Shown here piece by piece: positions 1 through 64,000 of a DNA stretch of 64,000 bases. The position numbers were made by a program, and so were the translations under genes. The notes beneath the pieces are model-generated. The model saw nothing but the letters and a program-made list of their open reading frames with translations, made no database searches and had not been told where the DNA came from. The DNA is taken from assembly GCA_023150295.1 (NCBI GenBank), contig JAKLLE010000005.1, forward strand, positions 18,560 through 82,559, written 5' to 3'. This DNA comes from Giesbergeria sp. GTDB lineage: Bacteria; Pseudomonadota; Gammaproteobacteria; Burkholderiales; Burkholderiaceae_C. How positions within the stretch are numbered: position 1 is the stretch's first letter; the number at the start of each line of letters is the position of its first letter.

Positions 1-1593
1 TCGATGCACACTCCCCGGCTCGCGCTCGAACGCCTCCATCAAGAAGCGGTCCTGCGGCTTCTCTGACGCCGTCTTGGGGATTTGTGCCAGTACCTGGATG
101 AAGCCAGGCACCATGCCCGCCTCCAGTTGCTGGCGGCACACGGCAAAGAGTTGCCGTGGGTCGAACGCGGCAACGTCCTTGGGTACCACTGCGGCAACGA
201 CCTCCTTTTCCCCCGGAGCAAGCTGCGCACTTGCAACACCATAGACATACACGTCATCGACCAGACCTGACTCGGCGATGGCCTTTTCGATGAAGGCCGT
301 GGCGATGAACTCACCGTTGCGCCGGATACCGCTACCCTTGCGGTAATCGAAGTAAAGCCAGCCCTCCGCATCCTCGTGCACCACGTCGCCCATGTGCAGC
401 CAACCGCCAGCGCACTTGTGATGCGACGCCTCGGGGTTTCCAAAGTACTCCACGGCGAAGGGCTCGCCACTGGCATGGCGAAACAGCAACTCGCCCTGCT
501 GGCCACGCGGCACATCGTTGCCTGCCTCGTCCACGATGCGATGGCGCAGTGTTGGCGGCGGCTTGCCGATGCTGCCCACAGGCCCCTGGCCGGGGTGGTT
601 GAAGGTGAGTCCACCTTCGGCCGCGCCGTAGAACTCCAGGATCTGTACGCCGAAACGCTGCTGGAACTGCCGCCAGATGGCGGCAGGCATGCCCGCCGAG
701 ATAACGAAGCGCACCGGATTGTCGGCATCGTCCGCGCGCGGTGGCTCGGCATAGACTGCCGTGGTCATTCCACCCAGCAGCGTGAAGCTCGTGGCGCCGT
801 ATTTGCGCGTGATGTCCCACAGGCGGGACTTGGTAAAGCGCCGCGAGAGCACGCAACGCAGGCGGCAGGCCAGCGCCGCGCCCAGGGTGATGAGCTGGGC
901 GTTGGCGTGCGTGAGCGACAGGCCCGAGTACAGCACGTCTCCTTCGCGATAGCCGAACAGACGCAGAGCGAGCAAAGCGGTTTCACAATAGCGCCGATGC
1001 GTCAGCACGATGCCTTTGGGGTCACCCGTCGTGCCAGAAGTAAAGATCAGCTCCAAAGCACTGTCCGGGCTGGTGGTGCCGATGGTCAGCTCTGGTACCG
1101 CCAGTGGCGCGGCGGCTTCCCAGTCCACCACTCCACTGTAAGCCGCGAGCGGCTGCTCGCCCTCATCAGTGGCGAAGGCCAGCACCCAGCGCACGCCGCT
1201 CAAGCGGGGTCGCAGAGGCTGCAAGTGGGGTAGCGCGTAGTCGGCAGCGAAGACGGCGCAGCACTGACTGCTGGTGAGCAGAAACTGCAGCTTGTCGCCC
1301 TTGGTGCGTGCGTCGATGGGTACCACGGCCACACCCAAGATGCTCGCGGCCACCATGGCCTCAACGAACTCTACATGGTTGGCCATAAGCAAGGCCACAC
1401 GTTCCCCAGAAGCAATGCCCAGGTCCTGCATGACCCGCGCCATGCGCTGGCCGTTGTCCCAGAGCTGGCGGTAGCTGCGCACCTCGTCCGGGCGCGTTCC
1501 TCCGCCCTCGACGGTGAGCACTTGGAAGTCCGGCAGTTCGGCCGCGCGGTTCGCGACCATGCCGGCGAAGATGTTGTCGGGGTAAAGACTCAT
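1..1593 (-). CDS. AMP-dependent acyl-CoA synthetase/ligase, 3' end truncated by window edge
   Basis: Manual reverse translation from ATG at 1593 (MSLYPDNIFAGMVANRAAELPDFQVLTVEGGG...) is open to base 1; contains the AMP-binding motif FTSGTTGDPKG and EFYGAAEGG. Missing from the ORF track because no stop lies in the window. Confidence 0.9.
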   Translation of the reverse strand, partial: MSLYPDNIFAGMVANRAAELPDFQVLTVEGGGTRPDEVRSYRQLWDNGQRMARVMQDLGIASGERVALLMANHVEFVEAMVAASILGVAVVPIDARTKGDKLQFLLTSSQCCAVFAADYALPHLQPLRPRLSGVRWVLAFATDEGEQPLAAYSGVVDWEAAAPLAVPELTIGTTSPDSALELIFTSGTTGDPKGIVLTHRRYCETALLALRLFGYREGDVLYSGLSLTHANAQLITLGAALACRLRCVLSRRFTKSRLWDITRKYGATSFTLLGGMTTAVYAEPPRADDADNPVRFVISAGMPAAIWRQFQQRFGVQILEFYGAAEGGLTFNHPGQGPVGSIGKPPPTLRHRIVDEAGNDVPRGQQGELLFRHASGEPFAVEYFGNPEASHHKCAGGWLHMGDVVHEDAEGWLYFDYRKGSGIRRNGEFIATAFIEKAIAESGLVDDVYVYGVASAQLAPGEKEVVAAVVPKDVAAFDPRQLFAVCRQQLEAGMVPGFIQVLAQIPKTASEKPQDRFLMEAFEREPGSVHR

Positions 1594-1608
1594 CCTGTGT
1601 ACTCCTGT

Positions 1609-2847
1609 TCAGCGCCCCAGCAGCGTGAGGCAGGCCACGGCCTCTTCCACGCCAGCGAGCCCACCGCCGTTTTCCGCCAGCGCGATGCGAGCACCCGGCA
1701 CCTGGCGCGCTCCGGCTTCGCCACGCAACTGCGCGACCAGTTCGAACACCTGCCCCAGCCCCGTCGCACCGATAGGGTGGCCCTTGCTCTCCAGCCCCCC
1801 CGAGGGGTTGATGGGGATGGACCCGCCCAGGCTCGTATCGCCACGCTCGGCCGCCGGACCGCCCTGCCCAGGGGGCACCAGGCCCAGCAGCTCCGACTGC
1901 AGGATCTCGCCTATCGCCGTCGCGTCGTGCACCTCGGCCACGCCCACGTCCTGCGGTGCCACGCCCGCCTGTTCGTAGAGCCGGTGCGATGCCTTGCGCA
2001 CCAGGTGGTTCTCCAGATCCATCGCCTCGCGCTCACTGCCGGTTTGCAACACGCAGGCCAGTACCCGCACCGCTCGGCGTGCATCGCCTTGCAGTCGCTT
2101 GAGGCCTGCAGCGCTGCAGACAATGGCGGCAGCGGCGCCATCACTCACCGGCGAGCACATGGGCAGCGTGAGCGGGTAGCTGATAGGCGGCGCGGCCAGC
2201 ACCTGCTGCACGCTCAGTGCTTCCCGGTACTGCGCCAAAGGGTTGTGTACCGAATGCGCATGGTTCTTCGCCGCCACCGCCGCGAACTGCTGCTGCGTGG
2301 TGCCAAAGATGTCCATGTGCAGGCGCCCCATGGCGGCGTAAATGTCCATGAACACGCTGTAGGGTCGCGGCGACTGGCTGCCCGGCGGTGGCATGACGCC
2401 TTCACCCATGGCCAGCAGGCGCGCCCGGCCGGCCTCGGTGTCATGCACGTCCCAGGCGCCGTCGAAGGCGGCAAACATGCGTGCCTTGTCTTCACTCCAC
2501 ATCTTCTCGGCACCCACGGCGAGCACAATGTCGGCCGCGCCGCTGCGCACATGCTGCACGGCCAGATGCAGCGCCGTGCTGGCACTGGCACAGGCGTTCT
2601 CCACATTGACAACGGGAATGCCTTCCACACCCATGGCGCGCAGCGCGAGTTGCCCGCGCACCATGTGCTGGCCTTCCATGTGGCCCTGCGTGGCATTGGA
2701 GAAATAAGCCGCCTGCAGTTGCCGGGCGCTACAGCCCGCATCCTGCAGCGCGGTGGTGACGGCCTGGCGCGTGAGGTCTTTCACGCTCCATTGCGGGTGC
2801 CGGCCAAACGGCGTCATGCCAACGCCGGCGATATAGATCGGTTCCAC
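1609..2847 (-). CDS. Thiolase / acetyl-CoA acetyltransferase (SCP-x-like)
   Basis: MEPIYIAGVGMTPFGRHPQWSVKDL...; NVENACASAS and GGLESKGHPIGATGLGQ thiolase motifs. Confidence 0.9.
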   Translation of the reverse strand: MEPIYIAGVGMTPFGRHPQWSVKDLTRQAVTTALQDAGCSARQLQAAYFSNATQGHMEGQHMVRGQLALRAMGVEGIPVVNVENACASASTALHLAVQHVRSGAADIVLAVGAEKMWSEDKARMFAAFDGAWDVHDTEAGRARLLAMGEGVMPPPGSQSPRPYSVFMDIYAAMGRLHMDIFGTTQQQFAAVAAKNHAHSVHNPLAQYREALSVQQVLAAPPISYPLTLPMCSPVSDGAAAAIVCSAAGLKRLQGDARRAVRVLACVLQTGSEREAMDLENHLVRKASHRLYEQAGVAPQDVGVAEVHDATAIGEILQSELLGLVPPGQGGPAAERGDTSLGGSIPINPSGGLESKGHPIGATGLGQVFELVAQLRGEAGARQVPGARIALAENGGGLAGVEEAVACLTLLGR

Positions 2848-2867
2848 GGGATGCTCCCCGAATATTT

Positions 2868-2925
2868 ATGAAATATGCATCAAGCGCTTATCCATAAAGC
2901 GCTAGATGCTATTAATACAGGAGCA
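2868..2925 (-). repeat. Dispersed double-hairpin element, copy 1 (variant)
   Basis: GCATCAAGCGCTTATCCATAAAGCGCTAGATGCTATTAATA; fills the thiolase/saccharopine-DH-like intergenic gap. Confidence 0.75.
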
Positions 2926-4041
2926 TTACTGGTGTTTGACTTCCCAGGAAAGGTAGCCCTCGTCCGCCTGCGCCGCAAGCAACTGGCGCGCGCCCAGAAT
3001 GCGCGCGCCCGAGCCGAAGCCCACAGCCTTGAGCTGCTTGCCCAGCACGCGCTGTGCCGCCTCGGCCGCGAACACGCCCGTTTGTGAGTAGGCGCAACTG
3101 CCACGCAGGATGACGCTGACAGACTGCGTGTTGCCACGCGCCTGGCACGACACCATCCCACGATGCAGCTCTGGTGTCTCGCGCGGGGGTTCAACCTGCG
3201 TCACCTGCTGACCGATGGTGTTGGTTACCTGCTCCTGCGCTGCGGCATCCAGGTGGCGATAGTCCTTTTCAAACTGCTGCAAGATGCCTAGCACGGACAT
3301 CATCATTTCCTGGTTGCCGAGGGCAAACAGCACCTGGCAGTTCTTGACCCGCGCATCGCCGTGGTACCACACAGGCTCACCCGCACCGCCCCAGGGCATG
3401 CCTTTCAAGACGCGATGCACGCCGGGCACAGACACGTCGTACGCCTGCGCCCAGGGCCACTGCACTAGTTCGCCGTTCTGCAGGTAGTACATGGGCTTGG
3501 TGCACATGCGCAGGAACGACATGGTCGAGGCCACGCTGATTTGGGCATCGCCGTAGTACATCAGATCCAGCGAGTCGATACCTGGGGTTTCCAGTGCGAT
3601 TTCTGCGGCAATCGCACCTTCGGTCCACATATAGGAATTGGCCGGGCACAACGCCAGTTCCTTGCGTTCAAAGGCAGCGCCATACTCTTTCTGCAGGAAC
3701 AGCATCCAGTCGGTTTCACCCGTGGTGTCAAAGTAGTGGCAGCCTGCGTCCAGGGCGGCCTGTACCACCGGCTCACCCAGTTGCATGAAGGGCCCGACAA
3801 TGTTCAGGACCAGTTTTTTGCCACGCAGCAATTCCGTCAGGCTGGCTCGGTCATGCGCCACGCCCACGCACTGGTAGTCATGGCCTTCGAGTTCGGGAAT
3901 CTTGGCCATCTCGGCCTGCAGGCGCGCGGCGTTGCGTCCAGCGGCAATGAAGGGAATGCCGCGCTGCGCGAGCTTCCACGCGGCAAGCTTTCCGGTGTAG
4001 CCACTGGCGCCGTACAGAACGACTTGGTATTGCGATGCCAT
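2926..4041 (-). CDS. Saccharopine dehydrogenase-like NAD(P)-binding (trans-acting enoyl reductase type) protein
   Basis: MASQYQVVLYGASGYTGKLAAWKLAQRGIPFIAAGRNAARL N-terminal Rossmann motif. Confidence 0.8.
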   Translation of the reverse strand: MASQYQVVLYGASGYTGKLAAWKLAQRGIPFIAAGRNAARLQAEMAKIPELEGHDYQCVGVAHDRASLTELLRGKKLVLNIVGPFMQLGEPVVQAALDAGCHYFDTTGETDWMLFLQKEYGAAFERKELALCPANSYMWTEGAIAAEIALETPGIDSLDLMYYGDAQISVASTMSFLRMCTKPMYYLQNGELVQWPWAQAYDVSVPGVHRVLKGMPWGGAGEPVWYHGDARVKNCQVLFALGNQEMMMSVLGILQQFEKDYRHLDAAAQEQVTNTIGQQVTQVEPPRETPELHRGMVSCQARGNTQSVSVILRGSCAYSQTGVFAAEAAQRVLGKQLKAVGFGSGARILGARQLLAAQADEGYLSWEVKHQ

Positions 4042-4071
4042 GGTGATGTCTCCTTGTGGGTTGGATGGGGG

Positions 4072-5307
4072 TCAGAACAGTTCGGGGTTCATCAAGTGGT
4101 AGCCGCCCTTGATAGCGAGGATTTCGTTGCAGCCGTCCTCGATGAGCGAGGCACGCGCATCGCGCAGGATTTTTTCCACTGGGTAATCGCGTGCCAGGCC
4201 GTTGCCACCGTGCATCTGCACTGATTCACTGGCTACCTCGAACGCCGTCTGCGTCGCAGTCACCTTGGCAGCCATGGCAGCCTGCAAAGCCATGGCCGGA
4301 GCCTGGAAGTTGTAATGCAGCACCCGGCGCGAAAGCGCGCATGCCGCCTCCACCTTGCGGAACATGTGGAACAGCCGGTGCGCCACCACTTGATGACGGA
4401 TGATGGGCACGCCACCCGCCTTGCGCTCATGCGCATAGGTCACTGCCAAGTCATAGGCCGCACGCGCGCAGCCGGTGAAGATGGCCGACATCAAACCGTT
4501 GGCCAGCGTGTGCACCAGATAGGTGGCTTGCTGGTACTGTTCTGGGCCGGCCAGCAGGTGCTCACGCGACAGGCGCACGTTGTCGAAATAGATCTCGCCC
4601 TGGTTGAGCGCACGCTGACCCATTTTGTCAAGCGGCTTGCCGCGTGTAATGCCGGGCGTGTCCATGGGCACGATGACCACGGCCCCATTGCGCGTGTCCG
4701 GCCCGCTGCCGGCATCGCACGCGGCGTAGAGAATGCCCACTTGGCCGATGGTGCCGTTGGACACCCAGGCCGACTTCTGTCCGGTGATGACGAGCTCGTC
4801 GCCCTTCAACGTCACCACGCAATTGGGCCGCCCGTACTCACCCTGGGGGTGGAAGATCATGCGCGCCGGATCCAGCGCGTCGCTGCCATGGTCGGGCTCC
4901 GTGATCATCCAGCAGCCCAGCTTGGCATCCGTGGCGATGTTGCGGCAGAACGCATTGCCCAGAATGGCGCTGATCATGGCCGGAATCAGCCCCGCGCCGA
5001 TGGAGATCGCCAGGCCCGCGTCGCCCCAGCCCAGTTCCTCGAACAATATCGCCATGGTGCGGGAGCGGTCGAAGGGATCCATGGCAAGCAAGTCATCCAC
5101 GCCGAAGCCAAGCGCGGCGAACTGACCGTACACGCCCCACAGTGGCGAACCAGGTGCAATCACCTCCTCAGGAACCATGCGATCGAGTTCCCGCCCCACG
5201 GGGCGCAGGACCTCGCGGGCAAAGCGCCGCACGGTAGCCTGGATGGCTGCTGCAGTGTCGGAAAAATCGGGCTCGGCGCCCAGGGGCGTCAACGGAACAT
5301 AGGCCAT
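4072..5307 (-). CDS. Acyl-CoA dehydrogenase
   Basis: MAYVPLTPLGAEPDFSDTAAAIQATVRRFAREVLRP...; [14 protein letters not shown] and QMHGGNGLARDYPVEKILRDAR. Start moved inward from the ORF-track start at 5445. Confidence 0.9.
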   Translation of the reverse strand: MAYVPLTPLGAEPDFSDTAAAIQATVRRFAREVLRPVGRELDRMVPEEVIAPGSPLWGVYGQFAALGFGVDDLLAMDPFDRSRTMAILFEELGWGDAGLAISIGAGLIPAMISAILGNAFCRNIATDAKLGCWMITEPDHGSDALDPARMIFHPQGEYGRPNCVVTLKGDELVITGQKSAWVSNGTIGQVGILYAACDAGSGPDTRNGAVVIVPMDTPGITRGKPLDKMGQRALNQGEIYFDNVRLSREHLLAGPEQYQQATYLVHTLANGLMSAIFTGCARAAYDLAVTYAHERKAGGVPIIRHQVVAHRLFHMFRKVEAACALSRRVLHYNFQAPAMALQAAMAAKVTATQTAFEVASESVQMHGGNGLARDYPVEKILRDARASLIEDGCNEILAIKGGYHLMNPELF

Positions 5308-5371
5308 GTGAGTCTCCTTTGGTCTGTGGAAAAATCTTGTGTCGCCACTGTAGAAATCGCGTACCGCCAAG

Positions 5372-5430
5372 GCCATCCCCCAGTCGGTGTGGCGTTGGAA
5401 CGCCAATGGGGGATGGCATGGGGGATGTGG
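5372..5430. promoter_or_regulatory. Candidate operator of the adjacent MalT-like regulator (repeated GGGGATG motifs in an inverted repeat)
   Basis: GCCATCCCCC(5372-5381)...GGGGGATGGC(5408-5417), then GGGGGATGTGG(5420-5430); inner GGCGTT-gg-AACGCC (5391-5404). Lies in the divergent intergenic region; resembles the MalT box GGGGAKGAGG. Confidence 0.4.
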
Positions 5431-5487
5431 CGGGTGATGGGGCAAGCCCTCTCACGGCCATCGCTGGGCGCTGGCTAGACTCGCGGC

Positions 5488-8187
5488 ATGCCCAGCAGCA
5501 CATCGGACACGTTTCTCCGTACCAAGATCAGGGTGATGCGGCCACCTCCCGGCACCATTGCACGCCTGCGCCTGGACGAAGCGCGCGCCGAAGCGCTCCA
5601 AATGCGGCTGGTCACGCTCACGGCCCCTGGCGGCTTTGGCAAGAGCACCCTGGCGGCCACCTGGGTAGCGCATTGGCAGACACAGGGACACCACTGCACG
5701 TGGCTGAGCCTGTCGCAGGACGACGACGAACCCGCACGCTTCCTGCACAGCCTGACGCAGGCCCTGCAGCGCCTGGGTCAGGGCGTGGGAGATGCCGCCC
5801 TCGCCCTGTTGCAGGGACGAGCGCTGGCGGCACCGCGTGCCGTGGTGTCGTTACTGCTCAACGACCTGGAGTCCTTCGACGGTGAGGCCGTTCTGGTACT
5901 GGACGACTACCATTGGCTGCACGAGCCCGCCATCCACGAAGCGATGGCGTTCCTCATCAATCACGCGCCACCCCAGTTCCACCTCGTGATCACCTCGCGT
6001 GTGGCGCCCCCGCTTGCCCTGGCCCGACTGCGCGCCCACGGGCAGTGGCTCGACGTGGATGCAGCTGCGCTGCGCTTCGACGAGGAGGAAACCACACGCT
6101 TCCTGGCCTCGGCCTGCGCACTGGCGCCCACGCCGGAGCAATCCGCGCGGCTCCATGCCGGCACCGAGGGCTGGGCGGCGGCCCTGCGTCTGGCCGCGCT
6201 CGGCCAAAGCCTCACCGGTGCCTACGATACCGACGGCACGCGGAGCAGCTCATCGGTCTTCGCGACCCTGTTCGAGGATTTGCTGGAGAGCCTGCCGCCG
6301 CCCACCGTGCGCTTCATGGCGCAGACTGCGGTGCTCGAACGCATCCACCCCGACTTGTGCGATGCAGTATGTGACAGCAACGATAGCGCCGCCCAGATCT
6401 CCGTGCTGTTGCAATACCACCTGCTGACCGAGCCTATGGACGGCGAAGGCCGATGGCTGCGCTACCATCTGCTGCTGCGTGAACACCTGCTCGCCAACGT
6501 AGCCCAGCGTCTGGGCGTGGACCCGCGAATGATGCACCAACGGGCGGCACACTGGTTCGCCAACCAAGGGGCGTGGACCGATGCAGTACGCCACGCCCTG
6601 CAGGCAGGCGACAGCCGCCAGGCCATTGCGTGGCTGGCGCACTGCTGCATGTCGCTGGTGAAGTCAGGTGACCTGTTGACACTGCTCGGCTGGCGCCGGC
6701 AACTGCCGCCGGAACTTTTACATACACAACCTCAAGTGCAACTCGCCGTTGCCTGGGGACTGGCACTCGCCATGCGCTTCGCGGAAGCGGCACCCTTGTT
6801 GGACGAAATTGAGCACGCCGCGCAGCAGACGCTTGAAGGCCAGGCCCTGCACGACACACTGGGCGAATGCTTGGCAATCCGTGCCGTCAATGTCGCGCTG
6901 CAGGACGATTCCCTACAGGCCCACGCCATCGCACAGCAGTGGCACGCACACGGCCACGCTGGTGACGCCTTCACACGCAACGTCATGTCCAACGTCATGC
7001 GCTACGTGTATTGGAAAAGCGGCGATCTGGTGCGGGTGTACGAGCAACCCTGGGTGGCTACCCCGCCCGACGACGAACAGCAGATTGCATTCTCAACGGT
7101 ATACCGACAGGCACTGCTGGGCTGCATAGAACTGCAGAAAGGGCGCCTGGGCCTGGCCGAACGCCATGCCCGCGAAGCACTGCGCTGCGCCCACAGCCAT
7201 GGCGGCGCGCACTCGGTGTCCATGGCATTGGCCGCACCGCTGATGGCGATGCTGCACTACCAGCAGGGCCGATCCGCGGAAGCCGAAAGACTCCTCACCC
7301 CGCTCTTGCCACTGATTGACAACACCGCTATGCATGAGGCACTTGCCCAGGCCTACCAAGTGCTGGTGAATACGGCGTACCTGCAAGAGCAGCACGGCCG
7401 AGCCTTTGAGTTGTTGGAACGAGCCGAGGCCATGGGCTACAACCGAGGCTGGGATCGGCTGGTAGGCACGATGTTGCTCGACCGCATCCGCCTCCTGGTC
7501 TTTGAAAGGCGACTCGACGAGGCCAATGCCACCGCCATACGGATCCAGCGCCTGGCAAGCCAAGCACAAACCGATCCACCCTGTGCCCGCGCGGATCTGC
7601 TGGTGCTACGCGATATTGCGTCGGCCCGAATTGCCTTGGCCAACCAGCGGATCAACGAGGCTCGGTCCATATTTTCCAGCCTGTTGCAGGCAGCGCAGGC
7701 GTCATCGCAGGATTTGCGTGCCCTGCAGATTGGGACCTGCCTGGCCATTGCCCACATGGCTGGGGGAGAACAAGAGGCATGCTTCGCACAACTGCGCACC
7801 ACCCTACAGGGAGCACAGCGTAGCGGCGCCCTGCGCAGCGTACTCGATGAAGGCGACGAACTGTACAGCCTGCTACCACGCTTCCTGGTCTCCCGGGAGT
7901 GCGATGGCGAATTGGCCGACTACGTGCGCGGCCTCATAGCGACCACCCACACAGGCCATGGTGCCGCCGCCGAAACGCGCAGCATGTTAACCAGGCGCGA
8001 AATTCGGGTTATCGAACTCGTCGAACAGGGCCGCTCCAACAAGGACATCGCGCGCTCCATGAACATCTCTGCAGAGACGGTGAAGACCCACCTGAAAAAT
8101 ATCTTCGAAAAGCTGGGCGTGCAACACAGATCACAGGCCGTCTTGATGGCGCGCTCGCTAGGATTGATGGCAGACCACCCCTTGTAG
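5488..8187 (+). CDS. LuxR-family transcriptional regulator, large ATP-binding MalT/LAL type
   Basis: N-terminal P-loop TAPGGFGKSTLAATWV; C-terminal LuxR HTH LTRREIRVIELVEQGRSNKDIARSMNISAETVKTHLKNIFEKLGVQHRSQAV. Confidence 0.93.
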   Translation: MPSSTSDTFLRTKIRVMRPPPGTIARLRLDEARAEALQMRLVTLTAPGGFGKSTLAATWVAHWQTQGHHCTWLSLSQDDDEPARFLHSLTQALQRLGQGVGDAALALLQGRALAAPRAVVSLLLNDLESFDGEAVLVLDDYHWLHEPAIHEAMAFLINHAPPQFHLVITSRVAPPLALARLRAHGQWLDVDAAALRFDEEETTRFLASACALAPTPEQSARLHAGTEGWAAALRLAALGQSLTGAYDTDGTRSSSSVFATLFEDLLESLPPPTVRFMAQTAVLERIHPDLCDAVCDSNDSAAQISVLLQYHLLTEPMDGEGRWLRYHLLLREHLLANVAQRLGVDPRMMHQRAAHWFANQGAWTDAVRHALQAGDSRQAIAWLAHCCMSLVKSGDLLTLLGWRRQLPPELLHTQPQVQLAVAWGLALAMRFAEAAPLLDEIEHAAQQTLEGQALHDTLGECLAIRAVNVALQDDSLQAHAIAQQWHAHGHAGDAFTRNVMSNVMRYVYWKSGDLVRVYEQPWVATPPDDEQQIAFSTVYRQALLGCIELQKGRLGLAERHAREALRCAHSHGGAHSVSMALAAPLMAMLHYQQGRSAEAERLLTPLLPLIDNTAMHEALAQAYQVLVNTAYLQEQHGRAFELLERAEAMGYNRGWDRLVGTMLLDRIRLLVFERRLDEANATAIRIQRLASQAQTDPPCARADLLVLRDIASARIALANQRINEARSIFSSLLQAAQASSQDLRALQIGTCLAIAHMAGGEQEACFAQLRTTLQGAQRSGALRSVLDEGDELYSLLPRFLVSRECDGELADYVRGLIATTHTGHGAAAETRSMLTRREIRVIELVEQGRSNKDIARSMNISAETVKTHLKNIFEKLGVQHRSQAVLMARSLGLMADHPL

Positions 8188-8249
8188 GCACCGCGAACCA
8201 CCCCTACGCGCCATCGCAAGGCCTGGTTCACGAATGGGGGCGCTGCCCC

Positions 8250-8477
8250 TCAGCGCCGCCGCAGAACGTGGATGTATTCCTCCCCCACCGTCTGCTGCTC
8301 CACCAGCTCGTTGCCCGTCTGTTTGGCAAAGGCCTGGAAGTCGCGCACCGAGCCTGCGTCGGTGGCCAGCACCTTGAGCAGTTCGCCGCTCTCCATGTCG
8401 GCCAGGGCCTTCTTGGCCTTGAGGATGGGCAGGGGGCAGTTCAGGCCCCGGGTGTCGATTTCTTTGTGGGTTTGCAT
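8250..8477 (-). CDS. TusA-family sulfurtransferase-like protein
   Basis: MQTHKEIDTRGLNCPLPILKAKKALADMESGELLKVLATDAGSVRDFQAFAKQTGNEL; CPxP motif. Confidence 0.9.
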   Translation of the reverse strand: MQTHKEIDTRGLNCPLPILKAKKALADMESGELLKVLATDAGSVRDFQAFAKQTGNELVEQQTVGEEYIHVLRRR

Positions 8478-8481
8478 GGTG

Positions 8482-9051
8482 TCAGTCCTTTGCCGCAGGT
8501 TGGTCCAGGCCGCGGCGGCGTTCGGCATTTTCCTCTGCCGTGAAGAATACTGGCTCGTGGCCACGGGTGCGCAACCAATCGGCCAGCGCGTAGCCTGTGC
8601 CCGCAGGCCAGCATTTGAGCTCGTGCAGGTCGAACAGGCGGTAGTCCACCAGCTCGGGGGATAGCCGCACCTCGCCTTGGGCCACCACATGGTAGGCAAT
8701 GATGACCTGGTTCATGCGCAGGAATTCATAGGCGCCCACCAGGGTGCAGGACTGCACGTCGAGGTTGGTTTCTTCCTTGACCTCGCGCGCAATGCCGTCC
8801 TGGGGCGACTCGCCCGCCTCCATGAAGCCGGTGATGAGCGCAAACATCTTGACCGGCCAGGCTGCGTTGCGCGCCAGCAGCACCTTGCCGCCCACCTCGA
8901 CGATGGCGGCCAGCACCGGGGTGGGATTGTTCCAGTGCGTCCAGCCGCAGGCGGGGCAGCGCAGGCGCTCTTTGTCGCCACCGTCCTCGGCCTGGGTGAG
9001 CAGCGCCAGCGGCGTGGCGCAGTGGGTGCAAAAGCGGGTTTCGTACTGCAT
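8482..9051 (-). CDS. NUDIX hydrolase with N-terminal zinc-ribbon-like segment (NudC-like)
   Basis: CTHCATPL...RCPACGWTHWNNPTPV; NUDIX box GFMEAGESPQDGIAREVKEETNL. Confidence 0.88.
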   Translation of the reverse strand: MQYETRFCTHCATPLALLTQAEDGGDKERLRCPACGWTHWNNPTPVLAAIVEVGGKVLLARNAAWPVKMFALITGFMEAGESPQDGIAREVKEETNLDVQSCTLVGAYEFLRMNQVIIAYHVVAQGEVRLSPELVDYRLFDLHELKCWPAGTGYALADWLRTRGHEPVFFTAEENAERRRGLDQPAAKD

Positions 9052-9107
9052 TGCTATGATTTTTATAGCTACCAGCGCTTATATTCAGGGCGCTGGAGGC
9101 CAATTTT
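9052..9107 (+). repeat. Dispersed double-hairpin element, copy 2
   Basis: GCTATGATTTTTATAGCTACCAGCGCTTATATTCAGGGCGCTGGAGGCC; stems CCAGCGC/GCGCTGG; fills the gap between the NUDIX start and the cysM stop. Confidence 0.8.
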
Positions 9108-9110
9108 GCT

Positions 9111-10013
9111 TCAAACCGGAAAGACGCCGGTGGACAGGTAGCGGTCGCCCCGGTCGCACACCACGAAGGCGATGCAGGCGTTGCGCTCGCGCGCCGCGAT
9201 CTGCTGCGCCACCCAGCAGGCACCGGCGGCCGAAATGCCCGCAAAGATGCCCTCCTCACGCGCCAGGCGGCGGCACATGTCTTCGGCGTCGCTCTGGCTG
9301 ACCAGCACCAGCTCGTCCACGGCCTTGGCGTCGTAGATGGCGGGCATGTATTCCTGCGGCCATTTGCGGATGCCGGGGATACGCGAGCCCTCTTGCGGCT
9401 GCGCGCCCACCACCAGCACCTGGGGATTCTTTTCCTTGAGGTAGCGCGAAACGCCGGTGATGGTGCCCGTGGTGCCCATGGCGCTGACGAAATGGGTGAT
9501 GCGCCCGCCCGTCTGTTCCCACAGCTCGGGGCCGGTGGTTTCGTAATGGATGCGCGGGTTGTCGGGGTTGGCAAACTGGTCCAGCACCTTGCCTTCGCCC
9601 CGCTTTTGCATGGCCAGGGCCAGGTCGCGGGCATGCTCCATGCCGCCGCTCTTGGGCGTAAGCACCAGCTCGGCGCCAAAGGCCTTCATGGTCTGGGCGC
9701 GCTCGATGGACAGGTCTTCGGGCATCACCAGCACCATGCGGTAACCCTTGATGGCCGCGGCCATGGCCAGCGCAATGCCGGTGTTGCCCGAGGTGGCTTC
9801 GATCAGCGTGTCGCCGGGCTGGATGTCGCCGCGCTCCTCGGCGCGCCGGATCATGGACAGTGCGGGCCGGTCCTTCACCGAACCGGCGGGGTTGTTGCCT
9901 TCGAGCTTGCCCAGGATGACGTTGCCGCGCTCGGCGTTCTCGCGTGCACCGATGCGCTGCAGCGCCACCAGCGGCGTGCGGCCGATCGCGTCTTCAATGG
10001 TTGGGTAATTCAT
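9111..10013 (-). CDS. cysM: Cysteine synthase B
   Basis: MNYPTIEDAIGRTPLVALQRIG...LGKLEGNNPAGSVKDRPALSMI; EATSGNTGIALAM PLP-binding motifs. Confidence 0.93.
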   Translation of the reverse strand: MNYPTIEDAIGRTPLVALQRIGARENAERGNVILGKLEGNNPAGSVKDRPALSMIRRAEERGDIQPGDTLIEATSGNTGIALAMAAAIKGYRMVLVMPEDLSIERAQTMKAFGAELVLTPKSGGMEHARDLALAMQKRGEGKVLDQFANPDNPRIHYETTGPELWEQTGGRITHFVSAMGTTGTITGVSRYLKEKNPQVLVVGAQPQEGSRIPGIRKWPQEYMPAIYDAKAVDELVLVSQSDAEDMCRRLAREEGIFAGISAAGACWVAQQIAARERNACIAFVVCDRGDRYLSTGVFPV

Positions 10014-10053
10014 GCTCCCTACTGTGCCATAATTTAGGACTTCACTGATTCCC

Positions 10054-10138
10054 GCCCGGGTGGTGAAATTGGTAGACGCAGGGGACTCAAAATCCCCCGC
10101 CGCAAGGCGTGCCGGTTCGAGTCCGGCCCCGGGCACCA
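10054..10138 (+). tRNA. tRNA-Leu (anticodon CAA)
   Basis: GCCCGGG acceptor arm pairs CCCGGGC-A-CCA; D-arm GGTGAAATTGGTAGACGC; anticodon arm GGGGA-CTCAAAA-TCCCC; TPsiC GGTTCGAGTCC. Confidence 0.95.
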
Positions 10139-10142
10139 CAGA

Positions 10143-10182
10143 CAAGGCCGGTAGCTTCCGCAAGCTTCCGGCCTTTTTCTTT
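10143..10182 (+). terminator. Rho-independent terminator after tRNA-Leu
   Basis: AAGGCCGGTAGCTTCCGCAAGCTTCCGGCCTTTTTCTTTT hairpin plus T-run. Confidence 0.75.
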
Positions 10183-10250
10183 TCCCCTATGGGAAGTGGC
10201 TTCGACCAGTGCACAGACGTGCGCTGGAGTGTGCCGGAATCCAGGGGCAT

Positions 10251-10316
10251 GTGGGGGCACATTTGGGGGTGCATTTTCGGAATGTGGGGGTACATGGCCC
10301 CCATTCGGGGGTACAC
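10251..10316 (+). repeat. Short degenerate GGGGGYRCA repeats downstream of tRNA-Leu
   Basis: GTGGGGGCACATTTGGGGGTGCATTTTCGGAATGTGGGGGTACATGGCCCCCATTCGGGGGTACA: four direct units and one inverted CCCCC block. Confidence 0.7.
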
Positions 10317-10432
10317 AACGGGCCGTGACGCCTGGAGGGGCTTGATACTCAAACCTCAATCATGCCGCCCCAGCAGCAGAGATACCCGGAGCCACATTGC
10401 AAAAAATACGCAATCTGCGTACACTTTCGGCA

Positions 10433-10771
10433 ATGAAAGCTGTCTTTGTCGAGTTGCCCGCCTTCTCTCGTCATCGAGCCACCTGCTTGAACGATGAAGG
10501 TTTCCGTGGCCTTCAGGACACGCTCTTGAAGAACCCCGAGGCAGGTGATGTGATCGAAGGAACAGGCGGCCTGCGGAAGCTTCGGCATGGTGATCCGCGC
10601 CGTGGGAAAGGCAAGCGTGGCGGCCTTCGGGTGATCTATTACTGGTGGGATGGCGGCCCGCAATTCTGGCTGTTCACCCTGTACGACAAGGACGAAATGT
10701 CCGATTTGACGCCGGATGAAAAGAAGGCACTGAAGAACCTATTGAAAGCAGAACTGGAGGCACGCCGATGA
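10433..10771 (+). CDS. higB: RelE/HigB-like toxin
   Basis: MKAVFVELPAFSRHRATCLNDEGFRGLQDTLLKNPEAGDVIEGTGGLRKLRHGDPRRGKGKRGGLRVIYYWWDGGPQFWLFTLYDKDEMSDLTPDEKKAL; start at internal Met of the 10397 ORF. Confidence 0.85.
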   Translation: MKAVFVELPAFSRHRATCLNDEGFRGLQDTLLKNPEAGDVIEGTGGLRKLRHGDPRRGKGKRGGLRVIYYWWDGGPQFWLFTLYDKDEMSDLTPDEKKALKNLLKAELEARR

Positions 10772-11082
10772 GCAAGCGCAATCTGTTCGCAGAACTATCC
10801 GAAGGCTTTGAGGCCCTGGCCGATGAGCGCAAAGGCAAGAAGACTCTGCGCACGCATGAGGTGGAATCCAGGATTGCACCCGAGGTGACTGCAGCTGAGC
10901 TGCTCGCCCTGCGCGAGCGCCTGCATCTGTCGCGCCCAGTGTTTGCGGGGTATCTTCGCACCAATCCACGCACGCTGGAAAACTGGGAGCAAGGCCGTGC
11001 CAAGCCCAATGCCCAGGCGGCAGTGCTTATTCGCTTGGTCGAAAAGTTTCCAGATACGGTGCAGCGGCTGGCAACAGTCTGA
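10768..11082 (+). CDS. higA: HigA-like XRE-family antitoxin
   Basis: 4-nt ATGA overlap with the toxin; LLALRERLHLSRPVFAGYLRTNPRTLENWEQGRAKPNAQAAVLIRLV helix-turn-helix. Confidence 0.88.
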   Translation: MSKRNLFAELSEGFEALADERKGKKTLRTHEVESRIAPEVTAAELLALRERLHLSRPVFAGYLRTNPRTLENWEQGRAKPNAQAAVLIRLVEKFPDTVQRLATV

Positions 11083-11123
11083 AGTTTTCGCTGTCGAGCG
11101 GGATCAATGAGCTGACCCTCCTC

Positions 11124-11273
11124 CACGTCGGTTCGAACAACCCACATGAAAGACGCGTCGGTCAGGTTTGGCGCCAGCACTTTGCCCGGCTCTGCTTCCT
11201 GCAGCGGGCAACGATCAAAACCCGATCAAGAGATCGCTACGGGCGCACCGTTGCGGATGCCCAGCCACCATAG
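11124..11273 (+). pseudogene. Remnant of a thermonuclease (SNase-like) gene
   Basis: Frame +3 reads ...NNPHERRVGQVWRQHFARLCFLQRATIKTRSRDRYGRTVADAQPP*; parallels the intact nuclease at 52776 ([37 protein letters not shown]). Confidence 0.6.
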
Positions 11274-11367
11274 CAGGATCAGGCCGCAGATGCGTGCGAG
11301 CAATATGCAAGTTCTTGCAAGATGTCACAGCGCATGTAGGGTGCATCAACCCACCGAAGGAACCCCC

Positions 11368-11535
11368 ATGGCCTACCAACTTGCCGCAGGCCTGATGCAG
11401 TTGGGCGCCGCCCTGTTCCTGATGCCTTGGGCACTGGTGCTGCTGGGCACGGGCGCCCTGTTGCCACTGGCTCCATGGGGTGCAGGCATTGCCGTGCTGG
11501 GCTTCATCATCGGCCTGGCCAGCAGGGGCGCATAG
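11368..11535 (+). CDS. Small hydrophobic membrane protein (55 aa)
   Basis: MAYQLAAGLMQLGAALFLMPWALVLLGTGALLPLAPWGAGIAVLGFIIGLASRGA; AAGGAACC upstream. Confidence 0.55.
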   Translation: MAYQLAAGLMQLGAALFLMPWALVLLGTGALLPLAPWGAGIAVLGFIIGLASRGA

Positions 11536-11560
11536 GCTGCTGGCGCAGTTGCGCACGGGG

Positions 11561-11785
11561 CTACCGCTCGCCCAGCAGTAGCGCCACCACCAGACGCAGC
11601 CACCACAGCGCCACACCCACCAACCCCAGCGGGAACAGCCCCACAAAGAAGCGCGGGGCCAGCGGCCCAAGGGTCGGGAAAATGTCGGCATCCAGTGAGG
11701 CCAGGATGCGCCGGGCCGTTTCTGCATCCCATCGGGCGGCCTGGTACTGGTGCCAGTCACGCGCCACGGCTTCAAAGGTGTTCAC
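11561..11785 (-). CDS. Small membrane protein
   Basis: MNTFEAVARDWHQYQAARWDAETARRILASLDADIFPTLGPLAPRFFVGLFPLGLVGVALWWLRLVVALLLGER. Confidence 0.55.
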   Translation of the reverse strand: MNTFEAVARDWHQYQAARWDAETARRILASLDADIFPTLGPLAPRFFVGLFPLGLVGVALWWLRLVVALLLGER

Positions 11786-11942
11786 CGCTTCATGGGCCGC
11801 CTGTGCCTTGCTGGCCTTGCGCTGCTATCCCGGGTCGCCGTCATCCTGCGGCCTTTTTCTTGTGCGATGGCACCAGATGCTGTCATGGGCACTACACTTG
11901 CCCTTGTTACAACCGGGTCACAACAATGCCAGGGAGGCCTGT

Positions 11943-12560
11943 GTGACCGATTTTGACCTCGCGTGGTTTCAGCGCATCAATGCCTCGGCCGATTCGGCGC
12001 AATGGATCGTCCACAGTGCGCTGTTCATCTCGAAAGGGCTTCCCCTGGTCGTGGCAGCAGCCCTGGCCGTGGGCTTTTGCCGGCGATCCACACGATCCAC
12101 CGCCGCCTCGGTGCTGGTTGCGATGGCGGTCACATGGTGCATCGTGCACTTGTTCCATGCCTTGGTGCCCCTGCCCCGTCCTGCCGCGCTGAACCTGGGC
12201 ACGCAGTGGATCGACCAGGGCAACCGCCCAGGCTTTCCCAGCATGCATGTGTCTGTGGCGTTTGCCATGGCTTCGGCGCTGTGGTTTCGGCACAGCCGCT
12301 GGGCGGTGGTGGCCTTGCTCCTGGGGGTGGCGATGGCCTGGTCCAGGGTCTGCATTGGCGTGCATTTCCCCAGGGATGTGCTGGCAGCGGCCCTGGTGGG
12401 CGCGCTGGCTGCGGGGTTCTCGGTACCGTTGCTGCAGCAGCTCAAGGCGCTGGCCGTGGGAGCCACAGCGCTGGCCCGCAGAGCCCGGGCAGTCCAAGGC
12501 GATTGCGGAACCACCCTGGTACCCGGCGCAGCGGTGACAGATGCGGTCGCCCGCCCTTGA
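11943..12560 (+). CDS. PAP2-family phosphatase (undecaprenyl-diphosphatase-like)
   Basis: GTG start; VTDFDLAWFQRINASADSAQW...; FPSMHVSVAFA and RVCIGVHFPRDVLAAALVG PAP2 motifs. Confidence 0.85.
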   Translation: MTDFDLAWFQRINASADSAQWIVHSALFISKGLPLVVAAALAVGFCRRSTRSTAASVLVAMAVTWCIVHLFHALVPLPRPAALNLGTQWIDQGNRPGFPSMHVSVAFAMASALWFRHSRWAVVALLLGVAMAWSRVCIGVHFPRDVLAAALVGALAAGFSVPLLQQLKALAVGATALARRARAVQGDCGTTLVPGAAVTDAVARP

Positions 12561-12641
12561 GGCGGGGTTTGCATCCTGCGCACGGGTAGAGCCACGCCCA
12601 CGTGCGCCCAACGGTTGGGCCCGTGGGCATGGGTTGGCCGC

Positions 12642-13091
12642 TTACTGGTAGTAGCCCACCGCGCAGACCTGGTCGCCAATCTTGGTGACCAGGCTGACCT
12701 TCTTGGCCGGTTCGCTGGAGCCGGGCTTGGGCCACAGGTAGCCGACCTCGGCCACGGCACCCTCCTTGGCTTGCGCGTAGAGCTTGGAGCCGATCGGGTC
12801 GCCGTCCTTGGTCTTGAGGTCTTTCATGCTCTGGCCGGTGAGCGTGGGGTGCGCGGTGAACTTGCCATCTGCCCCGCCGCAGAAGGGGTACAAGTCACGG
12901 TCCTTGAAGCCGTTTTCGCCCTTGGCGATTTGCGACAGGGCGGCTGCCTTGTCGGCCTTCATGGCGGCGATGGTTTTGTCCAGCATGGCGCGTGCCTCGG
13001 CGGCCGAGCCAGATTCTGCTGCGGCCAGGCTGAGTGTGCTCAAACCCGACAAAGACGCTGCCACGCAGGCCAGAGCGATCCATTTTTTCAT
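12642..13091 (-). CDS. Secreted single-Cache-like domain protein
   Basis: Signal peptide MKKWIALACVAASLSGLSTLSLAAA; DKDLYPFC-like segment RDLYPFCGGADGKFTAHP...GKVGDQVCAVGYYQ-type end. Confidence 0.6.
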   Translation of the reverse strand: MKKWIALACVAASLSGLSTLSLAAAESGSAAEARAMLDKTIAAMKADKAAALSQIAKGENGFKDRDLYPFCGGADGKFTAHPTLTGQSMKDLKTKDGDPIGSKLYAQAKEGAVAEVGYLWPKPGSSEPAKKVSLVTKIGDQVCAVGYYQ

Positions 13092-13516
13092 GGTGATTTC
13101 CCTTTTTGAGATTGGATATGGAAGGATTGATTCGATTGCAGGAATGAATCGACCCAGAGCCTAAGCGCCCCGGCGGGCGTTGGCGATCCCCAAAGGGTTA
13201 ATGAACTGCAACAGAGCTCTGCAAATGAGAACATCGCAGCATTTGGCGACAAATGAGTGATTTTTCAGCAAGTTTCCGGTCAGTTTCGTAAGCAATTGCG
13301 CGATTCCGTCCGCTGCCCAGCACGCATTGGCGCGGGACAAGGGGGCGCTACGGCCTGCAGGCACCGCCCGGGCGGTTGTCCCCGTTGGCCTTGGACAAAC
13401 CTGTGGACAACCCGTGGCCTGCATGGGCACGGCGTGCGCAAGTGCCTGGCACGCAAAGGTTTGTGTTGCGCTGCCGCAATTTCAGGCACCGGCCCCATGG
13501 CAGCGCCATAGTCACC

Positions 13517-14395
13517 CTATTGGGCCGCCAGCACCCAGAAATCGCGCTCATACCCCTTCAGCGATTGCACCGCCTGCAGGCGCTGCGCGGGCGCCATGGC
13601 GTTGTGCATGCGGGCGAAGGCTTCGCAGCCCTCCTCCACCAGGCGCTGCGCGTAGCGCTGGTAGGTGGGGTCGGGTGATGCGTTGTAGCGGGTGCGATAG
13701 CCGCGCAGCAGGCCCAGGGTGCGCTGGTGGTCGCTGCCGTTTTGCGCAATACCCTGGAGCACTTCGACCAGGTCCTTCTGGCGGCGCAGGCGCTCCGCAT
13801 AACTGCGCTGGGGGTCGAAGGACGAGCGGGCAACATAGCTGCGCAGCGCCTCGCGGGCTGGTTCGTCCAGGGTGCCATAGAAGGTTTCGGCGCGCGACAG
13901 GAGTTGCTTGTAGCGCTGCTCGCGCATTTGTTCGGGGGATGCGTCCAGCCATTGCTTCTTCCAGTCGACATTGCTTTGGGCCTGTTGCATTTCCAGCGTG
14001 CGGATCTGGGCCGGGCTGAGCTGCGGCGCCAGCCACAGGAGCTGCTGCTCGGCCTGCGCCCACACCGCATCCAACTGGATGCGCGCATCGTCATAGATAC
14101 GGCAGGCCTGCTCGGGGGTGACCGTGCCCGGCAGGTGCTGCTGCACCTGCTGCAGCAACCGGGCGTGCTGGGGCAGCATGGTGCTGCGGTGCCACTGGTG
14201 CAGCAGGCCCAGTTCGCTGCGCACCCGGTCGGTCTGCGCGTCCGACAGGTCGAGGTAGCGGTTCAACTGCCAGTACGCCAGCTGCGGAACCTGGTTGTAG
14301 GCCAGCTTGACGGCGCTGCAGCCTTGCAGCAGCAGCCCTCCCAGCACCAGGATGGCAAGGCACAGCGTTCGATGCAGACCGACCGGCAAGGACAC
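13517..14395 (-). CDS. Lipoprotein of the DUF6279-like type
   Basis: GTG start; lipobox VLGGLLLQGCSAVKLAYNQVPQLAYWQLNRYLDL. Confidence 0.65.
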   Translation of the reverse strand: MSLPVGLHRTLCLAILVLGGLLLQGCSAVKLAYNQVPQLAYWQLNRYLDLSDAQTDRVRSELGLLHQWHRSTMLPQHARLLQQVQQHLPGTVTPEQACRIYDDARIQLDAVWAQAEQQLLWLAPQLSPAQIRTLEMQQAQSNVDWKKQWLDASPEQMREQRYKQLLSRAETFYGTLDEPAREALRSYVARSSFDPQRSYAERLRRQKDLVEVLQGIAQNGSDHQRTLGLLRGYRTRYNASPDPTYQRYAQRLVEEGCEAFARMHNAMAPAQRLQAVQSLKGYERDFWVLAAQ

Positions 14396-14415
14396 GGAAG
14401 GAACCCGGCGCAGAC

Positions 14416-14631
14416 TCAGTTGTCCTGGCGCCGGATCAGCGCGCGGCCGGTGTCGGTGATGATCAGTTGGCCCGACGCGTTCTTGGCGATGCAGCCGCGC
14501 TCGAACAGGCGCCCGGACAGGTGCTCCTTGATCGCCTGCGGCGTGCTGACCAGCTTGCCCATCTCCAGTTGTTTGAGCGTGTCCAGCTCGTCCACGGTGG
14601 GGTCGAAATGCGGTGCATGGTAGGTCGTCAT
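14416..14631 (-). CDS. Hypothetical protein (71 aa)
   Basis: MTTYHAPHFDPTVDELDTLKQLEMGKLVSTPQAIKEHLSGRLFERGCIAKNASGQLIITDTGRALIRRQDN. Confidence 0.6.
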   Translation of the reverse strand: MTTYHAPHFDPTVDELDTLKQLEMGKLVSTPQAIKEHLSGRLFERGCIAKNASGQLIITDTGRALIRRQDN

Positions 14632-14690
14632 GGCAAGCCTTTCGCTGATGTGTCAGGACGGCTTCATTGTTGCGCAGGCCATGGGTGGCG

Positions 14691-15644
14691 TCAAAAACCC
14701 TGCGCCGCGGATGGGTCGGTAGCGCCCACCACCGTCTGCAACCATGCGCTAAAGGCCACCAATGCCGGGGACGGGGCTTGCTGCGCTGGCTGGACGAGGT
14801 AGTACGCACGCTCGCCGCGCAACGCGCGCGGGCAGGCCACCACCAGTTGGCCGCTGGCCAGCTCGGCCTCGATGAGCAGCGGCGGAATCAGCGCCACGCC
14901 CATGCCCAGCGTGGCCGCCTGGGCCAGCATGGAGAACAGCTCGTAGCGCGGCCCGTCCAGCGCACGCGGGGCGTCCACGCCCATGGCGTCAAACCACTGG
15001 CGCCAGGCCAGCGGGCGCGTGCTTTGCTGCAGCAGCGGCAGTGCCGCCAGGGCCGCGGGCTCCACCGGCTGGTGCGCACGCCCCCGGCCCCTGGGGGCGG
15101 CCGATTCGAGCAACTGCGGGCTGCACACGGGCAACACGTCTTCGTGCAGCAGCAGTTGCGCCTGCGTGCCGGGCCACTGCGCGACCTGCTCGGGCGTACC
15201 GGCGTACAGCGCGGCGTCGTAGGTGGTGTCGGCAAACAAAAAAGGGCGGGTCTGCGTGTCGATGTGCACCACGATGTCGGGGTGCTGCTGCGCCAGCAGG
15301 GGCAGGCGCGGAATGAGCCAGCGCGTGGCAAAGGTGGGCACCGCCGCCAGTGCCAGTGCGCCACCCACGCCCTGGCGGGCCATCACGTCGAGCGTGCCCT
15401 GCTCCAGCACCTGCAGCCAGCGCGCCACCTGGCGGCCGTAGCGCTGGCCCGCCGGGGTAAGTACCACCCCATGGCGCGTGCGCCGGAACAGCGCCACACC
15501 CAGTTGCTCTTCCAGGGCCTGGATCTGGCGCGAGACCGCGCTCTGCGTGAGCGCCAGCTCCTGCGCGGCGCGGGTGTAGCTCTCGTGCCGCGCAGCCGCC
15601 TCAAAGCAGGCCAGGGCCTGGGTGGAAGGGAGGTGTCGGCGCAT
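14691..15644 (-). CDS. LysR-family transcriptional regulator (GcvA-like), divergent from gcdH
   Basis: MRRHLPSTQALACFEAAARHESYTRAAQELALTQSAVSRQIQALEEQLGVALFRR. Confidence 0.9.
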   Translation of the reverse strand: MRRHLPSTQALACFEAAARHESYTRAAQELALTQSAVSRQIQALEEQLGVALFRRTRHGVVLTPAGQRYGRQVARWLQVLEQGTLDVMARQGVGGALALAAVPTFATRWLIPRLPLLAQQHPDIVVHIDTQTRPFLFADTTYDAALYAGTPEQVAQWPGTQAQLLLHEDVLPVCSPQLLESAAPRGRGRAHQPVEPAALAALPLLQQSTRPLAWRQWFDAMGVDAPRALDGPRYELFSMLAQAATLGMGVALIPPLLIEAELASGQLVVACPRALRGERAYYLVQPAQQAPSPALVAFSAWLQTVVGATDPSAAQGF

Positions 15645-15659
15645 GGCGCGCATCATACA

Positions 15660-15686
15660 TTCGCAAACCGCATATCTGGATGCGAA
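15660..15686. promoter_or_regulatory. Candidate LysR-type operator in the regulator/gcdH divergent region
   Basis: TTCGCA-N15-TGCGAA with nested CGCAT-atctgg-ATGCG (15669-15684). Confidence 0.4.
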
Positions 15687-15795
15687 CAACTCGCTTGCTT
15701 GCTTTGATTCACCCCCATAACATGCCCTCAACGCATGCAGATATGGCATGTGAAATCCATCCCTCCCCTGCAACCCACACCTTTTCGGAGACACC

Positions 15796-16992
15796 ATGGC
15801 CCACGCCGCTTTTCAATGGGACGATCCTTTCCTCCTGAGCCAGCAACTGACGGACGACGAGCGCGCCATCCGCGATGCGGCTGCGGCCTACTGCCAGGAC
15901 AAGCTGGCGCCGCGCGTGCTCGACGCCTTCCGCCACGAAAAGATGGACGTGAGCATCTTCCGCGAGATGGGCGAAGTAGGCCTGCTGGGCCCCACCATTC
16001 CCGAGCAGTACGGCGGCCCCGGCCTGAGCTACGTGGCCTACGGCCTGATCGCCCGCGAAGTGGAGCGCGTGGACTCGGGCTACCGCTCGATGGCCAGCGT
16101 GCAGTCGTCGCTGGTGATGGTGCCCATTTACGAATTCGGCAGCGAAGCCCAGCGCCAGAAGTACCTGCCCAAGCTCGCCAGCGGCGAGTGGATTGGCTGC
16201 TTTGGCCTGACCGAACCCGACCACGGCTCCGACCCTGGCAGCATGGCCACGCGCGCCTACAAGGTCGATGGTGGCTACAAGCTCAAGGGCAGCAAGATGT
16301 GGATCACCAACAGCCCCGTGGCCGATGTGTTCGTGGTGTGGGCCAAGGAAGTGAGCGAAGGCGGCGCCGTGGGCCCCATCCGTGGCTTTGTGCTGGAAAA
16401 GGGCATGAAGGGATTGAGCGCCCCCGCCATCCACGGCAAGGTAGGCCTGCGCGCCAGCATCACCGGCGAGATCGTGATGGACGACGTGTTCGTGCCCGAG
16501 GACAACGCCTTCCCCGAGGTGCGCGGCCTCAAGGGCCCGTTCACCTGCCTGAACAGCGCCCGCTACGGCATCGCCTGGGGCGCGCTGGGCGCAGCCGAGT
16601 TCTGCTGGCACACCGCCCGCCAGTACACGCTGGACCGCCAGCAATTTGGCCGCCCCCTGGCCGCCAACCAGCTCATCCAGAAGAAGCTGGCCGACATGCA
16701 GACCGAGATCGCCATTGGCCTGCAGGCCTGCCTGCAGTTCGGCCGCATGAAGGACGCAGGCACGGCCAGCGTGGAAGGCACCTCCCTCATCAAGCGCAAC
16801 AGCTGCGGCAAGGCGCTGGACATCGCCCGCCTGGCGCGCGACATGATGGGCGGCAACGGCATCAGCGACGAGTTTGGCGTGGCAAGGCACCTGGTCAACC
16901 TGGAAGTGGTGAACACCTACGAAGGCACGCACGATGTGCATGCGTTGATCCTGGGGCGGGCGCAGACGGGCATCGCCGCGTTCTCCAACTGA
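15796..16992 (+). CDS. gcdH: Glutaryl-CoA dehydrogenase
   Basis: [108 protein letters not shown]. Confidence 0.92.
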
Positions 16993-17035
16993 GACAGCAG
17001 GCCCCCTCTCCCCGTTGCTCGCTGCGGCAATCAGA

Positions 17036-17145
17036 ACTCCCCTCTCCCCTCGCGGGAGAGGGGCCGGGGGAGAGGGGGTGGCGGCGCATGCGGTGTGCCT
17101 CATCTCCCCCTCTCCCCCACCCTCTCCCGCGAGGGGAGAGGGAGT
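17036..17145. repeat. Long imperfect inverted repeat (~40-bp arms, ~25-bp loop)
   Basis: Arm 1 ACTCCCCTCTCCCCTCGCGGGAGAGGGGCCGGGGGAGAGGGGG; arm 2 CCCCCTCTCCCCCACCCTCTCCCGCGAGGGGAGAGGGAGT. Confidence 0.8.
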
Positions 17146-17175
17146 CTCCAGGGCGCATCGCCGCGCATTTCAAGT

Positions 17176-17232
17176 GTTTTTGGCCTCTAGCGCTTGATGG
17201 ACAAGCGCTACCAGCTATCAAATTTATAGTAT
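17176..17232 (-). repeat. Dispersed double-hairpin element, copy 3
   Basis: Reverse complement CTATAAATTTGATAGCTGGTAGCGCTTGTCCATCAAGCGCTAGAGGCCAAAAA; stem TAGCGCTTG/CAAGCGCTA. Confidence 0.85.
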
Positions 17233-17235
17233 TTC

Positions 17236-18507
17236 ATGACCACCCCCTCTCCCTCCCCAGGCGCCCTCGCAGGCATCAAGGTACTCGACCTCTCCCGCGT
17301 GCTGGCCGGGCCGTGGTGCACGCAACTCCTGGCCGACCTGGGGGCCGATGTGGTCAAGGTCGAGCGCCCCGGCGCGGGCGACGACACGCGCCACTGGGGC
17401 CCGCCCTTTTTGCAGGATGCCGAAGGCAAGGCCACTGACCAGGCCGCCTACTACACCGCCTGCAACCGCAACAAGCGCTCGGTCACCATCGACTTGGGCC
17501 AACCCGAGGGCCAGGCGCTCATCCGCCAGATGGCACAGCAGGCCGATGTGGTGGTGGAGAACTTCAAGGTCGGCGGCCTGAAGCAATACGGGCTGGACCA
17601 CGAGAGCCTGCGCACGCTCAACCCGCGCCTCATCTACTGCTCCATCACCGGCTTCGGGCAGGACGGGCCGTATGCCGAGCGCGCGGGCTACGACCTCATG
17701 GTGCAGGCCATGACCGGGCTCATGGACATCACCGGCCGCGCCGATGGCGAGCCCGGCGGCGGCCCGCAGCGCGTGGGCGTGGCGGTGATCGACCTGTTCA
17801 CCGGCCTGTATGCCAGCAACGCCATCCTGGCCGCACTGCACGTGCGCGACAACGCCGCCACCGGCACCGGCCAGGGACAGCACATCGACATGGCCCTGCT
17901 CGACGTGGGCATGGCCGTGCTCGCCAACCAGGCCGCAGGCTACCTGGCCACCGGCGTGGCACCCGCGCGCCAGGGCAACAGCCACCCCAGCCTGGCGCCG
18001 TACCAGGACTTCCCCACCCAGGACGGCAGCATGCTGCTGGCCATTGGCAACGACGGGCAGTTCCAGCGCTTTTGCGCCGCTGCGGGCCAGGGCGCCTGGG
18101 CGCAAGACCCGCGCTTTGCCACCAACACGCTGCGCGTGCAGCACCGCACAGACCTCATCCCGGCCCTGCAGGCGGTCACGCGCACACGAACCACCGCCGA
18201 TTGGATTGCGCTGCTCGAAGACAAGGCCGTGCCCTGCGGCCCCATCAACACCATTGCCCAGGCCTTTGACGACGCCCAGGTCAAGGCGCGCGGCCTGGCC
18301 GTCACCCTGCCGCGCTGGCAGCAGCGCGAAGCCGCCGACGGCGTGCAGCACATCACCGGCGTGGCCAGCCCGCTGCGCCTGTCCGCCACGCCGCCCGTGC
18401 TGCGCAACGCCCCGCCCGCGCTGGGCCAGCACACCCACGAGGTGCTGCGCGAACTGGGGCTGGACGCGCAGCGCATCGCCCAGTTGCAGGCGCAAGGGGT
18501 GGTGTGA
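17236..18507 (+). CDS. CaiB/BaiF-family CoA-transferase, likely glutarate CoA-transferase by linkage to gcdH
   Basis: MTTPSPSPGALAGIKVLDLSRVLAGPWCTQLLADLGADVVKVERPGAGDDTRHWGPPF. Confidence 0.88.
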   Translation: MTTPSPSPGALAGIKVLDLSRVLAGPWCTQLLADLGADVVKVERPGAGDDTRHWGPPFLQDAEGKATDQAAYYTACNRNKRSVTIDLGQPEGQALIRQMAQQADVVVENFKVGGLKQYGLDHESLRTLNPRLIYCSITGFGQDGPYAERAGYDLMVQAMTGLMDITGRADGEPGGGPQRVGVAVIDLFTGLYASNAILAALHVRDNAATGTGQGQHIDMALLDVGMAVLANQAAGYLATGVAPARQGNSHPSLAPYQDFPTQDGSMLLAIGNDGQFQRFCAAAGQGAWAQDPRFATNTLRVQHRTDLIPALQAVTRTRTTADWIALLEDKAVPCGPINTIAQAFDDAQVKARGLAVTLPRWQQREAADGVQHITGVASPLRLSATPPVLRNAPPALGQHTHEVLRELGLDAQRIAQLQAQGVV

Positions 18508-18513
18508 TACAAA

Positions 18514-18567
18514 ACAGGCTCCAGCGCTCATATTCATTGCGCCAACAGCTATTATTTTTATAGCAAA
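18514..18567 (-). repeat. Dispersed double-hairpin element, copy 4
   Basis: AGGCTCCAGCGCTCATATTCATTGCGCCAACAGCTATTATTTTTATAGC. Confidence 0.75.
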
Positions 18568-18577
18568 GGAGCCTTTC

Positions 18578-19054
18578 ATGGCCAACTACGAAGCCCAGGT
18601 GGTGTGGGAACGCGGCGACCAAGCCTTTGTGGACCAGCGCTACAGCCGCCGCCACTGGCTGCGCTTCGATGGGGGTCTGGAGGTGCCCGCATCGTCCTCG
18701 CCCCACGTGGTGCCCCTGCCCTGGTCCGACCCGGCGGCGGTGGACCCGGAAGAGGCTTTCATCGCCTCGATCTCCAGCTGCCACATGCTGTGGTTCCTGT
18801 CGCTGGCGGCCCGCGAAGGCTACTGCGTGGACCGCTACGAGGACAGCGCCAGCGGCACCCTGGCGCAGAACATCGCAGGCCAGTTCGCCTTTGCCGAGGT
18901 CACCCTGCACCCGCAGGTGCACTTCAGCGGCCACCTGCGCCCCACCACCGAGGCCATCCACACCCTGCACCACCGCGCGCACGAAGAGTGCTTCATCGCC
19001 AACTCCGTGCGCTGCGAAGTGCGCTGCGAGCCGGTGATCGAAGAAGCGGGTTGA
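18578..19054 (+). CDS. OsmC-family protein
   Basis: MANYEAQVVWERGDQAFVDQRYSRRHWLRFDGG...EEAFIASISSCHMLWFLSLAAREGY. Confidence 0.85.
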   Translation: MANYEAQVVWERGDQAFVDQRYSRRHWLRFDGGLEVPASSSPHVVPLPWSDPAAVDPEEAFIASISSCHMLWFLSLAAREGYCVDRYEDSASGTLAQNIAGQFAFAEVTLHPQVHFSGHLRPTTEAIHTLHHRAHEECFIANSVRCEVRCEPVIEEAG

Positions 19055-19091
19055 CGCATCTCTGCGGCACAGGCACTGCCCACGCCCACAC

Positions 19092-19733
19092 TCAATACGC
19101 CACGGTGAAGCGCTGGCGCACATGGCGCGGCGTTTCCAGTTCATCCACGATGGCCACGGCCAGGTCGGCCACGCTGATGGTGCCGGGCTGGTCGCCGTTC
19201 ATCAGGGGCGACTCGGTGCCCAGCCGGTACTGCCCCGTGCGCTCACCCGGCTGCAGCAGGATGGCGGGTGACAGAAAGGTCCAGTCCAGCGCGTCTTCGG
19301 TCCGGATCCAGTTCAGCGCCTCGCGCGCGGCCAGTGCGCCTTGCTTCCATTCGGCCGGGAACTGGGGCGTGTCCACCAACTGCACGCCGGGCGCCACGAA
19401 CAGGCTGCCTGCACCACCCACCACCAGAATGCGGCGCAGGCCTGCCTGCTTGGTGCCGTCGATGATGGCGCGGGTGCCGCGCAAGAACTCGTCGTGGATG
19501 CGCGGGTTGTCCCAGCCTGGGTTGTAGGCGCTGACCACGGCATCGTGCCCGGCCACGGCGCGCGCCACCTGGGCGGCATCCTGCGCATCGGCCTCGCGCA
19601 CCGCCAGGCCCTCACGCGGCGCCAGCTTGGCAGGGTTGCGGGCCAGCGCCGTCACGCGGTGGCCGCGCTGCAGCAGTTCTTGGAGCACGGCCGAGCCGAC
19701 AAAGCCGGTGGCGCCGATCAGAGCGATGTGCAT
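19092..19733 (-). CDS. NAD(P)-dependent oxidoreductase / NAD-epimerase-like
   Basis: MHIALIGATGFVGSAVLQELLQRGHRVTALARNPAKL. Confidence 0.85.
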   Translation of the reverse strand: MHIALIGATGFVGSAVLQELLQRGHRVTALARNPAKLAPREGLAVREADAQDAAQVARAVAGHDAVVSAYNPGWDNPRIHDEFLRGTRAIIDGTKQAGLRRILVVGGAGSLFVAPGVQLVDTPQFPAEWKQGALAAREALNWIRTEDALDWTFLSPAILLQPGERTGQYRLGTESPLMNGDQPGTISVADLAVAIVDELETPRHVRQRFTVAY

Positions 19734-19855
19734 AGGGGTTCTCCTGGTTCCAAAGTTGCGATGCTGCAAGCATAAAAACTGCACGATCATTGCGGTAGAT
19801 GGCTAAACACGCCTTCACAATGAAGTGCAACTTCACAATCAACCGAAAAACCCCC

Positions 19856-20758
19856 ATGGATGACCTGCGGCGCATGGCCGTGTTCGCCAGCGTGGTGCAG
19901 CACGGGTCGATGAGCGGCGCGGCGCGCGCCCTGGGCATGAGCACCTCGGCCGTGAGCCAACAGGTGCGGCGGCTGGAGCGCTCAGGCGGCGTCACGCTGC
20001 TGCACCGCTCCACGCGCAAGCTCACGCTGACCGAGGCGGGTGAGCGCTACCACGCGCACTGCGCGGCCTTGTGCGCAGCCGCCGAGCAGGCGCGCGCCGA
20101 GCTGGCCGCTGCGCACGCCGCGCCCAGCGGGGAACTGCGCCTGTCGGCCACCGTGGGCTTTGCCCGGCACATCGCACCGGCCCTGGGTGGCATGCTGGCG
20201 CAATACCCCGCGCTGCGCCTGCGGCTGCTGGTGGACGATGCGCCCATCGACCTGATCCAGTCGCGCATCGACCTGGCGCTGCGCTTTGGCCGCCTGAGCG
20301 ATTCGAGCTGGGCCGCACGGCGCCTGTGCGCCATGCAGTGGTGGCTGTGCGCCAGCCCCGGCTGGCTGGCGCGCCACGCCGCGCCGCTCGACCCCGACGC
20401 GCTGCACGCTCAGGATTGGCTGGGCTTTTCCCGCGAAGGCACGGGCCTGCGGCTAGAGCTGCAGGGCCCGGCCGGCGAAACGCGCAGCCTGGTGGTGCAG
20501 CCGCGCATCGCCAGCAACAACCAGCTCTCGATCCAGCAGATGTGCGAGGCCGGCCTGGGCCTGGCGCTGATGGGCAGCATGGACGTGCAGGACGCCCTGC
20601 AGGCGGGGCGTCTGGTGCGGCTGCTGCCGCAGTGGTCGTTCGGCACGCTGGACATCTGGGCTGTCACCCCGCAGCGCGATGCCCAGCCCGCCAAGGTGCG
20701 CCAGGCCATAGCGGTGCTGCAAGCCTACCTGCGCAGCCTGCCGGGCACCACCGCATGA
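19856..20758 (+). CDS. LysR-family transcriptional regulator
   Basis: MDDLRRMAVFASVVQHGSMSGAARALGMSTSAVSQQVRRLERSGGVTLLHRSTRKLTLTEAG. Confidence 0.92.
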   Translation: MDDLRRMAVFASVVQHGSMSGAARALGMSTSAVSQQVRRLERSGGVTLLHRSTRKLTLTEAGERYHAHCAALCAAAEQARAELAAAHAAPSGELRLSATVGFARHIAPALGGMLAQYPALRLRLLVDDAPIDLIQSRIDLALRFGRLSDSSWAARRLCAMQWWLCASPGWLARHAAPLDPDALHAQDWLGFSREGTGLRLELQGPAGETRSLVVQPRIASNNQLSIQQMCEAGLGLALMGSMDVQDALQAGRLVRLLPQWSFGTLDIWAVTPQRDAQPAKVRQAIAVLQAYLRSLPGTTA

Positions 20759-20794
20759 CACCCGCGACAGCAGGTTTTGCCACGCTTGCCCATA

Positions 20795-21514
20795 ATGGCC
20801 CGCATGATCGACCTCTACACCGCCGCCACACCCAATGGGCACAAGATCTCCATCGCGCTGGAGGAACTGGGCCTGCCCTACACCATGCATGTGCTGGATC
20901 TTGCGCGCGGGGACCAGAAGGAACCCTGGTTCCTGGCCATCAACCCCAACGGGCGCATTCCGGCCATCGTGGACCGCGATGCGGGCGACTTCGCGGTGTT
21001 CGAGTCCGGCGCAATCCTGCTGTACCTGGCCGAGAAGACCGGGCGCCTCCTGCCCCAGGACGCCAAGGGCCGCTCGCGCGTGGTGCAGTGGCTCATGTTC
21101 CAGATGGGCGGCATCGGCCCCATGATGGGCCAGGCCAATGTGTTCTTCCGCTACTTCCCCGAGAAGATCCAGCCCGCCATCGACCGCTACCAGGGCGAAT
21201 CCAAGCGCCTGTTCCGCGTGCTCGACACCCATTTGCAGCAGCACGAATACCTGGCGGGCGACTACTCGATTGCCGACATTGCCAACTGGGCCTGGGTGCG
21301 CACGCACCGCTGGTCGGGCGTGCCGATCGACGAACTGCCCCACCTGCAGCGCTGGGTGGAGGCCATCCGCGCACGCCCTGCAGTGCAAAAAGGCATCCTC
21401 ATGCCGCCCTCGGCACGCGACACCAGCCCCAACCGGGAAGAAAGCGAGCGGCAGTTTGTGCAAGAGGCGCGCAAGATGGTGGAGATGGGCCAGCCGCGCC
21501 CATCGGGCGCCTGA
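20795..21514 (+). CDS. Glutathione S-transferase family protein (YfcG-like)
   Basis: [57 protein letters not shown]. Confidence 0.88.
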
Positions 21515-21530
21515 CCGACGGAGCCCCGCA

Positions 21531-22154
21531 ATGAAGCTGTACACCGCCCCCCGCGCCCCCAACCCGCGCCGCGTGACCATGTTCATGGCCGAAAAGGGCA
21601 TCACCGGCATCGCGCTGGTGCCCGTGGACCTGAACGCGCAAGAGCACAAGGCACAGGCCTTTCGCACCAAGAGCCCGCTGGCCACCGTGCCTGCGCTGGA
21701 GCTGGACGACGGCCGCATCCTGACCGAGACCCGCGCCATCTGCACCTGGCTGGAGGGGCGCTACCCCGAGCCCAACCTCATGGGCCAGGACTTCGAGGAG
21801 CGCGCCTTCATCGAAATGGCCGACCGGCGCGTGGAGTGGTACCTGTTTGCGCGCATTGGCCACTGCATTCGCCACACGCACCCCGGCCTGGCGGTGCTGG
21901 AGCAGCCCCAGTTCCCCGACTACGGCCACAGCGAAGGCCTCAAGATGCGCGAGGCTGCGCGCTGGCTGGACGACACGCTGGCGCAGCAACCCTATGTGGC
22001 GGGCGAGCGCTTCACCATTGCCGACATCACCGCCTTCTGCGCGCTGGAGTTCGCCCGCGGACTGATGAAGTTTGTCCCTGGCGCCGAGGACATGCCCCAC
22101 CTGCAGGCCTGGCGCGACCGCGTTGCCGAACGCCCCTGCGCCCGGGCGGTTTGA
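21531..22154 (+). CDS. Glutathione S-transferase family protein
   Basis: MKLYTAPRAPNPRRVTMFMAEKGITGIALVPVDLNAQEHKAQAFRTKSPLATVPALELDDGRILTETRAICTWLEG. Confidence 0.9.
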   Translation: MKLYTAPRAPNPRRVTMFMAEKGITGIALVPVDLNAQEHKAQAFRTKSPLATVPALELDDGRILTETRAICTWLEGRYPEPNLMGQDFEERAFIEMADRRVEWYLFARIGHCIRHTHPGLAVLEQPQFPDYGHSEGLKMREAARWLDDTLAQQPYVAGERFTIADITAFCALEFARGLMKFVPGAEDMPHLQAWRDRVAERPCARAV

Positions 22155-22155
22155 A

Positions 22156-23535
22156 TCAGTAGGGAAAGCGCAGGGTGAATACGGTCCGTCCACCGGCCGA
22201 CGCGGCGGACACCTCGCCCTGGTGTGCGCGCAGGATGGCCTGTGTGATGGCAAGACCCAGCCCTGTGCCTTCGCCTGCGGCATGCTGGCGCGCAGGATCC
22301 ACACGGTAGAAGCGCTCAAACAAGCGGTCCAGATGCTGCGCGGGAATCGTCTCGCCCGTGTTTTCCACCTGCAGCAACAACGGGCCTTCCTGGCGCACGA
22401 TGGTCACCGTCACCCGGCCTCCCGGCGAAGTGTGGCGCAGGGCATTGGACAACAGGTTGTTCAGCGCCCTGCGCAGCATGAGCCGGTCACCCTGCACCAT
22501 GCCGTCACCCGTGAGCACCAAAGCGATGCGCCGCTCGTCGGCCAGCGCCTCGTAAAAGTCAAACAGGTCGCGCACCTCGCGCGCCAGATCCACCGGCTCG
22601 CCATGCACGATGGCCAGACCGTTCTCGGCCTTGGCCAGGAACAGCATGTCGGCAATCATGCGCGCCAGGCGTTCAAACTCTTCAGCGTTCGATTCAAGGA
22701 TGGCGCGATAGCTGTCGGCGTCGCGCGGGCGGCTCAGCGCCACCTGCGTCTGCATCATCAGGTTGCTGATGGGGGTGCGCAGCTCATGGGCCAGGTCGGA
22801 GGAAAAATCGGACAGGCGCCGGAAGGCCTCTTCCAGACGCTCGAGCATTTCGTTCAGGGTGGCGGCGAGGTCGGCCAGCTCGGCAGGCACGGCCTGCGCG
22901 GGCAGGCGCCGGTCCAGGCTGTGTGCCGTCACCCCGGCCGCCTGTTCACGCATGGAGCGCAGCGGCGCAAGACCCCGGCGCGCGGCAAACCAACCCAGCA
23001 GCCCCATGAGCAAAGCCGCGCAAGCCACAAACAGCCACAGGCTGCGCTGCAAGGCGCGCAGGAAGGCATCGTGGTGTTCGCTGTCGATGGCCATGGCCAC
23101 CTGCACCTGCGTACCCATGGCCGTTGGGAACGTTGCCGCCAGACCCCGGTAGTTCTTTCCGTCTTGCGCCCATGTCCACAGCGGCGCCAAGGCCAGCTCT
23201 GCGGCCAGCACCGGCAACTGCGGTGGCCACTGCGCGTCGGGCGTCGCCAGCAAGACCTGCTGGTCTGGCCCGAGAACTCGCACTACCAAGTCATGGTGCG
23301 CCAGGAATGCATCCCCCAGCGGCGCGGACAGGCGTTCGAGTTGTGCCAGGGAGTCCACCTGCGCAATGAGGTGTTGGGCATGCTGCAGCTTGCCCGTGAG
23401 TTCAGCACGGTCCAGATCCTCGAAGTGGCGTTCGATCGCCCCCCCGACCAGCCCGCCCAAAGCCAGCAGCACGGCGACCGAACCCAGGGTGAACAGCAGC
23501 GTGAGCCGCGCCGTCAGCGAAAGGCGTGCGATCAC
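22156..23535 (-). CDS. Heavy-metal sensor histidine kinase (CusS/CopS-like)
   Basis: HAMP plus [52 protein letters not shown]. Confidence 0.9.
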
Positions 23536-24206
23536 GGAGTCTCCAGCACATAGCCCATGCCACGCACGGTGCGAATGAGCTTGGGTTCGAAGGCATCGTC
23601 CACCTTGGCGCGCAGGCGGCGCATGGCCACCTCGATGACGTTGGTGTCGCTGTCGAAATTCATGTCCCAGACCTGCGAGGCGATCAGCGAGCGCGGCAGC
23701 ACCTCGCCCTGACGGCGCATCAGCAGCTCCAGCAGCGCAAACTCCTTGGCAGTCAGGTCGATGCGCTGCCCACCGCGTACCACGCGGCGGCGCAGCAGGT
23801 CCAGTTCCAGGTCGGCGGCGCGCAGCACGGTGGACTCCATGCCGCTTCGGCCCCGGCGCAGCAGGGTGCGCACACGCGCCAGAAACTCCGAGAACGCGAA
23901 CGGCTTGACTAGGTAGTCGTCAGCCCCCAGCTCCAGGCCCCTGACACGATCCTCTACTTGGTCGCGCGCGGTCAAAAAAAGTACCGGTATCTCCTTGCCG
24001 CTGCGGCGCAAAGTCTCCAGCACCTGCCAGCCGTTGAGGCCGGGCAGCATCACGTCGAGCACCAGCAGGTCGTGGTCACCGGTGACCGCCAGGTGCAAAC
24101 CGTCCACACCATTGCGTGCCAGATCGACCACAAAGCCCGACTCCGCCAGACCCTGCTGGAGGTAGTCGCCCGTCTTGGGCTCGTCTTCAACGATGAGGAT
24201 TTTCAT
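23532..24206 (-). CDS. Heavy-metal response regulator (CusR/CopR-like)
   Basis: [67 protein letters not shown]; 4-nt overlap with the kinase. Confidence 0.93.
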
Positions 24207-24271
24207 GGGCGCGGTGCTGCGACAGGGCTCTGCGCCGGATTGTGCCTGCCCCAGCGCTGACTGGACGCTAG

Positions 24272-24287
24272 ATGACAGATTTGTAAT
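24272..24287. promoter_or_regulatory. Candidate CopR/CusR box
   Basis: ATGACA-gatT-TGTAAT imperfect dyad between the divergent regulator and efflux operon. Confidence 0.5.
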
Positions 24288-24324
24288 CTTCCGGAAAGCT
24301 TCCCGTCGGGGGGCGCACAGCACC

Positions 24325-25563
24325 ATGCAGGCCATGTCCTCACACCTCCTCATGAACCGAGCACCGCGAAGATGCACCGGGTTGCTGCTGGCCCTTGTGC
24401 TGGTCACCGCACCTGCCGCCGCGCAAACGCTGGCACAGGCCCTGGATAAGGCCTGGCTGCTGCACCCCCAGGCCCAGGCGGGCAGCGCACGCAACGCCCA
24501 GGCCGCAGCCCGCGTCGAAGCGGCCAGCGGCTTGACGCCGGGACCGGCCACGCTGTCACTGGGATCCGCGAGCGACCGCTTTCACGCCAACCAGGGCCAG
24601 CGCGAATGGGAGGTCGAAATGGCCGTTCCGCTGTGGCTGCCTGGCCAGAAAGCTGCGCAAGGCGCCGAGGCTGCCAGCGGCCAGGCCCAGGTCGTGGCAC
24701 AACAACATGCGCTGCGCCTGCAACTGGCGGGCGAGCTGCGCACCGCCTGGTGGACCGTGGCGGCTGCGCGCCAAACCCGTACCCAGGCCCAGCAGCGCGT
24801 GGACACGGCCCAGGCCCTCCTGGCGAATGTGCAGCGCCGCTACCGCGCGGGTGAGCTGGCACGCATCGACGCCAATCTGGCCCAGCGCGAAGCGCTCGCC
24901 GCGCAGGGCGCCCTCTCCGACAGCGACGCCGCCCTGCTGCAGGCCGAGCAGGGCTTTCGCACGCTGACTGGCACCGCCGCGCCCGCACAACTGTCCCCCG
25001 AGCCACCCGAGATGCCGGAATCGGACGGACAGGACCATCCCCTGCGTGCCGCTGCGTCGGCCACCCTCGCCCAGGCGCAGGCACGGGTGCGGTCGGCAGA
25101 CACCACACGCCGTGCGTCACCCGAGCTGGCCTTGCGCATGGTGCGCGACCGCGGCGCGGCGGGACAGCCGTATGCAAACACCCTGGGGGTCAAGCTGACC
25201 ATTCCGCTGTCGTCCGAGCCGCTGGTGCGCCAGGCCCAGTCGGCCGCATTGGCCGATCTGGCGCAGGCCCAGGCAGAAATAGACCAGGTGGAACGCACGC
25301 TGGCGCTTGATGCTGCCCTGGCCCGCCGCCACCTGGAAACCACGGAACGCCAGTGGAAGCAGGCGCAGGAGCGCCTGGCCCTGGACACCGACACGCTCCA
25401 ACTGGCAGAAAAAGCCTTTGCCCTCGGCGAGACCGACCTCACCGCCCTGCTGCGCGCACGCGCCGACGCACTGGAAGCCCAGGCCCTGGTGGGCCAGCAG
25501 CAGGTGGCCCTGATGGCCGCCCGGTCCCGCATGCACCAAGCCCTGGGAGTTCTTCCGAAATGA
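24325..25563 (+). CDS. TolC-family outer-membrane efflux protein (CzcC/CusC-like)
   Basis: Signal peptide then [48 protein letters not shown]. Confidence 0.85.
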
Positions 25564-26111
25564 ATCCCGTACGAGTCCTTTTGCTGGGCACCGCCCTGGC
25601 TGCTGCGGCCCTGCCCGCCCTGGCCCATGGCGATGAAGACCACAGCGAGCCCCACGTCGTTGCCACCGCTCCCATGGCCGCGCAAAGCCCGCGCACCGAG
25701 GCCCAGACCGATGCCTTCGAACTGGTGGCCTCGCTGGAGCAGGACCGGCTGGTGCTGCACATCGACCGCTTCGACACCAATGAACCTGTCGAGGGCGCAC
25801 AGGTGGAAGTGGACACCGGCACCATGCAGGCCAAGGCCACGCAATCGTCTCCCGGCGTGTACTGGGTGGCCCAGGGCGCGCTTGGCCAGCCAGGCAAGCA
25901 CCCGCTGACCATCACCATCGAAACCGAAGACACCGCTGATCTTCTGACCGCCACGCTGGAAGTGCCCGCCGCTCCCGCCCCCACCACCAGCGGCCCGATA
26001 TCCGAACCCTGGATGGCCTGGGGCCTGGGCGGCACCCTGCTGCTCTCGGGTGCGGGCCTGCTGGCCCTGCGCCGTCGCCCCCGTGCCACCGCCCCAGGAT
26101 CGCCCGTATGA
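25560..26111 (+). CDS. Periplasmic/membrane-anchored hypothetical protein of the metal-efflux operon
   Basis: [32 protein letters not shown]...; C-terminal TM AWGLGGTLLLSGAGLLALRRRPR; ATGA overlap with upstream gene. Confidence 0.75.
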   Translation: MNPVRVLLLGTALAAAALPALAHGDEDHSEPHVVATAPMAAQSPRTEAQTDAFELVASLEQDRLVLHIDRFDTNEPVEGAQVEVDTGTMQAKATQSSPGVYWVAQGALGQPGKHPLTITIETEDTADLLTATLEVPAAPAPTTSGPISEPWMAWGLGGTLLLSGAGLLALRRRPRATAPGSPV

Positions 26112-27229
26112 CATCCGCACAGTTTTCCCGCATGGCCGCCGCATGGCTGCTGGTCTTGCATGGTGCAGCCTTCGCCCACGGCGGCGAAGACCACGACCAC
26201 GGCCCCGCCGCAGCACCCCTGCCAGCCACAGGCACCACGGCCCCCCAGCGCCAGGCCGACGGCAGCCTGTTCATTCCCAAGGCCATCCAGAGGCAATGGA
26301 GCTTGCGCACCGTGCGGGCAGACATCCGTGAGCTGCCCACCTCGGTCGAGTTGCAGGGCAAGGTGGTGGCCGATGCCAATGCCGGAGGGCGTGTGCAGTC
26401 CACCCAGCCGGGGCGCATCGAAGCGCCGGACCAGGGTTTGCCCACCCTGGGCCAGCAGGTTCGCAAAGGACAGGTGCTGGCGCATGTGCGGCCCACCGTG
26501 TCGAACACCGAACGCGGCGGCCTGCAGGCCCAGCTGGCCGACCTGGATGCACAGCAGGCCATCGCCCAGCGCAAGGCCGATCGATACGCCCAGCTCAAGG
26601 GCGCCGTACCGCAGTCGGCCATTGATGCCGCGCGGCTTGAATCAGAGGCACTGCGCCAGCGCAGGCAGGCCTTGCAGGCCAGTCTGCAGGCGCCGGAGCC
26701 GCTGCGTGCACCGGTGTCGGGCGTGGTCAGCGCGGTGCACGCCATGGCAGGCCAGGTGGTCGATGCGCGAGAAACGCTGTTCGAGGTGGTCAACCCCGCA
26801 CAGCTGACCGTGGAGGCACTGGCCTACGAACCCACCCTGGCCCAGGGCGTGACGGCGGCCAGCACCAGCGTGGCAGGCGCCAGTACCGAACTGCAGTTTG
26901 TCGGCAGCGGAAGGCAGTTGCGCGAGCAGGCCTGGGTGCTGCAGTTCCGCATTCCGTCGGACCAGCATGCACTGGCGGTGGGCCAGTCGGTCAAAGTGAT
27001 CGCCACCACACGGCAGACGCACAAGGGCGCCGCTGTTCCGCAGGCGGCCGTGGTGCGCGCTGGCGGGGGCGATCAGGCTGTCTGGGTGCATACGACGGCA
27101 GAGAAATTTGAACGCCGCACAGTGCGCGCGCAGACGCTGAGCGCGGAAAGCACCGCTGTCACCTCCGGCATTGCCGCCGGGGAGCGCGTGGTCACCCAGG
27201 GCGCGAGCCTGCTGGCACAGGTGCGCTGA
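26108..27229 (+). CDS. RND efflux periplasmic adaptor (CusB/CzcB-like), His-rich N-terminus
   Basis: AHGGEDHDHGPAAAP...; ATGA overlap; barrel-sandwich GRIEAPDQGLPTLGQQVRKGQVLAHV. Confidence 0.88.
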   Translation: MTSAQFSRMAAAWLLVLHGAAFAHGGEDHDHGPAAAPLPATGTTAPQRQADGSLFIPKAIQRQWSLRTVRADIRELPTSVELQGKVVADANAGGRVQSTQPGRIEAPDQGLPTLGQQVRKGQVLAHVRPTVSNTERGGLQAQLADLDAQQAIAQRKADRYAQLKGAVPQSAIDAARLESEALRQRRQALQASLQAPEPLRAPVSGVVSAVHAMAGQVVDARETLFEVVNPAQLTVEALAYEPTLAQGVTAASTSVAGASTELQFVGSGRQLREQAWVLQFRIPSDQHALAVGQSVKVIATTRQTHKGAAVPQAAVVRAGGGDQAVWVHTTAEKFERRTVRAQTLSAESTAVTSGIAAGERVVTQGASLLAQVR

Positions 27230-27231
27230 AC

Positions 27232-30200
27232 ATGTTTGACTTCATCATTCATACCAGCCTGCGCCAGCGCCTGATGGTGCTGGGCTTGTCGCTGTTTCTG
27301 GTGGTTTACGGCGCCTTGAGCCTGCGGCAGATGCCAGTCGATGTGTTTCCCGACCTGAACAAGCCCACCGTCACGCTGATGACCGAAGCCGGCGGCATGG
27401 CGCCGGAAGAAGTCGAGCAGCTGGTCAGCTTTCCCATCGAGTCGGGCATGAACGGCATGCCCGGGGTGACCCGCGTGCGCTCGGTCTCCGGCGTGGGGCT
27501 GTCGATCGTGTATGTCGAGTTCGAGTGGGGCTCGGACATCTACCGCAACCGCCAGCAGATTGCCGAGCGCCTGAACCTGGTGCGCGAACAGCTGCCCGAG
27601 GGCATCGTGCCGCAAATGGGGCCGATTTCTTCCATCATGGGCGAGATTCTGCTGATCGCCCTGCCCGCCGACCCCGCCAAGGTCAGCCCGATGCAGGTGC
27701 GCGAGTATGCCGACTGGGTGGTGCGCCCCCGGCTGCTCACCATCCCGGGCATCGCCCAGGTCACACCCATTGGCGGAGAGGTGCGCCAGTACCGGGTCGA
27801 GATTCACCCGGCGAAGCTGCAGGCCCTGGGCATTGAACGGGAAAAGGTGGACGCAGCGCTGCGCGACTTCGGCGCCAACACCAGCGGTGGCTTCTTGCAG
27901 GCGCAGGGCCGTGAATATCTGATCCGGCAGGTGGGCCGCACCAGCCGCATCGAAGACCTGCGCAGCGTGGTGGTGGGTGTTAAAAACACCCAGCCCATCC
28001 TGTTACACCAGGTGGCAGACGTTCGGCTGGCCCCGGCGGTCAAGCGCGGCGATGCCAGCTACAAGGGCCAGCCAGCGGTGATTTTGTCGGTGCAAAAGCA
28101 GCCTGGCGCCGACAGCGTGGCGCTCACCCAGGCGGTCGAGCAGGCCATGGCCACGCTGAACAAGGCGCTGCCCCAGGGCATTGAAACGCCGCAGTTCTTG
28201 TTCAAGCAGGCCGATTTCATCGAACGCTCGGTGGGCAACGTCCAGGAAGCCCTGCGCGATGGCGCCATTCTGGTGGCGGTCGTGCTGTTCTTGTTCCTGC
28301 TGAATGTGCGTACCACAGTCATCTCGCTGGTGGCCATTCCGCTGTCGCTGATGGTGACCGCGCTGGTGTTCCGCTATTTCGGCCTGTCGATCAACACGAT
28401 GACGCTGGGGGGGCTGGCCATCGCCATTGGCGAGCTGGTGGACGACGCGGTGGTGGACGTCGAAAACGTGCTGCGCCGCCTGAAGGAAAACCGCCTGAAA
28501 CCGCAGCCGCTCCCGGCCCTGACGGTGATTGCCGCCGCCTCCCGCGAGGTGCGTACGGGCGTCGTCTATGCCACCCTGGTCGTGGTGCTGGTGTTTGTGC
28601 CTTTGTTTGCCCTGCCGGGCATCGAAGGCCGGTTGTTCACTCCGCTGGGCATTGCGTATGTGGTGTCTATCCTGGCCAGCATGGTGGTGGCCGTCACCAT
28701 CACGCCCGTGCTGTGCTACTACCTGCTGCCGCGCATGAAGCAACTGCATGCGGGCGACAGCCCGCTGGCGGCCTGGCTCAAGCGCTGGGATGCCCGCTTG
28801 CTGAACGGGTCGTTCGATCATTCCCGCACCCTGCTGGCGGGTGCGCTGGTCGTGGTTCTGGCGGTTGCCGCCAGCGTGCCCTTCTTTCCGCGCTCGTTCC
28901 TGCCGCCCTTCAACGAAGGCACGCTCACGGTGAACGTGTTGCTCAACCCCGGCACCTCGCTGGAAGAGTCCAACCGCATCGCAACACTGGCCGAGCAACT
29001 GGCCATGCAAGTTCCTGAGGTTACCCAGGTGGGCCGCAGAACCGGCCGAGCCGAACTGGACGAACATGCGGAAGGGGTGCACTACACCGAGATGGACATC
29101 GACCTCAAGATGTCCGAGCGCAGCCGCGATGTTGTGGTGCAGGACATTCGCGCCCGACTGGCCACCCTGCCCGCAGCCACCAGCGTGGGGCAACCCATTT
29201 CGCACCGCCTGGACCACCTGCTCTCGGGCGTGCGGGCGCAGATCGCGCTGAAGGTGTACGGGGACGACCTGGACACGCTGCGGGGCCTGGCAGGCGACCT
29301 GCGCGACCGCCTGTCGCGCATTCCGGGCATCACCGACCTGCAGATCGAGAAGCAGGTGCTGATTCCGCAGATCAAGATCCACCTGGACTACGAGCAGGCC
29401 GCACGCTACGGCGTCGCACCCGGTGCGGTCTTGCGATCCTTGCAACAGATGATCGAAGGCGAACGCATCACCCAGATCGTTGAAGGCAACCGCCGCTTTG
29501 ACCTGGTGGTGCGCCTGCCCGAGGACGACCGCGGGTTGCACGCCCTGAAGGGCTTGCTGATCGAAACCCCCACGGGGGCGGTTCCGCTGTCCCTGCTGGC
29601 AACCATCGAAGACGGCGAAGGCCCCAACCAGGTCAGCCGCGAGAACGCGCGCCGACGCATCGTGGTGTCGGCCAACACCGACGGCAGCGACATGGCGCGC
29701 ATCATTGGCGACATCCGCACCACGTTGGCCGCCGCGCCCATGCCGGAAGGCTATTTCACGGCGCTTGAAGGCCAGTTCCAGGCCCAGGAGCAGGCGGCCC
29801 GGTTGATTGCCCTGCTGGCCCTGGTGTCGCTGGCCATGATCTTCCTGGTGCTCTACAGCCGCTACCGATCCACCGTGCTGACCCTCATCATCATGGGCAA
29901 CATTCCGCTGGCCCTGGTGGGCAGTGTGCTGGCACTGTGGATCTCGGGCCAGCCGCTGTCGGTGGCCGCGCTGGTGGGCTTCATCACGCTGACGGGCATC
30001 TCGACGCGCAACGGCATCCTCAAGATCAGCCACTACATCAACCTGTGCGCGTTCGAGGGTGAAAAATTTGGCAAGCAACTCATCGTGCGCGGCTCGCTCG
30101 AGCGCCTCACCCCGGTGCTGATGACGGCGCTGGTCGCTGCCTTCGCGCTGGTGCCGCTGCTGGTGTCGGCAGATGCCCCCGGCAAGGAAGTGCTGCACCC

Positions 30201-30348
30201 CGTGGCCGTGGTGATTTTCGGCGGCCTGGTCAGCTCCACGCTGCTCGACACCTTGCTGACGCCGCTGATGTTCTGGCGCTGGGGCGAAAAGCCATTGGAG
30301 CACCTGCTGGCGCTGCGCAGCCAGGAAAAATCGCAAGACAGTTTCTAA
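27232..30348 (+). CDS. Heavy-metal RND efflux permease (CusA/CzcA family)
   Basis: MFDFIIHTSLRQRLMVLGLSLFLVVYGALSLRQMPVDVFPDLNKPTVTLMTEAGGMAPEEVEQLVSFPIESGMNGMPGVTRVRS; 1038 aa. Confidence 0.95.
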   Translation: MFDFIIHTSLRQRLMVLGLSLFLVVYGALSLRQMPVDVFPDLNKPTVTLMTEAGGMAPEEVEQLVSFPIESGMNGMPGVTRVRSVSGVGLSIVYVEFEWGSDIYRNRQQIAERLNLVREQLPEGIVPQMGPISSIMGEILLIALPADPAKVSPMQVREYADWVVRPRLLTIPGIAQVTPIGGEVRQYRVEIHPAKLQALGIEREKVDAALRDFGANTSGGFLQAQGREYLIRQVGRTSRIEDLRSVVVGVKNTQPILLHQVADVRLAPAVKRGDASYKGQPAVILSVQKQPGADSVALTQAVEQAMATLNKALPQGIETPQFLFKQADFIERSVGNVQEALRDGAILVAVVLFLFLLNVRTTVISLVAIPLSLMVTALVFRYFGLSINTMTLGGLAIAIGELVDDAVVDVENVLRRLKENRLKPQPLPALTVIAAASREVRTGVVYATLVVVLVFVPLFALPGIEGRLFTPLGIAYVVSILASMVVAVTITPVLCYYLLPRMKQLHAGDSPLAAWLKRWDARLLNGSFDHSRTLLAGALVVVLAVAASVPFFPRSFLPPFNEGTLTVNVLLNPGTSLEESNRIATLAEQLAMQVPEVTQVGRRTGRAELDEHAEGVHYTEMDIDLKMSERSRDVVVQDIRARLATLPAATSVGQPISHRLDHLLSGVRAQIALKVYGDDLDTLRGLAGDLRDRLSRIPGITDLQIEKQVLIPQIKIHLDYEQAARYGVAPGAVLRSLQQMIEGERITQIVEGNRRFDLVVRLPEDDRGLHALKGLLIETPTGAVPLSLLATIEDGEGPNQVSRENARRRIVVSANTDGSDMARIIGDIRTTLAAAPMPEGYFTALEGQFQAQEQAARLIALLALVSLAMIFLVLYSRYRSTVLTLIIMGNIPLALVGSVLALWISGQPLSVAALVGFITLTGISTRNGILKISHYINLCAFEGEKFGKQLIVRGSLERLTPVLMTALVAAFALVPLLVSADAPGKEVLHPVAVVIFGGLVSSTLLDTLLTPLMFWRWGEKPLEHLLALRSQEKSQDSF

Positions 30349-30395
30349 CAACCCACTTCCCAGCGACAGGCTGGGCTCAAGACGAAGGAGCCTCC

Positions 30396-30854
30396 ATGAA
30401 TAACGCCCGATTTTTGACTTCTGTTGCTTTTGTGCTTGCCGCCGGTGCCACGAGCGTGCACGCACACGACGACGCCTACCTGGATACACAGCAGGCACCG
30501 AATGGCGGCCAGTTGCGCATGGCGGGTGTTTATCACCTGGAACTGGTGGTGGACAAATCAACCCCGCAGGCGGCTGACAAGCCCGTGGTGGTCTACGTCA
30601 CCGACCACGCGGGGCAAAAAGTGCCCACCCAAGGCGCCACCGGCAACGCCACCATCCTTGCCGCCAAGGGCAAGGCCAGCGTGGCACTGGTGCCCGACGG
30701 CGACAACCGCCTCAAGGGCACCGGGAACTATGCATCCACCCCCGACATGAAGGCCATCATCAGCTTCACGGCCAAGGGTCAGCCCCCGGAAACCGCGCGC
30801 TTTACCCCGCTGCTCAAAACCAAGGATGCGCATTCAGATCACAAAATGCACTGA
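30396..30854 (+). CDS. Secreted hypothetical protein of the copper/silver island
   Basis: MNNARFLTSVAFVLAAGATSVHAHDDAYLDTQQAPNGGQLRMAGVYHLELVVDK. Confidence 0.7.
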   Translation: MNNARFLTSVAFVLAAGATSVHAHDDAYLDTQQAPNGGQLRMAGVYHLELVVDKSTPQAADKPVVVYVTDHAGQKVPTQGATGNATILAAKGKASVALVPDGDNRLKGTGNYASTPDMKAIISFTAKGQPPETARFTPLLKTKDAHSDHKMH

Positions 30855-30907
30855 CACCTATGACACAACGAACGTCTTCATCCATTTGCCATTCGAGGAA
30901 AAGTACC

Positions 30908-31405
30908 ATGACCAAATCCACGGCAGTCTCCAACAAGACCTTCACAACGCTCGCTTTGACGGCAGCACTCGCCTTTGCCAGCACTTCGGCCTGGGCCACC
31001 AACCATGAGCCGGATCACTCGGCCCACCACCCCGGAGTTCCCTCCGCAACCCCTGCGCCCGACAGCGGCGCCACGGTGCCTCCCCAGGTCATGCAAAAAC
31101 AGATGCAGGCCATGAAGGCCATGCACGAAAAGATGATGAATGCCAAAACGCCCGAGGAACGCAGCGCGCTGATGGCCGAACACATGCAGACCATGCGGGA
31201 AGGCATGGGGATGATGCAGAAAATGGGGCAGTCCGGCGGCATGGGCGGCATGGGCGGTATGGGTGCATCCAAAGGCGGCAAAGCCATGGCGTGTGACATG
31301 CATGAATCGCACCGCATGATGGGCATGCGCATGGAAATGATGGAGTCCATGATGCAGATGATGATGGATCGCATGCAGTCACCCATGGCACCTGCGGCCG
31401 AGTAA
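30908..31405 (+). CDS. Secreted Met/His-rich protein, putative copper/silver binding
   Basis: MTKSTAVSNKTFTTLALTAALAFASTSAWA signal; MRMEMMESMMQMMMDRMQ, MGGMGGMG. Confidence 0.75.
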   Translation: MTKSTAVSNKTFTTLALTAALAFASTSAWATNHEPDHSAHHPGVPSATPAPDSGATVPPQVMQKQMQAMKAMHEKMMNAKTPEERSALMAEHMQTMREGMGMMQKMGQSGGMGGMGGMGASKGGKAMACDMHESHRMMGMRMEMMESMMQMMMDRMQSPMAPAAE

Positions 31406-31414
31406 GGGGTCAAC

Positions 31415-31687
31415 ATGAGCCACAACCACTCCCCTCATCAGATACCGGGACAGCACACCCAGAAAGATGGGAGCTTTTGGCGTTCCCGGTATTCCATCGG
31501 GCTCCTGGTGATCGGGGCTGTTGCTGGCTACTTTCTATGGACCGAACATCGCGCCCACCTGTCGCAATGGTGGCCCTACGCGATTTTGTTGCTTTGTCCG
31601 TTGATGCACGTTTTCATGCATGGCGGGCATGGCGGGAACGCGAATGGTGGGACATCGCAGCAGGACGACGACCAGCGCAGGAGCTAA
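31415..31687 (+). CDS. DUF2933-like small membrane protein
   Basis: RSRYSIGLLVIGAVAGYFLWTEHRAHLSQWWPYAILLLCPLMHVFMHGGHGG. Confidence 0.8.
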   Translation: MSHNHSPHQIPGQHTQKDGSFWRSRYSIGLLVIGAVAGYFLWTEHRAHLSQWWPYAILLLCPLMHVFMHGGHGGNANGGTSQQDDDQRRS

Positions 31688-31692
31688 AAACC

Positions 31693-32325
31693 ATGGATCA
31701 CTCAGCACCCTCCTACGGCCTGTGGCTGCTGGTGGCCATCAACGTCGCGGTCTTCGCCATGTTCGCCTTCAGCTTCTTCAAGCCGACCACCGCACGCGAC
31801 TGGCGCAGTTTTGGCGCGTTCACGGCATTTATCGTCGCGCTGTTTGTCGAGATGTACGGCTTTCCGCTGACCATCTACTTCATGGCAGGTTGGTTGGGAC
31901 AAAATTACCCGGAGGTTGACTTTTTGAGTCATGACGCCGGGCATCTTTTGGAGCTTTTGTTTGGCTGGGGTGGTGATCCCCATTGGGGCCCGTTCCACAT
32001 ACTGAGCTACCTGTTCATCGGCGGCGGATTCTGGATCCTGGCCGAAGCCTGGCCGACGCTATATGCGGCCCAGCGCCAAGGCCAGCTGGCGCAGTCAGGC
32101 CTTTACGCCAAGGTGCGCCACCCGCAGTACATCGGGTTCGTGCTGATCATGTTCGGTTTCCTGTTGCAATGGCCGACCATCCTCACCTTGTTGATGTTTC
32201 CTGTCCTCTTGTTCATGTACGGCCGCCTGGCATTGACCGAAGAGCGTGAGAGCGCTGCGCGTTTCGGTCTGGTCTGGCAAGAGTATGCGAGCCGCGTACC
32301 GCGTTTCGTTCCCCGGCTGGGCTGA
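31693..32325 (+). CDS. Isoprenylcysteine carboxyl methyltransferase-like membrane protein
   Basis: Multiple TM; AQSGLYAKVRHPQYIGFVLIMFGFLLQWPTILTLLMFPVLLFMYGRLALTEERESAARFGLVWQEY. Confidence 0.85.
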   Translation: MDHSAPSYGLWLLVAINVAVFAMFAFSFFKPTTARDWRSFGAFTAFIVALFVEMYGFPLTIYFMAGWLGQNYPEVDFLSHDAGHLLELLFGWGGDPHWGPFHILSYLFIGGGFWILAEAWPTLYAAQRQGQLAQSGLYAKVRHPQYIGFVLIMFGFLLQWPTILTLLMFPVLLFMYGRLALTEERESAARFGLVWQEYASRVPRFVPRLG

Positions 32326-32366
32326 CAAGTGACCGCAGCGGACTATTTCAACTGTCGAGGTAAACC

Positions 32367-32645
32367 ATGACTTCCACCGATCTGGTCATTTCGGGCATGA
32401 CTTGCCCCATGTGCACGGCGCGTGTCACGCAAGCCTTGTGTACCGTCGCCGGAGTGCAAACTGTCGACGTCGATTGGAAGACGGGCATTGCACACGTCAA
32501 GGGCGACGCAACCATGGAGCCGCTTTCAGACGATCTTTTGGTTCTTGCACTGGAAGAAGCGGGATACCCAGCCCGCATCTTGCGTCCGGGCGCGCCCCAA
32601 CCGCCCACCGCCGCAGTCAAGTCTGGATGCTGTTGCAAGCGCTGA
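32367..32645 (+). CDS. Heavy-metal-associated (HMA) domain protein
   Basis: MTSTDLVISGMTCPMCTARVTQALCTVAGVQTVDVDWKTGIAHV...; GMTCxxC and C-terminal SGCCCKR. Confidence 0.9.
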   Translation: MTSTDLVISGMTCPMCTARVTQALCTVAGVQTVDVDWKTGIAHVKGDATMEPLSDDLLVLALEEAGYPARILRPGAPQPPTAAVKSGCCCKR

Positions 32646-32646
32646 C

Positions 32647-33153
32647 ATGACCGGCACCCTCATGAAAAAAATCGGTTGGAAACTGGGCCTGGGCGGACTC
32701 CTGGCGGTATTCCTGATGGCCGCAGGCACGTCTCTGCTGGGTTCACGGAGTCAATCGATGCCGGATCAATTGCGCGCCAATGATCCGCATGTCGTGAATG
32801 TGGGTGCCGGCCTGTACACCCAGCATTGCGCCGCGTGCCACGGAGCCCGTGGTGAAGGGCAGCCAAACTGGCGCGAGCATGGCCCCGATGGCCGCCTACC
32901 TGCCCCGCCGCATGACGAAAGCGGTCACACCTGGCACCACCCGGACGCACAACTCTTCGCCATCACCAAATATGGGCTGGCGAAATTGATTCAGCAGCCT
33001 GACTACCAGACCAACATGCCTGTTTACGACGGTGTGTTGAGTGACTCCGAAATCAATGCCGTGCTTTCATGGATCAAGGCACAGTGGCCCAAGGAGATTC
33101 AAGCACGGCACGACCAGGTCAACGCGCAGTACCAAAAGTCGCTTGAGCACTGA
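32647..33153 (+). CDS. c-type cytochrome
   Basis: N-terminal TM anchor; GAGLYTQHCAACHGARGEGQ (CxxCH); TNMPVYDGVLSDSEINAVLSWIKAQWP. Confidence 0.9.
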   Translation: MTGTLMKKIGWKLGLGGLLAVFLMAAGTSLLGSRSQSMPDQLRANDPHVVNVGAGLYTQHCAACHGARGEGQPNWREHGPDGRLPAPPHDESGHTWHHPDAQLFAITKYGLAKLIQQPDYQTNMPVYDGVLSDSEINAVLSWIKAQWPKEIQARHDQVNAQYQKSLEH

Positions 33154-33205
33154 GCCAGCGCCTCTGGCCCATTCGCAGCACTTTTCTGTCGACAGAAAAA
33201 GATAG

Positions 33206-33227
33206 GCCCGATGCACAAGCATCGGGC
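33206..33227 (-). terminator. Terminator for the minus-strand gene 33248..33550
   Basis: GCCCGATGC-acaa-GCATCGGGC hairpin; minus-strand reading continues CCTATCTTTTTC. Confidence 0.65.
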
Positions 33228-33247
33228 TGAAAGGGGAAATGAAGCGA

Positions 33248-33550
33248 TTAGTTGATGTAAAGGTTCTTCAGCTGTCCGTTCTTGTCATCCAGCACCTGCT
33301 GGCGAGATTGGCTGGTTTGAGCACCCGTATTGGTCTTATCCACGATTTCTGGCGTCATCGAATCACCATGCAGCATCTTGGCATGGACGTTCGGATCGAC
33401 TCGACTCTTGGCCGTGTTTTGGCCAATGTGCTCAGGCGTGAAATGAACAATATCGCCGTTCCCTTGGTGCCAGGCGGAAGTGGCCTGAGACAAGCCAGAC
33501 AAAGTGACAAGGGCAATGGCGAGAGAGAGCTTTACAGTTTTGGTGGTCAT
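33248..33550 (-). CDS. Small secreted hypothetical protein
   Basis: MTTKTVKLSLAIALVTLSGLSQATSAWHQGNGDIVHFTPEHIGQNTAKSRVDPNVHAKMLHGDSMTPEIVDKTNTG. Confidence 0.7.
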   Translation of the reverse strand: MTTKTVKLSLAIALVTLSGLSQATSAWHQGNGDIVHFTPEHIGQNTAKSRVDPNVHAKMLHGDSMTPEIVDKTNTGAQTSQSRQQVLDDKNGQLKNLYIN

Positions 33551-33711
33551 TTTGAAGTCCTTGCAATGAAAAGTGAGGCTGGATTTCCTGCCTGTGCGAA
33601 GAGCACGAGTGAACTGTAAGAAGCCGCCACCCACAGGACGCTGACCACCACATTACGTTTTGTTCATTTCGAACCCTGTGCATTCCACTTGGTGGATGCG
33701 CACCGTCCGCC

Positions 33712-33742
33712 TTGACTTTGCCACCGTGACAGGGTTCATCAT
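33712..33742 (+). promoter_or_regulatory. Candidate MerR/CueR-type promoter of the P-type ATPase
   Basis: TTGACT -35, CTTTGCCA-CCG-TGACAGGG dyad, long spacer to CATCAT. Confidence 0.4.
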
Positions 33743-33767
33743 GAAATCGAGTCAGGAGCCATCCACC

Positions 33768-36269
33768 ATGCAAGCGAACACATCCATTGTTTACACCTGC
33801 CCCATGCACCCTGAGGTTCGTCAGGATCACCCGGGGCGCTGTCCAAAGTGCAACATGCATTTGGTGCCCGAGGGCGAGGTGTCCCATGGGCACCCGCATG
33901 CCCATCGCAGCCATTCCATGCACCCTTCGGTGCCTGTGCCTGCAAACCCACCAGGCACCACACAGCCGGGGCCGGGCGGCACGATCTACACCTGCCCCAT
34001 GCACCCCGAGGTTCGTCAGGATCACCCGGGGCGCTGTCCAAAGTGCGGCATGCATTTGGTGCCTGAGAGCGAGGTGTCCCATGGGCACTCCCATGAACAC
34101 GTCAGCCACTCCGCGCAACCAGCGGCGCCTGCGCCTGCAAACGCACCAGGCACCACGCCGCCAGAGCCGGGCAGCACGATCTACACCTGCCCCATGCACC
34201 CCGAGGTGCGCCAGGACCACCCCGGCACTTGTCCCAAGTGCGGCATGACGCTGGAGCCCATCATTCCCCTCGACGAGGAAGACAACCACGAACTGCTGGA
34301 CTTCCAGCGTCGCTTCTGGTGGACGCTGCCGCTCACGGTCATCGTGACCATTCTTGCGATGTTCGGCCACCGCCTCGGATGGTTTGACATGCAGGTGCAG
34401 ACATGGGTTGAACTGGCATTGTCGTTACCCGTCGTGTTGTGGACGGGCTGGCCTTTCTTCGCGCGGGGCTGGCAGTCTCTCCTCCATCGCAGTCCCAACA
34501 TGTGGACCTTGATCGGTCTGGGCACAGGCGCGGCTTTCCTCTACAGCCTGGTAGCTACCCTGGCGCCGGACGTATTCCCGGACTCGTTCGTCTCCATGGG
34601 GCGGGTGGCGGTCTACTATGAGGCGGCGGTGGTCATCATTTCGCTGACCATGCTGGGCCAGATCATCGAACTGAAGGCGCGTTCGCAAACCTCTGCGGCG
34701 ATCAAGGCGCTCCTGGGCCTGGCACCCAAGACCGCCCGCCGCATCAACGTGGATGGCAGCGAAGAGGATGTGCCGCTGAACCATGTTCATGTGGGAGATC
34801 TGCTGCGGGTCCGCCCCGGCGAGAAAGTGCCTGTCGACGGTGTGGTTGTCGAGGGCAGCAGCGCTGTCGATGAATCGATGCTGACCGGAGAACCTGTGCC
34901 AGTGACCAAACGCATAGGCGACAAGGTGATCGGCGCCACGCTGAACACTGGTGGCGCCTTGGTGATGCGCTCCGAGAAGGTCGGCGCGGCCACCATGCTG
35001 TCGCAGATCGTTCAGATGGTCGCCAATGCGCAGCGCTCGAAGGCGCCCATGCAGCGTATGGCCGATGTGGTGGCCGGAAAGTTTGTGGTCGTGGTGGTTC
35101 TCATCGCAGTTGCCACGTTCCTGGTTTGGGGGCTGTTCGGCCCGGAGCCCAGCTGGGTTTTTGGGCTGATCAACGCAGTGGCCGTGCTGATCATTGCCTG
35201 CCCCTGTGCGCTGGGCCTGGCTACGCCCATGTCGGTGATGGTGGCTACGGGTCGGGCAGCAACACAGGGCGTGCTGTTCCGAGATGCGGGGGCCATCGAG
35301 AAAATGCGCGAAGTCGATACCTTGATTGTGGACAAGACCGGCACCCTGACCGAAGGCAAACCCGCTTTTGAAAAAGCGGTTGCTGCTCCCGGCCACACCC
35401 CCGACGAAGTGTTGCAGCTGGCTGCCAGCCTGGACCAGGGCAGCGAACATCCGCTGGCCGATGCCATCGTCAATGCCGCTCGCGCACAAGGGCTGGTGCT
35501 GACCAAACCCGATGCGTTTGAATCAGGCAGCGGCATCGGCGTACGCGGCACGATCGATGGCAAGCGCCTGGTTTTGGGCAACTCCGCGTTGATGGAACAG
35601 GAGGGAGTCGCCATCGATGCACTCAGGAGCGACGGCGAGCGCTTGCGCAGCGAAGGCGCCAGTGTGATGCACCTGGCCGTGGATGGCCAACTGGCAGGCA
35701 TCCTGGCCGTGACCGACCCGATCAAGGCGACAACGCTGGAGGCCATCCGAACTTTGCACGCCAGCGGTTTGCGCATTGTCATGGCGACGGGTGATGGCCT
35801 GACCACGGCGAAGGCTGTGGGCGCAAGGCTGGGCATCGACGAAGTGCATGGCGAAGTCAAGCCAGCCGACAAGCTAGCGCTGGTGGAAAAACTCCAGAAG
35901 GAAGGCCACATTGTTGCCATGGCCGGTGATGGCATCAATGACGCGCCAGCGCTGGCCAAAGCCGATGTCGGTGTGGCCATGGGCACCGGTACCGATGTGG
36001 CCATGAACAGCGGCCAGGTCACACTGGTGAAAGGCGATTTGCGCGGCATCACTGCGGCGCGCGACATCTCCATCGACACCGTCCGAAACATGCGCCAGAA
36101 CCTGATGTTCGCCTTTATCTACAACGGCCTGGGTGTGCCTATCGCGGCCGGCGTTCTGTATCCGTTCACCGGGTGGCTGCTGTCCCCCATGATCGCGGCG
36201 CTGGCAATGAGCCTTAGTTCGGCGTCGGTGATATTCAACGCGCTGCGCCTGCGCCAAGGTCACCAATAA
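33768..36269 (+). CDS. copA: Copper/heavy-metal P-type ATPase with three N-terminal YTCPMHP metal-binding segments
   Basis: Three copies of [63 protein letters not shown]. Start 33768 preferred over 33660/33741 (AGGAG spacing and promoter position). Confidence 0.93.
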
Positions 36270-36381
36270 CGGGGACTACCCTATCAAGCCTTGGATAACA
36301 CCCAAAAAATATACTGCTGTAACAGAACGATTCTGCTTCTAGAATTTGGAGGCGCAAGTTTCTGCGCGAAAGAGGCCTCCT

Positions 36382-37344
36382 ATGAAATCCGTTCAAAAAG
36401 AAATCGACGAGCGCACCAACCTCACCAGTTCCAACAAGTTTGAACTGCTGCTGTTTCGCCTGGGCACCGACGACGCGCTGGGCCAGTCCGAGCTTTTCGG
36501 CATCAACGTGTTCAAGATCCGCGAGATCGTGGCCATGCCGACCATCACCCCCATCGTGGGCGCCATGGCCCATTCGCTGGGCGTGGTCAACCTGCGCGGC
36601 CAGGTCATCCCGGTGCTGGATCTGCCCGCCATCGTGGGCTGCAAGCCCACCACGGGCCTGAACATCATGCTGGTGACCGAGTACGCACGCACCACCCAGG
36701 CGTTTGCCGTGGAGTCGGTGGAAGACATCGCGCGCCTGGACTGGAACCAGGTGATCTCGGCCGAATCGAGCGGTGCGGGCCACAACCTCGTCACCAGCAT
36801 TGCACGGCTGGACGGCAACACCGACGGCACGCGCCTGGCGCAGGTGCTGGACGTGGAGGCTATTTTGCAAATGGTCTCGCCCGATGAAGACAAACACCAG
36901 GTCGACCCGCAGAAGGTTGGCCCCAAGCTCAAGCTCAAGCCCGGCACCATCATCCTGGCCGCCGACGATTCCTTTGTGGCGCGCTCGCTCATCGAGCAGG
37001 AGCTCAAAGCCCTGCAGGCGCCCTATGAAATGGTCAAGTCCGGCAAGGAGGCCTGGGAGCGTCTCAACGCCCTGGCCCGCACGGCCGAGGCCGAGGGCCT
37101 GAACATCACGGACAAGGTCTGCATGGTGCTGACCGACCTGGAAATGCCCGAGATGGACGGCTTCACCCTTACGCGCAACATCAAGCAGGACGCCCGCCTG
37201 AGCGACCTGCCGGTGGTGATCCACTCGTCCCTGTCAGGCTCGGCCAACGAAGACCATGTGCGCAGCGTGGGCGCCAATGGCTACGTGGCCAAGTTTGTGG
37301 CCGAAGACCTGGCCAACACGATTCGCAGCGTGTTGCCGAAGTAA
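36382..37344 (+). CDS. cheV: Chemotaxis protein CheV (CheW-REC)
   Basis: FELLLFRLGTDDALGQSELFGINVFKIREIVAMPTITPIVGA...; C-terminal receiver ILAADDSFVARSLIEQ...VLTDLEMPEMDGF. Confidence 0.93.
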   Translation: MKSVQKEIDERTNLTSSNKFELLLFRLGTDDALGQSELFGINVFKIREIVAMPTITPIVGAMAHSLGVVNLRGQVIPVLDLPAIVGCKPTTGLNIMLVTEYARTTQAFAVESVEDIARLDWNQVISAESSGAGHNLVTSIARLDGNTDGTRLAQVLDVEAILQMVSPDEDKHQVDPQKVGPKLKLKPGTIILAADDSFVARSLIEQELKALQAPYEMVKSGKEAWERLNALARTAEAEGLNITDKVCMVLTDLEMPEMDGFTLTRNIKQDARLSDLPVVIHSSLSGSANEDHVRSVGANGYVAKFVAEDLANTIRSVLPK

Positions 37345-37533
37345 GGAACACCCCCCTGTGGCGCCTGCGGCGCCTTCCCCCCTCTCTGCTTCGCTTCGCT
37401 TGCGGAGGGGAGACGCTCCCGGCGCCCGAACTTCACGATACTGGCGGCCCTTGCGCGGGATCCCTGGTGTTGTGCAGCGCCTCTTTCTTCAGACATGCCA
37501 ATGAGCAGGCATGTCAGGTTCGTTCACACCTTC

Positions 37534-37842
37534 TCACGCGAAGGCGTCAACCAGGCGGCCTACGGTGGCGGGGGTGGGGTTGAAGCGGCTTTGTTGTTGC
37601 AGGCCGGTTTCCAGGCCTGCCAGGGTGCGCTGGGCGGTGTCGGAGCGGCGGTTGGCGGTGTCGGCCTGGCGCGTCAGGCCGTCGGCGCGGGTCTGTTCCT
37701 GGTCTGCGCTGCGCTGCGCCTGCTCGGCGCTTTGTTCCAGGGTGCGTGCCGTGCGCTGGGCCTGGTCGGCCTCGCGGCGGGCGGCCTGCACCTTGAACTG
37801 TGCCTGCGCGGGTACCGCTGCGTTGCTGCCGATGGAGAGCAT
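37534..37842 (-). CDS. Small Gln/Ala-rich coiled-coil hypothetical protein
   Basis: MLSIGSNAAVPAQAQFKVQAARREADQAQRTARTLEQSAEQAQRSADQEQTRADGLTRQADTANRR. Confidence 0.55.
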   Translation of the reverse strand: MLSIGSNAAVPAQAQFKVQAARREADQAQRTARTLEQSAEQAQRSADQEQTRADGLTRQADTANRRSDTAQRTLAGLETGLQQQSRFNPTPATVGRLVDAFA

Positions 37843-37859
37843 GACGGTCTCCCCCTGCC

Positions 37860-38159
37860 TCACTCGGACAGGTAGGCGCGGCGCACCTGGGCGTTGAGCT
37901 GGGAGCGCTGCTCGCTGCTGGCGCGTTCCGCCTCTGCGACCGTGTCCGGTGCGTTGGACGCAGGCGCTTGTTGTGCCTGCTGTGCCAGCGCCTGGGCGCG
38001 GGGGCTCAGGGTGACGGTGGTTTCGTTGTCGGGCTCGGCAGCGGGCTCGTTCTGCGCAGTGGCGTTGCGGTTGTAGGCCGCGCTGGCGCCGGTGGCCGCC
38101 ACGGCCTGGGGTGCGGCAAAGCGGTTGTCGGCTTGCGGGTTGCGTGCGATGGCGTCCAT
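37860..38159 (-). CDS. Small hypothetical protein paired with 37534..37842
   Basis: MDAIARNPQADNRFAAPQAVAATGASAAYNRNATAQNEPAAEPDNETTVTLSPRAQALAQQAQ. Confidence 0.55.
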   Translation of the reverse strand: MDAIARNPQADNRFAAPQAVAATGASAAYNRNATAQNEPAAEPDNETTVTLSPRAQALAQQAQQAPASNAPDTVAEAERASSEQRSQLNAQVRRAYLSE

Positions 38160-38248
38160 GGTGGGCCTCCAGAGGGCTGCAATAGCGTCCATCGTCCTGC
38201 AATTGCCGCCAAATGTAAAGGGCGCAGCACGACATCAACCCCCTGCAT

Positions 38249-38304
38249 TTGCTATTATTTTTATAGCTGCCAGCGTTTATCTGTAGTGCGCAAAGTGCCA
38301 AAAA
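38249..38304 (+). repeat. Dispersed double-hairpin element, copy 5 (decayed second stem)
   Basis: TTGCTATTATTTTTATAGCTGCCAGCGTTTATCTGTAGTGCGCAAAGTGCCAAAAAC. Confidence 0.6.
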
Positions 38305-38307
38305 CAC

Positions 38308-39264
38308 TCATAAAAAAGCACGAATGCGCTGGTCATCAAGCTGGGCCACTGTCTCGCGCCCCAGGGCCGTGAGGGTGAGCGCCGCCGAGCGCGTGGCAAT
38401 GTCGATGCCCAGGCCTGCACGGGCGGGCCAGGGGGCGTCGACGCGCATGTAGCGGTCTTCCAGGCGGTCTTCCATCACGGCGACCACGTGCTGTTGCTGC
38501 ACGGAGATCATGGTCAGAATAAGGCGCCCGTCGTTGAGCCAGCCCACGGCGCCTGCGTCGGCCTCGATCTGGTCGGCAGGCCGGTAGCCCATGGCCGCGG
38601 TGCCCACCGACAACATGCGCACGCGCGAGGGTTTGGCGCCCATGAACAGCTCGGCCTCGTGCAGCGCCACCTGGTCGGGCGCCATGGCAAACAGGCCGCC
38701 GTCGGCGTACAGGGTGTGGCCGATCTGCACGCTGGGGAAGTAGGCCGGCGCCGCGCTGGTGGCCATGGCCACATCGACAGCGCGCACGTCCTCGTCGCCC
38801 AGCGAGGTGTCGGCGTGCGGGGTTTTGAAGACCTTGGTGGCGCAGCGCGACACATCCACCGCCGGGATGACCACCGCGTGCAGCGCGTCGCCCAGCGTGC
38901 GCTCGCCCAGGTGGCGCATGAGTTCCTGGCGCAAGGTGTCGCCCGTGTACTTGGGGCCCAGCACCGAGCGCGTCAGGTCCAGCAGGCGGGTGACGGCGCC
39001 GCTGGGCAGCTTACGCGCCGAGAAGATATCTTCGCCCTTTTCCACAAACAGCTTGACGATCTGGGCCATGGGCACTTCATAGGCCAGCGCCAGCGCCAAC
39101 AGGCCGCCCACCGAGGTGCCTGCGATCAGGTCAAAGCGCCGCCCCAGGGGTTCGCGCACGCGTTCTTCCAGGTCGGCCAGTACCACGGCGGTGTACAGCC
39201 CCAGGTAGCCACCGCCGCTGAGCGAGAGGATGCGAAATTCAGACGTTGCGTTCTTGGTGGCCAT
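38308..39264 (-). CDS. Patatin-like phospholipase
   Basis: FRILSLSGGGYLGLYTAVVLADLEERV; GTSVGG nucleophile elbow; YADGGLFAMAP catalytic DGG. Confidence 0.9.
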   Translation of the reverse strand: MATKNATSEFRILSLSGGGYLGLYTAVVLADLEERVREPLGRRFDLIAGTSVGGLLALALAYEVPMAQIVKLFVEKGEDIFSARKLPSGAVTRLLDLTRSVLGPKYTGDTLRQELMRHLGERTLGDALHAVVIPAVDVSRCATKVFKTPHADTSLGDEDVRAVDVAMATSAAPAYFPSVQIGHTLYADGGLFAMAPDQVALHEAELFMGAKPSRVRMLSVGTAAMGYRPADQIEADAGAVGWLNDGRLILTMISVQQQHVVAVMEDRLEDRYMRVDAPWPARAGLGIDIATRSAALTLTALGRETVAQLDDQRIRAFL

Positions 39265-39297
39265 GGAACAATCAAAGAAAGAAAACAGCGCGCGCCT

Positions 39298-42200
39298 TCA
39301 CGCCGCTGCCTGGTAGTCGAGCAACCACTGCGCAAAGGCATCCGCCGGCATGGGTTTGGCGTATTGAAAGCCCTGCGCCTCGTGGCAGTGGTACAGGCGA
39401 AGAAAGCGGGCCAGCTCGGCGGTTTCCACGCCCTCGGCAATGACCTTGAGCTTGAGGCTGCGCGCCATGCTGATGATGGCGCGCACGATGGCGGCGTCGT
39501 CCGGGTCGCTGGCAATATCGCGCACAAAGGACTGGTCGATCTTGAGCTTGTCCACCGCAAAGCGCTTGAGGTAGGCCAGGCTGGAGTAGCCCGTGCCAAA
39601 GTCGTCGATCGACAGGCACACGCCCAGGGCCTTGAAGCGGCGCACCTTCTCCAGCACTTCTTCAGCGTCGTCGATCAGCAGCGATTCGGTCAGCTCCAGC
39701 TCCAGGCGCGAGGGCTCCAGGCCCGCATCGGCCAGCGCCTGGGTCACGCTGTGCAACAGGTCGCCGCGCCGGAACTGCACCGCCGAGAGGTTGACCGCCA
39801 TGGTCAGCTCGGGCAACCCGGCCTGCTGCCAGCGCACGGCCTGGGCGCAGGCCTCGCGCAGCACCCATTCGCCCATGGGCACGATGAGGCCGCTTTCTTC
39901 GGCCGTGGCGATGAAACGCCCTGGCGGCAGCAGCTCCTCGGGGCTGCGCTGCCAGCGCACCAGGGCTTCCACACCCACCACCTGGCCGCTGGCCAGGTCG
40001 ATTTGCGGCTGGTAGTGCAGCACGAACTGGCGCTGGTCCAGCGCCCAGTGCAGGGCCGTGCGCAGCTTGAGCTGCTCCAGCGCCTGCGTGTTCATGGCTG
40101 CGGTGTAGAAACGGTAGGTGTTGCGCCCGGCAGCCTTGGCCTGGTACATGGCGGTGTCGGCACGCTGCAGCAGGGCATCGAAGGTGTTGCCGTCGTCCGG
40201 CCACACGGCCACACCCACCGACAGGCTGGCCGCCAGTTCGTGGCCCTCGATCTGGAAGGGCCGCTGCAGCGCCTGCACCACCTGGGTGGCCATGCGGTTG
40301 ACGGCGTCCATGTCTTGCACCCCCGTCAGGGCAATCAGGAACTCGTCCCCGCCCTGGCGGCTGATGGTGTCGGTGTCGCGCACACAGGCGCGCAGGCGCA
40401 GGGCCACCTGTTGCAGCATCTGGTCGCCCACGGGGTGGCCCAGGGTGTCGTTGATGGTCTTGAAGTGGTCCAGGTCCAGGTACAGCAGCGCCACCTTGGT
40501 GCCCGAGTGCTCGGACCAGGCCATCGCCAGCTCAAAGCGGTCGCGGAACAGCACGCGGTTGGGCATGCCGGTGAGCGGGTCGTGGTGCGCCAGAAAGTCG
40601 ATGCGTGCCTGGGCCTCCTTGCGCTCGGTGATGTCCTGGATGAAGGCCAGCACCAGGGGCTCGTTCTCCACATCCACCAGCCCGGCCGAAATGCTCACAT
40701 GGCGGGCATCGCCCGCCTTGCTGCGCCACTGGCATTCGTAGCCGAGCACCGAGCCATGCAGGCGCAGGTCTTCCAGCCAGGCCTCGCGAGCGGCCAAATC
40801 GACCCACAGGCCGATCTCCAGCGTGGTGTGGCCCACCAGATCGTCGCGGGTCCAGCCAAAGAAGGCTTCGTACTTGTCGTTGACTTCAAGGAACAGGCCG
40901 TCGGATGCGCGAGCAATCGACGCCGCCAGCGGGCTGGCCGAGAACGCCACCGTGAAGCGCTTTTCGGTCTCGCGCAGCGCCGTGATGTCCTGCATGGCCC
41001 CGGCCATGGTGACGGGCTGGCCCGACGGGTCGCAGGTGAGCTCCCCCAGGGCCAGACCTGCGCACACATGGCCGTCAGCCCGGCGGAAGCGGAACTCCAC
41101 CTCGTAGGGTTTGCGGTCGTCCAGCGACTTTTGCACCGCCGCCTGCACCTTGGGCTGGTCCTGCGGATCGACATGCTGCATGAACAGCTCGAACGAGGGC
41201 ACCACTTCCCCCGGCGCGTAGCCAAAGCAGGCAAAGGTCTCATCGCTCCAGCGCAGATCGCCGCTTTGCAGGTTCCACTCCCAGTGCCCCACATGCGCCA
41301 GCCGTGCCACCTGCTCCATGCGGCGGCGCTGTTGCACGGGCTCGGTGACGTTGTGGATGAGTTCCAGCTTGCTGATGCTGCCGTCGGCGTTGTGCAGCGG
41401 CATGTCGAACAGCTCGTAGGACTGGCCCTGCGCGTTGGTCCAGTTCCAGTGCACGGTCTTGCCCGCGTACACGTCGGCGTTCTTGCACCAATCGCAGGGG
41501 GACTGGCGGCCATGGAAATACTCGTAGCACTTGCGCCCCTGCACCGGGCCAAACTCCTTCTGCATGGCCGGGTTGATGTACTCGATGGCGTAGCTGGGGT
41601 TGGTGATGTACACCCCGTCGGGCAGCGCGTCCATGATGGCCATCAGGCGCGAGCGGTCGCTGGCAAGCTGGTCGGCCAGATTCTGGATGCGTTTGACCTC
41701 GCTGATGTCGGTCCAGGTCAGCACCACGCCGTCGTCGCTCTTGCCCTCTTCCTTGAAGGGCAGCATGCGCTGGAACACCCAGCGCCCATCGGGCAGGTGC
41801 ACCTCGGCCTCGATGCGTGCGCCCGTGCGCGCGCAGCGGTTCAGGTCGGCCAGAAAGGCCTCTTGCGGCCCCAGGCGGTAGTGGATATCGGCCACGGGCC
41901 GCCCGATGTCGCTGGGCCGCAGGGCCAGGTAGTCCTCCACGCCGGGGCTGATGCGGCGCAGGCACAGCTGGGCATCCAGAAACACGGTGCCGATGTCGGT
42001 GCTGTCGAGCAGGTGGTCGTAATCGCGCGTGAGCGCGGCCAGCTCCTCGTTCTTGGCCTGGAGTTCGCGGTTGAGGGCGTACAGGTCTTCATTGACGGAC
42101 TTGAGCTCCTCGTTGGCGCTTTGCAGTTCCTCGTTGGACGCGGTAAGTTCTTCGTTGCTCAGGTCGATGCGCTCATGGCTGGATTGCAGCTCCACCACCA

Positions 42201-43218
42201 TCTCCTGCAGGCGCTCGCGCGTGGCCTGCAACTCGGCCTGCAGCAGGTGCGCGGGCGGCTCGTCCTTGTCGGCCGCAGCCTCGCCGGGCACACCGGGCAC
42301 GGCCTGGGCGCCCAGGGTGTGAGCGTCGATCACCCGCGCCAGGGCCACGCCCTGCTTGCGGAACAGCTTGGCGCTGCGGTCCAGCGGCGCGAAGGCCGGG
42401 GCGGCCAGCGCATCGATGGTTTCGCTGGCCCCCAGCATCAGAATGCCGTGCGGCCTGAGCGCGAAATGCAGTTGCGACAAGGCCTTGACCTGGGCTTCGG
42501 GCTGCAGGTAGATCAGCAGGTTGCGGCACACGGCCAGGTCGATGCGCGTGAATGGCGGGTCGCTCAGCAGGTTGTGCCGGGCAAACACCACATGGCGGCG
42601 CAGCGAGCCGTCCACGCGCATGGCCCCCTGGCCTTCGCGCACGAAGTAGCGGCCCTGCAGCGCCTCGGGCACAGCGGCCAGCACCTCCTGGTCGTACTGC
42701 CCGCGCGAGGCCACCTCCAGCGCCTGGGCGCCCAGATCGGTGGCAAACACCTTGACGTTGCCGTGGAATCCCATGCGCCCGGCCACGTCCAGCGCCAGCA
42801 TGGCCAGGGTGTAGGCCTCCTGCCCCGTGGCACAGCCTGCGGACCAGATGCGCAGATCCTCGCTGGCCGGGCGCCCGCGCAGCAGGTCGGGCAGCACCAC
42901 CTCGGCCAGGTGGGCAAAGGCTGCCGCGTCGCGGAAGAACTCGGTCACATGGATCAACAGGTCGGCGCACAGGGCCTGGCGTTCGCCCTCGTCGGCCTCC
43001 AGGCGCTGCAGGTACTGCGCGCCCACTTCCACTTGCTCCTGCGCCATGCGGTGGCGCACCCTGCGGGTGAGGGTGGTCGTCTTATAGCCAGAAAAATCGA
43101 CCCCGCAGCGGCGCCGCAGCACATCCACCACGGCGGGCAGCTCCGCCAGGGGCTCCCCGGCGGCAGCCTCTTCATTCCACAGGCTGGGATCGTCCGGGTC
43201 TTTGGCGGTGGGCTCCAT
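39298..43218 (-). CDS. CheR methyltransferase - coiled coil - PAS - GGDEF - EAL fusion protein (1306 aa)
   Basis: CheR: LLIHVTEFFRDAAAF...RIWSAGCATGQEAYTLAM...CRNLLIYL; coiled coil NEELTASNEELQSANEELKSVNEDLYALN; PAS repeats; RQGGDEFLIAL; GVEALVRWQRSPEEL...FGTGYSSLAYLKRFAVDKLKID. Confidence 0.93.
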   Translation of the reverse strand: MEPTAKDPDDPSLWNEEAAAGEPLAELPAVVDVLRRRCGVDFSGYKTTTLTRRVRHRMAQEQVEVGAQYLQRLEADEGERQALCADLLIHVTEFFRDAAAFAHLAEVVLPDLLRGRPASEDLRIWSAGCATGQEAYTLAMLALDVAGRMGFHGNVKVFATDLGAQALEVASRGQYDQEVLAAVPEALQGRYFVREGQGAMRVDGSLRRHVVFARHNLLSDPPFTRIDLAVCRNLLIYLQPEAQVKALSQLHFALRPHGILMLGASETIDALAAPAFAPLDRSAKLFRKQGVALARVIDAHTLGAQAVPGVPGEAAADKDEPPAHLLQAELQATRERLQEMVVELQSSHERIDLSNEELTASNEELQSANEELKSVNEDLYALNRELQAKNEELAALTRDYDHLLDSTDIGTVFLDAQLCLRRISPGVEDYLALRPSDIGRPVADIHYRLGPQEAFLADLNRCARTGARIEAEVHLPDGRWVFQRMLPFKEEGKSDDGVVLTWTDISEVKRIQNLADQLASDRSRLMAIMDALPDGVYITNPSYAIEYINPAMQKEFGPVQGRKCYEYFHGRQSPCDWCKNADVYAGKTVHWNWTNAQGQSYELFDMPLHNADGSISKLELIHNVTEPVQQRRRMEQVARLAHVGHWEWNLQSGDLRWSDETFACFGYAPGEVVPSFELFMQHVDPQDQPKVQAAVQKSLDDRKPYEVEFRFRRADGHVCAGLALGELTCDPSGQPVTMAGAMQDITALRETEKRFTVAFSASPLAASIARASDGLFLEVNDKYEAFFGWTRDDLVGHTTLEIGLWVDLAAREAWLEDLRLHGSVLGYECQWRSKAGDARHVSISAGLVDVENEPLVLAFIQDITERKEAQARIDFLAHHDPLTGMPNRVLFRDRFELAMAWSEHSGTKVALLYLDLDHFKTINDTLGHPVGDQMLQQVALRLRACVRDTDTISRQGGDEFLIALTGVQDMDAVNRMATQVVQALQRPFQIEGHELAASLSVGVAVWPDDGNTFDALLQRADTAMYQAKAAGRNTYRFYTAAMNTQALEQLKLRTALHWALDQRQFVLHYQPQIDLASGQVVGVEALVRWQRSPEELLPPGRFIATAEESGLIVPMGEWVLREACAQAVRWQQAGLPELTMAVNLSAVQFRRGDLLHSVTQALADAGLEPSRLELELTESLLIDDAEEVLEKVRRFKALGVCLSIDDFGTGYSSLAYLKRFAVDKLKIDQSFVRDIASDPDDAAIVRAIISMARSLKLKVIAEGVETAELARFLRLYHCHEAQGFQYAKPMPADAFAQWLLDYQAAA

Positions 43219-43349
43219 GGGCGTGAATTATCGCGGCGCAGGCAGAGCGAACCCGCCCCCAGCCCTCAGGGTTTACTCGGACTTGCACCGCCATGCTCCC
43301 CCACCCCGCCAGTACACTGCGCGCCACAGATTGCGATGAAAGGCCAAGC

Positions 43350-44264
43350 ATGAAAGTCGCCGTGATGGGTGCCGGTGCCGTGGGCTGCTACTACGGCGGC
43401 ATGCTGGCGCGCGCCGGACATGAAGTGGAGCTGGTGGCACGCCCGGCCCACGTCGAGGCCGTGCGCCAAAACGGGCTGCTGCTGGAAACACTGTCCTTCA
43501 CCGAACATGTGCGCCTGCAGGCCGACACCGAGCCCAGCGCGGTGCAGGGCGCGCAGTGCGTGCTCTTTTGCGTCAAATCCACCGACACCGAAAGCGCCGG
43601 GCAGGCCATGAAGCCCCACCTGGCACCCGGCGCCGTGGTGCTGAGCCTGCAGAACGGTGTGGACAACGCCGAGCGCCTGCAGGCCGTGCTGGCGCACACC
43701 GTGCTGCCCGCCGTGGTGTACGTGGCCGCAGGCATGGCCGGGCCGGGCCATGTGCGCCACCATGGCCGGGGCGAACTGGTGATTGCACCCGCACCGCAGA
43801 GCGAAGCCATTGCACAGACCTTTGCGGCAGCGGGAATTCCGGTGCAGGTGTCGGACAACGTGACCGGCGCCCTGTGGGCCAAGCTGGTGCTCAACTGTGT
43901 GTACAACCCGCTGTCGGCCCTCACGGGCCTGGCCTACGGCGCCATCGTGGACAGCCCGGGGCTGAACGTGCCGCGCATGATGGACGACATCGTGCAGGAA
44001 TGCCTGGCCGTGGCCCGTGCCAAAGGCATCGAGCTGCCCGCGGGCACGACCGATGCAGTGCTGCCGCTGGCCGCGAGCATGCCCACGCAGATTTCCTCCA
44101 CCGCGCAGGACTTGGCACGCGGGCGGCCCACCGAGATCGACCACCTCAACGGCTACATCGTGCGCCAGGGCGAGGCCCTGGGCATTGCCACCCCGGCCAA
44201 CCGCATGCTGCTGACGCTGGTGCACCTGCGCGAAAAGCACATGGCCGGCCAGGTCGCTGCATGA
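43350..44264 (+). CDS. panE: 2-dehydropantoate 2-reductase
   Basis: MKVAVMGAGAVGCYYGGMLARAGHEVELVARPAHVEAVRQNGLLLE; NVTGALWAKLVLNCVYNPLSAL. Confidence 0.9.
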   Translation: MKVAVMGAGAVGCYYGGMLARAGHEVELVARPAHVEAVRQNGLLLETLSFTEHVRLQADTEPSAVQGAQCVLFCVKSTDTESAGQAMKPHLAPGAVVLSLQNGVDNAERLQAVLAHTVLPAVVYVAAGMAGPGHVRHHGRGELVIAPAPQSEAIAQTFAAAGIPVQVSDNVTGALWAKLVLNCVYNPLSALTGLAYGAIVDSPGLNVPRMMDDIVQECLAVARAKGIELPAGTTDAVLPLAASMPTQISSTAQDLARGRPTEIDHLNGYIVRQGEALGIATPANRMLLTLVHLREKHMAGQVAA

Positions 44265-44623
44265 CGGCGGTTCTGACGGCCACCGGCACGCACCGCGCAC
44301 GTCTGGGCTTCTGGGCCCTGGCGGCCTGCGTGGTCGTCCTCTCGCTGCTGCCCGGGCACGCGCTGCCGCAGGTGGCCTTCAGCCTGTGGGACAAGGCGCA
44401 GCACGCGCTGGCCTTCACGGCACTGGCCACGGTGGGCCTGCACGCCTACCCCCGGTACGCACCGCGGGTGCTGGTGGGCCTGCTGGTACTGGGCGGCGGC
44501 ATAGAGTTGGCGCAGGCCGCCACAGGCTGGCGCCATGGCGAATGGGCGGACGGGCTGGCCGATGCCGTGGGGCTGGCGCTGGGCACGCTGCTGGCCATGG
44601 CAACGCGCCGCCTGTTTGGGTGA
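44261..44623 (+). CDS. VanZ-like membrane protein
   Basis: ATGA overlap; DKAQHALAFTALATVGLHAYP...GGGIELAQAATGWRHGEWADGLADAVGLALG. Confidence 0.85.
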   Translation: MTAVLTATGTHRARLGFWALAACVVVLSLLPGHALPQVAFSLWDKAQHALAFTALATVGLHAYPRYAPRVLVGLLVLGGGIELAQAATGWRHGEWADGLADAVGLALGTLLAMATRRLFG

Positions 44624-44638
44624 ACCCGTCCCTTGATT

Positions 44639-44693
44639 TGCTATCGTTTTGATAGCTACTGGCGCTTATTCTGCTTGCGCTTAAGCTGTTTTT
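44639..44693 (+). repeat. Dispersed double-hairpin element, copy 6, overlapping the 3' end of the downstream CDS
   Basis: GCTATCGTTTTGATAGCTACTGGCGCTTATTCTGCTTGCGCTTAAGCTGTTTTTT. Confidence 0.75.
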
Positions 44694-46686
44694 TGTCTGT
44701 TTTTTTGGCGCCTGTCTTGCCCCCCACTGCCGGGTTGCCGCCGCCCTTCTTGGCGGTGGCCGAGGGCGATGACAGGCGATAGAAAATCTGGCCCTGCAGG
44801 CTGCGTGCAATCGGCTGCGCCTGGGCCGTCCAATCGCTCATGTAGCCGGTCTCGCACAGGCCCTGGGGCGTGTGGTCGTGCAGGCTGCGCAGCACCTGCA
44901 CGCCCTGGGCCGTGCGCTGGTAGCTGCCACGGTAGTCCAGCGTGGCGTGGCGCGAGTCGAACGCCTCGGGCAGGCGCGTGAACTGCACGCCGGGCGCCAG
45001 GGTGATGTCGTAGCGTTCCTCGCTGTGATAGCCGTAGCAGCGCACGCGGCGCTGGGGCGGCGTGAAGTCGCCCACCGCCAGGCGCACCACCGAAAGGGGC
45101 AAATCCACCACCGGCGCCAGCACAAAGGCCCCTTGCGTGCCCGACTGCAGGAAGTTGTCGATGTCAAAGCGCAGCTCCACGGCATAGCGGTCGGACAGCA
45201 GCAAGGCGTCCGACAGGTCACCCCGGTCCAGCTCGCCCTTGCCCTTGTAGCCTGAGCGCGCCAGCAGCCTGCGCACAAAGTCGCGCTGTGCGTCGGCGTG
45301 CAGCTCGCGCATGTAGGCACGCATGCGCGCCGCCTGGGTGCCTTCGAACTCCACGCGCAGGTGCCCGCTGGCGCTGCCATCGGCGGCCACGCGCAGCGTG
45401 GTGTGCACGCGCTGCGCCGCCTGTGCGGCGGGGCCTGCGGGGATGCGGCGCAACGGGTCTTGCGAGCCCACATGCACCACCGGCTTGGCATAGGCATTGG
45501 CAGGCAGGTGCCCAAAGGGAATCTGCTTGGCCGTGGCATCGACGTACATCTGCCAGTCGGGCAGGTAGTTGATCACGTGGTTGGCGCTGGCCACCACTGG
45601 CAGGCCCGGCAGGTCGTAGGTGTCGCCTGCGTTGACGAGCACCTGCTCGCTGCGCACGCCTGCGGCCGCCAGCAAGGCCTGCAGCAAGGTGGCGTGGTCC
45701 TTGCAATCGCCCATGCGGTTGTCGAGCACGGTGTCGGTATCGCGCGGCACCACGGCGCCCACGCCAATGCAGTTGCCGCCGTAGGTGATGTGGGTGGACA
45801 CCCATTCGTAAAGCAGGCGCGCGCGTTCGCGCGGCTCCTGCACCGTACCCACGATGCCTTGCGCCAGCGTGCGCACGCGCTCGGTGGGCTCGGCCTTGGG
45901 CAACGCACGCTCGCCGTAGGCGCGGGCGATGGCGGCGTAGTCGGCAAAGGTGCTGGCCAGCAGCACCGGGGTTTCTTCCAGGCGCCAGACGCCTTCATCG
46001 GCCTCGCTCCAGGTGCGCGCGGTGGGGTTGCGGTAGTGCCATTCGCGCACGCTGAACTCGCCCTCCTCTGCGCTGGGCTGTTCGTCCAGACCATGGGCCT
46101 CAAAGCGCAGGGACAGGCCCTTAGGGGCGCGCACGGTGATGCGGCTGTCGGCATGCACCATGAAGGGGGAGAGGCTGTGCGCCATCGAGAACGCGCCGGG
46201 GAAGATGGCTTCCTTGTCCTCGATGCGGTATTTGACGGCCACCGTGTCGCCCACGGCCAGGTCCGGAAACACCACCGTGATGCGCGTGCGGTCCGAGAAA
46301 AACGGCTTGCCGCCCTGGTGGCCGTCGCTGGTCTGGGTCTGGAAGTTGTTGGCGGGCACGTCGATGCGCCGCCCGTCCTGCTTGAGGGTGTAGGCCTCCA
46401 ACACCTGGCCTTGCTGGATGCCGTTGCTGAAGCCGACGCTGTAGGTCTTGAGCTCCTCCAGCGCCCCGGCCTGCAATACCTGGTGGTGCAGCTCCTGCGT
46501 CATGGTGGCGCGCCCGTCCGGCCCCAGCTCGTAGCGCACATGCCAGCGTTGCAGCGCCGAGGGAGCCTGCGCAGGGGCAGGCGTTTGCGCCCCAGCGGGC
46601 AGCGCCATGGCAAGTGCCAGTCCTCCAGCCCACGCGGCGCGCGGCAAGGCGTAGCCCAACAAACGAAGCATCAAAGTGTCTCCCAT
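44656..46686 (-). CDS. DUF3857/transglutaminase-like domain secreted protein
   Basis: MGDTLMLRLLGYALPRAAWAGGLALAMALPAGAQ signal; NRMGDCKDHATLLQALLAAAGVRSEQVLVNAG transglutaminase segment. Confidence 0.85.
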   Translation of the reverse strand: MGDTLMLRLLGYALPRAAWAGGLALAMALPAGAQTPAPAQAPSALQRWHVRYELGPDGRATMTQELHHQVLQAGALEELKTYSVGFSNGIQQGQVLEAYTLKQDGRRIDVPANNFQTQTSDGHQGGKPFFSDRTRITVVFPDLAVGDTVAVKYRIEDKEAIFPGAFSMAHSLSPFMVHADSRITVRAPKGLSLRFEAHGLDEQPSAEEGEFSVREWHYRNPTARTWSEADEGVWRLEETPVLLASTFADYAAIARAYGERALPKAEPTERVRTLAQGIVGTVQEPRERARLLYEWVSTHITYGGNCIGVGAVVPRDTDTVLDNRMGDCKDHATLLQALLAAAGVRSEQVLVNAGDTYDLPGLPVVASANHVINYLPDWQMYVDATAKQIPFGHLPANAYAKPVVHVGSQDPLRRIPAGPAAQAAQRVHTTLRVAADGSASGHLRVEFEGTQAARMRAYMRELHADAQRDFVRRLLARSGYKGKGELDRGDLSDALLLSDRYAVELRFDIDNFLQSGTQGAFVLAPVVDLPLSVVRLAVGDFTPPQRRVRCYGYHSEERYDITLAPGVQFTRLPEAFDSRHATLDYRGSYQRTAQGVQVLRSLHDHTPQGLCETGYMSDWTAQAQPIARSLQGQIFYRLSSPSATAKKGGGNPAVGGKTGAKKTDKKQLKRKQNKRQ

Positions 46687-46784
46687 CCCATGTGGCCGCC
46701 GATGGTAGTGGAGCTGCGGCACAATCCACGTGGCGCTGCAAACCGTTACACCTGGTTCCATGGCGCCTTCCCTCCATCCACACC

Positions 46785-47819
46785 ATGAACAGCAGCACCT
46801 CTTCCCTGAGCCTGGAACCCCTGGAACCCCTGGACTCCCCCCAGACGCCCCCACAACGCGGCTGCCCGCGCTGCGAGTATGTGCGCCAGGCCAGCGACAC
46901 CGCACCGGCATGGCAATGTCCGCGCTGTGGCATTGCCTATGACAAGGTGCAGCCGGGTGCAGCAACGCCCCAGCCCTCCGCACGCAAGACCGCGCCTGGC
47001 AAGGCGCAAGCCCGCAGCGCCCAGGCGCAGGCGTCGCAGCAGACGGAACGTCCATCGCGCTCCCCAGCCCCCCAGCGGCCCTGGGCGCTGATTGTGTTCA
47101 CCGTGGGCATGGTCGTGCTGCTGGGCCTGGTGGGCTGGAAATGGCAGGCCCGCCAGCAGCAGGCAGCAGAGCGCGCCACCCGCGCCACCGCCGACGCACA
47201 GGCCCAGACCGTGGCCCAGGCCAAGGCGCGCCAGGACGAAGACGCCCAACTCCAGGCGGCGGAAAGCCTGTGGCGCAACCACAAGAGCGAGCAAGCGCTG
47301 CCCACGGTAGAGGCCATGGCCCAACAAGGCCACCCCAGGGCCATGGTGCTGCTGGGGCTGATGCACTGGGAGGGGCGTGGCGGCATGGCCAAGAACCCCA
47401 CCCAGGCGCTGCAATGGCTGCAAAAGGCGGCCCAGCAGGGTTCGGCCCTGGCCGCCGTGTGGCTGGGCTTCATCCACGAGAAAGGCCCGCAGGACCTGCG
47501 CCAGCCCAGCCTGGCCGAAAACTGGTACCGCAAGGCCGCCCGCGCGGGAGACTCCACCGGCCTGTACAGCCTGGGCAAGCTCTACGCGCAGGACCTGCCC
47601 GGCGTGGGCTACCGCCCGGTGCAGGCGCTGATGCTGCTGGAACTGGCCGCGCGCGACTTCAACGCCAACCCAGCGCAGGAGTCGCTAACGCCCAACAACC
47701 AAAGCGCCTTTTGGGCCCAGGGCGCCATGCGGTCGCTGGAGCCGCGCATGTCCATCACGGATGCGGCCCAGGCGCGCCGCCTGGCCGACGCCTGGAAGCC
47801 GGGAATGCCGCTCGAATAA
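46785..47819 (+). CDS. SEL1/TPR-repeat protein with N-terminal zinc-ribbon and TM
   Basis: CPRCEYVRQASDTAPAWQCPRCGIAYDK; SEL1 motifs AMVLLGLMHWEGRGGMAKNPTQALQWLQKAAQQGSALAAVWLGFIHEKG. Confidence 0.8.
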   Translation: MNSSTSSLSLEPLEPLDSPQTPPQRGCPRCEYVRQASDTAPAWQCPRCGIAYDKVQPGAATPQPSARKTAPGKAQARSAQAQASQQTERPSRSPAPQRPWALIVFTVGMVVLLGLVGWKWQARQQQAAERATRATADAQAQTVAQAKARQDEDAQLQAAESLWRNHKSEQALPTVEAMAQQGHPRAMVLLGLMHWEGRGGMAKNPTQALQWLQKAAQQGSALAAVWLGFIHEKGPQDLRQPSLAENWYRKAARAGDSTGLYSLGKLYAQDLPGVGYRPVQALMLLELAARDFNANPAQESLTPNNQSAFWAQGAMRSLEPRMSITDAAQARRLADAWKPGMPLE

Positions 47820-47840
47820 CGCCACCGGCGGGTGCTGCGC

Positions 47841-48518
47841 CTATTGGCGCCGCGCCCACCAGACAAAGCCCAGAAACACCACGCCCAGCACCAGCGGCAC
47901 CCAGGACATGAACAGCTCCAGCGGCGAGGAGGTGCGGATGCCCGACCACACCTCGATGCGCACGCTGTCCATGCGCAGGTTGCGCATGCCCGAGAACTCC
48001 ACCGCCGGGGCGATCTTGCGGTCTTCCTTCAGCGTCACCGGCAGCGCCGCGCCCACCAACTCCAGCACCTGGCCCGCCGTGGCCTTGGACTGTGCCAACT
48101 CGGGCATCAGGCCCGTGCGCGTGGCACCGTCGAGCACCCAGCCGCCCACCAGGCGCGCGCCCACCTCACCATCGGCCAGCGCCACGCCCTGGACCTTGAT
48201 AACCAGGGTGTACGGGCTTTGCTTGGTGGTGAAGTCCAGCTCCTTGCCCGTCCAGGCCACGGTGTCGGCCAGCACCGGGGGCGTCTTGCGCGCGCTCTCT
48301 GCGGGGGTCTGGACGTTCTTTTCATGAAAGCGCACAAAGCGCGCCACCGCCTCGGCGGGCAGTTCCTCGCTGTGCACCATGCGCTGGCCCCACAGGCCCG
48401 CCTCGTCCTTGGCCTGCGCGGGCAGCGCCGTCCACACCATCGCGGCGAACGCCAGGGCCGCCCCCAGCCAGCGCGCGGTACGGCCCAGTCCCTGCGCTTG
48501 GGTCATTGTTGTCTGCAT
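47841..48518 (-). CDS. Secreted hypothetical protein with C-terminal TM
   Basis: Signal-like N-terminus; C-terminal ELFMSWVPLVLGVVFLGFVWWARRQ. Confidence 0.6.
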   Translation of the reverse strand: MQTTMTQAQGLGRTARWLGAALAFAAMVWTALPAQAKDEAGLWGQRMVHSEELPAEAVARFVRFHEKNVQTPAESARKTPPVLADTVAWTGKELDFTTKQSPYTLVIKVQGVALADGEVGARLVGGWVLDGATRTGLMPELAQSKATAGQVLELVGAALPVTLKEDRKIAPAVEFSGMRNLRMDSVRIEVWSGIRTSSPLELFMSWVPLVLGVVFLGFVWWARRQ

Positions 48519-48572
48519 GTTGTCGCGTCCCTTTCAATATGCGTTGAGCGCGCAGTGTACCCAAGGCAGGCG

Positions 48573-48626
48573 CTCATATTTTGATAGCTGCTTGCGCTTG
48601 CCCAACAAGCGCCAGAGGCACATTTG
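48573..48626 (+). repeat. Dispersed double-hairpin element, copy 7 (in a divergent promoter region)
   Basis: TCATATTTTGATAGCTGCTTGCGCTTGCCCAACAAGCGCCAGAGGCACATTT. Confidence 0.75.
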
Positions 48627-48696
48627 ACTCAGAATCGTCGCTGAAACGGACAAAGCATGACAGGGCCGCATGCAGCCACCCGGCACAATGGCCGCC

Positions 48697-50181
48697 ATGT
48701 TTTATGCCATCCCCCTGGACAGTCGGCCCACCTGGCGCAATCCACCCTGGATGACGGTGCTGCTGATCTTGATCAACATGGCCGTGTTCTGGGGCCCGCA
48801 GCGCACCGAGGAGGCCGCGCAGGAACGTGCCGCCGCCTACTACCTGCAAAGCCCGCTGCCCGCGCTGGAGATCCCCGCGTTCGTTGCCTGGCTCGACGAC
48901 ACCGGGCACAAGGACGCCGCCAAGGCCCACAAGCTGCAGAAGGCAGGCGCCAGGCAGTATTTGCTGCGCTGGATGGAATCCGAGACCGTGTTCCAGAAGC
49001 GCCTGCACGCCGGGCTGGTGGTGCCGGAAAGCGCGCCCCAGCATGCCCAGTGGCAGGAGGCGCGCGCGCACTACGAAGCCCTGCAACCCCCTCCCTTCAC
49101 CGAGCGCTGGGCGCAAGACTACAACGCGGACGCGCCCTCGCGCCCCATCACCTGGCTGACGGCCACCTTCCTGCATGGCAGCACCGGGCACCTGCTGGGC
49201 AACATGGTGTTCTTGTTCCTGTTTGGCTTTTCGGTGGAGCTGGCACTGGGCCGGGGGCTGTACCTGGCGTACTACCTGCTGGGCGGCATCGGCGCCTCCC
49301 TGCTGTCGGGTTGGGCCTACGCGGGCATGGGCGGCTATGGGCTGGGCGCTTCGGGGGCGGTGTCGGCCCTGATGGGCATGTACGCCGTGCTCTACCGGCT
49401 GCGGCGCGTGCGCTTTTTCTACCAGTTGTTCTTCTACTTCAACTACGTGACGGCCCCCGCACTGCTGCTGCTGCCCGCCTGGATGCTGAACGAGTTGCTG
49501 CAGCACTGGCTGGGCGGTCGCGGCGTGGCCTACATGGCCCACCTGGGCGGGCTGGTCGCGGGCGCGGGCCTAATGGCGCTGACCATGGCCGTGCGGCGCA
49601 AGCCGCTGGAGGTGCCCGTCACGCCACCCAGCGCCGACCACCAGGAAGGCCAGGACTTCCAGGCCCATGTGGCGCGGGCACGCCAGTTGGCCCAGGGGCT
49701 GAAGTTCGAGCAGGCACTGGCCCAGTGGCGCGCCGCCGCCCAATTGCGCCCGCAGGACCGGCCCACGCTGGAAGCCTGGTTCAGCACCGCGCAGCTCTGG
49801 CCCGAGGGCGAGGACTTTCACCGCGCAGCGCGCCGCATCTTCCAGTTGCAGGCCCACGATGCCGACACCCTGGCCTTTCAGCACACCGCCTTTCGCACCT
49901 ACCTGGACAAGGCCCGACCCGGTGCCCGCCTGCAGCCCGACGTGATGGCCCATCTGGCCCGCCGCTTTGCGCGCGCCCAGCAATGGGGCGACGCCGAGCG
50001 CCTGTTCAAGGCCCTGCAGCAAACCGCCCCCACCCACCCGCTGCTGGGCGAGACCCTGAGCCTGCTGGTGGCGGCGCAGTGGCACGCCGGCCAGCACGAA
50101 CGCGCCGCCACCTGGCTGCCGCAACTGCGCACGCTGGCGCCGGACAGCCCGGTGCTGCGCACCCCTGGCCTGGCACGCTAG
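48697..50181 (+). CDS. Rhomboid-family intramembrane serine protease with C-terminal TPR-like extension
   Basis: HGSTGHLLGNMVFLFLFGFSVELALGRG...GLGASGAVSALMGMYAVLYRLRRVRFFYQ...GVAYMAHLGGLVAGAGLM. Confidence 0.9.
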   Translation: MFYAIPLDSRPTWRNPPWMTVLLILINMAVFWGPQRTEEAAQERAAAYYLQSPLPALEIPAFVAWLDDTGHKDAAKAHKLQKAGARQYLLRWMESETVFQKRLHAGLVVPESAPQHAQWQEARAHYEALQPPPFTERWAQDYNADAPSRPITWLTATFLHGSTGHLLGNMVFLFLFGFSVELALGRGLYLAYYLLGGIGASLLSGWAYAGMGGYGLGASGAVSALMGMYAVLYRLRRVRFFYQLFFYFNYVTAPALLLLPAWMLNELLQHWLGGRGVAYMAHLGGLVAGAGLMALTMAVRRKPLEVPVTPPSADHQEGQDFQAHVARARQLAQGLKFEQALAQWRAAAQLRPQDRPTLEAWFSTAQLWPEGEDFHRAARRIFQLQAHDADTLAFQHTAFRTYLDKARPGARLQPDVMAHLARRFARAQQWGDAERLFKALQQTAPTHPLLGETLSLLVAAQWHAGQHERAATWLPQLRTLAPDSPVLRTPGLAR

Positions 50182-51497
50182 GCGGTGCTGGGCGCAGGCG
50201 GCAGGTGCTGGCGCAGCAGCCAGCGCGCCTCTTGCGTGGCGGCGTCGTTGGGGTGGCGCGCTTCCAGCGTAGCCAGCACCTTGAGGGCCATGTCGGCGCG
50301 GCCCATGCCCTGCAGCAGGGCCCGCGCCGCCAGCTCGTAGGCCTGGGGCACGCTGGCGTGGCCCTTGAAGCGGCGGTCAAAGCCGCCCAGCAAGGCCAGC
50401 GTCAATGCGGCGTCACCCACGCCCCAGGCTGTGCGGGCCAGGGCCAGGGTGGGGTCGGCATCGGCCAGCACAAACTTGGCGTCCTGGGCGCGGCAGGTCT
50501 GGCAGACGCGCAGCGCCTCGGCGTTTTGCCCCAGGCGCAGCAACTGTGGGATGAAGCGCTGCGCATGGTCCAGCAGGGTGGGCGTCTTGTTCGCCAGGGC
50601 CAGAATGCGGTGGTAGCGCCGCTGGGCGGGCAGTTCGTCATGGCGGGTGCGCTGGTGTTCGTAGGCAATGCCCAGGGCGCCTTCCAGGTCGCCTTCGGTC
50701 ACCTTCTGCGCCACCAGGGCATCGGTGGCGTCGTGTTCTATCTGCTGCGGCGTGCGCCGGTCTGGCGGTTGGGTGTCGATACCGGCACCGGGCAGCAGGT
50801 CGATGCCAAAGGCCTCATGGTTTTGGTACATCACATAGCCCAGCAGGCTGCACATCACCCAGCCAAAGTAAATGAGCACCCAGTTGATCAGCGGCAGCAG
50901 CAACCACTCGGGGAAGATCGGCGCCAGCATCGCCATGGCCAGCACCGAGCCCTCGCTGAGCAGGAACAGGAAGAAGCACAGCAGCACGTACGGCCAGCCG
51001 ACCACCTGCACCGCCGCCCAGGCATTGGCTGGGTTCAGGGTGGCACGCAGGCTGCCCGTTTGCACGAGCACCATGAGGCTGGCGGGCAGCAAAAAGCTGA
51101 TGGCCAGCACGGCCAGTTGCCCCAGCACAGGCCGCACGCTGCCCAGCCACCCCGCCGCCATGGATTGCAGCACCAGCAAGGCAAACAGCTTCCAGGGCAG
51201 GTTCTTCCAGTCTTCGTCGTAATGAACGGTGAAGTCCGAAGCGCGGTAAATGCCCCGCGAACCCAGTGCCGTGACCTTGAAGCCGTAGCGCGATGCCGCG
51301 AGCAGGATGCCCAGCTCGGTGACGATCGCCACCAACGGGGTAGGCAACAGCAAGATCAACAAACTGCACAGGGCCAGCATCCCGCCATACGTCAGGGGCT
51401 GGGACTGGAGCGGAAACAGAAAAAACGTGTTGAGCCGATGCCAGAAGCGGGGCAACTGGGGGGCGGGCTCTGCGGGCCTTGGGGTGCGCTGGTTCAT
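50178..51497 (-). CDS. Multi-TM protein with C-terminal helical repeats
   Basis: MNQRTPRPAEPAPQLPRFWHRLNTFFLFPLQSQPLTYGGMLALCSLLILLLPTPLVAIV. Confidence 0.7.
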   Translation of the reverse strand: MNQRTPRPAEPAPQLPRFWHRLNTFFLFPLQSQPLTYGGMLALCSLLILLLPTPLVAIVTELGILLAASRYGFKVTALGSRGIYRASDFTVHYDEDWKNLPWKLFALLVLQSMAAGWLGSVRPVLGQLAVLAISFLLPASLMVLVQTGSLRATLNPANAWAAVQVVGWPYVLLCFFLFLLSEGSVLAMAMLAPIFPEWLLLPLINWVLIYFGWVMCSLLGYVMYQNHEAFGIDLLPGAGIDTQPPDRRTPQQIEHDATDALVAQKVTEGDLEGALGIAYEHQRTRHDELPAQRRYHRILALANKTPTLLDHAQRFIPQLLRLGQNAEALRVCQTCRAQDAKFVLADADPTLALARTAWGVGDAALTLALLGGFDRRFKGHASVPQAYELAARALLQGMGRADMALKVLATLEARHPNDAATQEARWLLRQHLPPAPSTA

Positions 51498-51605
51498 GGT
51501 GGTGCCCGCCTCCCTCAACGGGCCGAGGGCATTATAGGAACCGGGCTGCACGGGCCTGCTGCGGCGCACAAATTTTGCACGGACCCTGCCATCAGGACAT
51601 GAAAC

Positions 51606-51659
51606 GCTATCATTTTTATAGCTGCTAGCGCTTATCCATCAGGCGCTGGAGGCCATTTT
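51606..51659 (+). repeat. Dispersed double-hairpin element, copy 8, overlapping the rarD 3' end
   Basis: GCTATCATTTTTATAGCTGCTAGCGCTTATCCATCAGGCGCTGGAGGCCATTTT. Confidence 0.88.
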
Positions 51660-52571
51660 CTTATGTAATATTTCGCGCCGCAGGCGCAAGGCGCCATCGA
51701 GCACCAGCAAGCCCACCGCGGCAAACACCAGCCCGTACAGCGGGCGCTGGCCCTGCGCCATCGCCTCGCCCAGCAGCAGAGCCACCAGCACCAGCAGCAC
51801 CGGCTCCACATACGACAACAGGCCAAACAACCCCATGGGCAGCAGCCGGCTGGCGGCCATGTACAGCGCCAGCGCCACGGCACTGACCACGCCCAGCAAG
51901 GGCACCAGCACCCACAGCCTGGGCATCGCCCCCACCACGGGCACCGTGGAAGGCTCGCGCAGCACAAACCACAGGGCAGCGGGCACCAGCAGGGCCATGT
52001 CCAGCCAGTGCCCGGCCAGCTGTTCGGTGCCCAGCCTGCGGCGCAGCGCAAAGTACACCGGGTAGCCCAGTGCCACCAGCGCGGTCTCCCACGACATGCC
52101 GCCCACGCGCAGCAACTCGTAGCCCACCCCCAGCGCGGCCAACAGCGTGGCCGCACGGTGCGCGGGCGAGAGCTGCTCGCGGTACAGCACCCGCCCAGCC
52201 AGCACCATCACCAGCGGCAGCAGGAAGTAGCCCAGCGACACCGGCAGCGCACGCCCATGCAGCGGCGCCCACATGAACAGCCACAACTGCACGCCAAGCA
52301 AGGCACTGCTGAGCACCAGGGCCACCGCCAGCGCAGGCCGCTGGCGCACACGCTGGGCCAGGGCACGCAGTTGCGCCGCTTCGCCCCGCCCCCACAGCAG
52401 CAAGGTGGTGAAAGGCAAGGTGCAAAGCACGCGCCAGCCAAAGATTTCCTCCCCCGCCAGGGGCGCCAGCCAGGGCGACAGGTAGTAGATGGCGCCAAAC
52501 AAAAAGGAGGCCACCACCGAGGCCACAATGCCTTTGAACACAAGAGATACCGCTTGGGGAAAACCGGGCAT
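51639..52571 (-). CDS. rarD: RarD-like EamA/DMT transporter
   Basis: VFKGIVASVVASFLFGAIYYLSPWLAPLAGEEIFGWRVLCTLPFTTLLL. Confidence 0.85.
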   Translation of the reverse strand: MPGFPQAVSLVFKGIVASVVASFLFGAIYYLSPWLAPLAGEEIFGWRVLCTLPFTTLLLWGRGEAAQLRALAQRVRQRPALAVALVLSSALLGVQLWLFMWAPLHGRALPVSLGYFLLPLVMVLAGRVLYREQLSPAHRAATLLAALGVGYELLRVGGMSWETALVALGYPVYFALRRRLGTEQLAGHWLDMALLVPAALWFVLREPSTVPVVGAMPRLWVLVPLLGVVSAVALALYMAASRLLPMGLFGLLSYVEPVLLVLVALLLGEAMAQGQRPLYGLVFAAVGLLVLDGALRLRREILHKKMASSA

Positions 52572-52775
52572 TGTCCACGACCGGGCCTCCGGCGTGCCCA
52601 GGCGCCAAGGGTTTGTACCCAGTCTCTGTGGGCCACCCTGTGGATAAGAACCTGCACAAGCCCCGAAAGCCGCGCCCGCATTGGCCCACAACGCGCTGCC
52701 TGCTCTTTGGGCAGCCTGTCAGCGTGCTTTTGCCTCTATAGTGGCGGGCCTTTGTGCCCTACAGCTTCTCCGTTC

Positions 52776-53207
52776 ATGCCTGCCGCCGCCCTGCTCTGCC
52801 TGGTTGTCGCCATCAGCGACGGCGATTCCTTCACCGCGCGCTGCGGCAGCCCGGGCGCCTACGAGACGGTGCGTGTGCGTGTGGCAGCCATCGATGCACC
52901 GGAGCACAGCCAGCCCTACGGCCAACGCGCGCGCCAGCACCTGGCCCAACTGTGCTGGCGCCAGCAAGCGCGCATTACCCCCGTGGACCGCGACCACTAC
53001 GGCCGCACCGTGGCACGGGTGCAATGCCAGGGGCAGGACGCCGCCAGCACCCAGGTGCGCGCGGGCATGGCCTGGGTCTATGCGCCGCGCGCGCAGGCCT
53101 ACCCGCACCTGGCCCGCCTGGAGCGCCAGGCCCGCGCACAACGCTCAGGCTTGTGGGCCGATACAAACCCAACGCCGCCCTGGAAGTACCGCCATCGGCA
53201 ACAGTGA
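52776..53207 (+). CDS. Thermonuclease (SNase-like) family protein
   Basis: VVAISDGDSFTARC...[27 protein letters not shown]...VDRDHYGRTVARVQCQG. Confidence 0.88.
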   Translation: MPAAALLCLVVAISDGDSFTARCGSPGAYETVRVRVAAIDAPEHSQPYGQRARQHLAQLCWRQQARITPVDRDHYGRTVARVQCQGQDAASTQVRAGMAWVYAPRAQAYPHLARLERQARAQRSGLWADTNPTPPWKYRHRQQ

Positions 53208-53219
53208 GTGCAAGGAGGC

Positions 53220-54155
53220 CTATGCCTCGAACCGCCCGCTCAGCAGTTCCGGCAAACGGCTGACAGGCATGCGGAACCCGCAGGCCTGCGCATGGCCTCC
53301 GCCGCCCATGCTGTGCGCCAACGGAATGCAGTCGTAGCCGCGCTGCGAGCGCAGACCTACCTTGACCACGCCGCCCTTCCCGGCCGACCACAGCAGGGCA
53401 AAGCTGCCGCTCTTTTGCGAGAGCATTTCGCCCAGCAGGCTGTGAAAGGCGCTGGGCGCGTTGAGCATGAGCCCGTCCTGGCCGTTGAAGCACAGGGGCA
53501 AGGCGCCCTCGGCCATGTCGCTGGCGAGCTTGCGGAACTTCTCGTCCATGGCCTCGCCGCGCGCCATGAAGGTGGCGTTCTGTGCTGCATCGAAAGCCGC
53601 CAGCGCCTGCCAGCGCGCAAAGTCCTGGGGCTCCATGTCCAGCGCTGCCAGGTAGGCCGCGCTTTCAGGGAACTGCCAGTTCCACAGGTCGCGGTCCTCC
53701 ACGTAGCGCACCAGGTCGGGCAGCGGCGTCTGCGGGTGGAAGAACTCCCACGCCAGCCGCGCGCCGGACTTGTGCATGTCGAAATACACCACGCCGCAGC
53801 GGCAGGCAAAGCCGTCCAACTGGTCGGCAGCGCTCTTGTGGTGGTCCAGCAGCACCAGCTTGGCGGCCTGCGCCTCGATGGCGCGCAGCAGTTCGGGCGC
53901 AAAGGCAAAGTCCAGCACGTACACGGTGCGCCCTTGCAGGGGCGGCAGGTCGGCCACGGTCTGAATCTGGCCGTGGTCCAGGCCCAGGCACTGCACACGG
54001 CCTTCGTAAAACGTCCAGGCCGCCAGGGCGGCAGCAAAGCCATCGGGGCAACCCTTGCCGTGGTACAGCACCAGGGGATCGGGGTCGTTGCGGTCTGGGG
54101 CGACCAGCAGTTGCAATGGAAGAAGGGTTCTCATGCCCGAATTGTCGCTTGCCAT
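53220..54155 (-). CDS. DHH-family phosphoesterase
   Basis: LVLYHGKGCPDGFAAALAAW; KLVLLDHHKSA DHH motif; YVEDRDLWNWQ; GGGGHAQACGFR. Confidence 0.85.
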   Translation of the reverse strand: MASDNSGMRTLLPLQLLVAPDRNDPDPLVLYHGKGCPDGFAAALAAWTFYEGRVQCLGLDHGQIQTVADLPPLQGRTVYVLDFAFAPELLRAIEAQAAKLVLLDHHKSAADQLDGFACRCGVVYFDMHKSGARLAWEFFHPQTPLPDLVRYVEDRDLWNWQFPESAAYLAALDMEPQDFARWQALAAFDAAQNATFMARGEAMDEKFRKLASDMAEGALPLCFNGQDGLMLNAPSAFHSLLGEMLSQKSGSFALLWSAGKGGVVKVGLRSQRGYDCIPLAHSMGGGGHAQACGFRMPVSRLPELLSGRFEA

Positions 54156-54198
54156 CGCCGATCCAACGGCCCTGCGGCGACGCTGATTGCGTGTCGCC

Positions 54199-54534
54199 CT
54201 AAATCCCCAGCCAACGCCGCCACAGCGAGGGGGCAGCGTCCTGCGCGCCCAATTGCTGGAGTCTTTGCACCAGCACGTCCCGGCCATGCTTGCGCGCCGC
54301 TTCCAAAGGGGTGAGCCCATCAAAATCCGAGCGCAGGTGTGGGCTGGCGCCATGTTCCAGCAAAAAATCTGCCACGGCATCGTGGCCCTGCACCAGGCTC
54401 GCGACCAGTGGCGTGCACATCACTTCCGGGTGCTGGTAGTTCGGATCGACGCCCGAGGCGATGTGGTGCCGCACCCGCGCCAGATCGCCCGCCACGGCGG
54501 CCGCATACATGTCCTTCCAGTCCCCTGCCGACAT
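54199..54534 (-). CDS. Ankyrin-repeat protein
   Basis: AAAVAGDLARVRHHIASGVDPNYQHPEVMCTPLVASLVQGHDAVADFLLEHGASPHLRSDFDGLTPLEAARKHG. Confidence 0.85.
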   Translation of the reverse strand: MSAGDWKDMYAAAVAGDLARVRHHIASGVDPNYQHPEVMCTPLVASLVQGHDAVADFLLEHGASPHLRSDFDGLTPLEAARKHGRDVLVQRLQQLGAQDAAPSLWRRWLGI

Positions 54535-54628
54535 CGGATACCTCCTCAGGATTGCACTGGGGAGGCATGCTAGCAGCGCAGCGCCCGGTCTGCATGGAGC
54601 ACAATGCGCGCCTCTCCTTCCACTCCCC

Positions 54629-55378
54629 ATGACCGCCCTGCACCTTCTCTGGCACGACGCGCACCTGGTCGCGGTGTACAAACCGCCGGGCTGGCTGGTG
54701 CACCGCACAGGGCTGGACGCAGGGGAAACCCGTTTCGTGGTGCAGACGCTGCGCGACCAGTTGGGCCAGCATGTGTACCCAGTGCACCGGCTGGACAAGG
54801 GCACCTGTGGCGTGCTGGTGATGGCCTTGCACCCCGAGGCGGCGCACGCACTGGCACAGGCTTTCGAGCACCACAAGGTGCGCAAGCGCTACCTGGCCCT
54901 GGTGCGCGGCTGGGCACCCGCGCTGGCCGAGGTGGACCACGCCCTGCGCCCGGACGATGCGCCCCCCGACGCCGCTGCGCAGCCTGCCCACACCTGCCTG
55001 CAACGGCTGGCGCGCCTGGAACTGCCGATGGTCAGCGATGCGCGCTTTGCCAGCACCCGCGCCAGCCTGGTGCTGGCCGAGCCCACCACCGGCCGCAGGC
55101 ACCAGATCCGGCGCCACCTCAAGCACCTTGCGCACCCCATTCTGGGCGATGCCACGCACGGCAAGGGGCCGCTGAACCGCTGGTGGGCGGCACACCTGGG
55201 CCGCCAGCGGCTGTGGCTGCACGCCTGGAGCCTGGAGCTGCCCCACCCGGTGAGCGGCGAGCCCCTGCAGTTGCACAGCGGGCTGGATCTTGGTGCCCCT
55301 GCACCGGCAATGCCCGAACCCGAAGGGCTGGACGACTGGCACATGCTGCTGGGCAGCCAGCCATGGATGCCTACGTGA
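54629..55378 (+). CDS. truC: RluA-family pseudouridine synthase, TruC-like
   Basis: LHLLWHDAHLVAVYKPPGWLVHRTGL; YPVHRLDKGTCGVLVMAL; TGRRHQIRRHLKHLAHPILGDATHGKG. Confidence 0.88.
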   Translation: MTALHLLWHDAHLVAVYKPPGWLVHRTGLDAGETRFVVQTLRDQLGQHVYPVHRLDKGTCGVLVMALHPEAAHALAQAFEHHKVRKRYLALVRGWAPALAEVDHALRPDDAPPDAAAQPAHTCLQRLARLELPMVSDARFASTRASLVLAEPTTGRRHQIRRHLKHLAHPILGDATHGKGPLNRWWAAHLGRQRLWLHAWSLELPHPVSGEPLQLHSGLDLGAPAPAMPEPEGLDDWHMLLGSQPWMPT

Positions 55379-57641
55379 GACGCTGCAACCAGTCCTCCTG
55401 GGGCTGCGGACGACAGTACAGGAAGCCCTGGCAGATGATGGCGGACGAGCGCTCCCTCAGGTAGCTGGCCTGTTCCTGGGTTTCCACCCCTTCGGCCACC
55501 ACGCGCAGGCCAAAATGGCGTGCGACAGACAAAATGGCCTCGACCAGGGCGCCGTCGTCGGCGTTGGTGCAGGCATCGCGCACAAAGCTGCGGTCGATCT
55601 TGATTTCCTGGATCGGCAGGCGCTTGAGGTAGGCCAGCGACGAGTACCCGGTACCAAAGTCGTCGAGCGAGAACTCCACCCCCAAGGCGGCAAGCTCGCG
55701 CATCTTGGCGACCACATCGTCAAAGTCCTCGATCACCAGGCCCTCGGTCACCTCCAGCGTCAGCAAGGCCGGATCGGCGCCCGTGCGCTCCAGCAGGGCC
55801 CGCAACTCCTGCACAAAGCCCGGCTGGCGAAACTGGCGCGCACTCAGGTTGACCGACAGGCGCACCCGCTGCTGCGCCAACGCAGGGTTGGCCAGCAAGG
55901 CGCAGGCCTGCTCCAGCACCCAGCGCCCCAGCAGGACGATGAGATCGGACGACTCCGCCACCGCAATGAACACGCCCGGCATCACCAGGCCGTCGCGCGG
56001 ATGCTGCCAACGCACCAGCACCTCGGCGCCGGTGGTGCGCCCCTGCATGTCCACCTGGGACTGCAGGTACAGGCGCAGTTCCCCGGCACCGATGGCCTGG
56101 CGCAATTCCCGCTCCAACTGGAAGCGCTGCTCTGCGGCCTGCCCCATCTCCTGCTCGAAAAAGGCCAGTTGCCCACCGCCCACGGCCTTGGCCCGGTGCA
56201 ATGCCATGCTCGCGCGGCGCAGTGCGTCGTGTGCCTGGTCTTCCGGCCCCTGGGGGTAGAGCGTGATGCCCACACTGGCCGTCCATTGGATGGGGCCGGC
56301 GTCGCCCTGCAAGCGCAGGGGCTGACCCAGCGCGGTCTGCACCTGGTTCGCAAAAGCCAGCGCCCGGCGGCCCGCCTGGGCCGCATCGTCCCCCAGGCCA
56401 TGCAGCACCAGGGCGAATTCGTCCCCCGCCACGCGCACAAGCATGCCCTCCGCCGGGAGCTGGTGCGACAGGCGCAGCGCCATGGCACACAGCAGGCGGT
56501 CGCCCATCTCGCTGCCACGTGCGTCGTTGAACACGGTGAATCGGTCCAGATCCAGCAGCAACAAGGCGTGCAAGGTGGCTGGGGAGCCATCGGCGCGCTC
56601 CTGCAGCCCGTGGAGGTGCTCCACCAGCATGGCGCGGTTGGGCAGGCCGGTCAGCGCGTCATGGCGGGCCAGGCGGTGGATTTCCTGCGCGGCACGCTTG
56701 CGCTCGGTGATGTCCTGCCGGTACTCCACATAGTGACTGATGCTGCCGTCGGTCTGGCGTATGGGCGCCACCACCACGGACTCGGCCAAGGGCGCCCCAT
56801 CCTTGCGCTGGTTGGTCTGCTCCCCCGCCCAGACCTTGCCGCTGGCCAGTGTCTCGCGCAGCCCCTGGCGCTGGGCCGCCTCCATGCCCTTGCTGGAAAA
56901 CAGGGCCGCCGCATGGCCCAACACCTCTTGACGCGCATAGCCGGTGCGCTGCACAAAGGCCTCGTTCACATACTCGATGCGCTCTTGCAGGTCGGTAATG
57001 ACAATGCTCTCGGGGCTTTGCTCCACGGCACGCAGCAGCTTGCGCAACTGCGACTCGCTGGCTGCCAGCTCGTGGGCCGTACGCTGCGCCTCCTGCACCC
57101 GTTGCATGTAGTTGCGCCGCGACAGCAAGGTGGCTGCCGCCGTGAGCACCAGAATGCCCGCCAGGTACACCCCATGGGCCCATCGACTGCCCCGGAGCAC
57201 CTGGGGCATCCAGCCCTGGGCTTCCGCCCAGAAGAAAAGGCCGAACAGCATGCCGGTGATCGCCACCAGCACCACGGTGGCCCGCCCACCCAGCATCCAG
57301 CCCGAAAGCACAATGAGCACGGGGTAATTGAGCAGGTTGGGCCCGTGCAGCCCGCCATTGCGCACGGTCACCAGCGTCACAAAGCACCATACGCCCCAGA
57401 CCAGCAGGTGCGCCGCCAGCCGCCAATGCCGCAAGCGCGCCAGCACCAGGGCCAGGCCACCCACCAGGCCCGCGCCCAGGTTGAAAAGAATCCGGCTGGT
57501 CGATTGACCAATAGGGTCCAGGGCCAGCAACAGGGCAATGACACCACCAATCGCCAGCACAGCCCAGCCCGCCACGCGCACAAGAAGCCGGGTGGTGACA
57601 TCGGGCACATCAAGCTCGGGGGCGGGGGTGTACGGCTGCAT
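55371..57641 (-). CDS. Membrane-anchored PAS-GGDEF(degenerate)-EAL protein
   Basis: N-terminal TM segments; VAGDEFALVLHG (AGDEF); EVLVRWQHPRDGL...DDFGTGYSSLAYLKRLPIQEIKIDRSFV. Confidence 0.9.
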   Translation of the reverse strand: MQPYTPAPELDVPDVTTRLLVRVAGWAVLAIGGVIALLLALDPIGQSTSRILFNLGAGLVGGLALVLARLRHWRLAAHLLVWGVWCFVTLVTVRNGGLHGPNLLNYPVLIVLSGWMLGGRATVVLVAITGMLFGLFFWAEAQGWMPQVLRGSRWAHGVYLAGILVLTAAATLLSRRNYMQRVQEAQRTAHELAASESQLRKLLRAVEQSPESIVITDLQERIEYVNEAFVQRTGYARQEVLGHAAALFSSKGMEAAQRQGLRETLASGKVWAGEQTNQRKDGAPLAESVVVAPIRQTDGSISHYVEYRQDITERKRAAQEIHRLARHDALTGLPNRAMLVEHLHGLQERADGSPATLHALLLLDLDRFTVFNDARGSEMGDRLLCAMALRLSHQLPAEGMLVRVAGDEFALVLHGLGDDAAQAGRRALAFANQVQTALGQPLRLQGDAGPIQWTASVGITLYPQGPEDQAHDALRRASMALHRAKAVGGGQLAFFEQEMGQAAEQRFQLERELRQAIGAGELRLYLQSQVDMQGRTTGAEVLVRWQHPRDGLVMPGVFIAVAESSDLIVLLGRWVLEQACALLANPALAQQRVRLSVNLSARQFRQPGFVQELRALLERTGADPALLTLEVTEGLVIEDFDDVVAKMRELAALGVEFSLDDFGTGYSSLAYLKRLPIQEIKIDRSFVRDACTNADDGALVEAILSVARHFGLRVVAEGVETQEQASYLRERSSAIICQGFLYCRPQPQEDWLQRLT

Positions 57642-57727
57642 ACCGGTATCTACCCATGTGGGATGGAGACAACGCATCCTAGCGGTTTCCCCCCTGCGGC
57701 ACCAAGCGCCGCCAGGTCGAAGTGTGC

Positions 57728-58744
57728 TTATTGCAACACCAGCTCGACGCGGCGGTTCTTGGCGCGCCCCTCTTCGCTGGCGTTGCTGGCCACAGGGGCC
57801 AGCGAGGCCACGCCGTTGCCGACCAGGCGCCCGGCAGCCACACCGTAGTCCTTGACCAGGGCAGCGGCCACGGCCTCGGCACGGCGGCGCGACAGGGCGA
57901 GGTTGCTGTCAAACCCACCCACGCTGTCGGTGTGCCCCACCACATGCAGCTTGACGCCGGGCTCCGCCTTGAGGAAGGCGGCAATCTGGTCGAGCGAGGG
58001 CTTGGAGTCGGGCTTGATGTCGGCCTTGCCGGTGTCGAAGTAGATGCCGTAGATCGCCACCTTGCCCTGGGTGGTCAGCGACTTGCCGATTTCCGAGGCG
58101 CTCACGACCACCATGTTCTGCTGCATGGCCTTGGTCTCCAGCACGTCCACGGCGATGTAGGCGCCCTGCCGGGATTTGTAGGTGCGGTCCTCCTTGGGCC
58201 AATCAATGGCGACCAGGCGCACGGTGACGTTGTCCTTTTGGAACGTGCCGGTACGGATGGTGTTGGCCTCGGCTGCATACATCACGTACTCGGAGCGTAC
58301 GTTCTTGATGAAGTCCTTCTTGCTGCTGCTGAAGCTGGCCAGGAAGTTGGTCCACTTGCCCGCTGCCGGGTCCTTGGTGGAGTCGTACAACGCCTGAAAG
58401 CCCGCAGCCGTCAGTTCGTTGACGTAGTTGCGGTACAGCTCCAGCGCGCGCGTGTCGCCCGGGGCTTCGTACCAGAAGCGGGTGAGCTTGCCTTCGAGCT
58501 GCAGCGGCGGCTGCACGTAGCGCCGCACCCCCGCGCCCAGGTCAAATTCCTTGAAGGTGGAGGTCTGGAACTCCACGGCGTCGAAGTTGCGCACCTCGTA
58601 GCCCACAATGCTGCTGCCGCCAAAGCGCTTGACTGCCGCGTGGTCCTTGGCGCCTGCCATGTCCTGCGCCTGGGCAGCGCCCCACAGCCCTGCACAACCC
58701 ACCAGCACCAACGCCATGCGGCGCGCCCATTGCATGAATGCCAT
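57728..58744 (-). CDS. OmpA-family C-terminal domain secreted protein
   Basis: IYFDTGKADIKPDSKPSLDQIAAFLKAEPGVKLHVVGHTDSVGGFDSNLALSRRRAEAVAAALV. Confidence 0.9.
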   Translation of the reverse strand: MAFMQWARRMALVLVGCAGLWGAAQAQDMAGAKDHAAVKRFGGSSIVGYEVRNFDAVEFQTSTFKEFDLGAGVRRYVQPPLQLEGKLTRFWYEAPGDTRALELYRNYVNELTAAGFQALYDSTKDPAAGKWTNFLASFSSSKKDFIKNVRSEYVMYAAEANTIRTGTFQKDNVTVRLVAIDWPKEDRTYKSRQGAYIAVDVLETKAMQQNMVVVSASEIGKSLTTQGKVAIYGIYFDTGKADIKPDSKPSLDQIAAFLKAEPGVKLHVVGHTDSVGGFDSNLALSRRRAEAVAAALVKDYGVAAGRLVGNGVASLAPVASNASEEGRAKNRRVELVLQ

Positions 58745-58860
58745 TGCCGTTCCTCCAGTGACAAACTGCTGCGCATGATAGGCGGCCCTTGTGGCACAAG
58801 CGCATCCGGCACCAAGCAAAGCTGTGCAATGCTGCACGGGGAGCCAGGGCAAGGGGCTGT

Positions 58861-59805
58861 TCAATCGTCCGTGTTACGGCGCTTGCGGCGGCGCTCTTGT
58901 TCTTCCTTGCGCGCCTTGCGCTCGGCCTCCTGCGCCTGGCCCACGGCCAGCCAGGCGTCAAACTCTTGCGGCGTCTCCAGGGTAATGCGGCCCAGCACGG
59001 CGCTGCGAAAGTCGGTCAGCACCAGCTCGGCCGCCTTTTGCAGGTTCACCCGCCCGCCGCTCATCACCGCGCCGCGCTTGCGGCCAATGGCTTCGAGCAG
59101 TTCGTGGTCGGGCAGCGCGGCAATGGCCGCTTCGCTCAGGCCCAGGCGGTAGCGCGTTTCCAGCAGCGGCGCATAGGCCGCTTGCAGACGGCGCAGCAAC
59201 TCCAGGGCCACCAGTTCCTCGTCGTAGGCGTTGCGGCCCACCGCGCCACTGGCGGCCAGGTTGTAGCCGCTTTCTGCCACGATGATCTTGGGCCAGAGCA
59301 TGCCGGGCGTGTCCCAGAGGTAGAAATCATCGGCCAGCACGATGCGCTGCTCCAGCTTGGTGATGCCCGCCTCGTCACCGGTCTTGGCCTGGCGCTTGGC
59401 CGACAGCGTATTGATGAGCGTGGACTTGCCCACGTTGGGCACGCCGCAGATCAGCACGCGCATGGGCTTGGCCATGCCGCCCCGGTTCGGCGCGAGCTGG
59501 TGGCAGCCTTCGATGAGCTTGCGCGCAGGCGCGGCATCCTGCGCGTCGAGCGCCACGGCGCGCGTGTCCGGCTGCGCGCTGTACCAAGCCAGCCAGAGAG
59601 CGGTGCGCTCGGGGTCGGCGATGTCCTGCTTGTTGAGCACCTTGAGCGTGGGCCGGTGCCCGGTGAGTTCGGCAAGCAGCGGGTTGGCGCTGGAGCCGGG
59701 CAGACGCGCGTCGAGCACCTCGATCACGACATCGATGCTCTTGACGCGCTCGGCAATGGCCTGACGTGTCAGGTGCATGTGCCCTGGGAACCATTGGATG
59801 GACAT
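58861..59805 (-). CDS. rbgA: Ribosome biogenesis GTPase YlqF/RbgA
   Basis: IQWFPGHMHLTRQAIAERVKSIDVVIEVLDARLPGSSANP; NKQD; CGVPNVGKSTLINTL; DTPGMLWPK (circularly permuted). Confidence 0.9.
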   Translation of the reverse strand: MSIQWFPGHMHLTRQAIAERVKSIDVVIEVLDARLPGSSANPLLAELTGHRPTLKVLNKQDIADPERTALWLAWYSAQPDTRAVALDAQDAAPARKLIEGCHQLAPNRGGMAKPMRVLICGVPNVGKSTLINTLSAKRQAKTGDEAGITKLEQRIVLADDFYLWDTPGMLWPKIIVAESGYNLAASGAVGRNAYDEELVALELLRRLQAAYAPLLETRYRLGLSEAAIAALPDHELLEAIGRKRGAVMSGGRVNLQKAAELVLTDFRSAVLGRITLETPQEFDAWLAVGQAQEAERKARKEEQERRRKRRNTDD

Positions 59806-59841
59806 TGGAATTGTTCTGTGAAGGGTGTGGAGCTCAGCCGC

Positions 59842-61374
59842 TCACACCAGCAAACCTTCTGGCGACAGATAGCGCTGGCGCCATTCCTCGAAAGGCTGGC
59901 TGTCCGCCGCTTCGATGGCCTGCTGGTCGCTCAGCGACTTGCGGGCCATGGCCTCGTACTGCGCCTGCTGGTCGGCCTGCCAGGGCCGCTCCATCAGCGC
60001 ATCGCGCGCCGCCAGCGACTGCGACAGGCTGAAAGCCGAGAAGCTCTGTCCATGCGCGGCCTCCATGCGGTCGAGCACGCGGGCCGATGGGGTGTCCGCA
60101 GGGCGCCCCAGCAGCGCCTGGGCCTCGCGCAGCGCGGCGCTGTAGTCGCCGCTCTGGTGCGTGGCGTCCAGAGCTGCTGCCAGGGGTTCGCATTCGGCCA
60201 GGATCTGGCCGCCCCACTCCACCAGCGGCACATCGCGCCCCTGGCGCTGCAGGCACAGGCCGCTCTCGCGCCCGCGCTCCGCGGCCAGAAGCTGGTTGGC
60301 GCGCAGTTCGGCAATCTCGGCCGGGGTGTCGGGCGGGCTGTCGGAAAGCAGACAGTGCAGCAGAAAGACATCGAGCAGGCGCATGGTGGACGCCGTGATG
60401 CCCACGGGCACGAAGGGATCCAGATCCATGAGCCGCACTTCCACGTATTCCACCCCGCGCTCGCGCAGTGCGTGCAGGGGCCGCTCCCCGGTGTGCACGG
60501 TGCGCTTGGGGCGGATGGTGCCGTAGAACTCGTTTTCGATCTGCAGCAGGCTGGTGGCGAGCTGGTTGTAGTCACCGCCAGGGTTGCGAATGCCCACCGT
60601 TTCGTAGGCTGGGTAGGGCTGGGTCAGCGCTTCGTGCAGCGAATCGGCGTAGCCCTGCAGGCCGTTGTAACTGACGGCCAGCGAGGCCTGCGCATCGCTC
60701 TGGTAGCCCAGGCGCCCCATGCGCAGCGAGGTGGCATGAGGCAAATACATGGACTGCCCCGCTGCACCCAGCGGCTGCAGGCGGTGCGTGCGCCCTTCCA
60801 CAAAACAAGGGCACAGCGCGGGCGATGCGCCAAACAGGTACAGCAGCACGAAGGCATGGCGCCGGAAGTTGCGAATGAGCCCGAAGTAGTCTTCGTTGGT
60901 CACCCCCGGCAAGGACCAGTTGTAGTGGATGCCCGAGATGGTCTGCATGCGCCGCCCGTAGCGGTGACCCAGGCCCATGCGGTACACGCTCTTGGCGCGG
61001 CCCACATTGGAGTTGCCATAGCGCGCCAGCGGAATCGTCTCGTCCGTGGGCAGGTTGCAGGGCATGCTGGCCACCCACAGCATCTCGCCGCCCTGGGGCT
61101 GCAGCACGCGGTACACGTACTGGTGGATGGCGGTGAGCTCGTCCAGGCAGTCCTGCACACCCCTGTGCGCGCCGGTGATGAGCTCGATCTGCGATTCGCT
61201 GTAGTCGGTGGTGATGTGCGGGTGCGTGAGGGCCGAGCCCAGCGCCCCAGGGTGCGGCGTCAGGGCCAGCCCCCCGGTGGGCAGCACGCGCAGGCCTTCT
61301 TTCTCGATCCCCCGGCGGATGCCCGCCAGGCGGTCGGAAGAAAGCTGCTGGATGCGTTCCTGCAAGGTGTTCAT
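59842..61374 (-). CDS. gshA: Glutamate-cysteine ligase
   Basis: GIEKEGLRV...DYSESQIELITGAH...SGIHYNWSLP...YVEVRLMDLDPFVPVGI. Confidence 0.92.
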   Translation of the reverse strand: MNTLQERIQQLSSDRLAGIRRGIEKEGLRVLPTGGLALTPHPGALGSALTHPHITTDYSESQIELITGAHRGVQDCLDELTAIHQYVYRVLQPQGGEMLWVASMPCNLPTDETIPLARYGNSNVGRAKSVYRMGLGHRYGRRMQTISGIHYNWSLPGVTNEDYFGLIRNFRRHAFVLLYLFGASPALCPCFVEGRTHRLQPLGAAGQSMYLPHATSLRMGRLGYQSDAQASLAVSYNGLQGYADSLHEALTQPYPAYETVGIRNPGGDYNQLATSLLQIENEFYGTIRPKRTVHTGERPLHALRERGVEYVEVRLMDLDPFVPVGITASTMRLLDVFLLHCLLSDSPPDTPAEIAELRANQLLAAERGRESGLCLQRQGRDVPLVEWGGQILAECEPLAAALDATHQSGDYSAALREAQALLGRPADTPSARVLDRMEAAHGQSFSAFSLSQSLAARDALMERPWQADQQAQYEAMARKSLSDQQAIEAADSQPFEEWRQRYLSPEGLLV

Positions 61375-61385
61375 GGTGCTCAGTT

Positions 61386-61649
61386 GTGTAGGGTTTCGCT
61401 CTGATTGGTGCTTTCAGAGCCCCGAAAAAGTTGCACGGCTAGGCGCAGTGCGCAGGCAATGGTGGTGCCCTTGCCAAGCGCTGCAACGACGCTGTGCGGC
61501 TTTTTCGGGGCTCCCTTCGGGCCAGCGGCCAAGGGGCCATCTGCGTTGTTGCAGCGGCTTGACGTAACCCGTTATGCCTGCGCCCCTGCGCCTAGCAGCT
61601 GACCCCTTGGCCGCTGGCTGAAAGTACCAATCAGAGCGAAACACTACAC
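61386..61649. repeat. Two-lobed structured element with 32-bp terminal inverted repeats
   Basis: TIR 61386-61417 / 61618-61649 (30/32 matches); lobe A stem AGCCCCGAAAAAG(61418-61430)/CTTTTTCGGGGCT(61500-61512); linker CCCTTCGGG; lobe B stem CCAGCGGCCAAGGGG(61522-61536)/CCCCTTGGCCGCTGG(61603-61617). Confidence 0.88.
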
Positions 61650-61718
61650 CAGTTCAGGGGCCGGAACTTATCACGCCAAGAGCAGACCCGCGCTGCGGCA
61701 GGTCATGGCCCCACCTGC

Positions 61719-62627
61719 TCAGCCCCTCGCGGCCATCGCCTTTTGCACTTCCAGCGTGCCTTGCGCGGCGCCGCTGGCAGGCACCTGTTCGTCGGTACGC
61801 TCTGTCACCTGCGCCAGGCGCTGCGCCAGTTGTTCCGGCACCGTATCGCCCAGGCCCAGGTGGATGCCCTGGGTCAGCGTGATGTGCGCTGCCTCGAACG
61901 AACCACCGCCCGCACACAGAATCGTGCGCGTGGGCGCGCTCTCGTGCACCAGCACCAGCATGGCGGGCACCACGGCCTCGGGCTGCAGCGCGTCCAGGAT
62001 CTGGGGCGGGAACAGCGATTCGGTCATGCGCGTGGCCGCCGTGGGCGCCAAGGCGTTGACGTGGATGTGGTACTTGGCCCCTTCGATGGCCAGCGTCTGC
62101 ATCAGGCCCACCTGGGCCAGCTTGGCAGCGCCATAGTTGGCCTGGCCGAAATTGCCATACAGCCCGGTGGACGAGGTCGTCATCAAAATGCGCCCGTACT
62201 GCTGCGCCACCATGTGCGGCCACACGGCCTTGCAGCAGTGGGCCGCACCCATGAGGTGCACATCCACCACCAGGCGGAAGTCCGCCATGTCCATCTTCGA
62301 GAACGACTTGTCGCGCAGGATGCCGGCGTTGTTGACCAGAATATCTACACGGCCCCAGGCTTCGACGGCCTGCTGCACCATGGCCTGCACAGCGGCAAAG
62401 TCGGTCACCGACGCGCCGTTGGCCAGCGCCTCACCGCCTGCGGCGCGGATCTCGTCCACCACCGCCTGCGCTGCCGAGACCGAGCCACCGCTGCCGTCCA
62501 CCGCGCCACCCAGGTCGTTGACCAGCACCTTGGCACCGCGCTTGGCCAGCGCCAGCGCATGCTGGCGGCCCAGGCCACCGCCCGCACCCGTCACGATGGC
62601 CACGCGGCCCTTGAAATCCAGTTCCAT
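61719..62627 (-). CDS. SDR-family oxidoreductase
   Basis: MELDFKGRVAIVTGAGGGLGRQHALALAKRGAKVLVNDLGG; YGRILMTTSSTGLYGNFGQANYGAAKLA. Confidence 0.92.
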   Translation of the reverse strand: MELDFKGRVAIVTGAGGGLGRQHALALAKRGAKVLVNDLGGAVDGSGGSVSAAQAVVDEIRAAGGEALANGASVTDFAAVQAMVQQAVEAWGRVDILVNNAGILRDKSFSKMDMADFRLVVDVHLMGAAHCCKAVWPHMVAQQYGRILMTTSSTGLYGNFGQANYGAAKLAQVGLMQTLAIEGAKYHIHVNALAPTAATRMTESLFPPQILDALQPEAVVPAMLVLVHESAPTRTILCAGGGSFEAAHITLTQGIHLGLGDTVPEQLAQRLAQVTERTDEQVPASGAAQGTLEVQKAMAARG

Positions 62628-62772
62628 GCTGCTTTCACTCCTGAATCTTGAACGAAGTCGCACAAGGGACCATCCCTGTGCCTTGGCGCCGCACTTTACG
62701 CTACAAAGCGATACAAGCCTGTACAGTGGGTGACCCCACTGCCCTACACACCCCGCCCGCATTGCCTTGCCC

Positions 62773-63651
62773 ATGACCGCCCCTGCCGCCCCCGAAACTC
62801 CCCGCGATGCCGCCACGGTCGTGCTGCTGCGCGACGCCCCCGGTGGCCTGGAAGTGCTGCTGCAACGCCGCCATACCCAGATGACCGACATGGGCGGGCT
62901 GTACGTCTTTCCCGGCGGCAAGCTCGACCCACAGGACTCGGACGCACAGAGCTTGGCCGCGCTCGACCAAGCCCCCCAAGCACTGCACGCACACCTGGGC
63001 GAACCCGATCTGCCCCCATCCCTGGCCGCTGGCCTGTACGTGGCCGCGCTGCGCGAGGCGCTGGAGGAATGCGGCCTGCTGCTGGCCGAGCCCCTGCAAG
63101 CGGGTGCGCCCTTGGACGCCCCACGCGCCCGCGCCATGCTGCGCGAGGGGCAGCCCCTGGCGCAGGTGCTGTCCCACCTGGGCCTGCGCCTGGCCACACA
63201 GCGGCTGGCCGCCTGGTCGCGCTGGATCACGCCGCTGTCGCCCGCCATGGGCACCCGGCGCTTTGACACACGCTTTTTCGTGGCCCCGGCGCCGCTGGGC
63301 CAGACCGCCGCGCACGACAACGAGGAAGCCACCGAAAGCGTGTGGCTGGCGCCGCGCGCCGCGCTGGAGCAGTACCGCGACGGCCAGATCGAACTGGCGC
63401 CCCCGCAGATCATGAGCCTGGCGCACCTGGCCAGGTACGCCCGCATGCAGGACGTACTGGCCGCCGCCCAAAGCCAGCGCCCGCCCACCATCCTGCCGCT
63501 GGCGCACCTGGACGCAGGCCTGCGCACCATCGCCTACCCCGGCGATCCGCTGCACGCCGAGCGCGAGCGTGCCCTGCCCGGCCCCACGCGGCTGCGCCAG
63601 CAGGGGCGGCAGTTCCTGCCCGAAGCCGGTTTTGAAGCCCTTTTCCTTTGA
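62773..63651 (+). CDS. NUDIX hydrolase
   Basis: AATVVLLRDAPGGLEVLLQRRHTQMTDMGGLYVFPGGKLDPQD...ALREALEECGLLLAE. Confidence 0.85.
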   Translation: MTAPAAPETPRDAATVVLLRDAPGGLEVLLQRRHTQMTDMGGLYVFPGGKLDPQDSDAQSLAALDQAPQALHAHLGEPDLPPSLAAGLYVAALREALEECGLLLAEPLQAGAPLDAPRARAMLREGQPLAQVLSHLGLRLATQRLAAWSRWITPLSPAMGTRRFDTRFFVAPAPLGQTAAHDNEEATESVWLAPRAALEQYRDGQIELAPPQIMSLAHLARYARMQDVLAAAQSQRPPTILPLAHLDAGLRTIAYPGDPLHAERERALPGPTRLRQQGRQFLPEAGFEALFL

Positions 63652-63656
63652 ACACG

Positions 63657-64000
63657 TGTACAGACCGGACACATGGTTAACAGGTGTGCGAGGACATGGT
63701 TAACACTTTCGGCGAACTTCGCCGGAGGTTCGTGTGCCATGGAAGGCTTGCAACACCATGAGTCTGAGACAAGAGTTCGTTGAACTGGCACGGCAAGAAG
63801 GCGCCAACCGGCGTGAGCTGTGCAGGCGCTTTGGCATCAGCTCCCCGACCGCCTACAAGTGGGAGGGACTTGCAAAATTCAAAACCGCAACATGGCGGAA
63901 ACACTTCGGTGCTCAATATTTGAGCACTTTGCGGTTGTCAGGAAGAATGCGCAGCGCTATCGCATCGATTCCCCCGTGGGTGACCCGCAGTGCTCCCTCG
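63657..64000 (+). mobile_element. IS481-family-like element, left end and transposase N-terminus, apparently interrupted after ~63870 and cut by the window edge
   Basis: TGTACAGACCGGACACATGGTTAACA left end; MSLRQEFVELARQEGANRRELCRRFGISSPTAYKW from 63759; typical downstream transposase sequence is absent. Confidence 0.65.

Follow-up and report, generated by a model that had tools for sequence, protein, structure and literature searches.

MITEs are usually viewed as deletion remnants with an unimportant interior. Some that end like IS630 or IS5 and target TA- or CTAG-type sites have been described before (PMC2229807, PMC3189936). The element analysed here shares its non-autonomy, IS630-like terminal inverted repeats (TIRs), and insertion at TA with RUP of Streptococcus pneumoniae and other IS630-related MITEs (PMC2229807), but RUP has a length of 107 bp and a TIR that is short (9 bp in the table of PMC2229807), as opposed to a span of ~264–270 bp, a pair of lobes with a linker, and covariation across the phylum in the present case. 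The CIR repeats of Caulobacter and Brucella likewise combine two inverted-repeat arms with a linker, a terminal TA, and an alphaproteobacterial spread, whereas their published description gives ~110 bp, lists no TIRs, and places GANTC in the loop, which sets our element apart (PMC2229807). Correia/NEMIS, ERIC, and YPAL are also small MITE-like repeats with stable folds and mostly TA ends, but their stem-loop arises from pairing of the ends, with no arms or linker (PMC2229807). MITEPsy1 of Pseudomonas syringae, another MITE, is probably IS5-derived, inserts at CTAG or YTAA, and has been shown to transpose; however, it comprises 100 nt with an 18-nt TIR and a 4-nt duplication, and a two-lobed module is not described in the available text (PMC3189936). 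Finally, REPIN/RAYT systems resemble it in having inverted hairpins that occur in pairs, scattered over intergenic regions; the present element differs from them by its DDE-type ends, its TA duplication, and the lack of a RAYT association. No description of the two-lobed, TIR-bearing design, of its spread through the phylum, or of its association with two transposon end types was found in the open-licence literature.

The element (61386–61649, 264 nt) was located in the window, i.e., the 64,000-nt stretch of Giesbergeria sp. DNA that was analysed, and is a palindrome in which 32-bp inverted repeats surround two convergent hairpin lobes of ~100 nt and a CCCTTCGGG linker (Table 1). The nested design put forward in the initial annotation was recovered by an inverted-repeat search, which returned the outer arms and the stems of both lobe A (61417–61439/61491–61513; 23 nt, 87%) and lobe B (61521–61544/61595–61618; 24 nt, 92%). 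The same search showed the common core to recur in inverted orientation in the two lobes (61479–61492/61543–61556), in line with the earlier view that the lobes are inverted copies of each other. A covariance model of the lobe (R1), built from an alignment of 31 diverse lobes, assigned the two window lobes scores (Table 1) well above the 15 bits of the window's best chance match. Upon folding of 61380–61655, both strands were very stable (–180.1 kcal/mol and z = –12.4 for the plus strand, –167.8 kcal/mol and z = –12.2 for the minus strand), with 0 of 200 shuffles equally stable on each strand. The element has no coding capacity for a transposase, and is short, multi-copy, and TIR-bounded.

Table 1. 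Parts of the two-lobed element and its surroundings (window coordinates).
Feature	Position	Strand	Basis and remarks
Left TIR	61386–61417	+	GTGTAGGGTTTCGCTCTGATTGGTGCTTTCAG; 32 nt, 94% complementary to 61618–61649 (inverted-repeat search); matches the IS630-type TIRs of L262 and L277–L282
Lobe A, ~100-nt hairpin with bulged core CTAGGCGCAG...CTGCAACGACGC	61418–61512	+	R1 match 61414–61514 (+), 92 bits, E 9e-19
Linker CCCTTCGGG, potential mini-hairpin	61513–61521		Sequence; linker statistics of 67 elements
Lobe B, inverted hairpin with the same core and unrelated stem sequence	61522–61617	-	R1 match 61521–61620 (–), 86 bits, E 2e-17
Right TIR	61618–61649	-	Inverted-repeat search
Left flank TCAGTT	61380–61385		With the right flank, target-site remnant of an old insertion
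Right flank CAGTTC	61650–61655		Sequence
gshA (glutamate--cysteine ligase), neighbour outside the element	59842–61374	-	TIGR01434, E 5e-149

The initial annotation had placed the element directly upstream of gshA. The identity of the gene was confirmed, and the element indeed lies upstream of it on the minus strand, on which gshA is encoded, with 11 nt between it and the ATG. On its other side, the element faces the end of an SDR-family gene that has the orientation of gshA. The gshA leader next to the element (61375–61385) reads CAACTGAGCACCATG, while that of an element-free relative (L067) reads CTGCGGAGCACCATG, and it follows from this comparison that a GGAG ribosome-binding-like motif is lost beside the insertion.

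Mobility, one of the possibilities raised in that annotation, was borne out by multiple copies, empty sites, a TA duplication, and ends common to IS630 transposons. Three full copies (93–100% identity) are present in the own genome, matches occur in 14 of the 27 genomes of the genus (about 17 full-length copies altogether), and relatives with the same TIR include Acidovorax sp. 210-6, Simplicispira lacusdiani, and a Giesbergeria MAG. At the gshA site itself, a close relative (G012, 97% identical beside the site) has no element and an empty site reading CAGTTCAAGTTCAGG (L067), whereas in another (G007, 98% identical) only collapsed TIRs remain. When the joined flanks of 12 copies were searched against three close genomes, about a dozen junction-spanning matches were obtained. 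Upon alignment, TA was duplicated at L032 (CCCC-TA-GGATA), L021, L167, and L166/L212, and TG at L002; the junction at L162 resembled TAA, and those at L019, L033, and L164 were ambiguous. One apparent empty site, that of L166 in G007 (L202), was discarded, as it is a deletion between CACA microhomologies that left 13 nt of TIR and not a virgin site. Most copies examined are flanked by CTA...TAG/TAA, pointing to a TA target within CTAG-like sites, while the flanks of the window copy (TT...CA) show that its TA duplication is no longer intact. Tenzen and Ohtsubo reportedly found in 1991 that IS630 prefers TA in CTAG.

Deletion derivatives were also encountered, with a single lobe (L051), a truncated core (L050), or TIRs alone (L055, L058). 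A further copy (L025:1501–1769) is chimeric, with the left stem of lobe A followed by the core and the right stem of lobe B; template switching or recombination involving the two lobes would be expected to give such a product. At L051:2483–2882, only a few bases separate the one-lobed member of the window subfamily from an element of a different subfamily (TIR CTAGGGCGTGTCATCATTC) that has both lobes and is complete, and the sequence of the latter is multi-copy in G012. Two decayed half-elements of G019 (L049:1695–1804 and 3352–3480) are ~1.5 kb apart, and between them no transposase was noticed, but what we read as the start of a response-regulator gene. TIR-less lobes, including one tandem same-orientation pair, occur in three genomes of the genus (L046:5051–5225, L047, and L048), just upstream of a gene that we take to be YqeY-like; this was the sole cluster of lone lobes seen at an orthologous site. 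In one genome (G127), many contig ends lie 20–180 nt from a lobe, suggesting that assemblies are interrupted at these palindromes and that drafts underestimate the copy numbers. BLAST searches yielded no plasmid match to the whole window element and no phage match to the related elements L162 and L308.

A TIR search of annotated plasmids revealed a 1.17-kb element on a Polaromonas sp. P1-6 plasmid (L262:4001–5176), with ends beginning CTAGTGTAGTGTTTCA and a gene for a 359-aa DDE_3 transposase of IS630 type (PF13358, E 1e-17). The first 16 nt of the 32-nt ends of our element are identical in this IS630-family transposon. Homologues of its transposase were present in 106 of 401 family genomes, in elements that often have CTAGTGTAGTGTT ends, some of which can be aligned to almost the entire window TIR. 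Family IS630 ends such as GTGTAGTGTTCCATTCTGTTTGGAACTTA reached alignment scores of 16–19 (four long ends), as compared with maxima of 10–14 in 1000 shuffles per comparison. A second end type, GGGCCTGTTCACACTATT, forms the TIR of the two-lobed elements L167 and L173 as well as the TA-flanked ends of IS5-family transposons in Burkholderia gladioli (DUF4096 + DDE_Tnp_1) and Paraburkholderia phymatum (DDE_Tnp_1). On an Azotobacter plasmid (L314:315–1742), an IS630-family element abuts a two-lobed element, with CTAG common to both.

The data support a non-autonomous element with IS630-type ends and a TA duplication: its TIRs match those of autonomous IS630-family elements, TA or TG is duplicated at five loci for which empty alleles were compared, and the TA target lies within CTAG in most copies examined. 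A cognate transposase in the same genome is usual but not required for an IS630-derived MITE, and the own genome (a draft assembly) yielded neither a DDE_3 match nor a protein homologous to that of L262, implying that the active partner is missing, has been lost, or resides elsewhere. DDE_3 (IS630) presence was not correlated with lobe copy number. Moreover, seven lobe-rich genomes contained no autonomous copy with GAGCC/GGGCC-type TIRs at both ends, and convergent pairs of such TIRs were either ~250 bp apart or collapsed.

R1 matches were obtained in 108 of 151 sampled family genomes (up to at least 26 per genome) and in 90 of 399 genomes sampled across Pseudomonadota, including other orders and classes. 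Outside Burkholderiales, a search by DNA similarity and then R1 located the design on plasmids of Pseudomonas aeruginosa, Halomonas, and Azotobacter, while 50 kb of Sinorhizobium pSymB, searched with RIME repeats in view, gave no R1 match. Throughout, the design recurs as a 31-bp TIR, a lobe, an 8–9 nt linker, an inverted lobe, and a TIR (about 270 nt in total), although a family-wide search showed that between genera only the lobe core is common, with stems and TIRs differing in sequence. All 67 lobe pairs among the collected loci were convergent, in + then – order and each with a TIR, with linkers of 6–10 nt (most commonly CCCTTCGGG or CCCGAAGGG) and spans of 262 to 298 nt (mostly 265–276). 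Clustering of 36 representative TIRs at 65% identity resulted in about 18 clusters, all beginning with G, some of which match IS630-type and others IS5-type transposons. A comparison with Rfam, at gathering and E-value thresholds, returned only chance microRNA-like matches at the element and no score above any gathering threshold.

The compensatory variation that had been deduced from the two window lobes holds across genomes. Two-sided changes affected 29–30 of the 33 lobe base pairs (29/33 in a MAFFT alignment of 31 diverse lobes), and among 139 distinct lobes, in an alignment that was fitted to the model and therefore leans towards structure, 94.8% of cells were paired (vs. 57.8% in shuffles and 36–43% in slid controls). 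MAFFT alignments of the 31 lobes and of whole genus copies agreed with this pairing result. For the whole element, 22 pairs with two-sided change were counted among genus copies, vs. 9 in shuffles and 2–4 when slid. Among the first 61 lobes, which include many related ones, one core position showed perfect covariation (TA with NA, AA with NC). As for the earlier proposal of selection on structure, the underlying covariation is strongly supported, but it does not separate selection from palindrome correction. A wobble test on 47 independent stems counted 14 G–T vs. 8 A–C (p = 0.29); the raw counts leaned to G–U, but this excess was not significant once related stems were removed. Since the lobes have opposite orientations, either strand can fold, and no significant strand preference was seen, a fold in DNA (with a role in transposition) or arm-to-arm correction would fit these data at least as well as RNA regulation.

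It is conceivable, though rather unlikely, that the element is an ordinary MITE without structural selection, whose fold is a by-product of template switching or intrastrand repair copying one arm to the other. The lack of a strand-specific wobble bias agrees with this, as do the covariation running through the TIR and not the lobes alone, and two-sided changes in recent genus copies, where the inner part of the TIR reads GATTGGT, CATGAGC, or AATTAGC and is matched on the other arm. Such copying would nevertheless leave unexplained why the bulged core (C-TAG/AAG-GCGC...GCAAC) is near-invariant, and why lobe length, +/– order, linker, and span are constant across the phylum.

We further doubt that the fold acts in RNA, with stems in read-through transcripts being cut by RNase III or insulating neighbouring genes, as the lobes occur in both orientations in every two-lobed element, no strand preference was detectable, no Rfam family was matched, and relatives lack the element at the same locus. 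This reading nonetheless draws on the very stable RNA fold, on several copies in leaders or intergenic gaps (gshA; the CaiB leader on a P. aeruginosa plasmid), and on the precedent of the Neisseria NEMIS/Correia repeats, for which an RNA-level role of this kind was proposed (PMC2229807).

The initial annotation had also considered a REPIN-like pair, each lobe of which would be recognised by a RAYT (Y1) transposase. Although the element does form one unit with two inverted hairpins and RAYT-like genes are common in these genomes, Y1 and lobes were not associated among 151 genomes (both in 81, lobes only in 27, Y1 only in 32, and neither in 11; Fisher p = 1.0), the lobe-rich G012, G051, G072, G075, and G112 are without Y1 matches, and the ends and TA duplication match DDE transposons, rendering this reading very improbable. 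That the element is a cis-regulatory RNA of gshA, as its start 11 nt from the ATG and on the gshA strand might suggest, is scarcely credible, because it is not conserved at gshA in close relatives (the site being empty in G012 and collapsed in G007) and its other copies adjoin unrelated genes.

In our preferred reading, which we consider probable, the element is a MITE mobilised in trans by an IS630 transposase, with a two-lobed fold that matters most likely at the DNA level. It would be a protein-less DNA transposon, for which an IS630-family (Tc1/mariner-type DDE) transposase may recognise the ~31-bp TIRs and insert the element at TA within CTAG-like sites. Its interior, as the covariation shows, is a conserved module in which two bulged hairpins face each other across a short linker. 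Either single strand can therefore fold into a cloverleaf, a four-way junction whose stem consists of the two TIRs paired with each other. Most likely, this fold, single-stranded or extruded as a cruciform, would join both TIRs and favour persistence or movement of the element, with the arms perhaps being kept matched by arm-to-arm correction. TIR matches establish that this module is also found between IS5-type and other ends, so it has probably been exchanged among ends and mobilised by at least two kinds of transposase. More tentatively, the elements may represent phylum-wide structured parasitic DNA, i.e., an old cloverleaf module that repeatedly swapped TIRs and used unrelated DDE transposases (IS630- and IS5-type). 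The bulged core of this module would probably be a binding site for a host or transposition factor, and its pairing would have been kept to a far greater extent than its sequence.

The internal plan, with its pair of bulged lobes, linker, and fixed spacing, is conserved across the phylum and across transposons with unrelated ends, and the element offers a testable case of either selected DNA structure in a selfish element or large-scale palindrome correction. It also cautions that strong covariation in bacterial intergenic alignments need not signal a regulatory RNA. Finally, the covariance model provides a ready annotation marker for hundreds of unexplained intergenic palindromes.
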